This document shows positions 1-54,735 of a DNA stretch of 54,735 nucleotides, piece after piece. Each line of letters begins with the position of its first letter. Positions within the stretch are counted from its first letter, which is position 1. Location: contig ONHI01000002.1 of NCBI GenBank assembly GCA_900317565.1, positions 1 to 54,735 on the forward strand, written 5' to 3'. The notes under the pieces were generated by a model. That model was not told the DNA's origin. It did no database searches and saw nothing but the letters and a program-made list of their open reading frames with translations. Made by a program: the position numbers and the translations under genes. Source of the DNA: an uncultured Eubacteriales bacterium. GTDB taxonomy: Bacteria; Bacillota; Clostridia; Christensenellales; Aristaeellaceae.

Positions 1-2130
1 GGCCAGGGTCGCCCCCAGCAGGGCGGCGCTCCCGGCCTGCGTCCCGCCTTCGGCAGCCGTCCGACGGGCGGCACACCCGGACAGAGGCCCGCCGGCGGCG
101 CGCCCCGCGGCGGCTTCGGCGGCCCGCGTCCCGGCTTCGGGCGCAAGGGCCCGGATCTCGTGCCCTCCGTGGAGAAGGAGCGCGTGTCCAACTACGATCC
201 CAACAAGAAGCAGTACGTGCGCCAGAACGATCCCGAGCGCAACCGCAATACCGGGCGCAGCGCGACCAAGCAGCGCGGCGGCGCCAGTAACCTGAACAAT
301 TACGACGACGAGTTCGTGCGCAATCGCAAGAAGCGCAAGGCCTCGGTCCAGAAGGCCGCCATACCGACCGTGAAGATCGAAAAGGCCTTCATGACCGCCG
401 AGACCATCACCGTGCGCGACCTGTCCGAGCGCATCGGCAAGCCCGCCGGCGAGATCATCAAGAAGCTGATGATGCTGGGCATCATCGCCACCATCAACAA
501 CGAGCTGGACTTCGACACCGCCACGCTGGTGGCCCAGGAGTTCGGCGTGGAGCTGGAGATGAAGCTGGCGGAGACCGCCGAGGACGCCCTGGAGAAGGAG
601 GACGTGGAGGACTCCGAGGAGGAGCTGCTGCCCCGTCCGCCGGTCGTCACCATCATGGGCCACGTCGACCACGGCAAGACCTCGCTGCTGGACTACATCC
701 GCAAGAGCCGCGTCACCGCGGGCGAGGCGGGCGGCATCACCCAGCACATCGGCGCGTACACCGTCGATCTGGACGGCCGCACGATCACCTTCCTGGATAC
801 CCCCGGCCACGAGGCCTTCACCTCGATGCGCCTGCGCGGCGCCCAGGCCACGGACATCGCCGTGCTGGTGGTGGCCGCGGACGACGGCGTCATGCCCCAG
901 ACCATCGAGGCCATCAACCACGCCAAGAGCGCGGGCGTCGAGATCATCGTCGCCATCAACAAGATGGACAAGCCCGCCGCCAACCCCGAGCACGTGAAGC
1001 AGCAGCTGACCGAGTACGAGCTGGTGACCACCGAGTGGGGCGGCAGCACCGAGATGGTGCCCGTATCCGCCATCACCGGCGAGGGCGTGGACGACCTGCT
1101 GGAGACCATACTGCTCACCGCCGACGTGAACGACTATCGCGCCAACCCGAACCGCAAGGCCCGCGGCATCATCATCGAGGCCAAGCTGGACAAGGGCCGC
1201 GGCCCGGTGGCCACGGTGCTGGTGAAGAACGGCACGCTGAACGTGGGCGACGCCATCGTCGCCGGCACGGCCTATGGCCGCGTGCGCGCCATGACCAACG
1301 ATCGCGGCGAGCGCGTGAAGAGCGCCGGCCCCTCCCAGCCGGTGGAGGTCATCGGCTTCAACGACGTGCCCGACGCGGGCGACCAGATCACCGCGGTGGA
1401 CGACGAGAAGCTGAGCCGCCAGGTGGCCGAGGAGCGCAAGGACAAGCTGCGCGCGGCGCTGATCAAGACCCAGACGAAGACTACGCTGGACGATCTGTTC
1501 AGCCAGATCTCCGCGGGCGAGATCAAGGACCTGAACGTCATCATCAAGGCCGACGTGCAGGGCTCCGTCGAGGCCGTGCGCCAGAGTCTGGAGAAGCTGA
1601 GCAACGACGAGGTGCGGGTGCGCTGCATCCACGGCGCCGTGGGCGCGATCAACGAATCCGACACGCTGCTGGCCTCCACGGCCAACGCCATCATCATCGG
1701 CTTCAACGTGCGCCCGGACAACAACGCCCGCGACATGGCGGAGCGCGAGAAGATCGACATCCGGCTGTACCGCGTGATCTACCAGGCCATCGAGGACGTG
1801 GAGAACGCCATGAAGGGCATGCTCGCCCCGAAGTTCAAGGAGGTCCTGCTGGGCCACGCCACCGTGCGCCAGCCCTTCAAGGTCTCCGGCGTGGGCACCA
1901 TCGCCGGCTCCTACGTCACTGACGGCAAGATCGCCCGCAACGCCCAGATCCGCCTGCTGCGCGACAACATCGTCATCCACGAGGGCAAGATCGACTCCCT
2001 GAAGCGCTTCAAGGACGACGCCAAGGAGGTCAACACCGGCTACGAGTGCGGCATCGGCATCGAGAATTACAACGACATCAAGGAGAACGACGTGATCGAG
2101 TGCTTCGTGATGGAGGAGATCGAAAGGTAA
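1..2130 (+). CDS. infB: Translation initiation factor IF-2 (5' end outside window)
   Basis: GTPase that places initiator tRNA on the 30S subunit and promotes subunit joining. The frame is open from base 1, so the gene enters from the left; the GTG at 160 is an internal Val codon. Residues 1-53 are Gly/Pro/Arg-rich low complexity, as in the N-terminal part of long bacterial IF-2. An IF2_N-type helical domain follows (about 130-165). The G domain shows GHVDHGKT (220-227), DTPGHEAF (about 266) and NKMD (about 320), followed by SAITGEG. The rest matches IF-2 domains II-IV and ends [12 protein letters not shown]. It is the first gene of the infB-rbfA-nrnA-truB-ribF operon order. Identification is certain; only the 5' end is missing. 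Confidence 0.98.
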
Positions 2131-2148
2131 TCCAACCGCAATTGACAG

Positions 2149-2173
2149 TAGGGGCGCCGCTTTGGCGCCCCTA
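2149..2173. repeat. Short hairpin repeat, TAGGGGCG/CGCCCCTA type
   Basis: A perfect 10-bp inverted repeat (TAGGGGCGCC, loop GCTTT, GGCGCCCCTA) lies in the infB-rbfA gap. It shares the outer TAGGGGCG/CGCCCCTA core with elements at 27305 and 36343, and closely resembles 30652. No T-run follows, so it is more likely a mobile or scattered palindrome than a terminator. Confidence 0.7.
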
Positions 2174-2202
2174 AACAGGTTATGGACTTTCAGGAGGATA
2201 AA

Positions 2203-2539
2203 ATGGCTTCTTTTGACCGTATAGACCGCATCTCCCAGGAGGTGCACAAGGCGATCGACGGCATCATCCGCGACGAGCTGAACGACCCGCGCATCGGCGG
2301 CACCTGGTCCATCGTGCGCTGCGAGGTCACCCGCGACCTGCGCTACTGCAAGGTGCGGGGACATGATGAAGGCGCTGCAAAAGGCCTCCGGCTTCGTGCG
2401 CCGGGAGCTGGGCCGCCGGGTGGACCTGCGCTACGTGCCGGAGATCCTGTTCGAGCTGGACACCAACATCGAATACGCGGCCCACATCAATCAACTGCTG
2501 AAGGAGACCCAGCGCAATGGCGAAACGGGTGACGATTGA
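2203..2539 (+). pseudogene. rbfA: Ribosome-binding factor A, frameshifted with internal loss
   Basis: RbfA helps mature the 16S 5' end in the 30S subunit. ATG 2203 follows AGGAGG (2192-2197). The first frame gives a normal RbfA N-terminus (MASFDRIDRISQEVHKAIDG, then ...RDLRYCKV) up to about 2354. The family then has about a dozen residues (beta strand plus linker) before the KALQKASGFVRRELG helix. Here those are missing, and the C-terminal half continues in another frame from about 2360 to TGA 2537-2539, ending with ...YVPEILFELDTNIEYAAHIN. The first frame reads out of register to a stop at 2532. This is either a real inactivating deletion or an assembly error. The end overlaps the nrnA start. 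Confidence 0.85.
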
Positions 2540-3512
2540 GACCCTGGCCGAATGGCTGCGGGACAAGGATGACATCGCGCTGCTGGGCCACATCTCCCCG
2601 GACGGCGACGCGGCGGGCTCCAACCTGGCGATGTACCACGCCCTCAGGGCGATGGGCAAGCGCGCCGTGGTGTGCCTGCCCGAGGGCATACCGCTGCTTT
2701 ACGCCGGCCTGCCCGGCGCGGAGAGCGTGATCGCCACCGGCGATCCGCTGCCCTTTGTGCCGAGGACGGCCCTGGCGATAGACGTCTCCGAGGACGCGCG
2801 TCTGGGCGAGGCGGGCCTGAAGCTGTTCGGGGCCTGCGAGCATCGGGCCGCGCTGGACCATCACCACACGAATCCCGGCTTCGGCCAGATCTACGCGCTG
2901 GACGGCTATGCCGCTGCGGCGGGCGAGCTGGTGGTGGACCTGATCGAGGCGCTGGGCGTGGCGCTGACCCGGGACATGGGCAGCTGCCTGTTCGTGGCGA
3001 TCTCCACCGACTGCGGCCATTTCAACTATTCCAACACCCGGGAGCAGACCTTCCGCGCGGCGGCGAAGTGCGCCGCCACGGGCATCGACATCGCCGGCAT
3101 CACCGAGCGGCTGTACCGCACCCGCACCCGGGGGCGCACGCTGTTGCTGGGCAAGGTGCTCTCCGGGCTGGAGCTGTCCCCGGACGGCAGGATGGCCTGG
3201 GCCCGTCTGACGGAGCGGATGCTCTCGGACGCCGGCGCGCGCCGGGAGGACAACGAGGGCATCGTCAACTATCTGCTGGAGATACAGGACGTGGAGCTGG
3301 CCGTGCTGGCCGAGGAGCGGGGGCCGGAGACCACCAAGTTCTCGCTGCGCTCCAAGGCCCCGATCAACGTCGCCCGGGACATGGCCGCGCCGCTGGGCGG
3401 CGGGGGACACGACCTGGCCGCGGGCGCGACGCTGCAAAAGCCCCTGGAGGACGCCCTCGCCACGGTGCTGGCCCTGGCCGACGATGTGCTGGGGAGAACG
3501 CCTCATTCCTGA
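2517..3512 (+). CDS. nrnA: DHH-family oligoribonuclease / pAp phosphatase NrnA
   Basis: 331-aa DHH/DHHA1 phosphoesterase, expected to degrade very short RNAs (nanoRNA) and to dephosphorylate 3'-phosphoadenosine 5'-phosphate in the cytoplasm. Visible motifs are HISPDGDAAGSN near residue 24 (DxD metal site), ALDHHHTN near 117 (the DHH signature) and GGGGHDLAAGA near 295 (the DHHA1 substrate loop). Length fits B. subtilis NrnA. ATG 2517 lies within the end of the broken rbfA, with GGAG upstream. Its place between rbfA and truB is the standard Firmicutes order. Confidence 0.95.
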   Translation: MAKRVTIETLAEWLRDKDDIALLGHISPDGDAAGSNLAMYHALRAMGKRAVVCLPEGIPLLYAGLPGAESVIATGDPLPFVPRTALAIDVSEDARLGEAGLKLFGACEHRAALDHHHTNPGFGQIYALDGYAAAAGELVVDLIEALGVALTRDMGSCLFVAISTDCGHFNYSNTREQTFRAAAKCAATGIDIAGITERLYRTRTRGRTLLLGKVLSGLELSPDGRMAWARLTERMLSDAGARREDNEGIVNYLLEIQDVELAVLAEERGPETTKFSLRSKAPINVARDMAAPLGGGGHDLAAGATLQKPLEDALATVLALADDVLGRTPHS

Positions 3513-3536
3513 TTCCCAATTATCAAAGGACAACCT

Positions 3537-4442
3537 ATGAATGGATTTTTGAACGTCAAAAAGCCCACGGGCCGCACCTCGTCGGACATGGTGGTGTTCG
3601 TGCGCAAGCGCCTGCCCAAGGGCACGGCGGTGGGCCACGGCGGCACCCTGGACCCGGAGGCCTCCGGCGTGCTGCCGGTGTGCGTGGGCTCCGCGACGCG
3701 GCTGTTTGACTACATCATCGACAAGCGCAAGAGCTACGTCGCCCGGATCAAGCTGGGCGTGGAGACCGACACCCAGGACGCCACCGGCCAGGTGGTGGCC
3801 GAGCGCCCGGTGGAGGTGGGGGAGGATGAGCTGCGCGCCGTGCTGCCCCGGTTCGTCGGGGACATCGAGCAGATCCCGCCCATGTATTCCGCGCTGAAGC
3901 GGGACGGGCGGCGGCTGTACCAGCTGGCGCGCAAGGGCCAGTCCGTGGAGCTGGCGCCTCGGGCATGCCGGGTGGACGACATCGCCTTCCTCGGCGCAGA
4001 GGGCGGCGACGTGTACCGGCTGCGGATCGATTGCGGCAAGGGCGTGTACATCCGCACGCTGTGCCACGACATCGGCCAGGCGCTGGGCTGCGGCGCGCAC
4101 ATGCAGTCGCTGGAGCGCGTGGCCGCGGGCATATTCCGCGTGGAGGACGCGCTGGACCCGGAGCAGATCGACGCGCTGGCCCGGGAGGAGAGGCTGGAGG
4201 AGGCGCTGATTCCGCTGGACGCGCCCCTTTCCCATCTGCCCGCGGTGCGGGTGGGGGAGCGCAGCCGCCACGCGGTGCTGAACGGCAACCCGCTGAAGCC
4301 GGAGTGGCTGGACGCCCCGGCCCCGGCGGTCCCGGCGGTGCGGGTCTATTTGAACGATGAATTCGCGGGCATCGGCGAGCCCCGGGAGGACGGCGGCGTG
4401 CGCTTCCGGGCGATGCTCTACAGGACGGAGGACGACAGATGA
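3537..4442 (+). CDS. truB: tRNA pseudouridine(55) synthase TruB
   Basis: Makes pseudouridine 55 in the T-arm of tRNAs. 301 aa, a normal length. The catalytic motif GGTLDPEASG holds the nucleophile Asp39, and the family blocks VGSATRLFDYI, KSYVARIKLG, MYSALKRDGRRLY and CGKGVYIRTLCHDIG follow in order. AAGGA precedes ATG 3537. The stop overlaps the ribF start (ATGA), so the two are probably translationally coupled. Confidence 0.97.
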   Translation: MNGFLNVKKPTGRTSSDMVVFVRKRLPKGTAVGHGGTLDPEASGVLPVCVGSATRLFDYIIDKRKSYVARIKLGVETDTQDATGQVVAERPVEVGEDELRAVLPRFVGDIEQIPPMYSALKRDGRRLYQLARKGQSVELAPRACRVDDIAFLGAEGGDVYRLRIDCGKGVYIRTLCHDIGQALGCGAHMQSLERVAAGIFRVEDALDPEQIDALAREERLEEALIPLDAPLSHLPAVRVGERSRHAVLNGNPLKPEWLDAPAPAVPAVRVYLNDEFAGIGEPREDGGVRFRAMLYRTEDDR

Positions 4443-5005
4443 GGATCATTCACGACGGTTCTCAGTTCAGCGGCAGGCAGGCGGTGGTGGCCCTGGGCAT
4501 GTTTGACGGCGTGCACATCGGGCATCAGGCGCTGATCCGCCGGGCGGTGGCCCTGGCGGATGCGCTGGACGCCCAGAGCGTGGTGTGTACCTTCGACCGG
4601 CATCCGCTGTCCGTGCTGTGCCCGGAGCGGGCCCCCGCGCCGCTGTTGCCGCTGCATGAAAACCTGAAGAAATTCGAGCGTCTCGGCGCGGAATGGGCGC
4701 TGGTGCAGGCCTTCACCCCCGAGTACGGCGCGACGCCCCCGGAGGTGTTCCTGCGCCGGCTGACCGCCGAACTGCGGGTCGCCGCCATCGTGGTGGGGGA
4801 GAATTACACCTTCGGCGCGGGCGGCAGGGGCGACGCCGCGCTGGTGCGCAGCCTGGCCCCCGCGCTTGGCTATCGCGCGGTGATCGTGCCCCCCGTCATG
4901 GATGGCGACGTGATGTGCTCCTCCACCCATATCCGCAGCCTGCTGGCCCGGGGCGAGACCGAGCACGCCCAGCGGCTTCTGATGATCGCGGAGGACGCGA
5001 TATGA
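4439..5005 (+). CDS. ribF: FAD synthetase (FMN adenylyltransferase domain only)
   Basis: Adenylylates FMN to FAD. Standard RibF is about 310 aa, with an N-terminal adenylyltransferase and a C-terminal riboflavin kinase. This protein stops at 188 aa. The N-terminal domain looks complete: MFDGVHIGHQ (21-30), CTFDRHPLSV, VVGENYTFGAGGRGD and SSTHIRSLLARGE. The kinase domain is absent: the stop at 5005 is followed within 30 bases by the rpsO promoter, and no frame carries a kinase-like sequence. Overlaps truB by 4 nt, with GGAGG upstream. The cell would need riboflavin kinase from elsewhere. Confidence 0.9.
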   Translation: MRIIHDGSQFSGRQAVVALGMFDGVHIGHQALIRRAVALADALDAQSVVCTFDRHPLSVLCPERAPAPLLPLHENLKKFERLGAEWALVQAFTPEYGATPPEVFLRRLTAELRVAAIVVGENYTFGAGGRGDAALVRSLAPALGYRAVIVPPVMDGDVMCSSTHIRSLLARGETEHAQRLLMIAEDAI

Positions 5006-5031
5006 AGTTTCTGAAAAGTCCCTTTTCGCCG

Positions 5032-5060
5032 TTTACAAAACATGGGGCGTGTGGTAGAAT
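5032..5060 (+). promoter_or_regulatory. Sigma-A-type promoter for rpsO
   Basis: TTTACA (5032-5037), a 17-nt spacer and TAGAAT (5055-5060). It would start an mRNA leader of about 100 nt before rpsO. That leader contains two small GC hairpins (around 5107-5122 and 5126-5141) that could serve S15 autoregulation, though I cannot show this. Confidence 0.8.
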
Positions 5061-5165
5061 ACCATTTGTGGCAATGCGCAATTGACCACAGGCCGCTTGC
5101 CTGGTCTGCCGATGACTCCGACGGCTCACCCGGCTTGCGGGCAACAGAAAGAGGAGGAAATACGC

Positions 5166-5426
5166 ATGGAAATCAACAAGAAGGAAATCATGGAGACCTA
5201 TGCCCGCCACGAAGGCGACACCGGCTCCCCCGAGGTTCAGATCGCGCTGCTGACCGCGCGCATCAACCACCTGAACGAGCACCTGAAGGTGCACAAGAAG
5301 GACCACCACTCCCGCCGCGGCCTGCTGCTGATGGTCGGCCAGCGCCGTGGTCTGCTGGACTATCTGAAGAGCACTGACATCGAGGCCTATCGTGCCCTGA
5401 TCGCCAAGCTGGGCCTGCGCAAGTAA
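5166..5426 (+). CDS. rpsO: 30S ribosomal protein S15
   Basis: 86-aa primary 16S-binding protein of the small-subunit platform. The sequence matches S15 throughout: [40 protein letters not shown], and [19 protein letters not shown], ending [12 protein letters not shown] 5166 follows GAGGAGG (5151-5157); earlier in-frame starts lie in the leader and lack S15 similarity. It has its own promoter and precedes pnp, as in most bacteria. Confidence 0.98.
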
Positions 5427-5456
5427 GCCAGAGGGCATCCACGATACGTCTTTTCG

Positions 5457-5490
5457 CGCCGCCGCTTCGGCCTGCCGAGCGGCGGCGTTG
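5457..5490 (+). terminator. Hairpin after rpsO, probable terminator
   Basis: A perfect 10-bp stem, CGCCGCCGCT (5457-5466) with AGCGGCGGCG (5478-5487), followed by a poor T-run (TTGTGTG). It may terminate only partly, allowing read-through into pnp. Confidence 0.6.
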
Positions 5491-5596
5491 TGTGAAATCC
5501 GGGATTGCGGAGCCGACCGGACGCACACGACCGGCGGTGTGCGGACGCCAGGATGCGGGAATATGCCCGCAGGCGCGCGTCTGCACACTGCACAAG

Positions 5597-5689
5597 AGGC
5601 TCCCTCTGTGAGGGAGCTGGCTCGCGCAGCGAGACTGAGGGAGTACTCCCTCCGGCCCTTCGGGCCACCTCCCTCTGTGAGGGAGGCTG
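5597..5689. repeat. Multi-hairpin palindromic element upstream of pnp
   Basis: The 315-bp rpsO-pnp gap (5427-5741) holds the hairpin above and this about 93-bp element. Two copies of a 17-nt palindromic unit, CTCCCTCTGTGAGGGAG, lie at 5600-5616 and 5669-5685. Between them are three more self-complementary blocks: CTCGCGCAGCGAG, AGGGAGTACTCCCT and GGCCCTTCGGGCC. It resembles the scattered palindromic elements common in gut Clostridia genomes. No coding potential is seen. Confidence 0.75.
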
Positions 5690-5741
5690 AGATGGTACCA
5701 ATTATAAATCAATATAGAGAACACCCAAGGAGGGTAACAAC

Positions 5742-7847
5742 ATGTTCAAGAGCTACAGCATGGAGCTGGGCGGACGCACGCTCACGCTCGAATTCGGCAA
5801 GTATGCCGAGCAGGCCAGCGGCGCCACCTTCGTGCGCTATGGCGACACCTGCGTGCTGGTCACCGCCACGGTGGCCGACGCCCCGCGCCCGGGCATCGAT
5901 TTCTTCCCGCTGAGCGTGGATTTTGAAGAGAAGCTGTATTCCGTCGGCCACATTCCGGGCTCCTGGAATCGCCGCGAGGGCCGTCCGGCTGAGAAGGCCA
6001 TACTGACCTGCCGCCTGATCGACCGCCCGCTGCGCCCCCTGTTCCCCAAGGGAATGCGGCACGACGTCTCCGTCGTCTGCACCGTGATGTCCGTCGAGCA
6101 GGACAACATCCCCGACATCCCCTCGATGATCGGCGCGTCCGCCGCCCTGGCCACCTCCCAGATCCCGTGGGCGGGCCCCATCGGCGCGGTGAACATCGGC
6201 TATGTGGACGGCGAGTATATCGTCAACCCCACCGTCGAGCAGCGCGAGGTCTCCCTGATGAACCTGACCGTGGCCGGCACCTCCGAGGCCGTGCTGATGG
6301 TCGAGGCCGGCGCGAAGGAGGTCTCCGAGGAGATCATGCTGGGCGCGATACTGTTCGCCCACGAGGAGATCAAGAAGATCGTCGCCTTCATCAACGGCAT
6401 CGTCGCCGAGATCGGCAAGGAGAAGAAGGAATTCCCGCTGTCCCTGCCGGGCGAGGACGTGAAGGCCGCCGTGCGCGAGTACGCGCTGGAGAAGGTCGAG
6501 TGGATGTTCGAGACCTTTGAGAGGTCCGAGCGCAACGCCCGCGAGGAGCAGGTCAAGGCCGAGGTCGCCGAGCACTTTGCCGAGCAGTTCGAGGGCCGCG
6601 AGCAGGAGGTCGCCGACGCGCTGTACAACGTGCAGAAGGAAGTCATGCGCCGCCACATCATCGACAAGGGCATCCGTCCCGACGGCCGCAAGCTGACCGA
6701 GGTCCGCCCCATCTGGTGCGAGGTCGGCGTTCTGCCCCGTCCCCACGGCTCCGCCGTGTTCACCCGCGGCCAGACCCAGGTCATGACCGTGGCCACCCTG
6801 GCCCCCCTCAGCGAGCAGCAGATCATCGACGGCATCGGCACCGAGGATCGCAAGCGCTACATGCACCATTACAACTTCCCGGGCTATTCCACCGGCGAGG
6901 CCAAGCCCTCCCGCTCCCCGGGACGCCGCGAGATCGGCCACGGCGCGCTGGCTGAGCGCGCGCTGCTGCCGATGATCCCCTCCGTGGAGGAGTTCCCCTA
7001 CTGCCTGCGCCTGGTCTCCGAGGTCATGTCCTCCAACGGCTCCACCTCCCAGGCCTCCGTCTGCGGCAGCACCCTGGCCCTGATGGACGCGGGCGTGCCG
7101 ATCAAGCGCCCCGTGGCCGGCGTGGCCATGGGCCTGATCAAGGACGTGGAGAACACCGGCAAGGTGGCCGTGCTGACCGACATCCAGGGCCTGGAGGACT
7201 TCCTGGGCGACATGGACTTCAAGGTGGCCGGCACCGCCCAGGGCATCCGCATGCACATCCTGGGCAAGATGCTCGAGGTGCTGCCCGCGCCGCGGGAGAA
7301 CCTGTCCAAGTACGCGCCCAAGATCGTCCACTTCATGATCAACCCCGAGAAGATCGGCGAGGTCGTCGGACCCCGCGGCAAGACCATCAACAAGATCATC
7401 GAGGAGACCGGCGTCAAGATCGATATCGAGGACGACGGCAGCGTGTACATCGCCACCGAGGACGACGCGGCTGCGAAGAAGGCCCGCCAGATCATCGAGG
7501 GCATCGCCAAGGACCTGCAGGTGGGCGACGTGTTCACCGGCAAGGTCGTGCGCATCATGAGCTTCGGTGCGTTCGTGGAGTATGCCCCCGGCAAGGACGG
7601 CATGATCCACATCTCCAAGCTGGCCAATGAGCGCGTGGAGAAGGTGGAGGACGTGGTGAACATCGGCGACGAGCTGGAGGTCCGCGTGGGCGAGATCGAC
7701 AGCCAGGGCCGCGTGAACCTGGTCCGCAACGACATCGTGTACGACGACGACTCCATGCCGGTGCGCCGTCCCCCGCGCCGCGACGGCGATCGCGGTGGCC
7801 GCAGCGGCGATCGCGGCGGAGACCGCAGGCCGCGCCGCCGGGACTAA
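5742..7847 (+). CDS. pnp: Polyribonucleotide nucleotidyltransferase (PNPase)
   Basis: 3'-5' phosphorolytic exoribonuclease of the RNA degradosome, 701 aa (normal length). It has two RNase PH-type domains (about 12-145 and 320-460) joined by a helical linker. The second core contains the motif [14 protein letters not shown] and the sequence [23 protein letters not shown] domain ([15 protein letters not shown] near 544) and an S1 domain ([20 protein letters not shown], about 600-665) follow. The C-terminal tail is rich in Arg, Gly and Asp. GGAGG precedes ATG 5742. Confidence 0.98.
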
Positions 7848-7867
7848 TTTCCGATAGATTATAATCA

Positions 7868-7894
7868 GGATGGGCATACTTTGTATGCCCATCC
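7868..7894. terminator. Perfect 12-bp hairpin after pnp
   Basis: GGATGGGCATAC, loop TTT, GTATGCCCATCC. No T-run follows, so it may act as an mRNA 3'-end stabiliser or processing barrier rather than a strong terminator. Confidence 0.55.
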
Positions 7895-7927
7895 GTCCGT
7901 TTCTGCGTGGATAACGTGAGGTAGCAT

Positions 7928-8863
7928 ATGGATTTGAGCAGCATCACTACCAAGCAGTTCCAGCCGCTGACGGACGTGCAGCGGGTGTGGGACTTCATGG
8001 TCGAGGTCTACGCGGACGACTGGTCCAACGGCGTGCCCGCGCCGTTCTTCGAGTACGCCCTCGCTTCGGCCTGGCTGGACAAGAACTATCTGTTCATGGA
8101 CCGGCTGTGGCTGGACGGGGACAGGGTCGTGGCCTTCGCCTTCTATGAGAATCCCTGCACCGATGTCCATGTGAACCTGCGGCCCGGATACGAGGCGCTG
8201 GCGGAGGAGATCGTCGAGTACGGCGAGACGCAGATGCCCCGCTTTGACGGCGAGAAGGCCTTCGTGCTGTTTCCGGGACAGACGGCGCTGATCGAGGCGG
8301 TGAAGCGCCGGGGCTATGTCGTCCGCCACGAGGAAGTCGATCACGCCTTTGACTTTGAGACCGGCGCGCTGGACTATCCGCTGCCGGAGGGCTTTCACGT
8401 GATCGACCCGCCCGCCTGCGAGCCGGAGAAGCTGGCCCGCTGCTTCTGGCGGGGCTTCGGCAGCGACGAGCGCGAGCCCTTTGAAAACTGGGCGGACCGG
8501 GTGACCGGCGACGATTGGACCGCCCAGCGGTCCTATTACGGCGTGCTGGGCGTGACCCTCGCGCCGCCGCCCCACGCCACCTATGACCACAACGTCATCA
8601 TCGCCGACGGGACCGGGGAATATGCCTGCTTCTCGGGGATGTGGTGGGTGCCGGAGGACCGCCTGGCCTACATGGAGCCGCTGTGCACGGTCCCCGAGCA
8701 CCGGGGCAAGGGCCTGGCCGCCGCGGCGCTGTCGATGCACGTCAGGCGATTGCGGCCCCTGGGCGCGCGCCTGATGACCGGCGGCGGCAGCCCGTTCTAT
8801 GCCCGCATCGGCTATAACCGCCAGATCCGCTGGCAACACTGGGAAAAGGAGCAAACGACATGA
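7928..8863 (+). CDS. GNAT-family N-acetyltransferase, two-domain
   Basis: 311-aa protein whose C-terminal half carries a GNAT acetyl-CoA fold. AYMEPLCTVPEHRGKGLAAA is the beta4/motif A pyrophosphate loop, and SPFYARIGY is the usual C-terminal strand. The N-terminal half looks like a second, degenerate GNAT domain (FVLFPGQTALIEAVKRRGY). The substrate cannot be read from the sequence. ATG 7928 is preceded by GTGAGG, and the stop overlaps the next gene (ATGA), so it is coupled to the M16 peptidase. Confidence 0.85.
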   Translation: MDLSSITTKQFQPLTDVQRVWDFMVEVYADDWSNGVPAPFFEYALASAWLDKNYLFMDRLWLDGDRVVAFAFYENPCTDVHVNLRPGYEALAEEIVEYGETQMPRFDGEKAFVLFPGQTALIEAVKRRGYVVRHEEVDHAFDFETGALDYPLPEGFHVIDPPACEPEKLARCFWRGFGSDEREPFENWADRVTGDDWTAQRSYYGVLGVTLAPPPHATYDHNVIIADGTGEYACFSGMWWVPEDRLAYMEPLCTVPEHRGKGLAAAALSMHVRRLRPLGARLMTGGGSPFYARIGYNRQIRWQHWEKEQTT

Positions 8864-10116
8864 CATTCGATCAAATCACCCTGCCCAACGGGCTGCGCAT
8901 CATCGGGGAGCGGATTCCCCACTTCCGTTCGGTGTCGGTGGGCCTGTGGCTGGGCTCGGGCAGCCAGTTCGAGACGGTGCCGGAGGCGGGCGTGAGCCAC
9001 TTTCTGGAGCACATGGTGTTCAAGGGCACCGAGAAGCGCACCGCCCGGCAGATCGCCGAGGAGATGGACGCGGTGGGCGGCCAGCTGAACGCCTTCACCG
9101 CAAAGGAGTGCACCTGCTTCTACGCCAAGGTGGTGGACGAGCACCTGCCGCTGGCGATGGACGTGATCGCGGACCTTGCGGTGCATCCCACCTTCGATCC
9201 CACTGAGATGGAGAAGGAGAAGGGCGTGGTGATCGAGGAGATCGCCATGGCCGAGGACACCCCGGAGGACCTGGTGCACGAGCTGCTGATGCTGGCCCAC
9301 TATGGCGACCAGGCGGTCTCCCGGCCCATACTGGGCAGCGAGGAGAGCGTCTCCGGGTGCAGCCGGGAGCGGCTTTCCGGCTATTGGGCCAGGATGTACC
9401 ACCCGGCGAACGCGGTGCTGGCCATCGCGGGCAATTACGAGTGGGCGGCGGTGCTGGAGCTGGCGCAGAAGCTGCTGGGCGACTGGAGGGCCGAGGGGCT
9501 GGACAAGCTGCCCTGCGTGACCCACGAGGTCAGGCCCACGATACTCACCAAGGCGAAGGACATCGAGCAGGTCCACATTTGCCTGGGCTATCCGGCGCTG
9601 CCCATGGGGGACGAGCGCAACTACGACATCTCCATATTCAACAGCGTGTTCGGCGGGGCCATGTCCTCCCGGCTGTTCCAGAAGATCCGCGAGGAGAGCG
9701 GCATGGCCTATACCGTGTACAGCTATCCCAACGCCTACACCGACACCGGCATGCTGTCGGTCTACGCCGCATGCAGCCCGGAAAACGCCGTGCAGGTGTA
9801 CGACATGATCCGCGAGGAGGCCCGCGCCATCGCCGAGGGCGGCATGACCCAGGCGGAGTTCACCATGGCCCGGGAGCAGCTCAAGTCCGGCTACATCCTC
9901 GGTCTGGAGTCCACCTCCGCCCGGATGCAGAGCAACGGGCGGCGGCTTCTGCTGATGGACGCCACCCGCACCGAGAGCCAGACCATCGACCGCATCAACG
10001 CCGTGGACTACGACGCCTGCAACGCGCTGATGCGCTGGATGCTCACCGCGCCCAACTCCGTCGCCCTGGTGGGCAAGGGCGTGGAGGAGATCGCCGGGAA
10101 GCTGCAACAGGATTGA
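8860..10116 (+). CDS. M16-family zinc peptidase (processing-peptidase-like)
   Basis: 418-aa M16 metallopeptidase. The inverted zinc motif HFLEH is at 47-51, and EEIAMAEDTPEDLVHE near 126 gives the third ligand Glu. The C-terminal domain carries the family's FGGAMSSRLFQKIREESGMA region. Homologues (B. subtilis MlpA/YmxG) sit just downstream of pnp, as here. The natural substrate is unknown; the family cleaves small unfolded peptides. AAGGAG lies ahead of ATG 8860, which overlaps the preceding stop. Confidence 0.93.
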   Translation: MTFDQITLPNGLRIIGERIPHFRSVSVGLWLGSGSQFETVPEAGVSHFLEHMVFKGTEKRTARQIAEEMDAVGGQLNAFTAKECTCFYAKVVDEHLPLAMDVIADLAVHPTFDPTEMEKEKGVVIEEIAMAEDTPEDLVHELLMLAHYGDQAVSRPILGSEESVSGCSRERLSGYWARMYHPANAVLAIAGNYEWAAVLELAQKLLGDWRAEGLDKLPCVTHEVRPTILTKAKDIEQVHICLGYPALPMGDERNYDISIFNSVFGGAMSSRLFQKIREESGMAYTVYSYPNAYTDTGMLSVYAACSPENAVQVYDMIREEARAIAEGGMTQAEFTMAREQLKSGYILGLESTSARMQSNGRRLLLMDATRTESQTIDRINAVDYDACNALMRWMLTAPNSVALVGKGVEEIAGKLQQD

Positions 10117-10152
10117 TACAGCGGGGGAAATACGCTTCACGGAGGCGGGAGG

Positions 10153-11763
10153 GTGTACGATAGCATGGAAACGGACGCGCTGCGGCGCGGGCGGGCGCAC
10201 TGGGCGCGGCTCGCGCTGGTGCTGCTGCTGGCGGCGCTCACCGCGATCATCGCCGTGCCCTGGCTCATACGGGACATGGCCAATGAGCTGCAGCGGCTCT
10301 ACAATTACGATTCAAACTACTATTTCGGCATCGGGCGGGCGCTGACCAAGGGCTACCGGCTGTATGCGGACATGTTCGACATCAAGCCGCCCGCGATATT
10401 CTATACCGCGGCGCTGTCCCTTGCCCTGACGGACGATTTCTACCTGACGAACGTGTTTTGCTTCGCCGCGCTGTGCGTCATCGGCCTCGCGCCTGCGCTG
10501 GCGGCTTGGCTGTATGCGCGCCGGGCTGGGCTGGACGGGCTGCGCACGGCGGAGCTGATGCTGCCCGTGCTGCTGCTGGGCAGCGCGCTGACGTTGTACG
10601 CCCATGTGCGCAGCGGCCACGGGCAGGTGGAGGCCTTCGGCGCGTGCTTCGGCACGCTGTACGTGCTGCTGATCAGCGGCATGCCCGCGGAGCGCATGCG
10701 GCCCTGGTCGCCGCGGCTGCTGCTCACCGCGCTGGTGCTGATGCTCTCGCCCATGTACAAGGAGCCCTTTGTCTTCGTGGCACTGGCGGCGGGGCTGCTG
10801 CTGTCGCGCAGCGGCAGGCAGCTGCTCTACCGGCTGGTGCTGCCGATGCTGTACGGCGGCATCATGGGCGTGGTACTGCTGCTGGCGACCGGCAACCTGG
10901 GCAATTACATCAATATCTACCTGAAATACATGCTGGAGACCTCCGTGGACAACACGCTGGGCAAGCTGCTGGCCGTGGATGTGGTGGCCCGGGACCTGTG
11001 GCACTTCAGCCCCGCCTTCGCCGCGTCCATCGGTGTGATGATCGTCGGCGCGGCGGTGGGGATCGTTCGGGACATGGCGGCGCGCCCGGGGAAGCTCGCG
11101 GGCCTGCCGCTGCTGGCGCTGGACGTGGTCAAGCTGCCCCTGGGCGTGTGCCTGACCAGCATGGCCATCGGCACCACCGGCGCGTACTTTCCCCATCACT
11201 TCGCCTTCGGCCTGCCGTTCTACGCGGCGCTGGTGGTCGCAAACGCCCGGTGGATCACCGAGTGCCTGACTTCCGGCGAGGCGCGTCCCACGCGGCGGGG
11301 CAGGATTGCCCTGGCGGCGGGGCTGGCGCTGTCGGCGGCGCTGCTCTGGGGCTATCCCACCTTTGACATGTACGACACCGGGCTGGTGGCGGACAGCGCG
11401 GAGATGCGGGCCGAGGCGGATTATATCGACGCCGCGCTGGACGCCCTCGGGGAGGAGCGCTACCAGTACTTCGGCTTCAACGGCCGCTGCGTCAACCACT
11501 ACACCCGCCACATCCCCATGGGCCCGGTGTTCGTGCAGGACTGGATGAAGGTGTCCGGCTGGAACATGCTGGGCCAGAAGCTGATGGGCCAGCTGCGGGA
11601 TTCCGACGTGGTCGTGGTGCAGGATCTGAACTGCGGCGACCTCACCGGCGCGATACAGGACATACTGGACGAGGAGTTCACCGACGTGCCGCCGGAGGGC
11701 ATCGCGCCGCCGGGGGAGGATTTCGAGTGCCAGGTCCTTTACCGCAAATCAAAGTACGTCTGA
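10153..11763 (+). CDS. Polytopic GT-C-type glycosyltransferase family protein
   Basis: 536-aa integral membrane protein with about ten hydrophobic segments. The first periplasmic-type loop carries YDSNYYFGIGRALTKGYRLY and then DMFDIKPPAIF. This matches the D(V/M)FDxKPP signature of PMT/ArnT-like GT-C enzymes, which transfer sugars from polyprenyl-phosphate donors outside the membrane. The C-terminal about 110 residues are soluble. GTG 10153 has GGAGG seven bases upstream; ATG 10165 is an alternative. The acceptor and sugar are unknown. Confidence 0.75.
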   Translation: MYDSMETDALRRGRAHWARLALVLLLAALTAIIAVPWLIRDMANELQRLYNYDSNYYFGIGRALTKGYRLYADMFDIKPPAIFYTAALSLALTDDFYLTNVFCFAALCVIGLAPALAAWLYARRAGLDGLRTAELMLPVLLLGSALTLYAHVRSGHGQVEAFGACFGTLYVLLISGMPAERMRPWSPRLLLTALVLMLSPMYKEPFVFVALAAGLLLSRSGRQLLYRLVLPMLYGGIMGVVLLLATGNLGNYINIYLKYMLETSVDNTLGKLLAVDVVARDLWHFSPAFAASIGVMIVGAAVGIVRDMAARPGKLAGLPLLALDVVKLPLGVCLTSMAIGTTGAYFPHHFAFGLPFYAALVVANARWITECLTSGEARPTRRGRIALAAGLALSAALLWGYPTFDMYDTGLVADSAEMRAEADYIDAALDALGEERYQYFGFNGRCVNHYTRHIPMGPVFVQDWMKVSGWNMLGQKLMGQLRDSDVVVVQDLNCGDLTGAIQDILDEEFTDVPPEGIAPPGEDFECQVLYRKSKYV

Positions 11764-11776
11764 CAGGCGAAGGACA

Positions 11777-11835
11777 CGCCCCATCCCGATACCGCATACC
11801 ATGAAGCATGGAGGCGATCGGGATGGGGCGTTTTT
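11777..11835 (+). terminator. Intrinsic terminator after the GT-C gene
   Basis: A 14-bp perfect stem, CGCCCCATCCCGAT (11777-11790) with ATCGGGATGGGGCG (11817-11830), a 26-nt loop and TTTTTG. The SD and start codon of the next small gene lie in its loop and right arm. Confidence 0.8.
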
Positions 11836-11999
11836 GCAATTACCGGCCCGGCAACGGCGGCACCCGCGCGGCGGGCGTCGCGCTGATGGTCGCGGGCGTA
11901 TTGATGTTTCTGATATTCGTGCCCCGCTGGGTCTGGACCAGCGCGCTGGGCGTGTGCATGATCAGCGTGGGTTATCTGCTGTGGCGGTTTGGGGGATAG
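11823..11999 (+). CDS. Small two-helix membrane protein
   Basis: 58 aa. After a short basic start (MGRFCNYRPGNGGTRAAG) there are two hydrophobic segments, GVALMVAGVLMFLIFV and TSALGVCMISVGYLLW. ATG 11823 has GGAGG 8 nt upstream (11810-11814), better placed than the earlier ATG 11808. No family is recognised. The start lies inside the terminator stem of the upstream gene, so translation may depend on a transcript in which that stem is open. Evidence for a gene is the good SD and the clean transmembrane pattern. Confidence 0.6.
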   Translation: MGRFCNYRPGNGGTRAAGVALMVAGVLMFLIFVPRWVWTSALGVCMISVGYLLWRFGG

Positions 12000-12020
12000 G
12001 AGGCATGCCGGAAAAGGAAT

Positions 12021-12057
12021 GCGCCCCGTCCGCCGGGCTTGCCGGGGATTGGGGCGC
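12021..12057. terminator. Possible convergent terminator
   Basis: GCGCCCC (12021-12027) pairs with GGGGCGC (12051-12057), with imperfect inner pairing. It lies between two convergent genes. There is no T-run, so the call is weak. Confidence 0.35.
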
Positions 12058-12068
12058 GTCGGGCCTGG

Positions 12069-12296
12069 TCAACAGCTCAGGCTTTGCAGTTCGTCCAGCA
12101 GGGCGTCACAGTGGTCGGAATAGACCTCCAGGGTGATGGGCTTTGAGCGTTCGAGACTGCACACGCCGAGGATGGACTTGCCGTCTACGACGTATCGACC
12201 CTGCCGGAGCTGGATGATGAAGGGATAGCGATTGGTGATGTTGACCAGCTTGCTCACATGATCGTTATTGTTCAGGGCGATGTCCAGGGTCCTCAT
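12069..12296 (-). CDS. HPr-like protein lacking the phospho-His motif
   Basis: 75-aa protein with the HPr fold pattern: GRYVVDGKSILGVCSL aligns with the Ser46 region of HPr, and a C-terminal helix follows. The HARPA active-site motif that carries phospho-His15 is absent; the region reads NNNDHVSKLVNITNRYPFII. It therefore cannot be a standard PTS phosphocarrier. Such HPr-related proteins are common in Clostridia, where their role is unknown; regulatory binding through the Ser46-like face is one option. GGAGG precedes ATG 12296. The gene is AT-richer than its neighbours. Confidence 0.75.
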   Translation of the reverse strand: MRTLDIALNNNDHVSKLVNITNRYPFIIQLRQGRYVVDGKSILGVCSLERSKPITLEVYSDHCDALLDELQSLSC

Positions 12297-12475
12297 TGCC
12301 TCACCTCCATTCTGACGGGATGTCGGGCGCTATTAATTAGATTACCTGATTATAACATGGTGAAAAATATTTGTCAAGTGCTTGAATTAATAAAAACGCA
12401 ATCATAAGGACCTCTAATATCAACCAAAGTGCAATGCATGGGTAACGCAGAGCGGGCACGAGGGCAAGTTTACCC

Positions 12476-12505
12476 TTGACTAATCCCGCCCGGGTTGTGT
12501 ATCAT
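12476..12505 (+). promoter_or_regulatory. Promoter for the metal-exporter transcript
   Basis: TTGACT (12476-12481), an 18-nt spacer and TATCAT (12500-12505). The predicted start, near 12511, is exactly where the riboswitch begins. Confidence 0.75.
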
Positions 12506-12510
12506 GGCGC

Positions 12511-12611
12511 AAAGACCTGAACAGGCCCCTGGGAGCCGGGTCACGCAAGTGATAGCGGAGGCATTCCATCCGCGGGACAGTCATAGTATGACGTGCCCCG
12601 CGTTTTGTTTT
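12511..12611 (+). promoter_or_regulatory. NiCo (czcD-type) riboswitch with terminator platform
   Basis: The leader folds as a four-way junction. Hairpins are at 12540-12553 (GTCAC-GCAA-GTGAT), 12555-12573 (GCGGA...TCCGC) and 12580-12592 (GTCAT-AGT-ATGAC). Junction blocks recall the czcD/NiCo class: GAACAGG, GGAGCCGGG, GCGGGACAG and GTGCC. CGCGGG (12571-12576) can instead pair with CCCGCG (12597-12602) to form a terminator followed by TTTTGTTTT. Ligand binding would hold the junction and block this stem, so this would be an ON switch. The gene after it is a CDF metal exporter, as in known cases. The class match is from memory of the consensus. Confidence 0.78.
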
Positions 12612-12633
12612 GGGGCTCGAGGGAGGTATGGAC

Positions 12634-13506
12634 ATGGAAGACACGACGCGCGCGGCGATGCGGGTCTCCGGCGTGAGCATCGCGGTGAACCTGCTGCTGT
12701 CGCTGGCGAAGCTGGCGGCGGGGCTGATCGCCCGGTCCGGCGCGATGATCTCCGACGCGGTGCACTCCGCGTCGGACATATTCAGCACGGTGATCGTGAT
12801 GATCGGCGTGCGGCTGTCCGGCAAGGCCGCGGACCGGGAGCACCCCTACGGCCACGAGCGCATGGAGTGCGTGGCGGCCATCGTGCTGGCGGTGGTGCTG
12901 CTGATCACCGGGCTGGCTATTGGCTGGTCCGGCGCGCAGAAGCTGCTGTCCAGTCAGCGGGACGCGCTGCCCGTGCCGGGGCTGCTGGCGCTGCTGGCCG
13001 CGGTGGTGTCCATCGCGGTCAAGGAGGGCATGTTCTGGTACACCCGCTACCACGCCCGGCGGCTGGGCTCCCCGGCGCTGATGGCCGACGCCTGGCACCA
13101 TCGCTCCGACGCGCTCAGCTCCATCGGCGCGCTGGTGGGCATCGCCGGGGCACGGATGGGGCTGCGGGAGCTGGACCCGCTGGCCAGCGTGGTGATCTGC
13201 GCCTTCATCGCCAAGGCCGCCTTCGACATCTTCCGGGACGCCGTGGACAAGATGGTGGACCACAGCTGCGACCCCGCCACGGAAAAGGCCATACGGGGCT
13301 GCGTCGAGGGGCACGACCAGGTGCGGCGCGTGGACCTGCTGCGCACCCGGGAGTTCGGCAGCCGCATGTACATTGAGCTGGAGATCGCCCTGGACGGCGC
13401 ATTGACGCTGGAGCAGTCCCACGCCATCGCCGAATCGGTCCACGACGACGTGGAGAAGGCCTTCCCGAAGGTGAAGCACATCATGATCCACGTGAATCCC
13501 GCGTGA
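12634..13506 (+). CDS. Cation diffusion facilitator metal exporter
   Basis: 290-aa CDF transporter, a proton antiporter exporting divalent metals across the cytoplasmic membrane. About six membrane segments are followed by the cytoplasmic ferredoxin-like domain. The transport site is visible as H44xxxD48 in TM2 (DAVHSASD) and H155xxxD159 in TM5 (DAWHHRSDALSS). HxxxD pairs in both helices fit Zn/Co/Ni-type CDFs rather than DxxxD Mn types. ATG 12634 is 7 nt after GGAGG; ATG 12628 would be too close. With the upstream riboswitch, the likely job is Co/Ni efflux. Confidence 0.92.
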   Translation: MEDTTRAAMRVSGVSIAVNLLLSLAKLAAGLIARSGAMISDAVHSASDIFSTVIVMIGVRLSGKAADREHPYGHERMECVAAIVLAVVLLITGLAIGWSGAQKLLSSQRDALPVPGLLALLAAVVSIAVKEGMFWYTRYHARRLGSPALMADAWHHRSDALSSIGALVGIAGARMGLRELDPLASVVICAFIAKAAFDIFRDAVDKMVDHSCDPATEKAIRGCVEGHDQVRRVDLLRTREFGSRMYIELEIALDGALTLEQSHAIAESVHDDVEKAFPKVKHIMIHVNPA

Positions 13507-13545
13507 AAAATCACCTGCCGCATTGCGGCAGGTGATTTTTCACGC
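13501..13545. terminator. Bidirectional terminator
   Basis: GCGTGAAAAATCACCTGCCGC and its exact complement flank a short ATT loop. A-run and T-run arms serve both the CDF gene (+) and the convergent GH43 gene (-). Confidence 0.9.
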
Positions 13546-14400
13546 CTTCAATATGCCATCGGCTTCCACGACCTCCCGGAACACCGGGCGCTCCTTCAGG
13601 TGCTCGTTCGGGCTGTGCAGCGTCAGCAGCAATTTGCCCTCCCGCGTCCGGAACACCATGCCGTGGCCGCCGTCGTTCATGAACAGGGGCTCCACCTGGC
13701 GCCAGGGGCCGGCCAGGTCGCCGCTGTCGGAGCGGGCCTGGGCCTCGGTGTAGCCGCCCTGGGAGAAGCTGGCCCACAGGCACACCAGGCTGCCGTCCGC
13801 CAGCCGCCACAGGAAGGGACCGTCGGTGACGTAGCCCTCCATGCCCGAGGAATGGCGCATCCTGCGGCACCAGGTCGCCTCCGAGGCGTGGAACAGCACC
13901 CGGGGCTCCCCGGCGGCGGCGCGAAGGTCCTCCGTCAGCGGCAGGGTGCACACGCTGCCGTCCCCGGCCTGGACCCATTCATGGCAGAACACCATCCAGG
14001 GCTTTCCCTCGCCGTCCACGTGGAAGGTGCCGTCCAGGCACTCCCACTCCGGCGGGGTCACCGGGCCCTCCGACCAGGGCGCGAAGGGACCCAGCGGCCC
14101 GTCGGCCCGCAGGATCGCGGTGCCTCGGCGGCGCGCGTCGCTCTTGAAGGAGGCGAACATGTAAAAGCCGCCCCGGTAGGGATGGACCTCCGGAGCCCAG
14201 TAGTTGCGGTCGGCCCAGAAGCTGCCGTCGTTGTGGAAGCACTCGGTGGGGCCGTCCCAGTGGACAAGGTCCCGGCTGGCATAGACGTCGAAGCCGTCCG
14301 CCGGGCCCCAGCAGGACGCGCCCCGGGTGCCGTAGAGGTAATACACACCGTCGTGAAGCAGCACATAGGGGTCGCGCAGGTTGATATCGGAAATCAGCAT
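13540..14400 (-). CDS. Glycoside hydrolase family 43-like enzyme
   Basis: 286-aa five-bladed beta-propeller hydrolase, probably an arabinofuranosidase, xylosidase or galactosidase. The three GH43 acidic positions are seen in order: Asp in LRDPYVLLHDGVYYLYGT (general base), Asp in CLDGTFHVDGEGKPW (pKa modulator) and Glu in MEGYVTDGPFLW (general acid). WAPEV is also typical. No signal peptide, so it is cytoplasmic and acts on imported oligosaccharides. ATG 14400 follows GGAGG; a longer reading to 14487 runs through the promoter and is rejected. It diverges from the alpha-galactosidase cluster. Confidence 0.88.
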   Translation of the reverse strand: MLISDINLRDPYVLLHDGVYYLYGTRGASCWGPADGFDVYASRDLVHWDGPTECFHNDGSFWADRNYWAPEVHPYRGGFYMFASFKSDARRRGTAILRADGPLGPFAPWSEGPVTPPEWECLDGTFHVDGEGKPWMVFCHEWVQAGDGSVCTLPLTEDLRAAAGEPRVLFHASEATWCRRMRHSSGMEGYVTDGPFLWRLADGSLVCLWASFSQGGYTEAQARSDSGDLAGPWRQVEPLFMNDGGHGMVFRTREGKLLLTLHSPNEHLKERPVFREVVEADGILKA

Positions 14401-14427
14401 GACACACCTCCGCTTGCATTTTGTTGC

Positions 14428-14457
14428 ATTATAGCACGTTTTTCCATCCCTTGCCAA
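14428..14457 (-). promoter_or_regulatory. Promoter of the GH43 gene
   Basis: Read on the minus strand: TTGGCA (14457-14452), an 18-nt spacer and TATAAT (14433-14428). Its -35 box overlaps that of the divergent promoter. Confidence 0.8.
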
Positions 14458-14479
14458 TCCCCCGGTGAGATGATATAAT
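14451..14479 (+). promoter_or_regulatory. Promoter of the alpha-galactosidase operon
   Basis: TTGCCA (14451-14456), a 17-nt spacer and TATAAT (14474-14479). The leader to ATG 14599 is about 110 nt. No clear operator is seen besides the shared TTGCCAA. Confidence 0.8.
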
Positions 14480-14598
14480 TGTAGCATCGGTATGCCGCCT
14501 TGTCTGCCGTCGGTTTACGGGATAAAATATCCGCGGCGGGCCATGCGCGCGATAAAATGAAATGTCATAACAATCACATCATCGAGGAGGAATACACC

Positions 14599-16782
14599 AT
14601 GGTTGAGATCCTGCGCGAGGGCAATGTCTTTCACCTGAGGAACGATCAGATCAGCTATGTGCTCTGCGAGCTGGAGGGCGGCGTGCTGGCCCACCTGTAC
14701 GCGGGGCCGAGGCTTTCGAAGCTGGACCCGGTCAACCGGCTGCGCCATGCGGGCCTGCCCGTGGACGGCTTCAGCGTGCAGGAGTGCGCGCTGGACAAGC
14801 TGCCCCAGGAGTATCCCTCCTTCGGGCTGGGCGACATGCGCGAGGGGGCGCTGACCGTGGAGGCCCCGGACGGCAGCTGCGCGGTGGACCTGCGGCTCGT
14901 CTCCGCCGAGATCCTCCAGCAGAAGCCCGCGCTGGAGGGCCTGCCCGCCACCCGCGGCGAGGGCGCGGCGGCGCTGAAGCTGAAGCTGCGCGACGCCCAC
15001 ACCGGGCTCGAGGCGGAGCTGAACTACGCCATCTACGGCGATTGCCCCGTGGTGGCCCGCAGCGCGCGGCTGACCAACGGGGGCGACGCGCCGCTGAGCG
15101 TCACCCGGGCCATGAGCCTCTGCCTGGACATGGCGGACGACAATTGGGAGCTGATCACGCTGACCGGCAGCTGGGCGCGGGAGCGCCACCTGCATCGCAG
15201 GCCGCTGGTGCAGGGCCATCAGGGCGTGGCCAGCCAGCGCGGCGCGAGCAGCCTGCAGGCCTCGCCCTTCATGGCGCTGGTGCGCCGGGACACCACCGAG
15301 GCCGCGGGCGAGGCGCTGGGCGTGGCGCTGATCTACAGCGGCAATTTCGTCGCCACCGCCGAGGTCGACCACTACGGCGCGACCCGGCTGCTGACGGGCA
15401 TCAACGACAATGACTTCGCCTGGCGGCTGGAGCCCGGCGAGAGCTTCCAGACCCCCGAGGCGGTCGTGTGCTACTCCGCGGAGGGCATCGGCGGCATGAG
15501 CCGCGGCTTCCACCGGCTGTGGGAGAACCACCTGCTGCCGAAGAAGTGGGTCGGCAAGCCCCGCCCGGTGCTGCTGAACAGCTGGGAGGCCGCCTATTTC
15601 GACTTCGACGCCGACAAGCTGGTGGCCATCGCCAAGGCCGCCGCGGACGCGGGCGTGGAGCTGTTCGTGATGGATGACGGCTGGTTCGGCCACCGCGATG
15701 ACGACACCACCTCCCTGGGCGACTGGTACGTGGACAAGAAAAAGCTGCCCGACGGCTTGAAGTCCCTGGGCGACCGGGTGCGGGCGCTGGGCATAGAGTT
15801 CGGCATCTGGATGGAGCCGGAGATGGTCTCCCCGGACAGCGACCTCTATCGGGCGCATCCCGATTGGGCGCTGCACATCGAGGGCAGGGACTACATCACC
15901 TCCCGCCACCAGCTGACCCTGGACCTGGGCCGTCAGGACGTGCAGGACTTTATCGTGGACGCCGTGACCACCACGCTGAAGGACAGCGGGGCCAGCTATC
16001 TGAAGTGGGACATGAACCGCCACTTCTCCAACATCGGCTCCTCCGCGCTGCCCGCGAACCGGCAGAAGGAGGTGCCCCACCGCTATATCCTGGGCCTGTA
16101 CGCCGTCATGGAGCGCCTGGTGAAGGCCTTCCCGGACGTGCTGTTCGAGGGCTGCTCCTCCGGCGGCGGGCGCTTTGACGCGGGCCTGCTGTACTACGTG
16201 CCCCAGTATTGGTGCTCCGACAACACCGACGCGCTGTGCCGCTGCCAGATCCAGTACGGCACCACGCTGGTGTTCCCGGCCTCCACGATGGGCAGCCACG
16301 TCAGCGCCGTGCCGAACCACCAGACCGGCCGCGTCACCCCGCTGGAGAGCCGCTTCGCCGTGGCCATGGGCGGCGCGTTCGGCTATGAGCTGGACCCCCG
16401 GAAGCTGTCCGACGAGGACCGCAAGCAGCTGCGCGGCCAGATCGACTACGCCGCCCGCACCCAGGAGCTGCGGCTGTACGGCGACTTCTACCGGCTGCTG
16501 TCCCCCTTCGAGGGCAACGACACCGCCTGGATGTCCGTCTCGAAGGACAGGAGCGAGGCCATATTCACCTTCGTGCGGGCGCTGGCCCAGCCCAACGCCA
16601 TGCCGCCGCTGGTGCGCATGCGCGGGCTCGATCCGGCGAAGCGCTACAGGGTGGAGGAGACCGGCGAGGTCTACGGCGGCGACGAGCTGATGCAGGTGGG
16701 CCTGTGCTGCCGTCTGCATCCCTTCGGCAGCGGCGACGCCGCGTCCCTGCTGTACACGCTGAAGGCGGTGGATGAGGCGTGA
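14599..16782 (+). CDS. GH36 alpha-galactosidase
   Basis: 727-aa retaining alpha-galactosidase that removes terminal alpha-1,6-galactose from raffinose-type or galactomannan oligosaccharides. An N-terminal beta-sandwich (about 1-320) precedes the TIM barrel. Catalytic residues are visible: nucleophile Asp471 in LKWDMNR and acid/base Asp541 in WCSDNTDA, 70 residues apart as in characterised GH36 enzymes. FVMDDGWFG, WMEPEMVSP and CSSGGGRFD are further family blocks. No signal peptide, so cytoplasmic. ATG 14599 has GAGGAGG 8 nt upstream. First gene of a four-gene glycan operon. Confidence 0.96.
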   Translation: MVEILREGNVFHLRNDQISYVLCELEGGVLAHLYAGPRLSKLDPVNRLRHAGLPVDGFSVQECALDKLPQEYPSFGLGDMREGALTVEAPDGSCAVDLRLVSAEILQQKPALEGLPATRGEGAAALKLKLRDAHTGLEAELNYAIYGDCPVVARSARLTNGGDAPLSVTRAMSLCLDMADDNWELITLTGSWARERHLHRRPLVQGHQGVASQRGASSLQASPFMALVRRDTTEAAGEALGVALIYSGNFVATAEVDHYGATRLLTGINDNDFAWRLEPGESFQTPEAVVCYSAEGIGGMSRGFHRLWENHLLPKKWVGKPRPVLLNSWEAAYFDFDADKLVAIAKAAADAGVELFVMDDGWFGHRDDDTTSLGDWYVDKKKLPDGLKSLGDRVRALGIEFGIWMEPEMVSPDSDLYRAHPDWALHIEGRDYITSRHQLTLDLGRQDVQDFIVDAVTTTLKDSGASYLKWDMNRHFSNIGSSALPANRQKEVPHRYILGLYAVMERLVKAFPDVLFEGCSSGGGRFDAGLLYYVPQYWCSDNTDALCRCQIQYGTTLVFPASTMGSHVSAVPNHQTGRVTPLESRFAVAMGGAFGYELDPRKLSDEDRKQLRGQIDYAARTQELRLYGDFYRLLSPFEGNDTAWMSVSKDRSEAIFTFVRALAQPNAMPPLVRMRGLDPAKRYRVEETGEVYGGDELMQVGLCCRLHPFGSGDAASLLYTLKAVDEA

Positions 16783-17810
16783 TGCATACATACGATCCCC
16801 GCGGGCCCCAGTTCCTGCGGGAGGGCCGATTTGATCCCGGGGAGACGGCCTGCGAGCTGTGGTGGTCCGGGTCCGGCATCCGCACGGTGCTGGACTGCAC
16901 CCGCTTGCAGCTGGAGGCCGAGGCAGCCGAGGGGGAATTCACCCCCTGGCTGTCCGTGGTGGTGGACGGCGCGCCGGTGGCCCGCTTTCCGCTGATGGCG
17001 GGCAGGCACCGCTATGACCTGCTGGGCGGCCTGGAGAAGGGCTATCCCCACGAGGTCGCCGTGCTGCGGGACACCCAGCCCACCGACGCCGACACCGCGC
17101 CGCTGCGGCTGATCGCGATCTGCACCGACGGCGTGCCCGAGGCCCCGAAGTCCCGGGCGCGGCTGGTGGAGTTCCTGGGCGACAGCCTGACCGTGGGGGA
17201 GGGCACCGTGGGCGCGAGGAGCGCCATGGAGTGGCGCATGGCATGGATCTCCAACCAGTTCGCCTTCCCGGCGCTGACGGCGCAGCTGCTGGACGCCGAA
17301 AAGCGGGTGGTCGCGCTGGGCGGCTGGGGCGCGTACATGTCCTTCGACGCCGACTCGGAGCACACCATCGGGAAGATCTACGACAGGCTGTGCGCCGTGG
17401 TCCCCGCCGGCGACATCCCCTATGACTTCTCCGCCCAGCGCCCGGCGGACGCCGTGGTCATCAACCTGGGCACCAACGACGCCTCCGCGCTGGACAAGCT
17501 GGCGGCCGAGGGCCGTACCGGGGGCATGGCCGAGCTCGAGGACAGCGCCGTGGCGCTGATGGAGCTGGTGCGGCTGCGCAACCCCGGGGCCGTGATCCTG
17601 TGGGCCTACGGGCTGTGCGGCGGTGCGATGCACGAGCCGCTGCGCCGCGCCGTGGAGCGGCGCAGGGCGGCGGGCGACGCCGATACCCACTACCTCGCTC
17701 TGGACGATTGCGCCGGCGACCTGGGCAGCCGCAGCCATCCCGGCCGCGCCGCCCACGCGCGCGCCGCGGCGCAGATCGCCGAAGCGCTGGAAAAACTGAA
17801 AGGGAAGTAA
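16782..17810 (+). CDS. SGNH/GDSL esterase, carbohydrate esterase family 2-like
   Basis: 342 aa. An N-terminal beta-rich domain (about 1-125) precedes an SGNH hydrolase domain: FLGDSLTVGEG with nucleophile Ser135, GTND at 230-233 and a C-terminal HP block (GSRSHPGRAAH). The usual Asp of the DxxH block is replaced by Ser, which fits the Ser-His dyad of CE2 enzymes. CE2 members deacetylate xylan or glucomannan oligosaccharides. No signal peptide. The start ATG overlaps the previous stop (TGATG), so it is coupled to the galactosidase. Confidence 0.85.
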   Translation: MHTYDPRGPQFLREGRFDPGETACELWWSGSGIRTVLDCTRLQLEAEAAEGEFTPWLSVVVDGAPVARFPLMAGRHRYDLLGGLEKGYPHEVAVLRDTQPTDADTAPLRLIAICTDGVPEAPKSRARLVEFLGDSLTVGEGTVGARSAMEWRMAWISNQFAFPALTAQLLDAEKRVVALGGWGAYMSFDADSEHTIGKIYDRLCAVVPAGDIPYDFSAQRPADAVVINLGTNDASALDKLAAEGRTGGMAELEDSAVALMELVRLRNPGAVILWAYGLCGGAMHEPLRRAVERRRAAGDADTHYLALDDCAGDLGSRSHPGRAAHARAAAQIAEALEKLKGK

Positions 17811-17816
17811 CAAGTC

Positions 17817-19274
17817 ATGCTGAGAGCTGCTGCGGTTTTTTCGGATCACATGGTATTGCAGCGGGAGCGGCCCATCGTCGTGTTCGGCGAGGCGGACGCG
17901 CCCGTGACGGCGGTCATGGGCGACGCCCGGGCCCAGGCAGAGCCCCAGGCGGGCCGTTTCAGGCTCACCCTGCCGGCGCTGCCCGCCGGCGGCCCGCATA
18001 CGCTGATGCTGGAGTGCGGCGGCGAGCGCGCGACGTTCACCGATGTCATGGTGGGCGAGGTCTGGCTGTGCGGCGGCCAGTCCAACATGGAATTCACGCT
18101 GATCACCGGCAAGGACGGCGCGGCGGAGGCCGCGAGCGCCGGGGACGACATGCTGCGCTTCTATACCGTCAACGAGGAGGCGGACGTCGACGAAGCCATG
18201 CTGTACCGGGAGCGCGCAACCTGCTGGAAGGCGCTGCGGCCCGGGACCTGCGGCGACGTGAGCGCCGTGGCCTACTATGCCGGACGGCGGCTGCGGGAGC
18301 AGCTGGGCGTGCCCGTGGGCATGCTGATCTGCTGCGTGGGCGGCACCGAGATATCCAACTGGATCAGCCGCGAGGCGCTGCTGGACCTGCCGGAGGGCCG
18401 CGCGGAGCTGGAGGCCTTTGAAAAGAGCATCGAGGGCATCGACGACGACGCCTTCCAGCGGGCGAGCGACGCCTACGCGGCCCGGGTGGACGCCTGGTGC
18501 GCCATCTCCGACGCCATGCGCCGGGAGGATGCGAACGTGAAGGCGGACGCCATCGTCGCCAGGGCGGGAGACTTCCCCTGGCCGCCGCCCACCGGCCCCG
18601 GCATGATGCGCCGCCCGGGCAACCTGTGGCGCACCATGACCAGCCGCATCATCCCCTACGGCGCGAAGGGCCTGCTCTGGTACCAGGGCGAGAGCGATTC
18701 CGGCAAGGCCGCGGCCTATCCGGCGCTGTTCGCCGCCATGATCGGCCAGTGGCGCAGGGGCTTTGAGAACGACGGCCTGTTCGTGGTGGCGGCGCAGCTG
18801 CCCAACTACGGCGCGGACCCGGCCCAGGAGGACTGGCCCGCCATCCGCGAAGCCCAGCAGAGGGTTTGCGACTCGGTGCCGGGGTGCGCCCTGGCCTGCC
18901 TGCTGGACTGCGGCGAGACGGGGGACATCCATCCCTGGGACAAGCGCGCGCCCGGGCGGCGCATGGCCGACCTGGCGCTGAGGCACGCCTACGGCAGGGC
19001 GGACATCCCCGCCGACGCGCCCAGGCTCAGCGGGGTCGAGCGCATCCACGGCGGCGCGCGCCTGCGCTTCACCCGGCCGCTGGCGGAGCTGAGGGGCGAG
19101 GGCCGCAGCCTGCTGGCCGACGGCGCGATCGCCGCGGCGCGGGTGGAGGACGGCGCGCTGGTGATCGAAGCGGACCGCCTGAGGCGCGTCAGCTACGCCC
19201 GGGAGAACGACCCGGAGGCCTGCCTGTTCGCGCAGGGCGGCCTGCCGGTGTTCCCCTTTGACATCGAATTGTGA
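17817..19274 (+). CDS. Sialate O-acetylesterase-family protein
   Basis: 485-aa SGNH-type esterase. The nucleophile block WLCGGQSNMEF has Ser89, and KGLLWYQGESDSG and the later GDIHPWDK give the His block. The N-terminus (FSDHMVLQRERPIVVFG) is the family's usual strand. The annotation name reflects 9-O-acetyl-sialic acid esterases, but many members act on acetylated plant glycans, and next to GH36/GH43/CE2 that is more likely. It follows the CE2 gene by 6 nt; the SD is modest (AGGGAAG). No signal peptide. Confidence 0.88.
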   Translation: MLRAAAVFSDHMVLQRERPIVVFGEADAPVTAVMGDARAQAEPQAGRFRLTLPALPAGGPHTLMLECGGERATFTDVMVGEVWLCGGQSNMEFTLITGKDGAAEAASAGDDMLRFYTVNEEADVDEAMLYRERATCWKALRPGTCGDVSAVAYYAGRRLREQLGVPVGMLICCVGGTEISNWISREALLDLPEGRAELEAFEKSIEGIDDDAFQRASDAYAARVDAWCAISDAMRREDANVKADAIVARAGDFPWPPPTGPGMMRRPGNLWRTMTSRIIPYGAKGLLWYQGESDSGKAAAYPALFAAMIGQWRRGFENDGLFVVAAQLPNYGADPAQEDWPAIREAQQRVCDSVPGCALACLLDCGETGDIHPWDKRAPGRRMADLALRHAYGRADIPADAPRLSGVERIHGGARLRFTRPLAELRGEGRSLLADGAIAAARVEDGALVIEADRLRRVSYARENDPEACLFAQGGLPVFPFDIEL

Positions 19275-19288
19275 AGGAGCATGAATCC

Positions 19289-20968
19289 ATGAACATTGAA
19301 GCCCAGTATCGCCGCTGGCTGGAGCGGGCGGACGCCTCCCTGCGGGAGGAGCTGCTGGCGATGGGGAAGGACCCCGCCGCCATGGAGGACGCCTTTTACC
19401 GGGAGCTGGCCTTCGGCACCGGCGGCCTGAGGGGCGTGATCGGCGCGGGCACCAACCGCATGAACCTGCACACCGTGGCGAAGGCCTCCCAGGGCCTGGC
19501 CAACTATGTGCTGGCCCGCTTCCCGGCGGAGCGCCGCCGCATCGCGGTGAGCTACGATTCACGGATACTTTCCGATGCATTCGCCCGGGTGGCCGCGGGG
19601 GTCTTCGCCGCCAACGGCATCGCGGCCATGGTCTATCCCCAACTGATGCCCACGCCCTGCCTGTCCTACGCCGTGCGGGCGCTGGACTGCGCCGCGGGCG
19701 TGATGGTCACGGCCTCCCACAACCCGGCGAAGTACAACGGCTACAAGGTCTACGGCCCGGACGGCTGCCAGATCACCACCGAGGCCGCCGCGGACATACT
19801 GGCCGAGATCGACCGGCTGGACGTGTTCGACGGCCCCCGGCGCATGGACTTCGACGCGGGCCTGGCCTCCGGCGCGATCCGCTGGATCGGCGAGGCGGTG
19901 TACACCGACTTCGTGGAGGCGGTCAAGGGCCAGTCCCTGCTGGGAGACGAGCCGGTGGATAAAAGCGTGGCCATCGTGTATTCCCCGCTGAACGGCACGG
20001 GCCTGAAGCCGGTGCTGCGCACGCTGCGGGAGAGCGGCTATACCAACGTGACCGTGGTGAAGGAGCAGGAGCAGCCCGACGGCCGCTTTCCCACCTGCCC
20101 CTATCCCAACCCGGAGATCCGGGAGGCCATGCAGCTGGGCCTGGAGTACGCCCAGCGTCTGGACGCCGAGCTGCTGCTGGCCACGGACCCGGACTGCGAC
20201 CGCTGCGGCATCGCCGTGCGGGACCCCGCAGGGGGCTACAGGCTGCTGACTGGCAACGAGACGGGCATGCTGCTGCTGGACTATATCTGCCGGCGGCGCA
20301 TCGCGCTGGACGCCATGCCGGATCGGCCCGTGCTGGTCAAGACCATCGTCACCACCGACATGGCCGAGTGCATCGCCCGGAAGTACGGCGTTGAGACGGT
20401 GAACGTGCTGACGGGCTTCAAGTACATCGGCGAGACCATCGGCCGCCTGGAGGCCGAGGGCCGCGCGGACCGCTACATCTTCGGCTTCGAGGAGAGCTAC
20501 GGCTATCTCAGCGGCAGCTATGTGCGGGACAAGGACGCCGTGGACGCCGCCTTCCTGATCTGCGAGATGTTCGCCTGGTACAAGGGGCAGGGCGTCGGGC
20601 TGCTGGAGCGCCTGGAGGCGCTGTACGCCGAGTTCGGCTACTGCCTGAACACGCTCCACTCCTACGCCTTCGAGGGCTCCGCGGGCTTTGACAGGATGCA
20701 GGCGATCATGGCCGCCTTCCGCGCCGGCGTCGACGCGCTGGGCGGCAGGAAGGTGGAGAAGCTGCTGGACTACGCGCCCGGGCTGGACGGCCTGCCCAAA
20801 TCCGACGTGCTGAAGTTCGTGACGGACGGCGCGTCCGTGGTGGTGCGCCCCTCCGGCACGGAGCCCAAGCTGAAGGTCTATGCGTCCATCGTCGCGCCGG
20901 ACCGCGCCGCCGCCGAGGCCGCCGAGAAGGCGCTGATGGCGGACGTGGAGCACGTCATGGGCATCTGA
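19289..20968 (+). CDS. pgcA: Phosphoglucomutase / phosphomannomutase family
   Basis: 559-aa alpha-D-phosphohexomutase interconverting hexose 1- and 6-phosphates. The catalytic phosphoserine is Ser143 in TASHNPAKYNGYKVYG. The metal loop is DPDCDRCG near 300, the sugar loop GFEESYGYL, and the phosphate loop RPSGTEPKLKVY near the end. FGTGGLRGVIGAG is typical of this subfamily. AAGGAG is 9 nt from ATG 19289; a GTG 18 nt upstream overlaps the SD and is less likely. As last gene of the glycan operon it could feed galactose- or glucose-1-P into glycolysis. Confidence 0.95.
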   Translation: MNIEAQYRRWLERADASLREELLAMGKDPAAMEDAFYRELAFGTGGLRGVIGAGTNRMNLHTVAKASQGLANYVLARFPAERRRIAVSYDSRILSDAFARVAAGVFAANGIAAMVYPQLMPTPCLSYAVRALDCAAGVMVTASHNPAKYNGYKVYGPDGCQITTEAAADILAEIDRLDVFDGPRRMDFDAGLASGAIRWIGEAVYTDFVEAVKGQSLLGDEPVDKSVAIVYSPLNGTGLKPVLRTLRESGYTNVTVVKEQEQPDGRFPTCPYPNPEIREAMQLGLEYAQRLDAELLLATDPDCDRCGIAVRDPAGGYRLLTGNETGMLLLDYICRRRIALDAMPDRPVLVKTIVTTDMAECIARKYGVETVNVLTGFKYIGETIGRLEAEGRADRYIFGFEESYGYLSGSYVRDKDAVDAAFLICEMFAWYKGQGVGLLERLEALYAEFGYCLNTLHSYAFEGSAGFDRMQAIMAAFRAGVDALGGRKVEKLLDYAPGLDGLPKSDVLKFVTDGASVVVRPSGTEPKLKVYASIVAPDRAAAEAAEKALMADVEHVMGI

Positions 20969-20991
20969 AAACAACATCAACGGAGGCAAAC

Positions 20992-21792
20992 ATGCCCTAT
21001 ATCTACGAAACCCACATGCACACCTGCCAGGCCAGCGCCTGCGGCGCGTCCACCGGCGCGGAGCAGGCCCGCTTCTACAGGGAGCAGGGCTATACCGGCA
21101 TCATCATCACCGACCACTTCACCGGCGGCAACACCGCCGTGCCCGTGGACCTGCCCTGGAACGAGCGCATCGACCGCTTCTGCTCCGGCTACGAGGACGC
21201 GCTGGCCGAGGGCCAGAGGATCGGGCTGGACGTGTTCTTCGGCTGGGAGCAGAACTACGACGGCGACGAATACCTGATCTACGGGCCGGACAAGGCGTGG
21301 CTCAAGGCCCACCCGGACATCGAGCACTGGAACCGCCGCCGCCAGCTGGAGGAGGTCCACAGGGCCGGAGGCGCGGTGATACAGGCCCATCCCTTCCGGG
21401 ACCGGGACTATATCAAGTACATACTGCTGGGCAGGAAGTATTGCGACGGCATCGAGGTCGCCAACATGGGCAATCATCCCTATTGCGACGCCTGCGCGAC
21501 GCAGTACGCCCGGGAATACGGCTTTCTGACCACCGCCGGCTCGGACAACCACAACTGGCGGAACGTCAATCCGGCGAAGCTGATGGGCGTGGCGCTGGAG
21601 GAGCGGCTGACGTCGGTGATGGACTACGCCAAGCTGATCCTGTCGCGGGGGCCCATCCGCCCGGTCATCCCCGAGGGCTGGCTGGACGTGGACCCGGAAC
21701 AGGCCCCGCGGCTTTTGACCTACTGGATCGACGAGGACGACCCCGACATGCGCCGCATCCCCACCAACCGGGATTTCATGCCCGGGCGGTAG
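20992..21792 (+). CDS. PHP-domain phosphoesterase
   Basis: 266 aa with the four PHP metal motifs in order: YETHMHT (residues 5-11), ITDHF, IQAHPFRD and TAGSDNHN. PHP proteins of this size are metal-dependent phosphoesterases, such as histidinol phosphatase or nucleotide 3',5'-hydrolases. The exact substrate cannot be told. GGAGG lies ahead of ATG 20992. It follows the mutase by 23 nt, so it may share that transcript. Confidence 0.88.
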   Translation: MPYIYETHMHTCQASACGASTGAEQARFYREQGYTGIIITDHFTGGNTAVPVDLPWNERIDRFCSGYEDALAEGQRIGLDVFFGWEQNYDGDEYLIYGPDKAWLKAHPDIEHWNRRRQLEEVHRAGGAVIQAHPFRDRDYIKYILLGRKYCDGIEVANMGNHPYCDACATQYAREYGFLTTAGSDNHNWRNVNPAKLMGVALEERLTSVMDYAKLILSRGPIRPVIPEGWLDVDPEQAPRLLTYWIDEDDPDMRRIPTNRDFMPGR

Positions 21793-21831
21793 AGGCGGGA
21801 GAAAATAATTCTGGAAAACCCGACGCGCGTG

Positions 21832-21840
21832 TGCTATAAT
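21832..21840 (+). promoter_or_regulatory. Extended -10 promoter
   Basis: TGCTATAAT (21832-21840) matches the TGnTATAAT extended -10. No good -35 box is seen at the usual distance. It drives the kinase-like gene at 21873. Confidence 0.6.
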
Positions 21841-21872
21841 CATACATATCCATACCATCTGGAGGCGAGAGC

Positions 21873-22469
21873 ATGAGCTGTATCATCACCATCAGCCGCG
21901 AATACGGCGCGGGCGGGCATTCCATCGCCAGCCGCGTGGCCCGGGAGCTGGGCATAGAGGTCTACGACAAGGACATCATCCGCAACACCGTGCGGGACAG
22001 CGGCCTGGACGCCGGCGTGGTGGAGCGCGAGGAGGAGGAGATCTCCCGGGCTGACGCCATCTGGCGCTGGATCACCCCCGCCGCCTACACCGACCGCCGC
22101 GAGGCCATCCACGAGATCGAGCGCAAGGTCATACTGATGCTGGCCAGCAAGGGCCCCTGCGTGATCATCGGGCGTTGCGCGGACGTGATACTGAACGAGG
22201 CCAACGTGGACAGCCTGAACGTGTTCATCTATGCCGACGTGCTGCACCGGGCTGCCCGCGTGAGCGAGCTGATCGACAGCAAGAACCCCGGCGAGATCCA
22301 GAAGGCCATGAAGCGCCACGACGCCGCCCGCCACAGCTATTACCAGCAGTTCACCGGCAAGCGCTGGGGCGACTTCCAGAACTACAACCTGGCGCTGGAC
22401 AGCGGCATGCTGGGCTACGACACCTGCGTGAAGCTGATCTGCGAGGCCGCCCAGGCCATCAAGGCATGA
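21873..22469 (+). CDS. Cytidylate kinase-like family protein
   Basis: 198 aa, of the P-loop family related to CMP kinase (Cytidylate_kin2). The N-terminal TISREYGAGGHSIASRVA is the family's modified nucleotide-binding loop. VIIGRCADVIL and a late YNLALDSGMLGYDTCVKLI are also diagnostic. The biological substrate is not established for this family; it is not the essential Cmk. GGAGG precedes ATG 21873, and it is separated by 13 nt from the next gene. Confidence 0.88.
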   Translation: MSCIITISREYGAGGHSIASRVARELGIEVYDKDIIRNTVRDSGLDAGVVEREEEEISRADAIWRWITPAAYTDRREAIHEIERKVILMLASKGPCVIIGRCADVILNEANVDSLNVFIYADVLHRAARVSELIDSKNPGEIQKAMKRHDAARHSYYQQFTGKRWGDFQNYNLALDSGMLGYDTCVKLICEAAQAIKA

Positions 22470-22482
22470 CGGAGGCGCGCGC

Positions 22483-23217
22483 ATGAAGCTTTTGATCGTG
22501 CGCCACTGCGAGCCGGATTACGTGCTGGACTCCCTGACCGAAAAGGGCTGGCGGGAGTCGGAGCTGCTGGCGGACAGGCTGTGCGCCTTGCCCATCGACG
22601 ATTTCTATGTCTCCCCGCTGGGCCGCGCCCAGGACACCGTGCGGCCCACGCTGACGCGACTGGGCAAGCAGGCGGAGACGCTGCCCTGGCTGGAGGAGTT
22701 CCGGGGCACCATCATCGACCCCAAGACCGCCCGCAGGAGCTACGCCTGGGACCTCACGCCCCAATACTGGACCAAATGCCCGGAGCTCTGGGACCAGGAG
22801 GCCTGGCGCACCAACGCGCTGGTGGCCACCGGCAATTCCGGCGCGATATTCGACGAGACCGCCGCGGGGATGGACGCGCTGCTGGCGCGCTACGGCTATA
22901 CCCGTGAGGATTGCCTCTATCGCACGGAGAAGAACTCCGACGCCACGATCTGCCTGGTCTGCCACTTCGGCGTGGCGATGGCCATGCTGTCCCACCTGCT
23001 GCGGCTGCCCTTCTATCCGCTGCTGCACGGGCTGATCCTGGCGCCCTCCTCCGTGACGACGCTGTTTACCGAGGAGCGCGTGCCGGGCGAGGTCTGGTTC
23101 CGCTGCGCGGCGCTGGGGGACACCTCTCACCTGTACGCCGGGGGAGAGCCCATCTCCCACTACGGCCGCTACCGGGAGCACTTCGGCGTGGACGATGGCA
23201 TGGGTTCGAAGGAATGA
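22483..23217 (+). CDS. Histidine phosphatase (phosphoglycerate mutase-like)
   Basis: 244-aa histidine phosphatase superfamily member. The phosphate loop reads VRHCEP, the RHG motif with Cys in place of Gly. The catalytic His is His9, YVSPLGRAQDT supplies the second Arg, and LVCHFGVAM the second His. The long middle segment (about 90-150) is more like a metabolite phosphatase than a mutase. The substrate is unknown. GGAGG upstream; co-transcribed with the cytidylate kinase-like gene. Confidence 0.85.
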   Translation: MKLLIVRHCEPDYVLDSLTEKGWRESELLADRLCALPIDDFYVSPLGRAQDTVRPTLTRLGKQAETLPWLEEFRGTIIDPKTARRSYAWDLTPQYWTKCPELWDQEAWRTNALVATGNSGAIFDETAAGMDALLARYGYTREDCLYRTEKNSDATICLVCHFGVAMAMLSHLLRLPFYPLLHGLILAPSSVTTLFTEERVPGEVWFRCAALGDTSHLYAGGEPISHYGRYREHFGVDDGMGSKE

Positions 23218-23223
23218 CATCAT

Positions 23224-23271
23224 AAAAACAGTGCTGGGACGGCGCGAAAGCGCCGTTCCAGCACTGTTTTT
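23224..23271. terminator. Bidirectional terminator
   Basis: A 22-bp stem with one mismatch around a GAAA loop, with A5 and T5 ends (AAAAACAGTGCTGG / CCAGCACTGTTTTT). It serves the histidine phosphatase (+) and miaA (-). Confidence 0.93.
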
Positions 23272-24166
23272 ATTTTGAAAGGAACCTGTCGATCTCCCCG
23301 CAGGCCTGGGCGAAGGGATCGCCGGTCATGTCCAGCCAGACGATGTTCCCGTCCCGCCGGAACCAGGTCATCTGCCGCTTGGCGAACTTCTTGATGGCGT
23401 TGCCCAGCTGCTCCACCATGTCCGCCTTCAGGGGGATCTCGCCGGTCAGGTACTGGGCGATGAAGCGGTACTCCAGGCCCAGCTTCATCAAAAATTCCAG
23501 GCTCACGCCCGCGTCCATCAGGCCCTTGACCTCCTCGATCATGCCCGCGTCCAGGCGGCGCTCCAGGCGCTCGTCGATGCGCCGCTTCAGCGTCTCCCGG
23601 TCCCAGGTGACGCCCAGCTTCAGGCAGTCGTACCGCGGCTGGCTGTGGGGCACGTGGTCGTCCCCGGCGTGCAGCTTTTCCAGCAGCCGCATCACCCGGT
23701 TGCGGTTCTTCGGCTCCACGTCCGTGTCGGGCACGGCCTGCAGCAGCATCCGGTACAGCTCCGGCGTCTCAAAGGTCTCCAGGTAATCCCGGTATTCCAG
23801 GTCCGGCGGGTTGTCGCTCATGACGTAGCCCTCGGTGACGGAGGCCACGTACAGGCCCGTGCCGCCCACCAGGAAGGGCGGCCTGCCCCGGGCAATGATG
23901 CCGTCGATGGCCGCGTAGGCCAGGCGCTGGAAATCGTGCATCGAGAAGAAAGCCCCGGGCTCGCACACGTCGATCAGGTGGTGGGGCACGCCCCGCATCT
24001 CCTCCGGGGTGATCTTGCCGCTGCCCAGGTCCAGGCCGCGGAACACCTGGCGCGAGTCGGCGGAGACGATCTCCCCGCCGTAGCGCTCCGCCAGCCGCAC
24101 GCCCAGCCCGCTCTTGCCGGAGGCGTTCGTGCCCAGCACGACGATCAATTTAGGGAAAGTGGACAT
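23270..24166 (-). CDS. miaA: tRNA dimethylallyltransferase MiaA
   Basis: Adds the isopentenyl group to A37 of tRNAs reading UNN codons. 298 aa. P-loop GTNASGKS (12-19), the substrate blocks SADSRQVFRGLDLGSGK and FLVGGTGLYVASV, and C-terminal FAKRQMTWFRR are all diagnostic. AAGGAGG precedes ATG 24166. Homologues often sit with mutL/hfq, but here it stands alone, upstream of a long palindromic element. Confidence 0.97.
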   Translation of the reverse strand: MSTFPKLIVVLGTNASGKSGLGVRLAERYGGEIVSADSRQVFRGLDLGSGKITPEEMRGVPHHLIDVCEPGAFFSMHDFQRLAYAAIDGIIARGRPPFLVGGTGLYVASVTEGYVMSDNPPDLEYRDYLETFETPELYRMLLQAVPDTDVEPKNRNRVMRLLEKLHAGDDHVPHSQPRYDCLKLGVTWDRETLKRRIDERLERRLDAGMIEEVKGLMDAGVSLEFLMKLGLEYRFIAQYLTGEIPLKADMVEQLGNAIKKFAKRQMTWFRRDGNIVWLDMTGDPFAQACGEIDRFLSK

Positions 24167-24203
24167 GGCGGCCCTCCTTGGGAATATTGGTTTTGGAAGT
24201 CAC

Positions 24204-24306
24204 GGATTGCCACGTCGGCCCGGCTGCGCCGGGCCTCCTCGCAATGACAGCCTTCATACCGATGTCGTCAGATGTCATTGCGAGGAGCGAAGCGACGTGG
24301 CAATCC
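24204..24306. repeat. Long imperfect inverted repeat, GGATTGCC...GGCAATCC type
   Basis: Outer arms GGATTGCCACGTCG (24204-24217) and CGACGTGGCAATCC (24293-24306) are perfect complements. Inner arms TCCTCGCAATGACA (24236-24249) and TGTCATTGCGAGGA (24273-24286) are too. A small palindrome, GCCCGGCTGCGCCGGGC, sits in the left half. It belongs to the widely scattered CATTGCGAGGAGCGAAG-type intergenic palindromes of bacteria. It lies between glnN (ends 24324) and miaA. Confidence 0.85.
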
Positions 24307-24323
24307 GGTCCCCCGCCACATTA

Positions 24324-26411
24324 TTATTTTACGCTGAACAGCATATCCGTATAGCTGGGATAGGGCCACTGGTCGTCGGGGGTCATGGCCTCGCAGGCGT
24401 CGCAGGCCTTGCGCAGCGCGTCCATCGCGCCGATCACGTCGTCCTTGTAGCGCATGGCGCGCTCCAGCGTGTCCTCGGCGGCGTCGGCGTGGTGCATGGC
24501 CTCGCCCAGCGTGCTGCATATCGCGTAGATCTCGTCGGTCAGGCGGCTGATCTCCCGGCAGCGGGCCTTCTCATAGCCGCAGGCCACGCCCGCGACCTCG
24601 GACTTCACCTTCGCATTTTCGCACAGCTTGGCGGAGAAGCCGGACACGGCGGGCAGTATGTTGCGGCTGACCATGTCCATCATGGTCTGGGCCTCGATGT
24701 GGATGATCTTGATGTAGTTCTCCAGCAGTATCTCGTACCGGGAGCGCAGCTCCGCGGCGCTGAACACGTGGTGCTGCTCGAACAGGGCCACGTTCTTGTC
24801 GTCCAGCAGGTGGGCCAGGGCCTCAGGCGTGCTGGGCAGGTTCATCAGCCCGCGGCGCACGGCCTCCTGGGGCCAGTGGTTGTCATAGCCGTTGCCGTTG
24901 AACAGTATGCGCTTGTGGGCCTTGATGGTGTCGCGGATCAGGTCGTGCAGCGCCTGGGTGAAGTCCTCCGCGCCCTCCAGCTGGTCCGCGAACTGCCGCA
25001 GGCTCTCCGCCACGGCGGTGTTGATCACGATGTTCGGCTTGGCGATGGAGGCGCTGGAGCCGGGCATGCGGAATTCAAACTTGTTGCCGGTGAAGGCGAA
25101 GGGGGAGGTGCGGTTGCGGTCCGTGGCGTCCTTGGGGAAGCGGGGCAGCACGTCCACGCCGATCTTCATCTGCTCCCGGTCGCGCCCGCCGTAGGAGGAT
25201 TCGCTCTCGATGGCCTCCAGCACCTCGGTCAGCTCGTCGCCCAGGAACATCGACACCACCGCGGGCGGGGCCTCGTTCATGCCCAGGCGGTGGTCGTTGC
25301 CCGCCGTGGCCACGGAGATGCGCAGCAGGTCCTGGTAATCGTCCACTGCCTTGATGACCGCGCACAAAAACAGCAGGAACTGGGCGTTCTCAAAGGGCGT
25401 GGTGCCCGGGTCCAGCAGGTTCACGCCGGTGCTGGTGGCGATGGACCAGTTGTTGTGCTTGCCGCTGCCGTTCACGCCCTCGAAGGGCTTTTCGTGCAGC
25501 AGGCACACCATGCCGTGGCGGTGGGCCACCTTCTGCATCAGCTCCATGGTCAGCTGGTTGTGGTCCACGGAGATGTTCACGGAGGTGAATATGGGGGCCA
25601 GCTCGTGCTGGGCGGGGGCGGCCTCGTTGTGCTCGGTCTTGGCCAGTATGCCCAGCTGCCACAGCTCGTCGTTCAGCTCCTTCATGAAGGCCTGCACCCG
25701 GGGCTTGATGACGCCGAAATAGTGGTCGTCCAGCTCCTGGCCCTTGGGCGGCCTTGCGCCCAGCAGCGTGCGGCCGGTCATCATAAGGTCCTCCCGGGCG
25801 TCCACCACGCTCTGGTCCACCAGGAAGTATTCCTGCTCGGAGCCGACGGTGACCACCGGGGTGATGTTTTCATGGCCGAACAGCTTCAGCACCCGCACGG
25901 CCTGGCGGTTGATGGCCTCCATGCTGCGCAGCAGCGGTGTCTTCATGTCCAGCGCCTCGCCGCCGTAGCTGCAAAACGCGGTGGGGATGTACAGCACGCT
26001 GTCCTTGATGAAGGCGAAGGAGGTGGGGTCCCAGGCGGTGTAGCCCCGGGCCTCGAAGGTGGAGCGCAGCCCGCCGGAGGGGAACGAGGAGGCGTCGGAT
26101 TCGCCGCGCACCAGCTCCTTGCCGGAGAATTCCATGATCACGCCGCTGTCGCCGCTGGGGCTGATGAAGCTGTCGTGCTTCTCGGCGGTGATGCCGGTCA
26201 TCGGCTGGAACCAGTGGGTGAAGTGGGTCGCCCCCTGCTCGATCGCCCAGTCCTTCATGGCGTTGGCCACGATGTTGGCGACGGAGAGGTCCAGCCGCTT
26301 GCCCTCGTCGATGCAGCGCAGCATTTCCTTGTACGTGTCCTTGGGCAGCCGCTGGCGCATGGCGTTCCGGTTGAATACCTTGGCGGCGAAGCGATTTGCG
26401 ACATCGTTCAT
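24324..26411 (-). CDS. glnN: Type III glutamine synthetase
   Basis: 695-aa GSIII, the large dodecameric glutamine synthetase of Bacteroidetes and some Firmicutes; it makes glutamine from glutamate, ammonia and ATP. GSIII signatures include [61 protein letters not shown] and [23 protein letters not shown] 26411 is 8 nt downstream of GGAG; an upstream GTG (26420) overlaps the SD. Expressed alone from the promoter at 26498-26526. No glutamine riboswitch is recognisable in the leader. Confidence 0.97.
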
Positions 26412-26497
26412 GGGCGTCACTCCTTTGGCTCAGTGGAGAATCGGACGTGGAAGGCGGGAGGCGCGCCCCTGCCCCGCACGGCCGGTTATTTGAATGT

Positions 26498-26526
26498 ATT
26501 CTATGATAAAAACGCGCCTTTTTCAA
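26498..26526 (-). promoter_or_regulatory. Promoter of glnN
   Basis: Minus strand: TTGAAA (26526-26521), a 17-nt spacer and TAGAAT (26503-26498). Confidence 0.82.
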
Positions 26527-26733
26527 GCGGGGAATGACGCGCAAAAGGGGGAATGTATGTAAAATCATGCGCAACGGGCCGTGGCCGCGGGGCCCGGTAT
26601 GCTAATCATTTCACGATGATTTTAAATATTGCCGTTATTTTGCATAATATTACAGATTTATTTCATTCTTTTGTTTTTCTCTGCATATCTATGACCAAAA
26701 TTGGATGATTGTGTGCATATATATAGAATTCTA
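26527..26733. other. AT-rich intergenic spacer
   Basis: The 393-bp gap between divergent genes (26412-26804) holds the two promoters, a GC hairpin (GGGCC 26576-26580 with GGCCC 26591-26595) and AATCAT/ATGATT (26604-26621) followed by TTTAAAT. The remainder, 26622-26733, is AT-rich, with no open frame or motif I recognise. Confidence 0.6.
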
Positions 26734-26762
26734 TTGAAAATAATGGCGACCTGCGGTAAAAT
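26734..26762 (+). promoter_or_regulatory. Promoter of the Ig-like protein gene
   Basis: TTGAAA (26734-26739), a 17-nt spacer and TAAAAT (26757-26762), inside an AT-rich stretch that may act as an UP element. Confidence 0.8.
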
Positions 26763-26804
26763 AATCACAATTACGAATGTCTTGGTGTACGGGAGGGGTT
26801 CGGC

Positions 26805-27275
26805 ATGAAAAAGTGCCTTGCCAGACTGGCTGTGGCGTTGGTCGCCATCATGCTGTTTGCTTCCGTCTGCGCCTTGGCGGATGGGACGATCTCCACGACG
26901 GTGCTGATGCGCGTCTCCCGCATGACGCAGAACGCGGTGGTAAACGCGGGGGAGGATCTGTCCATCGAAGTCAGCATCGACGGCGTGGAGCCCGCCTCCT
27001 ATCAGTGGTACTTCAACGACGCGCCCATCGAAGGCGCAAACCAGAAGGTCTATAACATCGTCAACGCCCAGCCGGAGCACACCGGCGTTTACCGCATGGA
27101 CGCCTTCGACGAAAACGGCGCGATGCTGGTGAGCATGGACGTGTCCGCCCGCGTGCTGGAGGACGAGGTTCCCCAGGCCGGCGACGGCTCGCTGCCCGTG
27201 GGGGCCGCGATGGCGGGCATGGCCGTCTGCGGCGTCATGCTGGCGGTGCTGCTGCGCCGCAGGGCGATGGCGTAA
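26805..27275 (+). CDS. Secreted Ig-like domain protein with C-terminal anchor
   Basis: 156 aa. It has a signal peptide (1-25, cleavage probably after ALA|DG). One Ig-like domain (about 45-120) holds the Trp of YQWYFNDAPIEGANQKVY and the typical HTGVYRMDAFDENG strand F with Tyr. The C-terminus reads VPQAGDGSLPVG, a hydrophobic helix, then RRRAMA. This is the layout of a sortase substrate (LPxTG-helix-positive tail) but with VPQAG in place of LPxTG. It may be sortase-anchored by a variant enzyme or simply membrane-anchored. No partner gene is adjacent. Function unknown. Confidence 0.8.
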   Translation: MKKCLARLAVALVAIMLFASVCALADGTISTTVLMRVSRMTQNAVVNAGEDLSIEVSIDGVEPASYQWYFNDAPIEGANQKVYNIVNAQPEHTGVYRMDAFDENGAMLVSMDVSARVLEDEVPQAGDGSLPVGAAMAGMAVCGVMLAVLLRRRAMA

Positions 27276-27304
27276 GACATACAATCACAAGCGATCCCGG
27301 TTTT

Positions 27305-27333
27305 TGTAGGGGCGACGGAACGTCGCCCCTACA
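27305..27333. repeat. Short hairpin repeat, GTAGGGGCG/CGCCCCTAC type
   Basis: A perfect 13-bp stem, TGTAGGGGCGACG / CGTCGCCCCTACA, with loop GAA, just upstream of tgt. It is preceded by TTTTT on the plus strand, so it could also end a minus-strand transcript. Confidence 0.75.
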
Positions 27334-27344
27334 ATACTGTATAA

Positions 27345-28481
<1,137 letters not shown>

Positions 28482-28543
28482 TCCCGTGGCGGCGGCATAC
28501 TGTAAAATCTTGCGCACAGGGCGGTAAAATCCCCCGATAAAAG

Positions 28544-28572
28544 TTGTAATTATACGCCGGATTGGTTATAAT
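28544..28572 (+). promoter_or_regulatory. Promoter of yajC
   Basis: TTGTAA (28544-28549), a 17-nt spacer and TATAAT (28567-28572). Confidence 0.82.
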
Positions 28573-28607
28573 AGATGTGTTTATAAGCATGCAAAGGAGA
28601 TTTTGAA

Positions 28608-29021
28608 ATGATGCTGAACCTGACGAACATACTGGCCGAGGCCGGAGAGGCCGTGGCCGTTACCGCCGCTGAAGCGGCTTCCTCCGATTCCGCCGCCGCC
28701 ACCGGCGCCACCGGCGCTGCCATGGGCGGAGAGCTGATCACCACCATACTGATGATGGTGGCCATGGTGGCCATCTTCTACTTCCTGCTGATCCGTCCCC
28801 AGCGCAAGAAGGACAAGCAGGTGAAGAACATGCTGGCCGCCCTGAAGGTGGGCGACCGCATCTGCACCATCGGCGGCCTGTACGGCACCATCGCCGGCCT
28901 GAAGGACGACACCGTGACCCTGACCATGGGCTCCCTGCAGAACACCATCGTGATCGCCCGCTGGGCCATCCGCAGCGTGGAGAACGTGGCGCTGGAGAAC
29001 GACGCCGAGCCGCAGATCTGA
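28608..29021 (+). CDS. yajC: Preprotein translocase accessory subunit YajC
   Basis: 137-aa membrane protein that binds SecDF. Core features are one membrane helix (about 45-65, ITTILMMVAMVAIFYFLLIR) followed by RPQRKKDKQVKNMLAALKVGD and the beta-rich YajC domain (GGLYGTIAGLKDDTVTL). The 40-residue Ala/Ser/Thr-rich region before the helix is longer than usual. AAGGAG is 8 nt from ATG 28608. It has its own promoter, although tgt-yajC is a conserved pair. secD/secF are not in the window. Confidence 0.95.
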   Translation: MMLNLTNILAEAGEAVAVTAAEAASSDSAAATGATGAAMGGELITTILMMVAMVAIFYFLLIRPQRKKDKQVKNMLAALKVGDRICTIGGLYGTIAGLKDDTVTLTMGSLQNTIVIARWAIRSVENVALENDAEPQI

Positions 29022-29031
29022 CGGCATGATT

Positions 29032-29082
29032 CCAAAAACCACCGGGGCGGGCTGCATCGCATCCCGCCCCGGTGGTTTTTGG
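29032..29082. terminator. Bidirectional terminator
   Basis: A perfect 20-bp stem, CCAAAAACCACCGGGGCGGG with its complement, around an 11-nt loop. It is shared by yajC (+) and the ABC importer operon (-). Confidence 0.93.
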
Positions 29083-29085
29083 CGG

Positions 29086-29821
<736 letters not shown>

Positions 29822-29829
<8 letters not shown>

Positions 29830-30613
29830 TCTTCTCGCCTCCCTTGGTGATCAGCTCCACGTCCGGCACGGTCTGGGAGCCGTGGATGGCGTAGTTCTCC
29901 GGACCGTCCATCTTCTTCTCCAGCCAGCGCAGCAGCCGCGTGATGGAGAAGGTCATCACGAAGTAGACGCAGGAGGTGATGAAGAACACCTCGAAGTACT
30001 TGAAATAGGTGCCCGCCGCGGACTTGGAGATGAAGAACAGCTCGGTCACGGAGATCACGTTCAGCACGGAGGTATCCTTGATGTTGACCACGAATTCGTT
30101 GCCCAGGGCGGGCAGTATGTTGCGGATGGCCTGGGGCAGCACCACGTTCAGCATGCTCTGGCCGTAGGTCATGCCGATGGCCAGCGCGGCCTCCTGCTGG
30201 CCGGGGTCCACGGACTGTATGCCGCCGCGCACGATCTCCGAAAGGTACGCGCCGGTGTTGATGGACACGATCACGAAGCCCGCCAGCAGGTGGGGCAGGT
30301 TGATGTGGAACACAGAGGCCATACCGTAGAATATGACCATCGCCTGCACGATCATGGGCGTGGAGCGGAAGACCTCGATGTACACGCCCAGTATGGTCCG
30401 CGCGATCTTCAGCAGCCAGTAGCGGGCCAGCCCGTCCTCCCGGTCGCAGGGCATGGCGCGCACATAGCCCACGCCCAGGCCGATGACGAAGCCCACGACG
30501 GTGCCCGTCAGGGAGATCAGCAGCGTGATGCCCGCGCCCTGGAGGAACATGCCGCCGTAGGTTTTGATGAAGAAGAATACCCACTCAAAGAAACCGGATT
30601 GCGCGGTCGGCAA
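29822..30613 (-). CDS. Amino-acid ABC transporter permease (probable lysine importer)
   Basis: 263-aa permease of the HisM/GlnP family with five to six membrane segments. The coupling loop reads [20 protein letters not shown], matching the EAA motif, and [10 protein letters not shown] is the family's usual RGTP-type block. No ATG is available near the start; TTG 30613, with AAAGG 8 nt upstream, is the most likely initiator. It lies 81 bp after the binding-protein gene, with a hairpin element in the gap. Confidence 0.92.
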
Positions 30614-30651
30614 GTGAATCAGACCTTTCTCTTCAGAAGTAATAAAGCTCC

Positions 30652-30678
30652 GCAGGGGCGGCCATCGGCCGCCCCTGC
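30652..30678. repeat. Short hairpin repeat between SBP and permease genes
   Basis: A perfect 12-bp stem, GCAGGGGCGGCC-ATC-GGCCGCCCCTGC, like the TAGGGGCG family but with GCAG. Placed after the binding-protein gene it could stabilise that part of the mRNA. Confidence 0.7.
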
Positions 30679-30694
30679 ACAGGCATATCGGATG

Positions 30695-31492
30695 TTATTC
30701 GGCGGAAACCGGCTGGTTCAGCACGGCGGCGTCCATCAGGGCGTTGCGCTCGTCGGCGCTGATGCCCGCCAGGATGCCGTTGATCTGCTCGATCAGCTCC
30801 GGCTGGCCCTGCTTCAGGGCGACGGCGATGGAGGTGTCCTCCTCGGAGGCCACGAAGCCGGGGGTGACGAAGGTCAGGCCGGCGTTGGCCGCGCAGGCGG
30901 ACACGGCGCCGGGGCGCTCGGAGATGTAGCCGTCGATGGCGCCGGAGGACAGCGCGGTGATCATGGCCGGGAAGGTCTCCATGGCGGGCATCTTGTCAAT
31001 GCCCTCCAGCTGGTCCAGCACGGTGTAGTGGAAGGTGTTCAGCTGGGCGGTGATCTTCGCGCCGGCGAAGTCGGCCAGGGACGCGGCGTTGGCATAGTCG
31101 CCGTCGGCCCGCACGACCACCACCAGGTCGCTGTTGTAGTAGGCGTCGGTGAAGTCCACGGTGATCTTGCGCTCGGCGGTGGGGGACATGCCCGCGATCA
31201 CGGCGTCGATCATGCCGGAATTCAGCGCGGGGATCAGGCCGTCCCACTCGATCTTGACGACCACCAGCTCCTTGTCCAGGGCCTCGGCGATCCTGCCCGC
31301 GATCTCCACGTCATAGCCGCCGGCAAAGCCCATGCCGCCGTCGATGGGCACGCTGTTCTCGTTTTCCTCGACCTGGGTCCAGTTGAAGGGGGGATAGTCG
31401 CACTCCATGCCCACGCGGAAGGTGCCCTCGGCCATGGCGCAGCAGGAAAGCAGCATTGCGATTGCCAGGATGGTGACGATGATTCTCTTCAT
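30695..31492 (-). CDS. Amino-acid ABC transporter substrate-binding protein
   Basis: 265-aa family 3 solute-binding protein: FRVGMECDYPPFNW at the mature N-terminus, GYDVEIAGRIAEALD, then WDGLIPALNSGMIDAVIAGM and TVDFTDAYYNSDLVVVV. The signal peptide is MKRIIVTILAIAMLLSCCAMAEG. LLSC is a poor lipobox (Leu at -2), so it may be a lipoprotein at Cys17 or be cut by signal peptidase I after AMA. GGAGG is 8 nt from ATG 31492. The lysine riboswitch ahead implies lysine as the ligand. Confidence 0.93.
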   Translation of the reverse strand: MKRIIVTILAIAMLLSCCAMAEGTFRVGMECDYPPFNWTQVEENENSVPIDGGMGFAGGYDVEIAGRIAEALDKELVVVKIEWDGLIPALNSGMIDAVIAGMSPTAERKITVDFTDAYYNSDLVVVVRADGDYANAASLADFAGAKITAQLNTFHYTVLDQLEGIDKMPAMETFPAMITALSSGAIDGYISERPGAVSACAANAGLTFVTPGFVASEEDTSIAVALKQGQPELIEQINGILAGISADERNALMDAAVLNQPVSAE

Positions 31493-31518
31493 GGTGATTG
31501 CCTCCTATGATGATGTAT

Positions 31519-31557
31519 AAAAAATGTGCGATCGAAGTACCTATACTCCGGTCACAC
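31519..31557 (-). terminator. Riboswitch-controlled terminator
   Basis: On the minus strand GTGTGA pairs with TCGCAC around an inner CGGAGTA/TACTTCG stem, followed by ATTTTTT. It lies 27 nt before the SBP start, downstream of the aptamer, and would be the OFF structure. Confidence 0.75.
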
Positions 31558-31587
31558 GACGCACGCCCGACGGGCCGATATGCATGG

Positions 31588-31763
31588 GATCAGAGATAGC
31601 GCTCCACAACAGGAGTTGTGACAGTGAACCGCATGTTCTGCGGTCCCCCAACCCGGCGCGCCTCCAGCCGCCCCGGATTTCGGCGGTTTCCCCTTTCGCG
31701 CCCCGTCGCCGCCCCTGGAGGGGCTCGGCGGCGCTACTGATGGATCCCGCGCCTCTATCGATC
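31588..31763 (-). promoter_or_regulatory. Lysine riboswitch (L box)
   Basis: The minus-strand leader carries the lysine aptamer's conserved blocks in order: GATAGAGGCGCGGG (5' side of P1/J1-2), CATCAGTAG, GAAAGGGGAAACCGCCGAA, GGGTTGGGGGACCG, ACTGTCAC and GTGGAGCGCTATCTC (3' closing side). Helices between them are supported by perfect arms such as CCGCAGAACATGCGG and CACAACTCCTGTTGTG. With lysine bound, transcription should stop at the terminator just downstream. Aptamer, platform and promoter together make this secure. Confidence 0.95.
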
Positions 31764-31777
31764 ATTCATTTTGTTCT

Positions 31778-31805
31778 ATTATAGTGGTAATACAGTGAAA
31801 GTCAA
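31778..31805 (-). promoter_or_regulatory. Promoter of the lysine-importer operon
   Basis: Minus strand: TTGACT (31805-31800), a 16-nt spacer and TATAAT (31783-31778). Transcription would start near 31771, just before the aptamer. Confidence 0.82.
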
Positions 31806-31857
31806 GGGGCGGGGCGCGGAATTAATGGAAAGTTCGCATAATTCCGCGCCCCGCCCC
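31806..31857. terminator. Strong hairpin after the DUF362 gene
   Basis: Perfect 19-bp arms, GGGGCGGGGCGCGGAATTA and TAATTCCGCGCCCCGCCCC, with a 14-nt loop. It abuts the -35 box of the lysine promoter, so it separates two tandem minus-strand units. Minus-strand T content after it is low. Confidence 0.7.
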
Positions 31858-31874
31858 CTGAAAGGGACCGGTGG

Positions 31875-32945
31875 TTACTGCTGCGCCTGCTCCTGGGCGG
31901 CCAGCGCGGCCAGGGCGCGCATGCGGCGCTCGGCCACCTTCTGGTCCTCCACGAAGGGCACGACGCCCTTCACCGCGTCGGCGGGCTGTATGCGCGCGTC
32001 GTCCGCGTCGGTGTCCAGCAGCAGGTAGCGCCGGTTGCCCATGCCCAGCTCCTCCATGTAGGACAGCTGGCGATGGCCGTGGCGGCTCTCGATGCGCTCG
32101 CGCATGGCCGCGCCGTCGGTCTCGGACAGGGCGTAGATCAGATCGACGCTGGCCTGGTCCAGGGCCAGTATGTCGGTGGAAGCCAGTATGCCCACGTCGG
32201 GGGTGACCACCTGCTCGGCCAGGCAGCCCTCGCAGTCGCAGGACACGGACATGTTGCGCATCACGTTGACGAAGGTGATGTGCCTGCCGAAGTGGTCCAC
32301 GGTGGCCTTGGTGGATTCGCTGATGCGCTCCATCAGCTCCTCCATGTCCACGGACCAGGCCAGCTCCGGGTCCTCGCTGTCGCGGGCGTGGATCATGCGC
32401 TTGCCGATCTTGCCGTCGGCGCAGCCGATGCCGATGTTCTTGTTGCTGCCGCCGAAGCCGCCCATGGTGTGGCCCTTGAAGTGGGTCAGCACCACCAGGG
32501 AGTCGTAGTCCGGCAGCGTCTTGCCCACGGTCATGTGGTCGAACCACTTGCCGCCGGTCACGGGCAGGTCGCAGGTGCCCTCGGCGTCGGTGATGTCCAC
32601 CGGGCAGAAGGTCCAGCCGTTCACCTTCAGCGTCTCGCGGTGCTTCTCGGTGGTGTCCCGGTCGCCCTCGTAGAAGGTGTTGGTCTCCACGATGGTCGCC
32701 TCGGGCAGGTCGGACTTCACCAGCGCCTCCACCCACTGGTGGGGGATGATGTTCGGGCCGTACTGCTCGCCGGTGTGCAGCTTGATGGCCACCTTGCCGC
32801 AGATCTGGCCGTTCACGCGGCGGTACAGCTTGCGCAGGCCCTCCGCAGAGAGGTCGCGGGTGAAATAGACGATGGATTCGTTGCCGGTGCGCTCGGCATA
32901 GGGGACGTAGCGCTCGCCGCCGGTGCCTGGGATCTTTTCACACAT
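31875..32945 (-). CDS. DUF362 domain-containing protein
   Basis: 356 aa. DUF362 hallmarks: KVAIKLHTGEQYGPNIIPH near the start, FKGHTMGGFGGSNKNIGIGC, and CDCEGCLAEQVVTPDVGILA followed by STDILALDQASVDLI. Proteins of this domain are often fused to or adjacent to ferredoxin domains. Here there is no ferredoxin domain, but CDCEGC and nearby Cys residues could bind a metal or cluster. The function is not established. ATG 32945 is 9 nt after GGAGG. Monocistronic between its own promoter and terminator. Confidence 0.88.
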   Translation of the reverse strand: MCEKIPGTGGERYVPYAERTGNESIVYFTRDLSAEGLRKLYRRVNGQICGKVAIKLHTGEQYGPNIIPHQWVEALVKSDLPEATIVETNTFYEGDRDTTEKHRETLKVNGWTFCPVDITDAEGTCDLPVTGGKWFDHMTVGKTLPDYDSLVVLTHFKGHTMGGFGGSNKNIGIGCADGKIGKRMIHARDSEDPELAWSVDMEELMERISESTKATVDHFGRHITFVNVMRNMSVSCDCEGCLAEQVVTPDVGILASTDILALDQASVDLIYALSETDGAAMRERIESRHGHRQLSYMEELGMGNRRYLLLDTDADDARIQPADAVKGVVPFVEDQKVAERRMRALAALAAQEQAQQ

Positions 32946-32977
32946 GTTGATCAACCTCCGTACTAAATACTACCGTT

Positions 32978-33006
32978 ATTATAGCAGATGTCGCGCCGGG
33001 TGTAAA
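32978..33006 (-). promoter_or_regulatory. Promoter of the DUF362 gene
   Basis: Minus strand: TTTACA (33006-33001), a 17-nt spacer and TATAAT (32983-32978). Confidence 0.83.
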
Positions 33007-33014
33007 CGGCAAAT

Positions 33015-33554
33015 TCACGCGCGCTCAAGCTGGCGGTAATCCCTCCTGGCGCGGGCGAAGGCCATGAACGCCGCCGCGGCGGCGCAGGCGGCCAGCAGCG
33101 GCTCGGACCAGCCCGCAGGCCACTGGCCCGAGACGGACAGGTACACCGCGCAGCCGACGGCCCCCGCGGCGCAGAACGCGCCGCAGCCCAGCGCCGAGCG
33201 GGTCAGGCGGCCGGAGCCGTTTTCCCGCTGGATGACCGTCATGCGCTCCGGGCAGCGGTACAGCGCCCACAGGCCCATCAGCGCGTAGGCCCCGGGCAGC
33301 ACGCCCGCCATGAAGGGCACCAGCGCGTAGATGCAGTGACTGGTGACGCGGCTCAGGCGCAGGTGGGCCAGCATGAACAGCCAGCAGGCCGCGACCCACG
33401 GCAACAGCCGCAGCGCCCGGGCGCGGGGGGCGGGGGAGCCCTGCGGGAAGCGGAAGTATTCTCCCGCGTAGACCGCCGTCTCCCGGGTCTTGCCCGTCCT
33501 GGGGTCCACGTCGGTGACGATGCGATATTCCTTCTTGTACCTGCGTTCCTTCAT
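33015..33554 (-). CDS. Membrane protein of unknown function
   Basis: 179 aa. A hydrophilic N-terminus (MKERRYKKEYRIVTDVDPRT, ...AVYAGEYFRF) is followed by about four hydrophobic segments (LLPWVAACWLFMLA, ALVPFMAGVLPGAYALMGLW, GCGAFCAAGAVGCAVYLSV, LLAACAAAAAFMAFA). It ends in a basic tail. I do not recognise a named family. ATG 33554 has GGAGGG upstream; a longer reading from 33605 runs into the promoter region (an extended -10, TGCTATACT, lies at 33587-33595 on the minus strand). Confidence 0.7.
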   Translation of the reverse strand: MKERRYKKEYRIVTDVDPRTGKTRETAVYAGEYFRFPQGSPAPRARALRLLPWVAACWLFMLAHLRLSRVTSHCIYALVPFMAGVLPGAYALMGLWALYRCPERMTVIQRENGSGRLTRSALGCGAFCAAGAVGCAVYLSVSGQWPAGWSEPLLAACAAAAAFMAFARARRDYRQLERA

Positions 33555-33717
33555 GACGCCCTCCCGGTGAACATTTCTTTTTCTATAGTATAGCACACCG
33601 CGCAAGGGGGCGGGCGGGACGACGCCATCCCCCGCACATTCATTTCGTCATTGTGTAAATTATGCGGATTTTTCCTGAAAAAGGATAAACTGGCTGTGAT
33701 TATTCCCCATCTGCGCG

Positions 33718-33746
33718 TTGACAATTTTCGCGAATTGCTGTATAGT
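33718..33746 (+). promoter_or_regulatory. Promoter of the opp operon
   Basis: Consensus TTGACA (33718-33723), a 17-nt spacer and TATAGT (33741-33746). It is one of the strongest promoters in the window. Confidence 0.88.
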
Positions 33747-33800
33747 TAAATAGAATACTTCTGCGGCAACGCGGAAGGAATACAAGGAGGTTGACCTTAG

Positions 33801-36212
33801 ATGAAGAAGCTTTTGGCAATGCTGCTGGCTGCCGTCATGCTGCTGAGCGTGATGGGCGCGGTGGCGGAGACCGCCGATCAGGGCACGCCCCTGGTTGTCG
33901 CGACCTCTACCCTGTCCGAGAAGTTCTCCCCCTACTTTGCCGATACGGCCTATGATCAGGACGTCGTGAACATGACCCAGGCCAGCATGATGACCACCGA
34001 CCGCACCGGCGGCATCATCTACAACGGCATCGAGGGTGAGACCCACGCCTACAACGGCACGGATTACACCTACTACGGCACCGGCGATCTGTCCGTCGAC
34101 TTCGACGAGGCGACGAACATCACCACCTACACCTACAAGATGCGCGAGGATCTGAAGTTCTCCGACGGAGAGCCCATGACCATCGACGACGTCATCTTTA
34201 ATTATTACGTGTTCCTGGATCCCGCTTACAACGGCTCCACCACGCTGAACAGCTATGACATCCTGGGCCTGCAGGCTTATCGCACGCAGATCCCCGAGGC
34301 TTCCCTGGACGAGGTCAACGCCGTGATCGAGGCTGTCAAGGCCGCCGGTTTCGACTATACCGTGCAGGAAGGCGATCCCTTCACCCAGGAGGCCTACGAC
34401 GCCTACTACAACAAGATCAACGAGCTGTGGGCCAGCGACGTGCAGGGCATCGTGGACTATGTCTACGAGAACTACGGCCCCGACTACTCCGAGCCCATGC
34501 TGGGCAAGACCTACGAAGAGGTCGGCGAGAACGACGGCCTGAAGGTCGCCCTGGGCATGATGCTGTGGGGCTTCGGCTCGGCCAACGATGACCTGACCAT
34601 CATGACCGCTTCCAACGGCGCTGAGTTCAACCTGGCCGAGGAGCAGTATCCCACCATCGAGGACTATGTGGCCGCCACCAAGGAAGCCTATGCGGGAGAC
34701 TTTGACGCCTATGCCGCCACCGAGTCCGCCACCGGCACCACCTCTGACGAGGCGAACGCCGCCCTGTCCGATCAGATCGTCGCCGATCTGGACATCGACG
34801 TCTCCGCTGGCGTGCCCAACATCGAGGGCATCAAGCGCGTGGACGACTACACCGTGCAGGTCCTGGTGAACGGCTACTCCGCGCCCGCCGTGTACAGCAT
34901 CCTGGGCCTGTCCATCGCCCCGATGCACTACTATGGCGATCCCGAGCAGTACGACTACGAGAACAACAAGTTTGGCCATCCCTTCGGCGATCTGAGCCTG
35001 ATCCAGTCCAAGAACGCCGAGCCCATGGGCGCCGGCCCCTACAAGTTCGTGAAGTATGAGAACCGCGTGGTCTACTACGAGGCGAACGAGAACTACTACA
35101 AGGGCGCTCCCGAGATCAAGTCCTTCCAGTACAAGGAGACCCAGGCGACCGAGGTTGCCACCGCTGTGCAGACCGGCACCGCCGACGGCGGCGAGATGAC
35201 CGGCTCCAAGTCCAACTTCGAGATGCTGCGCTCCTTCAACGACAACGGCGAAGTGACCGGCAACGTCGTGACCACCTACTCCGTGGCCAACCTGGGCTAC
35301 GGCTACATCGGCATGAACGCCGACACCATGAACGTGGCGGGCGAGCCCGGCAGCGACGCTTCCAAGAACCTGCGCAAGGCCTTCGCCACCATCCTGTCCG
35401 TGTATCGCGACACCGCCATCGACAGCTACTATGGCGACGCTGCGGCCGTGATCAACTATCCCATCTCCACCACCTCCTGGGCGGCCCCGCAGGCCACCGA
35501 CGAGGGCTACAAGGTGGCCTTCTCCGTGGACGTGGACGGCAACGACATCTACACCGCCGAGATGACCCAGGAAGAGAAGTATGACGCCGCGCTGCAGGCC
35601 GCCATCGGCTTCCTGAAGGCCGCTGGCTACACCTTCGACGAGGAATCCGGCAAGTTCACCGAGGCTCCCGAAGGCGCTGCCCTGTCCTATGAGGCCATCA
35701 TCCCCGGCGACGGCACCGGCGATCACCCGGCCTTCGCCATCCTGACCGATGCCAAGAACGCCCTGGAGCAGATCGGCATCGAGCTGAAGATCAACGACCC
35801 CGCCGACAGCAACGTGCTGTGGGATGCGCTGGACGCCGGCACTCAGAACATGTGGTGCGCGGCCTGGGGCGCGACCATCGATCCTGACATGTATCAGGTG
35901 TACCACTCCTCCGGCATCGTGGGCCGCGGCGGCTCCGATTCCAACCACTATCACATCCAGAGCGACACCCTGGACCAGCTGATCGTGGACGCCCGCCAGA
36001 GCGACGACCAGGATTACCGCAAGCAGGTCTACAAGGCCGCGCTGGACGAGATCATCGACTGGGCGGTTGAGGTTCCCACCTATCAGCGCCAGAACATCGT
36101 CATCGCGAGCTCCGAGCGCGTGGATATCCCGACCGTGACCGGCGACGTCACCACCTTCTGGGGCTGGCTGTCCGAGGTCGAGACCATGAAGATGGTCGAG
36201 GCGGCCCAGTAA
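33801..36212 (+). CDS. oppA: Oversized peptide/solute-binding protein (family 5)
   Basis: 803-aa extracytoplasmic binding protein of an Opp-type importer; usual members are 520-600 aa. Signal peptide 1-22 (MKKLLAMLLAAVMLLSVMGA, then VAE), with no lipobox Cys. Family features: TYKMREDLKFSDGEPMTIDD, DYTVQVLVNGYSAPA, GAGPYKFVKYE and WGATIDPDMYQVYHSS. An acidic helical insert of roughly 150 residues lies between DPAYNGS and VPNIEGIKRVDDY (about 145-345). GGAGG precedes ATG 33801. Codon choice is more biased than in neighbours (ATC before CTG), consistent with high expression. Confidence 0.93.
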   Translation: MKKLLAMLLAAVMLLSVMGAVAETADQGTPLVVATSTLSEKFSPYFADTAYDQDVVNMTQASMMTTDRTGGIIYNGIEGETHAYNGTDYTYYGTGDLSVDFDEATNITTYTYKMREDLKFSDGEPMTIDDVIFNYYVFLDPAYNGSTTLNSYDILGLQAYRTQIPEASLDEVNAVIEAVKAAGFDYTVQEGDPFTQEAYDAYYNKINELWASDVQGIVDYVYENYGPDYSEPMLGKTYEEVGENDGLKVALGMMLWGFGSANDDLTIMTASNGAEFNLAEEQYPTIEDYVAATKEAYAGDFDAYAATESATGTTSDEANAALSDQIVADLDIDVSAGVPNIEGIKRVDDYTVQVLVNGYSAPAVYSILGLSIAPMHYYGDPEQYDYENNKFGHPFGDLSLIQSKNAEPMGAGPYKFVKYENRVVYYEANENYYKGAPEIKSFQYKETQATEVATAVQTGTADGGEMTGSKSNFEMLRSFNDNGEVTGNVVTTYSVANLGYGYIGMNADTMNVAGEPGSDASKNLRKAFATILSVYRDTAIDSYYGDAAAVINYPISTTSWAAPQATDEGYKVAFSVDVDGNDIYTAEMTQEEKYDAALQAAIGFLKAAGYTFDEESGKFTEAPEGAALSYEAIIPGDGTGDHPAFAILTDAKNALEQIGIELKINDPADSNVLWDALDAGTQNMWCAAWGATIDPDMYQVYHSSGIVGRGGSDSNHYHIQSDTLDQLIVDARQSDDQDYRKQVYKAALDEIIDWAVEVPTYQRQNIVIASSERVDIPTVTGDVTTFWGWLSEVETMKMVEAAQ

Positions 36213-36251
36213 TTCCACTCTCCAACAGTGTAATTATGGTTTGACTCCCGC

Positions 36252-36416
36252 CGCCCCCTCCCCCTCGCGGGGGAGGGAGCGGCTTTGGGACTTTTCAAGA
36301 GGGATTCCCGATTCGCTCGATCTGTGATTCGCGGGGAGATCCGTAGGGGCGGCGTTGCGCCGCCCGCCGGAAACCGCCCATTCGTTTTGGGCGGGCGGCG
36401 CAACGCCGCCCCTACT
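36252..36416. repeat. Composite palindromic element between oppA and oppB
   Basis: First hairpin at 36252-36282 (CCCTCCCCC-TCGC-GGGGGAGGG with partly paired flanks). Then a perfect 26-bp inverted repeat: left arm 36343-36368 starting GTAGGGGCGGCG, right arm 36390-36415, 21-nt loop. Each arm is itself partly palindromic. The outer ends match the GTAGGGGCG/CGCCCCTAC elements elsewhere. It occupies most of the 281-bp oppA-oppB gap and may limit read-through or protect the oppA mRNA. Confidence 0.85.
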
Positions 36417-36493
36417 AGAGCGTTCGTCATTCCCGGCAGATCGGCCGGCCGAGGGGACCCGGAAGATACATCACATTTGGGGGGAAAGCGACC

Positions 36494-37489
36494 GTGTGGA
36501 AATTCATAGTCCGGCGCACCGCGCTTGCGCTCGTCATCATATTCCTGGGCGCGTTCATCATCTATGGCGTGATGCGCTGCCTGCCCACCAGCTTCGTGGA
36601 GAGCATGGCCCGTCAGAGGGCCGCGGCCTCCTCCACCACCGGCGGCAAGAGCTACCAGGAATGGCTGACGGAGCTGAACGAGGCCTATCACATGAACGAC
36701 GACGTGATCACCGGCTATTTCAACTGGCTGGGGGGCGTGCTGAAGGGTGACTTTGGCGTCAGCTGGAAGTACGGCATCCCCGTCACCGAAAAGTTCGGCC
36801 AGGTCATCTGGTACTCCGTGGTGCTGAACATCATCACACTCATATTGGAGGTGGCGATCTGCATCCCACTGGGCATCCAGGCGGCGCGGCACCAGTACAG
36901 CGGGTTCGACTACGGCATCACCGTGTTTGCCATGCTGTGCATTTCGCTGCCCACCTTCTTCCTGGCGACGGTGCTGAAGTTCGCGTTCGCGGTGAAGCTG
37001 AACTGGTTTGACCTTTACGGCATCGTGGGCCGCTATCACGAGCAGCTGTCCGCGTCCGGCAAGATCTGGGACATGGTGCAGCACATGGTGCTGCCCACGC
37101 TGACGCTGACGATGCTGAACGTGGGCGGTCTGACCCGCTACACCCGCACCAACATGCTGGAGGTGCTGAACGCCGACTACATCCGCACCGCCCGGGCCAA
37201 GGGCCTGTCGGAGCGGGTGGTCATCAACCGCCACGCCTTCCGCAACACGCTGATCCCCCTGGTCAGCTATATGAGCTATCTGGTGCCCAGCCTGTTCAGC
37301 GGCTCCATGATCACCGAGACGCTGTACCAGATCCCCGGCATCGGCTATATTTCCTATGACGCCATGGTGGCGGGCGATCTGCCGTTCACGATGTTCTACT
37401 CGGTGTTCCTGCTGGCGCTGACCCAGGCCAGCCTGATGCTGGCGGACATCATGTACGCGGTGGTCGACCCCCGCGTGCGCGTGAACTGA
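36494..37489 (+). CDS. oppB: Oligopeptide-type ABC transporter permease OppB
   Basis: 331-aa inner-membrane permease with about six membrane helices. The cytoplasmic coupling loop shows YIRTARAKGLSERVVINRHA, the EAA motif of the OppB/DppB family. GTG 36494 has GGGGGAAA upstream and gives the normal N-terminus MWKFIVRRTALALVIIF. The loop after TM1 (MARQRAAASSTTGGKSYQEW) is typical for OppB. It pairs with OppC. Confidence 0.95.
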   Translation: MWKFIVRRTALALVIIFLGAFIIYGVMRCLPTSFVESMARQRAAASSTTGGKSYQEWLTELNEAYHMNDDVITGYFNWLGGVLKGDFGVSWKYGIPVTEKFGQVIWYSVVLNIITLILEVAICIPLGIQAARHQYSGFDYGITVFAMLCISLPTFFLATVLKFAFAVKLNWFDLYGIVGRYHEQLSASGKIWDMVQHMVLPTLTLTMLNVGGLTRYTRTNMLEVLNADYIRTARAKGLSERVVINRHAFRNTLIPLVSYMSYLVPSLFSGSMITETLYQIPGIGYISYDAMVAGDLPFTMFYSVFLLALTQASLMLADIMYAVVDPRVRVN

Positions 37490-37511
37490 CGCGGAAAGGA
37501 GGACGTTCCAC

Positions 37512-39263
37512 ATGAGCGAAAACAATTCTGTCAACAATCAGGAGCAGCTCAGCCTGGACGACGGCCGCCGCGTCAAGGTGCTGTCTCCCGGCATGATGGT
37601 CTTCAAGCGGTTCATCCGCAACAAGCTGGCCATCGCGGGCATCATCATACTGGTATTCATGTTCGTATTCTCGTTCCTGGGCGGCGTGATCTCCCCGTAC
37701 CGCCAGGACCAGGTGTTCTATAAGACCGACAGCGCCACCAAGGAATATGCCAGCGCCGTGGTCAACACTGAGTATCGCTTCTTCACCGCAGACGGCAATC
37801 CGCTGAGCACGCTGGTGCGCGCCAACTTCAGCCGCGTGATCAAGGAAGCGGGGGATGAGGGCGTGTCCTTCGACGCCGACGGCGCCGCCTGGACGGTGCG
37901 CAGGCTGGACGAGGATTTCTTCTCCATCGGCACCGCCAAGGAGCTGGGCACCGTGACGCTGCTGGGCAAGATCGCGGACGTCAAGGCCAACCCCGGCGAG
38001 GAGATCTCCGACGAGGTCAAGGAGGCCGCGCTGGCGGCCGCCCAGTCCAATCAGAGCGAATTCGAGGTGGACGGCCAGAGCTACATGCTCTCCAAGGGCA
38101 AGGCCAAGTCCTACAACCTGGGCACCGTGAGCGAGGTCGCCATCGCCAGCCTGCTGTCCTACGACGTGTATGACAGCGCCGACGACAAAGTCGTCTCCGG
38201 CTATGCCTTCCGCCGCGCCGCCGAGCTGGCGCTGCGCTCCGGCAAGCGGAGCTTTACGGCCGACGGCAAGAATTACACCCTCACGCCCGACGATTCCGGC
38301 GCGGTGATCAGCCGCCAGGGCGAGAGCGCGCCCATGACCACGGTCAGCAACGTCATCGTCAATTCCGTCACCAGCGGCGTGTTCCTGCCGGTGGACTACA
38401 AGACGGCCGTGGCCGAGGCCATCGCCGACAAGCAGACCGCCTTTGAGTACGTCAACGCCGACGGCGAGACCGAGAAGCATACCATCCGCATGCGCGGGAA
38501 CAACTATATCATCTACACCGAGCAGCAGACCTACCTGATCGATATGTACGCCGCGCCGAGCATGGCCCACCCGCTGGGCACCGACGACCACGGCATGGAC
38601 GTGCTCACCCGCCTGATGTACGGCGGCCGCATCTCCCTGATGGTCGGCTTCATCGTCATGCTGCTGGAGAACCTGATCGGCATCATCATCGGCGGCGTCT
38701 CCGGCTACTTCGGCGGCTGGGTGGACACGCTGCTGATGCGCTTCGTCGATTTGTTCAACTCCATTCCGTACTACCCGATGATGATCATCGCGGGCGCCAT
38801 CATGGACGCCTTCGAGGTCCCGCCCTACACCCGCATATTCCTGCTGATGGCCATCATGGGCATCATGGGCTGGACCGGCGTGGCCCGCGTGGTGCGCGGC
38901 CAGATACTGTCCCTGCGCGAGCAGGACTTCATGGTCGCCACGGAGGCCACCGGCATCCGGGTCAGCCGCAGGATATTCCGCCATCTGGTGCCCAACGTCA
39001 TGCCGCTGCTGATCGTGCAGGCCACCATGGGCCTGGGCGGCATCATACTGACGGAGGCCACGCTGAGCTTCCTGGGCCTGGGCATCAAATACCCGCTGGC
39101 CTCCTGGGGCTCCATCATCAACGCCGCCAGCAACATCTATGTCATGACCAATTTCTGGTACATCTGGATTCCGGCGGGCGTGCTGATCGTGCTGACGGTG
39201 CTGGGCTTCAACTTCGTCGGCGACGGCCTGCGCGACGCCTTCGACCCCAAGATGAAGCGTTGA
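37512..39263 (+). CDS. oppC: OppC-type permease with a large extracytoplasmic insert
   Basis: 583 aa against about 300 for normal OppC. TM1 (about 38-60) is followed by an insert of about 275 residues (65-342) before the usual MAHPLGTDDHGMDVLTRLMY block, where the standard permease resumes with five helices and the EAA loop (DFMVATEATGIRVSRRIFRH). The insert has five related units around an F-x-x-DG-x-x-Y pattern: FFTADGNPL (90), SFDADGAAWTV (119), EFEVDGQSYML (183), SFTADGKNYTL (247) and FEYVNADGE (311). They would face outward, near the binding protein. GGAGG precedes ATG 37512. The frame is intact throughout. Confidence 0.93.
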   Translation: MSENNSVNNQEQLSLDDGRRVKVLSPGMMVFKRFIRNKLAIAGIIILVFMFVFSFLGGVISPYRQDQVFYKTDSATKEYASAVVNTEYRFFTADGNPLSTLVRANFSRVIKEAGDEGVSFDADGAAWTVRRLDEDFFSIGTAKELGTVTLLGKIADVKANPGEEISDEVKEAALAAAQSNQSEFEVDGQSYMLSKGKAKSYNLGTVSEVAIASLLSYDVYDSADDKVVSGYAFRRAAELALRSGKRSFTADGKNYTLTPDDSGAVISRQGESAPMTTVSNVIVNSVTSGVFLPVDYKTAVAEAIADKQTAFEYVNADGETEKHTIRMRGNNYIIYTEQQTYLIDMYAAPSMAHPLGTDDHGMDVLTRLMYGGRISLMVGFIVMLLENLIGIIIGGVSGYFGGWVDTLLMRFVDLFNSIPYYPMMIIAGAIMDAFEVPPYTRIFLLMAIMGIMGWTGVARVVRGQILSLREQDFMVATEATGIRVSRRIFRHLVPNVMPLLIVQATMGLGGIILTEATLSFLGLGIKYPLASWGSIINAASNIYVMTNFWYIWIPAGVLIVLTVLGFNFVGDGLRDAFDPKMKR

Positions 39264-39278
39264 CGGGAGGGCAGGATC

Positions 39279-40424
39279 ATGAGCAAGAAGAGCAAGGAAA
39301 CCAGTTATATCTCCGCCCGGGAATCCCGCCGCATCAGCCGTGAAAACGTCAAAATCACCAAGCAGCTGGACAAGCGGCTCTCCCGCAAGCACGTGCCGGA
39401 GAACGAATACCTGACCACCATGCAGGACAACGGCAACGTGGTGGAATTCGACAACCTTCACACCTATTTCTTCACCGACGTGGGCACGGTCAAGGCCGTG
39501 GACGGCGTGACCTTCGAGGTGCCCGTGGGCAAGACCGTGGGCATCGTGGGCGAGTCCGGCTGCGGCAAATCCGTCACCAGCCTGTCGCTGATGCAGCTGG
39601 TGCAGCGCCCCAACGGCCAGATCGTGGACGGCCACATCCGGCTGAACCTGGGCGACAAGGCCTACGACGTGGCGAAGATGCCCATCGAGGCCATGCAGAA
39701 GGTCCGCGGCAACATCGTGTCGATGATCTTCCAGGAGCCCATGACCTCGCTGAACCCGGTGTTCCGCATCGGCTTCCAGCTGGACGAGGTCATATCGCTG
39801 CACAATCCCCACATGTCCAAGGACGCCGTGAAGGCCCGCTCCATCGAGAGCATCAAGATGGTGGGCATCGCCGACGCCGAGGGCATCTACAACCGCTATC
39901 CCCACGAGCTGTCCGGCGGCATGCGCCAGAGGATCGTCATCGCCATGGCGCTGGCCTGCAACCCGCGGCTGATCATCGCGGACGAGCCCACCACGGCGCT
40001 GGACGTGACCATTCAGGCGCAGATCCTGGAGCTGCTGCGCAACCTGAAGAGCGAGATCAACGCATCGATCATGCTGATCACCCACGACCTGGGCGTCATC
40101 GCCGAGATGGCCGACTACGTGGTGGTCATGTATGCCGGCCGCGTGGTGGAAAAGGGCCTGGCCAACGAGGTTTTCCTCGATCCCCGGCATCCCTACACCA
40201 TCGGCCTGATGGAATCCAAGCCCGTGATCAACAAGACCGTCGAGCGACTGTATTCCATCCCCGGCGCGGTGCCGAACCCGGTGAACATGCCCGATTACTG
40301 CTATTTCCGCGATCGCTGCGAAAAGTGCGTGGAGCGCTGCCAGGGCAAGTATCCGCCCGAGGTGCACGTCACCGACACCCACATCGTCAGCTGCTGGCGC
40401 TACTTTAAGGAAGGGAGGTCCTGA
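39279..40424 (+). CDS. oppD: Oligopeptide ABC transporter ATPase OppD
   Basis: 381 aa. A charged N-terminal extension of about 55 residues ([20 protein letters not shown]...) precedes the ATPase. Walker [12 protein letters not shown], signature [15 protein letters not shown], Walker [13 protein letters not shown] and H-loop ITHDLG are intact. The C-terminal peptide-transporter domain has a Cys-rich stretch ([15 protein letters not shown]) like that of other OppD/DppD proteins, where it may hold an Fe-S cluster. It starts 15 nt after oppC. Confidence 0.95.
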
Positions 40425-40426
40425 GC

Positions 40427-41431
40427 ATGAGTTCCGCCTATGAAAACGTGGTGGAGGTCCGCAACCTCTGCAAGTACTTCCCGATCCGCGCCGGCCTGTT
40501 CGGGCGCGTGGTGGGTCAGGTGCACGCCGTGGAAAACGTGTCCTTCTCCATCAAGCGGGGCACCACGATGGGCCTGGTGGGCGAGTCCGGCTGCGGCAAG
40601 ACCACCGTGGGCAAGACGCTTTTGGACCTGACGCCGAAGACCTCCGGCGAGGTCGTGTTCAACGGCGATACCCACCTGGACCAGCTGAAGGGCAAGAGCC
40701 TGCGGGAATTCCGCCCGAAGATCCAGCTGATCTTCCAGGATCCCTATTCCAGCCTGTCTCCCAGGCTGCCCGTGGGCGAGATCATCGGCGAGGCCGTGCG
40801 GGAGCATCACCTGGTGCCCGAACGCGAGCACGACGCCTATGTCAGCCGCATCATGAAGGCCTGCGGCCTGCACGATTACCAGAAGGACCGCTATCCCCAT
40901 GAGTTCTCCGGCGGCCAGCGCCAGCGCATCTGCATCGCCCGCGCCATCGCGCTGAACCCGGATTTCATCGTGTGCGACGAGCCCGTGTCCGCGCTGGACG
41001 TGTCCATACAGGCGCAGATCATCAACCTGCTGGAGGACCTGCAGAAGGAATTCAACCTGACCTACCTGTTCATCAGCCACGACCTGTCGGTGGTGCAGCA
41101 CATCTCCGATACCGTGGGCGTGATGTACCTGGGCAACATGGTGGAGTACGCCAGCAAGGAGGAGATCTTCGCCAAGCCGCTGCATCCCTACACCCAGGCG
41201 CTGTTCTCCGCGATTCCGATTCCCGATCCCACGGTGAAGATGAACCGCATCATACTGGAGGGCAGCATCCCCTCCCCGGCCAACCCGCCGTCGGGCTGCA
41301 AGTTCCACACCCGCTGCCGCGAGTGCCGGTCGGTTTGCAGCCAGAAGGCGCCCCGGACGCTGGAGATGGGCAACGGCCATCGCGTGGCCTGCCACATCTA
41401 TGACCCGGAGAGCGGCTATGACAAGGCGTAA
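40427..41431 (+). CDS. oppF: Oligopeptide ABC transporter ATPase OppF
   Basis: 334 aa. Walker A GESGCGKTTVGKTLL, Q-loop IQLIFQDPYSSLSPR, signature FSGGQRQRICIARAI, Walker B FIVCDEPVSALD and H-loop ISHDLS. The C-terminal Cys motif is CKFHTRCRECRSVC. It forms the heterodimer with OppD. The start is 2 nt after the oppD stop. Its 3' end overlaps the next small gene by 14 nt. Confidence 0.95.
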   Translation: MSSAYENVVEVRNLCKYFPIRAGLFGRVVGQVHAVENVSFSIKRGTTMGLVGESGCGKTTVGKTLLDLTPKTSGEVVFNGDTHLDQLKGKSLREFRPKIQLIFQDPYSSLSPRLPVGEIIGEAVREHHLVPEREHDAYVSRIMKACGLHDYQKDRYPHEFSGGQRQRICIARAIALNPDFIVCDEPVSALDVSIQAQIINLLEDLQKEFNLTYLFISHDLSVVQHISDTVGVMYLGNMVEYASKEEIFAKPLHPYTQALFSAIPIPDPTVKMNRIILEGSIPSPANPPSGCKFHTRCRECRSVCSQKAPRTLEMGNGHRVACHIYDPESGYDKA

Positions 41432-41840
41432 GCCGAAAGGGGAGCCCTATCCCCCGCTGCGCGGGGACTTCCCCACTGCGGTGGGGAAGCATAGTGAAGC
41501 CGAAACAGGCCCCAAAGCCTCCCCATCGCAATGGGGAGGTAGCCCGCGAAGCGGGTCGGTGGGGCGCTTTCGCTCCGACCTGCCCGAGGGCGACGACGGC
41601 CGGACCATCGTCAGCATGAACGTGGAGGGCATGCCCTGGTACGCTCCCGAAGCCCCCGGTGCATCCCGCGCCCCCGGAATGGGGGAGGACGGCCCCGAGC
41701 CGCCCCGGGTGCAGCTTACCCGGGAGGAGAGCCGCGTGTTTGTGTGGGGCGCGCTGAAGGCCGCCCTGCTGGTCACCGGCGTGATGTGCCTGGGGATCGT
41801 GCTGTTCGTGCTGTTCTGCCAATTTATATGGTTCAAGTGA
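41418..41840 (+). CDS. Small C-tail membrane protein carrying an in-frame palindromic insert
   Basis: 140 aa. ATG 41418 has GGAG 7 nt upstream and overlaps the oppF end. After about 12 residues the frame runs through a block of hairpins (41452-41556), translated as low-complexity PLRGDFPTAVGKHSEA... Normal-looking protein then resumes (LPEGDDGRTIVSMNVEGMPW), and the protein ends in one membrane helix (ALLVTGVMCLGIVLFVLFCQ). No family is recognised. Either a repeat inserted in frame, or the true start lies after it (no good SD is seen there). Confidence 0.6.
   Translation: MTRRKPKGEPYPPLRGDFPTAVGKHSEAETGPKASPSQWGGSPRSGSVGRFRSDLPEGDDGRTIVSMNVEGMPWYAPEAPGASRAPGMGEDGPEPPRVQLTREESRVFVWGALKAALLVTGVMCLGIVLFVLFCQFIWFK
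41452..41556. repeat. Four-hairpin palindromic element inside a coding frame
   Basis: Successive hairpins: CCCCGC-TGC-GCGGGG (41452-41466), CTTCCCCAC-TGCG-GTGGGGAAG (41468-41489), CCTCCCCAT-CGCA-ATGGGGAGG (41518-41539) and GCCCGC-GAA-GCGGGT (41542-41556). The layout (small TCCCC...GGGGA hairpins separated by GC palindromes) resembles the element upstream of pnp. Confidence 0.8.
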
Positions 41841-41873
41841 TACTATAACGGTGCGACGAAAGGAATGTGGGCT

Positions 41874-42326
41874 ATGAGAATCGCGATAGGCAACGACCAT
41901 GTGGGCGTCGATCTGAAGTGGCACATCGTGAAGTACCTGGAGCAGCAGGGCCACGAGGTGGTCAACTTCGGCACCGACGAGCCGGCCAGCAACCACTATC
42001 CCATCTATGCGGAGAAGGTGGCGAAGGCCGTGCTGTCCGGGGAATACGACAAGGGCATATTGATCTGCGGCACGGGCCTGGGCATCTCCATCGCCGCCAA
42101 CAAGGTCAAGGGCATCCGCTGCGCGGTGTGCTCCGAGCCGGTGAGCGCCGAGCTGTCCCGCCAGCACAACGATGCCAACATCATCGCCATGGGCGCGCGG
42201 ATGATCGGCCCCGTGATGGCGGAGAAGATCGTGGACGTGTTCCTGAACACCGATTTCCTGGGCGGACGCCACCAGATTCGCGTGGACATGATGACCGCGC
42301 TGGAGAACGGCGAGAGCCTGAGCTGA
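41874..42326 (+). CDS. rpiB: Ribose-5-phosphate isomerase B
   Basis: 150-aa RpiB/LacAB-type sugar-phosphate isomerase of the pentose phosphate pathway. MRIAIGNDHVGVDLK (the Asp-His near residue 8-9) and the active-site Cys in GILICGTGLGISIAANK are visible, plus CSEPVSAELSRQHNDANIIA. ATG 41874 is placed 10 nt after AAAGGA; the ATG at 41865 is too near the SD. Monocistronic with a strong terminator. Confidence 0.95.
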   Translation: MRIAIGNDHVGVDLKWHIVKYLEQQGHEVVNFGTDEPASNHYPIYAEKVAKAVLSGEYDKGILICGTGLGISIAANKVKGIRCAVCSEPVSAELSRQHNDANIIAMGARMIGPVMAEKIVDVFLNTDFLGGRHQIRVDMMTALENGESLS

Positions 42327-42331
42327 TAACG

Positions 42332-42369
42332 ACGCAAAAACGCGGCGCGCGTGCGCCGCGTTTTTGCGT
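42332..42369. terminator. Bidirectional terminator
   Basis: A perfect 17-bp stem, ACGCAAAAACGCGGCGC with its complement, and a 4-nt loop. Serves rpiB (+) and the acetyltransferase gene (-). Confidence 0.93.
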
Positions 42370-42948
42370 TCATCCCCGCTGCGCCCGGTTGCCGTAATCC
42401 CGGCGCAGTATGGCGTAGAGCTCCACGTCCACATAGCGGCCCTTGTTGTACAGCCGCTGGCGCAGCGTGCCCTCCCGGACCATGCCGCACTTGCGCATCA
42501 CCGCGCCGGAGGCGGGATTGGTGGTCTCGTGCTGGGCTTCGATGCGGTTCAGGTTCATGCTGCCAAAGCCGTGGGCGATCACGGCCTTCAGCGCCTCGGT
42601 CATCACGCCGTGGTTCCAGAAGCTGCGGGCCAGGGAATAGCCCACCTCGGCGGCGTTGTTGTCGCTCTGGATCCACATGAAGCCTATCGTGCCGATGATC
42701 TGGCCGGTCTCGCGCCATTCGATGCCCCAGCTGGCGGGCTCATGGTTGCGGTAGCGCCGCAGCATGTAGCGCAGGTAGGCGCGGCTGTCGCCCAGCGTGC
42801 GGTGGGGGTCCCACAGCACGTGGCGGGCCACCTCGGCGTCCCGGCTGTAGCGGAATATGTCCTCCGCGTCCCGCATGGTCAGCCTGCGCAGCCGCAGGCG
42901 GGGCGTGTTCAGTTCTGGCATGTAGGTATAGCTGTCGGTGTAGATCAT
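42370..42948 (-). CDS. GNAT acetyltransferase, RimJ/RimL type
   Basis: 192 aa. LNTPRLRLRRLTMRDAEDIF at the start, AEVGYSLARSFWNHGVMTEA (motif A) and NPASGAVMRKCGMVREGTLR at the end are the pattern of ribosomal-protein/amine N-acetyltransferases. The substrate is unknown. It is the second gene after the Nudix gene (13-nt gap), likely co-transcribed. Confidence 0.9.
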   Translation of the reverse strand: MIYTDSYTYMPELNTPRLRLRRLTMRDAEDIFRYSRDAEVARHVLWDPHRTLGDSRAYLRYMLRRYRNHEPASWGIEWRETGQIIGTIGFMWIQSDNNAAEVGYSLARSFWNHGVMTEALKAVIAHGFGSMNLNRIEAQHETTNPASGAVMRKCGMVREGTLRQRLYNKGRYVDVELYAILRRDYGNRAQRG

Positions 42949-42961
42949 GCGCGCCTCCGGC

Positions 42962-43519
42962 TCACCCGTTGACGACCCGGTCCGCCATCAGCACGGCGCA
43001 GATGGTCTTGCTGTCGGGCACCTCGCCCCGCATGATCATCGCCGTCAGCTCGCCCAGCGGCACGCGCACCACGTTCAAAAACTCGTCCTCGTCGGGGTGG
43101 CTCTCCCCGGCGGAAAGCTCCCGGGCCAGGTACAGCGATATCTTCTCGTCGCTGAAGCCGGGCGTGGTGACGATGTCGCCCAGGTGGGTCCAACTGGCCG
43201 CGGTCAGCCCGGTCTCCTCCCGGAGCTCCCGCTTCGCCGCCTCCAGGCGGTCCTCCTCCTTGTAATCCAGCTTGCCGGCGGGGATCTCCAGCAGCACCCT
43301 GTCCAGCGGCGCGCGGAACTGCTTCACCAGCCAGACATTGCCCTCCCCGTCCACGGGCACCACCGCGGACGCGCCCACGTGGCGGGCGATCTCCCGGGCG
43401 GCGGTCTTGCCGTTGGGCAGCACGTTGGTGACGTGGTCGATGTGCAGTATCAGCCCGTCGAACACCCGCTTGGTGTCGACGGTGCGCTCCATGATGTTGG
43501 CGTTGTTCTCCTGTGCCAT
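42962..43519 (-). CDS. Nudix hydrolase, ADP-ribose pyrophosphatase type
   Basis: 185 aa. The Nudix box AGKLDYKEEDRLEAAKRELR, then EETGL, is present with one extra residue between the Gly and the REL core. The preceding VWLVKQFRAPLDRVLLEIPAGK is typical of ADP-ribose/nucleotide-sugar pyrophosphatases. It would cleave ADP-ribose to AMP and ribose-5-P; rpiB lies nearby on the opposite strand. GGAGG precedes ATG 43519. Confidence 0.9.
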   Translation of the reverse strand: MAQENNANIMERTVDTKRVFDGLILHIDHVTNVLPNGKTAAREIARHVGASAVVPVDGEGNVWLVKQFRAPLDRVLLEIPAGKLDYKEEDRLEAAKRELREETGLTAASWTHLGDIVTTPGFSDEKISLYLARELSAGESHPDEDEFLNVVRVPLGELTAMIMRGEVPDSKTICAVLMADRVVNG

Positions 43520-43613
43520 GGGAAAACCTCCCTGTGATAAGTATGTAGTGATATTCGACCGACAGGCTGAAATTCCTGCCGGGACCGCTACAAAATAAAC
43601 ACACGGGCACAGC

Positions 43614-43642
43614 TTGTTTTTTTTCGCGGTCTATAGTATAAT
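43614..43642 (+). promoter_or_regulatory. Promoter of the 43681-44429 pair
   Basis: TTGTTT (43614-43619), a 17-nt spacer and TATAAT (43637-43642). Confidence 0.75.
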
Positions 43643-43680
43643 CAATATGAACCACCTTAAATATAAAGGAGTGGATTACC

Positions 43681-44106
43681 ATGATACGAGTGATACTGGG
43701 CGACAAGGGCAGCGGCAAGACCAAGCGCCTGATCGACCTGACCAACGAAGCGCTCAAGAGTGAGCACGGCAATATCATCTTCATCGACGACGACAAGCGC
43801 TATATGTACGACCTGCGCCATGAGATTCGCTTCGTCGATGCCAGCGAATATCCCGTGGCCTATAAGTGCACCGCCAGCGAGTTTCTCGCCTTTGTGTGCG
43901 GCATGCTGTCCGCCGATTTCGACCTCTCCCTGATCTCCGTGGACGCCTTCAAGAAGCTGGTCAAGACCCCCCTGACCGACATCGAGATGGAGAAGTTCTT
44001 CGAGAACCTGGAAAAGATCTCCAACGCCCACCACTGCAGTTTTGTGCTGTCCATCAGCGTGCCCGAGGACGAGGTGCCGGAGTTCATCCGGAAATATAAC
44101 GTTTGA
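43681..44106 (+). CDS. Small P-loop protein of unknown function
   Basis: 141 aa. The N-terminus has a Walker A motif, GDKGSGKTKRL (8-18), and a Walker B-like strand NIIFIDDDKRY. The rest is helical and acidic. Its size and missing downstream motifs suggest a minimal ATP/GTP-binding protein. Similar short proteins occur in Clostridia, but I know no function. The stop overlaps the start of the next gene (GTTTGA). Confidence 0.75.
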   Translation: MIRVILGDKGSGKTKRLIDLTNEALKSEHGNIIFIDDDKRYMYDLRHEIRFVDASEYPVAYKCTASEFLAFVCGMLSADFDLSLISVDAFKKLVKTPLTDIEMEKFFENLEKISNAHHCSFVLSISVPEDEVPEFIRKYNV

Positions 44107-44429
44107 GCAGGCGAAGGCGCAGGCCCCTGTGGCCGAAGGCCGTGGGCCTTGCCGTCGTGGCCGTGCTGGCGATCGTCGCCGTGGTGCTGGCCCTGCGGCT
44201 GCTGGGCGGGGCGATCCGCCTGGCCCGGACCGACGGCGGCGAGGGCATCCATGACCCCCAGTTCGCCGAGTCCGCCGAGACCGTCACCCGGCCCCCGGAG
44301 CTGATGGGCGACGGCGTGGCTCCCGACGGCGTGGAGGACCCCTCCGCGTACTGGAACCTGGGCGAGCAGACCCCGGTGGACAAGACCGCCGAGGAGCTGT
44401 CCCGGGAGGCCGAGGCCGCCAATCCGTGA
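44103..44429 (+). CDS. Single-pass membrane protein of unknown function
   Basis: 108 aa. A basic start (SRRRRRPLWPK) and one helix (AVGLAVVAVLAIVAVVLALRL) are followed by an acidic, disordered tail (residues 40-108). TTG 44103 overlaps the stop of the P-loop gene by 4 nt; no SD is clear, so translation is probably coupled. No ATG lies ahead of the helix. The pairing suggests that the two proteins work together at the membrane. Confidence 0.6.
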   Translation: MSRRRRRPLWPKAVGLAVVAVLAIVAVVLALRLLGGAIRLARTDGGEGIHDPQFAESAETVTRPPELMGDGVAPDGVEDPSAYWNLGEQTPVDKTAEELSREAEAANP

Positions 44430-44439
44430 TAATGATTTG

Positions 44440-44479
44440 CCCCCGTTTCGCATACGATCGATGTGAAACGGGGGTTTTG
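44440..44479 (+). terminator. Terminator before the YkvI-like gene
   Basis: CCCCCGTTTC (44440-44449) with GAAACGGGGG (44465-44474), then TTTTG. The next gene starts at 44482, three bases past the T-run. Confidence 0.82.
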
Positions 44480-44481
44480 TC

Positions 44482-45351
44482 ATGGATAAGGGGAAGGAGC
44501 TCCGCGCCGCGCTGGCGGTGATGGGGGCGGTGGCCGGGACGGGCTACGCCTCCGGGCGGGAGTTGGTGCTGTTCTTCGCCCAGCTGGGCCGCGCGTCCTG
44601 GGTGGGCATAGGCTTCGCCGCTGTTGTGTTCGCCCTGTTGACAACGCTGCTGTGCCGCTGGGCGGGAACGTCCGGTGCGACGGGCTTTGCCGGGGCCTGC
44701 CGCCAGCTTCTGGGACCGCGGACGGGCGGCGTCGCCGGGGCGATGCACGCGCTGCTGATGGCGCTGACCGCCGCGATGATGCTGCGCGGGGCGGGGGAGA
44801 TCGGTGCGCTGACGCTGCCGGTGCGAAACGGCTTCCTGTGGGGCGCGGGGATCGCGCTGGCCCTGGCGCTGCTGGTCAACCTGGCGCGGCTGCGGCCCCT
44901 GCCCTGGGTGGGCGGGGCGGCGCTGGCGACGGGCGTGCTGTTCTACGCGGCGCTGGCGGCGGACCCCAGACCGGTGCGGGTCTACCTGCCCGGGGACACG
45001 CAGCTTGCGCTGGAGGGCAGCCTCCCGGCGGCGGCGCTGCTGGCGCTGCTCTACGGCGCGCTGAACGCCGGCATGGCCGCATCGATCGCCCTGCGATTCA
45101 GCCGGGGCGGCGCGCGGCCCGGACGGCTGGGGCTGCTCTGCGGCGGCGCGCTGGCGATGGTGCTGCTGTGCGCCAACGCTGCCATCGCCCGGGGCGGACG
45201 GCAGCTGCTGGCCCAGGCGCTGCCCACGGTGGTCCTGGCCGCTCGCTGGCGACTGGCGGGCTTTTGGCTGAGCGCGGCCTTTACATATCTGTGCGCCGCG
45301 TCCACGCTGGCGGCGGCGCTGGGCGGCCTGGCGGAGCAGCTGCGCAGATGA
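44482..45351 (+). CDS. YkvI-like membrane protein
   Basis: 289 aa with about eight to nine membrane helices. The N-terminal GAVAGTGYASGRELVLFFAQ resembles the conserved first helix of YkvI-type proteins, which look like shortened APC/LeuT-fold transporters. Function unknown. ATG 44482 lies directly after a terminator; its only possible SD (GGGGG, 44470-44474) is in the terminator's right arm, so expression may be low or need an altered fold. Confidence 0.72.
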   Translation: MDKGKELRAALAVMGAVAGTGYASGRELVLFFAQLGRASWVGIGFAAVVFALLTTLLCRWAGTSGATGFAGACRQLLGPRTGGVAGAMHALLMALTAAMMLRGAGEIGALTLPVRNGFLWGAGIALALALLVNLARLRPLPWVGGAALATGVLFYAALAADPRPVRVYLPGDTQLALEGSLPAAALLALLYGALNAGMAASIALRFSRGGARPGRLGLLCGGALAMVLLCANAAIARGGRQLLAQALPTVVLAARWRLAGFWLSAAFTYLCAASTLAAALGGLAEQLRR

Positions 45352-45383
45352 TGTTAAATGTTGAAAACACGCCGGAAAAACCG

Positions 45384-45412
45384 TTGACGCAGCGGTTGAA
45401 ATTGGATATAAT
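45384..45412 (+). promoter_or_regulatory. Promoter of rplM-rpsI, with long leader
   Basis: TTGACG (45384-45389), a 17-nt spacer and TATAAT (45407-45412). The leader to 45580 is about 160 nt and includes a GC-rich hairpin region, among it GCCGGTG-GATG-CACCGGC-like pairing near 45537-45555. This may be an L13-type leader, but I cannot confirm the match. Confidence 0.82.
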
Positions 45413-45579
45413 ACATCTTGTGTCAATACGCTCACTAGCCCCGGGCAATGACATGATTGCGAAGGTACTGACCACACTTTTGCAAAAGCATTGATCTTTG
45501 AGATATGCGGGCGCGCGCCCTCGGGCGGCTCCGCGGGCCGGTGGATGCACCGGCGATCGAAATTGGAGGGAAAACACTC

Positions 45580-46008
45580 GTGAGTACTTATATGGCGAAT
45601 CCCCAGAACGTCGAGCGTAAGTGGTACGTCATCGACGCAGAGGGCATGGTTTTCGGCCGCCTGGCTTCCCAGGTCGCTTCCATGCTGCGCGGCAAGCATA
45701 AGCCCACCTTCACGCCTCACTGTGACTGTGGCGACTATATCATCGTCGTGAACGCCGATAAGCTTGTTCTGACCGGCAAGAAGCTGGACAACAAGTTCTA
45801 TCGCTATCACACCGGCTATCCGGGCGGACTGAAGGAGGTCCCCTATCGCAAGCTGATGGCCAAGAAGAGCGAGTTCGCCTTCCGCGAGGCCGTTCGCCGC
45901 ATGCTGCCCAAGGGCCCCCTGGGCTACGCGATGGCCAAGAAGCTGTTCGTGTACGCCGGCCCCGAGCACAACCAGCAGGCTCAGAAGCCCGAAGCTTTGA
46001 AGCTGTAA
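45580..46008 (+). CDS. rplM: 50S ribosomal protein L13
   Basis: 142 aa, an early-assembly protein of the large subunit. Sequence typical throughout: [59 protein letters not shown] and [20 protein letters not shown]. The start is GTG 45580, 9 nt after GGAGGG; this matches the usual MSTYMANP N-terminus in Clostridia. Followed by rpsI after 19 nt. Confidence 0.97.
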
Positions 46009-46027
46009 TAGGGAGGAGGACGAAATC

Positions 46028-46420
46028 ATGAGTAATGTTTGTTTCCATGCTGTCGGCAGAAGGAAAAAGGCGATCGCCCGCGTTCGTCTGATCCCCGGTG
46101 AGGGCAACATCACCATCAACAAGCGCAACCTGGAGGAGTATTTCGGCTACGAGACCCTGAAAACTGTGGTCCGTCAGCCGCTGGTCCTCACCGAGACCCT
46201 GGGCAAGTTTGACGTCGTCGTCAACTGCAAGGGCGGCGGCTTCACCGGCCAGGCCGGCGCCATCCGCCATGGCATTGCCCGCGCTCTGGTGAAGGCCGAT
46301 GCCGATCTGAAGCCCGCCATCAAGAAGGCCGGCTATCTGACCCGCGATCCGCGCATGAAGGAGCGCAAGAAGTACGGCCTGAAGGCTGCCCGTCGCGCGC
46401 CCCAGTTCTCCAAGCGCTAA
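46028..46420 (+). CDS. rpsI: 30S ribosomal protein S9
   Basis: 130 aa, with the C-terminal tail reaching the P-site t[23 protein letters not shown] at the start, [14 protein letters not shown] in the middle and the terminal [17 protein letters not shown] are diagnostic. GGGAGGAGG upstream. Last gene before the strong change in base composition. Confidence 0.98.
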
Positions 46421-46429
46421 AGAAGCCCC

Positions 46430-46466
46430 AAAACCCCGATGCCGCAACGGTTTTCGGGGTTTTTCT
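46430..46466 (+). terminator. Terminator of rplM-rpsI
   Basis: AAAACCCCGA (46430-46439) with TCGGGGTTTT (46454-46463) and a following T-rich run. Confidence 0.9.
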
Positions 46467-46572
46467 CTTTTTTGGCGCTGTCTGGATTTGTCCTGATTTG
46501 ACCTCGTTTAACCCTTTTTATAGGGGTTAAAAATGGGCTTATTGGACCAAAAGGGTTTATTGAAGGGTTAAG

Positions 46573-46619
46573 CGTAGGAGCCTAAGAAGCTGTATATAGA
46601 CAGTTCTTAGGCTCCTACG
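46573..46619. repeat. Perfect 16-bp palindrome at the island edge
   Basis: CGTAGGAGCCTAAGAA (46573-46588) and TTCTTAGGCTCCTACG (46604-46619), with CTG/CAG able to extend the stem. The spacer 46467-46687 (221 bp) is otherwise AT-rich and contains another small hairpin (TTAACCC...GGGGTTAA near 46508-46529). No gene is seen there. Confidence 0.8.
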
Positions 46620-46687
46620 AATAAAGCCATCAGAGCAGGCGGTTCATTTGTCTAAATTTGAAATAATATGAATATTTATAAACCAGG

Positions 46688-46900
46688 TTATACATTTGGA
46701 TTGTAGTGTCTGAAACTGCAAATGTCGCCGACATCCACGTTTAAAGCCTTACAGATTCTCTCAAGAACATCCATGCGAACAGAGTCGCTGTTCAGCAGTT
46801 TTCTATAGGTGCTGTCGCTGATTCCAGCCAGCCAGGTGATATCCTTTCTGGAGTACCCACGCCGTTCAAGGAGTCGCCATAAACGGAAATAGGAAATCAT
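46688..46900 (-). CDS. Small XRE-family helix-turn-helix protein
   Basis: 70 aa. Helix-turn-helix of the Cro/C1 type: RKDITWLAGISDSTYRKLLN as recognition region, then VRMDVLERICKALNVDVGDI, the usual XRE tail helix. GGAGGTG lies before ATG 46900, and an extended -10 (TGATATAAT) is upstream on the minus strand. It is probably a repressor or antitoxin-like regulator. It stands alone, with no toxin next to it, and marks the start of the AT-richer island. Confidence 0.85.
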   Translation of the reverse strand: MISYFRLWRLLERRGYSRKDITWLAGISDSTYRKLLNSDSVRMDVLERICKALNVDVGDICSFRHYNPNV

Positions 46901-47211
46901 ACCGGCACCTCCCCTTGAAAATGGTGACTACCATTATATCACGACAGGGCTTTGGACTGGTGACAAAATGACGGAGATTTGGTGAAAGAGGTTTGCAAAG
47001 AGTAAAGTCCTGTTTCCCAAGGTGAGGGAACAGGACTTGAACCGTGCTCTATGAACGCCAAACCCCTTGTAATTACGGCATTTTCAAATTTTCATGTCTC
47101 CTTTTTGCGATTTTCGTGTCTCCTTTTTTGTAAGCGTTCGTTTCTGTTGATCTCACGAGAATGCAGCTAAACGAATAATTAACATTCTTTTTTTAGCGGC
47201 TTGTCATGCCC
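46901..47211. other. Intergenic region with hairpin and tandem 22-nt repeat
   Basis: Holds the XRE promoter, a hairpin (AAGTCCTGTTTCCC 47005-47018 with GGGAACAGGACTT 47026-47038, one bulge) and two adjacent 22-nt units, 47089-47110 and 47111-47132, that agree at 18 positions (TTTTCRTGTCTCCTTTTT core). No gene is seen. The repeats could be remnants of a mobile-element end. Confidence 0.65.
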
Positions 47212-47937
47212 TCACTCATATTGTTTCAGATATTTTGACACCGATCGGCTCATTTCCTTAGCGAAATCGGAGTTGTATTTCCGTTGGCAGAAGGCACGCA
47301 TCCACGATTCATAATCCCCATCAGCAGCCTTTCCACAGAACATTTCCCTCAGCTCAGCGCTGTCTTTGCGCCGATATTGGTTCTCCTGAACGATATATTG
47401 AATATCCAGGCGCTCCGGTTTTTTGCGCTCCTTCTGCTGCTCTGTCGGATAGCCGAACACCAGCAGGGCAGCGGGGAAGACGTACTCGGGCAAGCCAAGA
47501 ATATCCCGCTGAGTCTCCATGTTTTCCATGATGTCGCCGATGTAGCAGGAGCCGATGCCGAGGGATTCCGCAGCGATGACGGCGTTCTGCGCAGCGATCA
47601 GAGCATCGTCTACGGCCAGCAGCAGATCGCCTGGGCCGGGCTTGCGGGGCTTGCAGCCGGCGTCACGGAAAGCGTCGTACCATTTAAGGCAGTCCGCGCA
47701 GAAGACCAGCACCAGCATCCCTTTCGCGATGAAGGGCTGATGGTCGCAGGACTCTGCCAACCGGGAAAGCAATGCCGGGTCGGTCACGCGCAGGATGGTA
47801 TAGAGCTGCTGGTTGCCGGCAGTGGGAGCCATCGCCGCGGCGCGTAGGATGGCCTGAACATCCGTCTCATCTATCGGTTGATCGGTGAAAACGCGAACTG
47901 ACTTGCGTTCGTAAAGCTGTCGTATAGTTTCGTTCAT
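47212..47937 (-). CDS. Nitroreductase-family flavoprotein
   Basis: 241-aa FMN oxidoreductase of the NfsA/FRP-like group: QLYERKSVRVFTDQPI at the start (phosphate-binding Arg residues), AAAMAPTAGNQQLY, and AAQNAVIAAESLGIGSCYIG (the isoalloxazine-side block). It would use NAD(P)H. ATG 47937, with GAGGT upstream, is preferred over ATG 47949, which overlaps the Sir2 end. Last gene of the overlapping five-gene unit. Confidence 0.9.
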   Translation of the reverse strand: MNETIRQLYERKSVRVFTDQPIDETDVQAILRAAAMAPTAGNQQLYTILRVTDPALLSRLAESCDHQPFIAKGMLVLVFCADCLKWYDAFRDAGCKPRKPGPGDLLLAVDDALIAAQNAVIAAESLGIGSCYIGDIMENMETQRDILGLPEYVFPAALLVFGYPTEQQKERKKPERLDIQYIVQENQYRRKDSAELREMFCGKAADGDYESWMRAFCQRKYNSDFAKEMSRSVSKYLKQYE

Positions 47938-47945
47938 TTCGCACC

Positions 47946-48716
47946 TCATTGCATAGAATTGACCGTCGAGAGTATCTTCCCGATGCTATCGTGGAAGACG
48001 AGGTCGGCCTCCCCGTCCATCAGTGTTTTGCTCTTGTTGATGATCACCAGGCGACCTCCGCAGAACTGCCTTGCCAGCCCTGCCGCAGAGCCGACCTGAA
48101 GGGACGTCCCTCCGATGATCAGCAGGTCGGCGTCGCGGATCATCTTCTGTGCCTTGTCATGCGCTTCCTTCGGCAGGAATTCACCGTAGAGGGTGACATC
48201 TGGACGTACCATGCCACCGCACTTCGGGCAGCGTGGCTTGCCGGTGCTCTCAAAGATGAAATCCACGCCATAAGCGACGTTACAGATGGTACAGTGGTTG
48301 CGCCAGGTCGTCCCGTGGATTTCCTGAACATTCACGCTTCCGGCCTTCTGGTGAAGCCCGTCGATATTCTGGGTGACGACGCCGGCCAGCTTGCCGTCCT
48401 TCTCCCACTGGGCCAGAATCTTATGCGCCGCATTGGGTTCTACAGACCTTGCGTCCAGATGACTGCGGTAGTAGTCAAAGAACACGTCCGGCTCGTTGCG
48501 CAGGCATTCATAGCTCAAAAGGTATTCCGGCTGATAGCTGGCGAAACGCTTTTCGGTCTTATGATACAGTCCATCCTTACTGCGAAAGTCCGGGATGCCG
48601 CTCTCCGTGGACACACCCGCCCCGCCGAGGAAAACTGCGAAGGCGGCGTTTCGGAGCATTACCCGGAAGGCGGAGAGCTTCTCTTCTTCTGTCATGCGGT
48701 TAAATGGGTGCTTCAC
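47946..48716 (-). CDS. Sir2-family NAD-dependent protein deacylase
   Basis: 256-aa sirtuin. NAD site GGAGVSTESGIPDFRSKDG, VVTQNIDGLHQKAGS, the catalytic His in EIHGTTWRNH, a zinc site CTIC...CPKC, and GTSLQVGSAAGL. All residues for deacylation are present, so this is the classic enzyme type rather than a bare NADase domain. GTG 48716, with GGAGGG 7 nt upstream, overlaps the previous stop (GTGA). Substrate unknown. Confidence 0.93.
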   Translation of the reverse strand: MKHPFNRMTEEEKLSAFRVMLRNAAFAVFLGGAGVSTESGIPDFRSKDGLYHKTEKRFASYQPEYLLSYECLRNEPDVFFDYYRSHLDARSVEPNAAHKILAQWEKDGKLAGVVTQNIDGLHQKAGSVNVQEIHGTTWRNHCTICNVAYGVDFIFESTGKPRCPKCGGMVRPDVTLYGEFLPKEAHDKAQKMIRDADLLIIGGTSLQVGSAAGLARQFCGGRLVIINKSKTLMDGEADLVFHDSIGKILSTVNSMQ

Positions 48717-49171
48717 TGTTTTGCCCTCCAAGCATCGTGCGCGGCGATGTAATCAATCACCTCATCGTTGCTCATTTTCCTGTCGCGGAATTGCTCATGG
48801 GTGAAGGCAGGATCGCCCGTTTTGAAATTCACCTTGATAGTACTCTCATGGCGAAGGGTTTTCAAACGCCTGTGGTAATCAAACTGCCAGGATGAAACAG
48901 GCGTTAAGATGACCACAGACTCGTAAACGAAACGACACGCAAAACCCATCCGTTCACACTTTTCGACAATTTCTTGACGCAGAGTGGCTTCCTCTTCCGC
49001 TGCCCGCAGCTCTGCCATTGCTTTTCTGGTGAGAACACGGCTGTGCGGTGTTATCTCGCCGCATTGATTACATGGTCTGGGGAATGAATCACCGAAGCCC
49101 GGATACGGTTCATCAAAGGCGTATTGTTGCCGGGTATGGCAAACCGTACATTCACAGAGATAGTGGCGCAT
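48713..49171 (-). CDS. Zinc-ribbon protein of unknown function
   Basis: 152 aa. The N-terminus has Cys pairs MRHYLCECTVCHTR (C8, C11) and RPCNQCGE (about C34, C37) forming a likely zinc ribbon. A charged helix (KAMAELRAAEEEATLRQEIV) and a basic-aromatic domain (SSWQFDYHRRLKTLRHESTI) follow. The ribbon suggests nucleic acid or protein binding. ATG 49171 overlaps the HNH gene stop (TGATG), and the end overlaps the Sir2 start, so it is locked into this operon. No family recognised. Confidence 0.78.
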   Translation of the reverse strand: MRHYLCECTVCHTRQQYAFDEPYPGFGDSFPRPCNQCGEITPHSRVLTRKAMAELRAAEEEATLRQEIVEKCERMGFACRFVYESVVILTPVSSWQFDYHRRLKTLRHESTIKVNFKTGDPAFTHEQFRDRKMSNDEVIDYIAAHDAWRAKQ

Positions 49172-50631
49172 CAATTTTTCCTGCTTTCAATAATACGCTT
49201 CAATTCTTCCACGGTCATGATTCCATCTTTCTTTCGATGAATCATCCTGTGGCAATTGGGACACAGACATACCATATCAGTCGCGGGATTAGGCACAGTC
49301 TCTTCCTCCAAGCTGTACAGAGGCACGACATGATGTACTTCTATGAAACCCTTGCCAAGGTCGCCGTACATCTTTGCAAAGTCAAAGCCACAGACAGCAC
49401 ACCTGCAACCATGAATCCGAATCGCTTCTTTTCGGTATTGCGGCTTGCGCTCGTATTTGGTTGTATAATAGGCGATGCGTTTCCCTTCTGTACCAGCCAC
49501 GATAACGCGGGTTTCCAGATCGTTCGCCTCGACATCTCCTTCTTCCCGTACAGCGATTTTGTATTCGTCTACGAGGTACAATGAAAAGACAAACGAGTGC
49601 GCGTCGATCAAGGTGATCGTCTCAGAGATTCTTTCCTGCAGGAAATCCCGGACTTCTCGCAGTATCGCCATGTACAGTTGATAGTTTTCCCATGTACACC
49701 GGTCGGTACAGGTTGTCGGAGCGCCGAGCTTGAGCAGCTGCTTTGCAAACCATTGCGGCCGCATGACCGCGTATCGTTCCGGGTTCTTCAGGAAAAAGAA
49801 GTAGGATATAAATGCGAAACGGCCTCCAACCGCTTTGCTCAGCGCCTCAAAAGCGGTTTTTTCATCGTCTGTGGCAAACAGCTTGTGAAGCGCTCTTGTA
49901 AAGGGTCGCGTGGCTTTCATGTCCCAAATGTAATCCACGTCCCGCCAGTCCACAAGGTTCTGCTGGTTGTCCCAGCCTTCTGGAATGATGCGGAGGGCGT
50001 TGCCCGCAGCTTGGAAGACAGCTTTGCTATCCTCTATACCCGGATCACCCCAGGAAATAGCTTGCATGATGTCCTTTCCTTGTTTGGCAACATTATACTT
50101 ATACCGTTCACGGCGGGCGAGTTCGCCAGAGGCAAAGGAAAGCAATGCGGGATCGCCTTCACGGTGATACCTCTCCGTAAGGATACTTTCAACGGCATGA
50201 AGGCAGTATTCAGCTTTATCAGGTTTAATGTATAGCCAGATTCTCTTTGGACGTGGCAAGCCGATTTGAAGGCAGAGGGCGTCCTCCAGCTTGTACCATT
50301 CTTTGCAATCACGGATCGCTATCTGCTCCTTATAGCACAGTTCCTTCTCGCTCATACCCTCTGTCGGAATGCCGAGCCTCTCGTACAGAGGGTAAAAACC
50401 ATCCCCGGCATTCCCTGTTTTCTTATTCACGACTATGGCTGAAAGAAGCGGCAAGCCCAGTTCATGGCACAGAGCTGAAATATTTTCGATATTCCGGCCA
50501 ACGTTGAGAGGTATCACCGGAGTGCTGATGCGCTCAGCAAGAACGCTGTAAGTGACGGAGAATTCTTTGTTCTTTACAGCAAGCAGAAGCTGCTCCGCGA
50601 ACTGTCGCTCAATCTCGTTAAGTGTGCTCAT
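49171..50631 (-). CDS. HNH endonuclease with N-terminal specificity-like domain
   Basis: 486 aa. The C-terminal 75 residues are an HNH nuclease: CRCAVCGFDFAKMYG, IEVHHVVPL, then CLCPNCHRMIHR, i.e. two CxxC pairs framing the H-N-H metal site (McrA-like). The N-terminal part (NVGRNIENISALCHELGLPL, then LSAIVVNKKTGNAGDGFY) recalls a domain found at the start of other HNH and restriction-type proteins. The middle about 250 residues are unassigned. It may cut modified or foreign DNA. Start ATG 50631 overlaps the XRE gene by 14 nt. Confidence 0.85.
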   Translation of the reverse strand: MSTLNEIERQFAEQLLLAVKNKEFSVTYSVLAERISTPVIPLNVGRNIENISALCHELGLPLLSAIVVNKKTGNAGDGFYPLYERLGIPTEGMSEKELCYKEQIAIRDCKEWYKLEDALCLQIGLPRPKRIWLYIKPDKAEYCLHAVESILTERYHREGDPALLSFASGELARRERYKYNVAKQGKDIMQAISWGDPGIEDSKAVFQAAGNALRIIPEGWDNQQNLVDWRDVDYIWDMKATRPFTRALHKLFATDDEKTAFEALSKAVGGRFAFISYFFFLKNPERYAVMRPQWFAKQLLKLGAPTTCTDRCTWENYQLYMAILREVRDFLQERISETITLIDAHSFVFSLYLVDEYKIAVREEGDVEANDLETRVIVAGTEGKRIAYYTTKYERKPQYRKEAIRIHGCRCAVCGFDFAKMYGDLGKGFIEVHHVVPLYSLEEETVPNPATDMVCLCPNCHRMIHRKKDGIMTVEELKRIIESRKN

Positions 50632-51787
50632 TCTCTACATCCTCCAGTACAGGATCTACATAGCTGCCATCTTTCAACTTCTGGGTTAGGCTGATGATAT
50701 AGTCCAAGCAATCCCTTTTGAGTTGGCCGCCGTCTGATTGACATAGTTTTTCAAGACGATCGCAGTTTCTGGCAGCCTCATCTCCGAAGTCATTGCGAAC
50801 ATACCTCAGAAGGATTGTCGCCTGGTTCTTGATACTGAACAGACCAAGCCCGGACAGATAATGAAGTTCAACCTCATATTCTGGGATCAGTTCAGGATTA
50901 TTGGTGGATGCGTGTTCCTGTAACTCCAGTCGCGAGACAAGATCGTCAAGCCGACAGAGTGCGTCTGCTATGTCGCCTCGCGTCAATGAAGCCTTTACCC
51001 CCACGTAAAGTGTCGTGACGTTCTCGAAGTGGTGGGAGAAATCCTTGCCATACAGGTAATCCATAATCTTCTCTGCTGGCGCCAATGCTTGCAACTCTGC
51101 TGGCGTTGTTCCCTGCTGATCATACATATCAAAAACCGTGCGGCGAATGATATCAGCGCATTTATATATCAGCCTCTTTTGCGACTCGACCCGTTTACGA
51201 CCGGTTAGAGAAGTTGGCAGTAGAACTTCTTTTGAAGCCATTATACCGGATGCATTGTCTACGATTGACTTGGCACGTTCGGGATTATTCAGATCCTGGC
51301 AGAAGAAAGCCAGCATGGTTTTGTAGTGATCTGCATTCCCGCCCTTCTCTATGATGTCTTCAGCCAAAGAAGCCATCTCTCGAGTGATTGTGGGATCTTT
51401 AAAGCTGCCGGTGAGGCTGACATAGTGAGTGAGGATTTGGTACAGAGCTTCGCGAAGTTCGATGGAATCAGGATACTTCCGAACCTCATCCCGATATATG
51501 GCCAATTTCTCCGCCATCTTGGAGCCGTAGGGAGGGGAGAATGTCAAGGCGTTTTCCGCAAAGTCAGCTATATGCTCATGGTTCCGCGCTATATCAACTT
51601 CCAACAGCGTATCTGTGGATACAGAAAAGACATTCGCTATGGGGATAAGCAAGCTGATATCCGGCATAGCGCTGTCGTTTTCCCAACGGCTGATGGCCTG
51701 TGGAGTAACACTGAGCAGGTTGGCAAGCTGGTCCTGGGTGTACCCATTTTCTTTGCGAAGCCGCTTAATGGTAGAACCGAACGACAT
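50618..51787 (-). CDS. XRE-family regulator with helical C-terminal domain
   Basis: 389 aa. An N-terminal helix-turn-helix (GSTIKRLRKENGYTQDQLAN, VTPQAISRWENDSAMPDIS) is followed by about 310 residues of helical, TPR-like sequence. This layout is common in Clostridia, where the C-terminal part senses a peptide or partner protein. It is the first gene of the unit and overlaps the nuclease gene by 14 nt, so it likely controls it, as C-proteins control restriction genes. Confidence 0.88.
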   Translation of the reverse strand: MSFGSTIKRLRKENGYTQDQLANLLSVTPQAISRWENDSAMPDISLLIPIANVFSVSTDTLLEVDIARNHEHIADFAENALTFSPPYGSKMAEKLAIYRDEVRKYPDSIELREALYQILTHYVSLTGSFKDPTITREMASLAEDIIEKGGNADHYKTMLAFFCQDLNNPERAKSIVDNASGIMASKEVLLPTSLTGRKRVESQKRLIYKCADIIRRTVFDMYDQQGTTPAELQALAPAEKIMDYLYGKDFSHHFENVTTLYVGVKASLTRGDIADALCRLDDLVSRLELQEHASTNNPELIPEYEVELHYLSGLGLFSIKNQATILLRYVRNDFGDEAARNCDRLEKLCQSDGGQLKRDCLDYIISLTQKLKDGSYVDPVLEDVENEHT

Positions 51788-51831
51788 AGAATTACCTCCG
51801 ATGCCTGCCCCTGGCCAGCGGGCAATGGCGA

Positions 51832-51960
51832 TTATTCGTCCTGGACTGTCATCATTGTATCAGACAGCAATCGGGATGTCCAATCCTTTACCCGGAAGTT
51901 GAAGTCAACTGGAGGTTGATTGGTTGTCTTCAATAGACGTTTAAAATCCTCATTACTCAT
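51832..51960 (-). CDS. Possible 42-aa small protein
   Basis: ATG 51960 to TAA 51832. It begins MSNEDFKRLLKTTNQPPVDF and ends TMMTVQDE. Composition is protein-like (charged, amphipathic), but GGAGG is about 19 nt upstream, too far for a strong SD. It follows the HD gene by 14 nt and contains the XRE promoter in its 3' part. Could be a real microprotein or chance. Confidence 0.35.
   Translation of the reverse strand: MSNEDFKRLLKTTNQPPVDFNFRVKDWTSRLLSDTMMTVQDE
51854..51883 (-). promoter_or_regulatory. Promoter of the XRE-HNH-Sir2 unit
   Basis: Minus strand: TTGGAC (51883-51878), an 18-nt spacer and TACAAT (51859-51854). It lies 67 nt before the XRE start. Confidence 0.72.
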
Positions 51961-51974
51961 TTAACCGTCTATAA

Positions 51975-52403
51975 TCATTCCTCCAGTAGTTTTTTCAGCG
52001 CCTTGTTGTATTTCTTCTGTCGGTCTACGTCCTTAAGCGTGACATGTGGAATCCTGCTCAGGTTGCTGTTGTCGATCAGGTCGCTGATCTTCACCTGACG
52101 GGCAATGGGGTTGACCGCCACGCGATCCAGGTAGTCTGACCATGACTCGCCCTCTTTTCGACTGATGGCATCCACCGCGGCGGCGGTTTCCGGGCCGAAG
52201 GCGGTTTCAATGTCGTGAATGGTCAACGGGGTGTCCTCCACCGTATCGTGCAGCCAGCCAACTACCTTCGCTCCAGGGGCGTCCAGCCGGGCAGCGACCC
52301 TCTCCGGGTGCGTGATATAAGGGAGCCCCGCTTTGTCTGTCTGTCCCTCGTGCGCTTGTGTTGCGAGAGCCTTTGCGGCTTCGATGTCTATGCTGTATGC
52401 CAT
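51975..52403 (-). CDS. HD-domain hydrolase, SpoT/MESH1-like
   Basis: 142 aa. Motifs of the (p)ppGpp 3'-pyrophosphohydrolase fold, in order: ALATQAHEGQ (His18), GLPYITHPERVAARL (His32), VVGWLHDTVEDTPL (His52-Asp53, then Glu56-Asp57) and VKISDLIDNSNLSRIP (Asp near 115). No synthetase, TGS or ACT domain, so it is a stand-alone small alarmone hydrolase or a related nucleotide hydrolase. ATG 52403 has GAGGA 7 nt upstream; a longer reading to 52502 lacks an SD. It lies 111 bp from the ADP-ribosylglycohydrolase gene. Confidence 0.85.
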   Translation of the reverse strand: MAYSIDIEAAKALATQAHEGQTDKAGLPYITHPERVAARLDAPGAKVVGWLHDTVEDTPLTIHDIETAFGPETAAAVDAISRKEGESWSDYLDRVAVNPIARQVKISDLIDNSNLSRIPHVTLKDVDRQKKYNKALKKLLEE

Positions 52404-52514
52404 TGCTTTATCCTCATCCTGTATGTATAAGCCAAGTTTACCATAGGTGATGTCGCTTTGCAAGAAGCGTTTTTCCGAACTAAACAAAGGGCATGATGCC
52501 AAGCACCATGCCCA

Positions 52515-53456
52515 TCAGACGTTTCCGTCTGTGCAAAGGGATTCAATCCAATCGAGCCGCTGCAATGCCGCCAGCCAATCCTGGGGAATGGCGTCGTACC
52601 CGTAATACAGCGCTGCCAGACCGCCACAAACCGCGCCGACGGTATCGGTATCATAACCAAGGTTGACTGCTTTCAGCAGTGCGTCCGCGAAGCTGTCGGT
52701 GTTGACCAGCGACCACACTGCGGACTCAAGGGTATCCACGACATATCCGGTGCTACGGATACTGTCCTCCGGCAAATCGCCGAAGCTGTCGAGATTGCGT
52801 AGCCGATCATAGTATTCCAGATTCTCATGGTCAGCCAGATAAGCCTCGTAGAATGCAAAGCCTTTGTCCAACCCAGCCTGCAACCGATTTGTCAAGCTGC
52901 CTTCTTCATTCAGAATGGCAGAGGTCATGAAGTAGTAAAGTCCACAGGCGATATTGGACCGGATGTGGGCATGGGTCAGACTGCCGACCTTGTGGATGAT
53001 GTCGATGGCTTCGCTGTCGCTCAGATGATGCTGGATGCAGTAAAGCACTGCCGGCATGATCCGCATGAGGCTGCCGTTGCCGTTGGAGCGCTCATCGATG
53101 TTGCCGGCCTTGAGCGGCTTATGATACCGCTTGTACCGATGGATGGCGTTTATCGTTCCGCGCCCGATATCGTAAGAGTATCCGTATGGGGTGAACGCGC
53201 CGTCATCCAGCCATTTGACGAAGTTGTCCATGATGTCCTTATAGTCGATAGTACCGGTGCGCCGGATGCTCTCCAGAAGCGCCAATGTCAGAGAGCTGTC
53301 GTCCGTCCAGGAACCGGCAGGGAGGTTGAAGGTTCCGAAGCCCCTCATGCCCGTGACCGGGTGTTTCGACACTTCTTCTCTCGATTCAAACTGCACGGGG
53401 CAGCCGAGGGCGTCGCCGATTACGACGCCCATGATACCGGATTTCCACTTATTCAT
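52515..53456 (-). CDS. ADP-ribosylglycohydrolase-family protein
   Basis: 313 aa, DraG/ARH-type hydrolase that removes ADP-ribose from proteins, nucleic acids or small molecules. The Mg-binding residues are visible: GVVIGDALGCPVQFESREE, AGSWTDDSSLTLALLESI and, near the C-terminus, GYDTDTVGAVCGGLAALYYG. The SD (GGGAGGTGA) lies in the end of the VWA gene, 5 nt away, so the two are coupled. No ADP-ribosyltransferase is in the window. Confidence 0.92.
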   Translation of the reverse strand: MNKWKSGIMGVVIGDALGCPVQFESREEVSKHPVTGMRGFGTFNLPAGSWTDDSSLTLALLESIRRTGTIDYKDIMDNFVKWLDDGAFTPYGYSYDIGRGTINAIHRYKRYHKPLKAGNIDERSNGNGSLMRIMPAVLYCIQHHLSDSEAIDIIHKVGSLTHAHIRSNIACGLYYFMTSAILNEEGSLTNRLQAGLDKGFAFYEAYLADHENLEYYDRLRNLDSFGDLPEDSIRSTGYVVDTLESAVWSLVNTDSFADALLKAVNLGYDTDTVGAVCGGLAALYYGYDAIPQDWLAALQRLDWIESLCTDGNV

Positions 53457-53461
53457 TCTAT

Positions 53462-54112
53462 TCACCTCCCGCGCTTGCGCACATCCTCCTCGATGTCCTC
53501 CTTCCAGGACGCGCTCATGGGTGCGGCGCATTCCCGCATGTGAAGGACTGCTTTTCCGACGACGTCATAGTTCAGCTGCTGGCCGCGGTGATCGTTCTTG
53601 AAGGTGACGGATCTGTCCGCGCCGATGCCGATGTGGGCGGCCGTCTCGACAGCGTCGATGTTAGCCCCGAGGAACAAAAACTCCCAGCCGTACTTCTCCT
53701 TTTCCTTCTGCACCATGGCCTTCACCTCGTCGCTGCTGTAGCAGCGGCTGGCGTTCTCCATGCCGTCCGTGGTGATGACGAAGATGGTGCGTTCCGGGCG
53801 ATCCTCTTCGCGGGCATACTTGTGAACCATGGCGATGTGGTGGATCGCTCCGCCGATAGCGTCGATCAGGGCGGTGCCGCCGCCGACATAGTACTGACGA
53901 TCCGTCAGAGGTTCAATCTTACGCAGGTCGACCCGGTCGTGGATGACCGTGCTGCTGTTGGAAAACAACACCGTGGAGACCAGGGCCTCGCCGTCCGCCT
54001 GCTTCTGACGCTGGATCATGCTGTTGAAGCCGCCGATGGTGTCGGCCTCCAGTCCGGCCATGGAACCACTCTTGTCCAGGATGAAGACCATTTCCGTCAG
54101 ATTCTTTTTCAT
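53462..54112 (-). CDS. Von Willebrand factor A-domain protein
   Basis: 216 aa, essentially a single VWA domain. The MIDAS metal motif is DKSGSMAG (Asp13, Ser15, Ser17), with GGGTALIDAIGGAIHH and the later VITTDGMENASRCYS supplying the other MIDAS residues. No signal peptide, so it is an intracellular protein-interaction module. ATG 54112 has GGGAGG upstream. Coupled to the ADP-ribosylglycohydrolase gene. Confidence 0.9.
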   Translation of the reverse strand: MKKNLTEMVFILDKSGSMAGLEADTIGGFNSMIQRQKQADGEALVSTVLFSNSSTVIHDRVDLRKIEPLTDRQYYVGGGTALIDAIGGAIHHIAMVHKYAREEDRPERTIFVITTDGMENASRCYSSDEVKAMVQKEKEKYGWEFLFLGANIDAVETAAHIGIGADRSVTFKNDHRGQQLNYDVVGKAVLHMRECAAPMSASWKEDIEEDVRKRGR

Positions 54113-54143
54113 TGATAATCCCTCCCGTGTTTTGATGGTACTA

Positions 54144-54578
54144 TCATACACAAAACCGGGAGGGATCCAATGACCAATATCCATCTATCTCCGTGGCGGG
54201 AATATGATGTTGAAACCAGACATCAAGCGGTACGCCTCCGAGATTGAACACACATACCTGTTCCCATGCCTCCGCTATGCTGCGGCCTCCGTAGATTGGA
54301 GCTTGGAGAAGCTCGTCAGCGGTGGCAAAGTCTGCGCCATTATGCACATCACATCCGGTCCCGACCCAGTAGGGTCTTGGATTTGCCTTTGGTTCGCGGC
54401 TCTTCGGATCAGCTGTCCATTGGCTCCATGGGGTGGAAAGTATTGGAGTATAGCCAAGGATACACTCGCCACGATCCTGGTCATCGAGGAACATAAACCA
54501 GGTTTCGTCAATATTGTCCGGGCATTCTGTTAAGCACTTGCGGAACAAATCATAATCCATGTTATGCTTCTCTTCCAT
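54144..54578 (-). CDS. Hypothetical protein, Trp-rich
   Basis: 144 aa. No family recognised. It is rich in Trp, Pro and Asp (TPWSQWTADPKSREP, then RPYWVGTGCDVHNGADF), with no membrane helix or signal. GGGAGG precedes ATG 54578. The start overlaps the end of the M48 gene by 17 nt and the stop is 31 nt from the VWA gene, so it is part of the same transcript. Confidence 0.7.
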   Translation of the reverse strand: MEEKHNMDYDLFRKCLTECPDNIDETWFMFLDDQDRGECILGYTPILSTPWSQWTADPKSREPKANPRPYWVGTGCDVHNGADFATADELLQAPIYGGRSIAEAWEQVCVFNLGGVPLDVWFQHHIPATEIDGYWSLDPSRFCV

Positions 54579-54735
54579 TAGCAGCCTCCCTGATTGCTTT
54601 TATCCGCTGGTACATTCCGGGGTGGTCGTATTCCAGAAATTCTATCAGCGGGTGAGGATTTACGTTGACCAGTTCGTCGCTGCTCAGCTTTTTGAAGGTC
54701 CGGATGAGCGCTTCGCCGTAACCTGTCGAGCAGGA
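54562..54735 (-). CDS. C-terminal end of a probable M48 metallopeptidase
   Basis: The last 57 residues of a gene that enters from the right edge; stop TAA at 54564-54562. The fragment reads GYGEALIRTFKKLSSDELVN, then NPHPLIEFLEYDHPGMYQRI and KAIREAANGREA. The LxxxNPHPL(x)nYDHPxxxxRI pattern is the C-terminal signature of Ste24/HtpX-type M48 zinc peptidases. The catalytic HExxH is outside the window. It overlaps the next gene's start by 17 nt. Confidence 0.72.
   Translation of the reverse strand, partial: SCSTGYGEALIRTFKKLSSDELVNVNPHPLIEFLEYDHPGMYQRIKAIREAANGREA

Follow-up and report, generated by a model that had tools for sequence, protein, structure and literature searches.

The five genes analysed here most likely consist of a type IV-like nuclease unit and a mobile segment with Sir2 and nitroreductase that has become attached to it. 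In this reading an XRE regulator and an HNH nuclease make up a restriction-type pair, a small zinc-ribbon-like protein is coupled to the pair without being tied to it, and Sir2 and nitroreductase are general enzymes. All five genes are present on the minus strand of the window, i.e. the whole stretch of 54,735 nucleotides that was analysed (Table 1). A sequence-only reading had interpreted them as one defence system; an XRE protein leading a nuclease of the restriction type and a Sir2 of the deacylase type survive from that interpretation, whereas a single five-gene system does not. Shared transcription of the genes is probable, a conserved common job is not. Overlapping genes alone do not prove a system, and the five-gene claim gives way here to a smaller, testable one.

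Table 1. Features of the locus, in positions of the window
Feature	Position	Strand	Basis or remark
tRNA-3'-end-like sequence, edge of the segment common to G172	47021..47043	-	likeness to a tRNA end is the analyst's reading
NfsA/NfrA-type nitroreductase or flavin reductase	47212..47937	-	stop at 47212, ATG at 47937
Sir2 NAD-dependent deacylase	47946..48716	-	stop at 47946, GTG start at 48716
Small cysteine-rich (zinc-ribbon-like) protein, 152 aa	48713..49171	-	stop at 48713, ATG at 49171
Three-part HNH nuclease, 486 aa	49171..50631	-	N-terminal part 1-129, all-helical domain ~131-366, C-terminal McrA-like HNH
Nuclease middle domain, residues 131-366	49534..50241	-	recurrence in relatives, AlphaFold2
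XRE-family regulator, 389 aa, long C-terminus without Pfam match	50618..51787	-	gene call, HTH_3
Promoter-like site TGGACA-17-TACAAT, extended -10, upstream of XRE	51854..51882	-	consensus scan
HD_4 phosphohydrolase-like gene, not clearly in the unit	51975..52502	-	Pfam
ADP-ribosylglycohydrolase, upstream neighbour	52515..53456	-	family match
VWA-domain protein, upstream neighbour	53462..54112	-	Pfam scores just under cut-off

The gene junctions, as read from the sequence, agree with the tight row described earlier. XRE and HNH overlap by 14 nt, HNH and the zinc ribbon have a single base in common (TGATG), the zinc ribbon and Sir2 overlap by 4 nt (GTGA), and the nitroreductase ATG lies 8 nt past the Sir2 stop, an alternative ATG giving a 4-nt overlap with Sir2. 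The GC content is 48-50% for XRE, HNH and the zinc ribbon, 56-57% for Sir2 and nitroreductase, and 65% for the first 46 kb of the window. As to the single promoter proposed for the row, the site upstream of XRE (51882-51854) has the top score in a consensus scan of 8.2 kb, but the eight sites found there are no excess over the 6.8 expected from shuffles.

Conservation of the set was followed through one sample of 300 genomes of the family. The XRE C-terminus occurs in two of them, the own genome included. In the second, G224, the other nine window proteins have no match within 12 kb around the XRE relative (41% identical over 347 aa, with 55 identical positions in the first 64 residues). Since the second genome gave no match to the other four genes, the five occur together in at most 1 of the 300 genomes, and the set as a whole was seen here only. 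XRE C-termini diverge fast, and relatives could therefore escape detection. Samples of class and order genomes are mostly negative. Searches of the open-licence literature found no paper on HNH, Sir2 and nitroreductase in defence islands, on ADP-ribosylglycohydrolase, Sir2 and HNH in phage defence, or on HNH with an XRE-family/tetratricopeptide controller protein in restriction-modification, and none that by its title concerned an operon of sirtuin, nitroreductase and HNH endonuclease.

Sir2 and nitroreductase have separate distributions within the genus. Sir2 orthologs (at least 70% identity) are found in 14 of 28 genomes, at 16 loci, and nitroreductase orthologs (at least 76%) in 10 of 28; the seven genomes with both have them adjacent in three cases and on different contigs in four. 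All 13 Sir2 loci outside the zinc ribbon-Sir2-nitroreductase trio are without nitroreductase, zinc-ribbon, HNH or XRE matches within up to ~5 kb. An impression by eye that the Sir2 neighbours all differ was partly wrong, as an all-against-all comparison of these loci gave common neighbours in 8 of 78 pairs, none of them the other four operon genes. Relatives of Sir2, the nitroreductase and the zinc ribbon have other partners elsewhere, largely the pattern that the sequence-only reading had named as speaking against a system.

The trio itself, without XRE, is present in two other genomes of the genus, G245 and G172. Over the segment 46950-48549, G245 shows 99-100% identity in each of eight 200-nt blocks, compared with 89.5-93.5% in the rplM-rpsI stretch 45550-46349, so that the segment has been shared recently. 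HNH and XRE are absent there and the zinc-ribbon frame is without its first residues, while Sir2 and nitroreductase have pN/pS values of 0.08 and 0.10, respectively. The G172 trio is 99.4% identical, and defence genes of the phosphorothioation type (SspB, SspC, BrxP-like, PbeA) are situated ~1.3 kb away. Just upstream of it the last 28 residues of HNH are retained, so that at least two genomes have had HNH, zinc ribbon, Sir2 and nitroreductase in succession; G245 keeps none of the nuclease. These data bear on a genuine five-gene defence system, in which XRE would sense or repress, HNH would cut phage DNA, and Sir2 and nitroreductase would change NAD(H) or the acylation of proteins so as to assist or curb HNH. 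The remnant beside defence genes in G172, together with the tight overlaps and one promoter-like site, is in its favour, yet such a system is quite unlikely given that the set was not seen again in the 300 family genomes, that Sir2 and nitroreductase are separated in four of the seven genus genomes having both, and that the two remain whole, with few amino-acid substitutions, in G245, where the nuclease is missing.

The segment common to G172 is bordered by the tRNA-3'-end-like sequence, a candidate tRNA attachment site. ARAGORN found no tRNA gene in the window, L032 or L050, and a search of G000 allowing up to two mismatches gave no second copy.

Upstream of XRE the same strand continues with the HD-domain, ADP-ribosylglycohydrolase and VWA genes and a 144-aa ORF; the contig ends at 54735. 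PHROG matches are strong for VWA, ADP-ribosylglycohydrolase, HD_4 and Sir2, and these genes with nitroreductase could be read as a mobile array of NAD/ADP-ribose-linked accessory genes entered by an XRE-HNH-zinc ribbon module. Consistent with such an array are the common strand, the different GC of the XRE-HNH-zinc ribbon part, and a 70-nt HD_4 leader (87% identical) just upstream of the HNH tail in G172. However, with 87% against 99.4% for the trio, the leader may have moved separately. Another G172 contig has an HD_4 relative (78%) ~3 kb from a Sir2 ortholog, and HD_4 and Sir2 are on a common contig in two of the six genomes having both, but on different contigs in the other four. The ADP-ribosylglycohydrolase orthologs in G234 and G209 are on contigs other than that of the Sir2 ortholog, and G172 and G245 have no match for it. 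Altogether an array of this kind is improbable.

Cysteine pairs are present in the small protein, which matches nothing in Pfam, PADLOC, NCBIfam or PHROGs, and the label 'zinc ribbon' is therefore taken from the cysteines only. A functional XRE-HNH-zinc ribbon unit, with the zinc ribbon as nuclease partner and only Sir2 and nitroreductase as passengers, would fit the common GC class (48-50%) and the 14- and 1-nt overlaps. It is nevertheless rather doubtful, because the zinc ribbon stays with Sir2 and nitroreductase, not with the nuclease, in G245 and G172, and near its relatives in G186 and G194 neither HNH nor XRE finds a match. A link between zinc ribbon and nitroreductase is hinted at in G287, where 0.8 kb, with an acetyltransferase in it, separates a zinc-ribbon fragment of 39 residues from a distant nitroreductase (27%). 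The protein is probably translationally coupled to the HNH protein, yet not tied to it.

Additional information can be garnered from the protein families. Sir2 matches Pfam SIR2 at 2.1e-53 and the NCBIfam NAD-dependent deacylase NF001752 with 272.6 bits (curated cut-off 221), and its closest PDB relatives are Sir2 deacylases, in line with the deacylase type first assigned to it. The only PADLOC match (0.0012) covers 39 residues, and no defence-type Sir2 effector model matched. Among the ten genes scanned with PADLOC, on a contig that ends upstream, there is no known Sir2-NADase partner gene. The earlier argument from the NAD pool is weak because Sir2 matches ordinary protein deacylases. The nitroreductase matches Pfam Nitroreductase at 1e-22. 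Both are probably general enzymes on a recently mobile segment, now downstream of the nuclease and presumably without a functional link to it.

An XRE regulator leading a restriction-type nuclease is supported; the XRE gene precedes and overlaps the HNH gene. The XRE protein matches HTH_3 at 4.3e-15 in Pfam; its C-terminus matches nothing there even at E 10, and the 'TPR type' given to it finds no confirmation. No plasmid record matches the XRE C-terminus. An alignment scan of viral contigs with XRE gave 21 matches, of which 19 end within the first 83 residues and two reach residue 119.

The C-terminal part of the nuclease matches Pfam HNH at 1.9e-5 (25.2 bits, cut-off 21.4), a nuclease domain of known restriction type. 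It matches EcoKMcrA (6ghc) at 2.3e-7, or 7.5e-13 with a profile, and the profile matches in the PDB are 6yex, 6ghc and TagI 6ghs. The PADLOC mREase_IV match is confined to the same part. Neither residues 1-133 nor the middle domain has any Pfam match, and no established reader of modified bases (SRA or EVE, for example) is recognised in them. Distribution of the nuclease is patchy. Plasmid records matching it number 201, none over 80% of its length, and one (28.5%) remains when the HNH part is left out. Seven phage-collection records match the nuclease, the best being MT836682 (66% of the query, 41%), in which a middle-domain-HNH protein, 41% identical over residues 160-481, is not accompanied by any of the other nine window proteins. 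MT836682 is an unverified faecal scaffold which by eye carries bacterial chromosomal genes and looks bacterial. In viral contigs, scans with single proteins (nuclease residues 1-377, zinc ribbon, XRE) confirmed no relative, and scans with alignments gave none for the nuclease N-terminal part or the zinc ribbon and one for the middle domain.

The middle domain, predicted to be all-helical (AlphaFold2 pLDDT 92.5, pTM 0.90), is found at 36 loci in named genomes, five of which had served as seed contigs for the search. None of 33 members matched Pfam or PADLOC models; the best PDB sequence match is at E 0.41, and Foldseek gives none at E 0.001. An HhH-GPD DNA glycosylase fold is not supported, hhalign giving probabilities of at most 0.5% against Nth, MutY and a third HhH-GPD group (control pairs 97.7% and 95.6%); the Foldseek hints to MutY and SsOgg are weak (3n5n, prob 0.25; 3fhg, prob 0.20). 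A domain without Pfam or PADLOC model recurs in restriction-type enzymes of many phyla, fused to HNH, HNH_2, NOV_C or MrcB_N. One alignment of 22 proteins has Pfam HNH in 13 and HNH_2 in 12, the sets overlapping, and seven proteins of a second scan (L122 being also among the 22) carry NOV_C (three), MrcB_N (two), HNH (one) or none (one). Seven of eight loci lie near restriction, BREX, Dnd or Orf5-type genes, which is not an unbiased rate because the eight were picked by eye from the 36; in the eighth, L128, just the protein itself was scanned. Homing enzymes occur among HNH nucleases, and with the patchy distribution the protein could be a homing or selfish endonuclease instead of a restriction enzyme. 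The recurrence with NOV_C and MrcB_N modules, the type I, BREX and Dnd genes near sampled loci, and an XRE relative that leads an EcoRI-type methylase-HNH protein make this highly improbable.

In the favoured reading, XRE and HNH would form a restriction-type unit that regulates itself. Expression of the operon is probably under the control of the XRE protein. The middle domain of the HNH protein, perhaps together with its N-terminal part, probably serves to recognise particular DNA that may be modified; DNA so bound would be cut by the McrA-type HNH domain. A possible but tentative extension is that the middle domain is a so far overlooked module that senses DNA or its modification and gives specificity to numerous restriction-type enzymes (HNH, HNH_2, NOV_C, MrcB_N) of different bacterial phyla, acting here in an XRE-controlled, methylase-less unit that captured a mobile Sir2-nitroreductase pair modulating it. 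If the domain is such a module, a set of uncharacterised restriction enzymes would be opened to biochemical tests.

Sir2 defence NADases include Thoeris ThsA, DSR2 and others. The present Sir2 has the family and NAD use in common with them but, unlike them, scores as an NAD-dependent protein deacylase over a curated cut-off. In controller-protein restriction-modification systems a C protein leads the nuclease. The likeness lies in an XRE gene upstream of, and overlapping, the nuclease gene; however, XRE here has 389 aa with a long C-terminus, and the ten genes scanned at the cluster, on a contig ending at 54735, include no cognate methylase. In G224 the XRE relative is likewise followed by an HNH-bearing protein, and XRE-HNH resembles a restriction unit because this other relative precedes an EcoRI-type methylase-HNH fusion (EcoRI_methylase, 1.1e-119). 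The pair differs in that its HNH is fused to the methylase and that zinc ribbon, Sir2 and nitroreductase are unmatched in the 12 kb. The HNH nuclease is similar to restriction enzymes of type IV or to those that lack a methylase. EcoKMcrA is described, in the abstract of PMC7145662, as an N-terminal recognition part with a C-terminal HNH. The sequence match to EcoKMcrA is limited to the HNH part, and NEco is replaced by the N-terminal part and the all-helical middle domain, yet the nuclease has the same C-terminal HNH match and the same plan of a putative N-terminal recognition part and C-terminal HNH as EcoKMcrA/McrA-type modification-dependent enzymes.

The five genes of the cluster, in the order XRE regulator, HNH nuclease, zinc-ribbon protein, Sir2 and nitroreductase, are all present as the sequence-only reading had described them. 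The first four overlap successively by 14, 1 and 4 nt, and the nitroreductase begins 8 nt past the Sir2 stop. Pfam cut-offs are passed by XRE (HTH_3), HNH, Sir2 and the nitroreductase; no model in Pfam, PADLOC, NCBIfam or PHROGs hits the small zinc-ribbon-like protein. The single promoter also proposed is partly borne out: a promoter-like site precedes XRE and is the best-scoring of eight such sites, but their number is in no clear excess over shuffles, which expect 6.8. GC content is 48-50% in XRE, HNH and zinc ribbon, 56-57% in Sir2 and nitroreductase and 65% in the window's first 46 kb, thus setting the first three genes apart from both. Upstream on the same strand, toward the contig end, are genes for HD_4, ADP-ribosylglycohydrolase (ADPRH) and VWA proteins and a 144-aa ORF. 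Orthologs of the ADPRH (at least 73% identity; two partial) occur in 6 of 28 genomes of the genus. A relative of the 144-aa ORF directly adjoins a nitroreductase ortholog at locus L113, a relative of HD_4 lies about 3 kb from a Sir2 ortholog at locus L102, and a 70-nt sequence ahead of HD_4 recurs, 87% identical, ahead of an HNH tail in genome G172.

Positions of features in the window and at loci of other genomes (L-numbers)
Feature	Sequence	Positions	Strand	Genome	Context
Five-gene cluster	window	47212-51787	minus
Promoter-like site, extended -10	window	51882-51854	minus		immediately upstream of XRE
VWA, ADPRH and 144-aa ORF	window	52515-54578	minus		upstream of cluster
tRNA-3'-end-like sequence	window	47021-47043			end of segment common to G172
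70-nt sequence	window	52396-52465			ahead of HD_4
70-nt sequence	L032	11898-11967		G172	ahead of HNH tail
Genes scoring as PbeA, SspC, SspB, BrxP	L032	1059-10674		G172	near Sir2-nitroreductase segment
XRE, then EcoRI-type methylase (EcoRI_methylase) fused to HNH	L099	2511-5171		G224
Zinc-ribbon gene or fragment near related acetyltransferase genes	L053; L051	6831-8279; 9131-12222		G287; G186
BrxH-PglZ-BrxA, middle-domain HNH nuclease, 1241-aa protein	L126	1047-11147

That the five genes form one defence system, as was first suggested, is unlikely, since among 300 genomes of the family (all recurrence counts include the window's own genome) the nuclease is found at full length only in the window's genome and the XRE C-terminus in only two, and since Sir2 and nitroreductase often stand apart. 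The cluster as a whole is better explained, we think with fair probability, as a restriction-type XRE-HNH unit joined to a mobile Sir2-nitroreductase segment. The nuclease query has matches in 33 of the 300 genomes, most of the others being to the HNH part or to isolated pieces, and the XRE C-terminus is found in 1 of 297 genomes order-wide. The zinc ribbon occurs in nine family genomes, five of them over at least 140 residues, and class-wide in 2 of 291, the second match being weak. Because each species is represented by a single genome, many of them in fragments, rare recurrences may have escaped notice. Zinc ribbon, Sir2 and nitroreductase are adjacent in three genomes of a single genus, namely the window's, G172 and G245. 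Of HNH, G172 retains no more than the C-terminal 28 residues; in G245 no XRE or HNH match lies beside the three genes, and the zinc-ribbon frame is without its first 11 residues. Near the zinc ribbons of G186 and G194 there are no matches to the other four genes.

Sir2 and nitroreductase are ordinary enzymes carried on a mobile segment. Of the 28 genus genomes, 14 have Sir2 orthologs (identity 70% or more), at 16 loci, and 10 have nitroreductase orthologs (76% or more); the seven genomes with both have them adjacent in three cases and on separate contigs in four. In flanks of up to about 5 kb, some of them cut off by short contigs, no second gene of the five was found at any of the 13 other Sir2 loci or at six of the seven other nitroreductase loci. 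Nucleotide identities point to recent movement of the segment: between the window and G245 all eight 200-nt blocks of 46950-48549 show 99-100% identity, against 95-97% at the Sir2 5' end and in the zinc ribbon and 89.5-93.5% in the rplM-rpsI stretch (45550-46349), and G172 has the segment at a different location, 99.4% identical along 2.2 kb. In G245 pN/pS is 0.08 for Sir2, 0.10 for nitroreductase and 0.30 for zinc ribbon, from small counts (2, 1 and 9 amino-acid changes). A tRNA-3'-end-like sequence stands at one end of the segment that the window has in common with G172; ARAGORN found no tRNA gene in the window, L032 or L050.

A functional link of HNH and zinc ribbon with Sir2 and nitroreductase may nevertheless exist. 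Counting the HNH tail of G172, at least two genomes have or had these four side by side, and some 1.3 kb separate the G172 segment from genes that score as SspC (1.3e-130), SspB (3.1e-58), BrxP (1.2e-79) and PbeA (6.3e-243), which we read as phosphorothioation-type defence genes. The tail and the nearby defence genes are also consistent with common descent of a single mobile segment. A zinc-ribbon fragment of 39 residues in G287 has a distantly related nitroreductase (27%) 0.8 kb away, the two being separated by an acetyltransferase; a relative of this acetyltransferase (89%) is found about 2 kb from the G186 zinc ribbon. In an all-against-all comparison of the 13 Sir2 loci, 8 of 78 pairs have some neighbours in common, the most in L110/L111 and single genes among L100, L101, L109 and others. 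The G287 neighbourhood and these common neighbours slightly lower our confidence in a restriction-type unit plus mobile segment. A neighbour of about 190-200 aa is common to Sir2 loci L100, L101 and L109, and by eye is methyltransferase-like in L109.

The 486-aa nuclease contains a middle domain (residues 131-366) for which Pfam and PADLOC hold no model: none of 33 members is matched by either, and one is matched by one PHROG. It is all-helical in a confident AlphaFold2 model (pLDDT 92.5, pTM 0.90), with no Foldseek fold match at E 0.001; kinship with DNA glycosylases found no support in profile comparison. Scanning a single genome from each species gave 36 loci, by title from Bacillota, Bacteroidota, Cyanobacteria, Proteobacteria, Chloroflexi and others, among them many metagenome bins, five contigs that, judged by length, had seeded the search (L121, L122, L126, L133, L136) and two near-duplicates over the part seen (L126, L129); L148, titled Methanobrevibacter, looks bacterial to us. 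A strict HNH motif follows the domain in 12 of the 36, and among 22 aligned proteins 13 have a Pfam HNH match and 12 one to HNH_2, the sets overlapping. Seven proteins scanned gave NOV_C (three), MrcB_N (two, both also with AAA scores about at cut-off), HNH (one) and nothing (one). Seven of eight loci, chosen by eye from the 36, have PADLOC-matched genes nearby: type I restriction genes (L144, L149, L151), BREX-type BrxH-PglZ-BrxA (L126), DndC and PbeC/DndD (L148), DndB (L137) and HEC-06/Orf5 (L154). The L126 stretch, whose 1241-aa protein has no PADLOC match, is possibly a BREX variant.

The TPR character ascribed to the XRE C-terminus found no confirmation, there being no Pfam match. Its sole other relative found in the 300 family genomes, in G224, leads an EcoRI_methylase-HNH protein, so that an HNH-bearing protein follows XRE in both genomes, though these are just two cases. 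XRE is much more conserved in its first 64 residues (55 identical) than in the remainder, with 39% identity overall. Residues 1-128 of the nuclease, poorly modelled by AlphaFold2, have a 59% identical copy joined directly to HNH in G128, with an AbiEii gene near, and its HNH part (residues 393-476) resembles EcoKMcrA. The XRE-HNH pair is plausibly a restriction unit of known kind.
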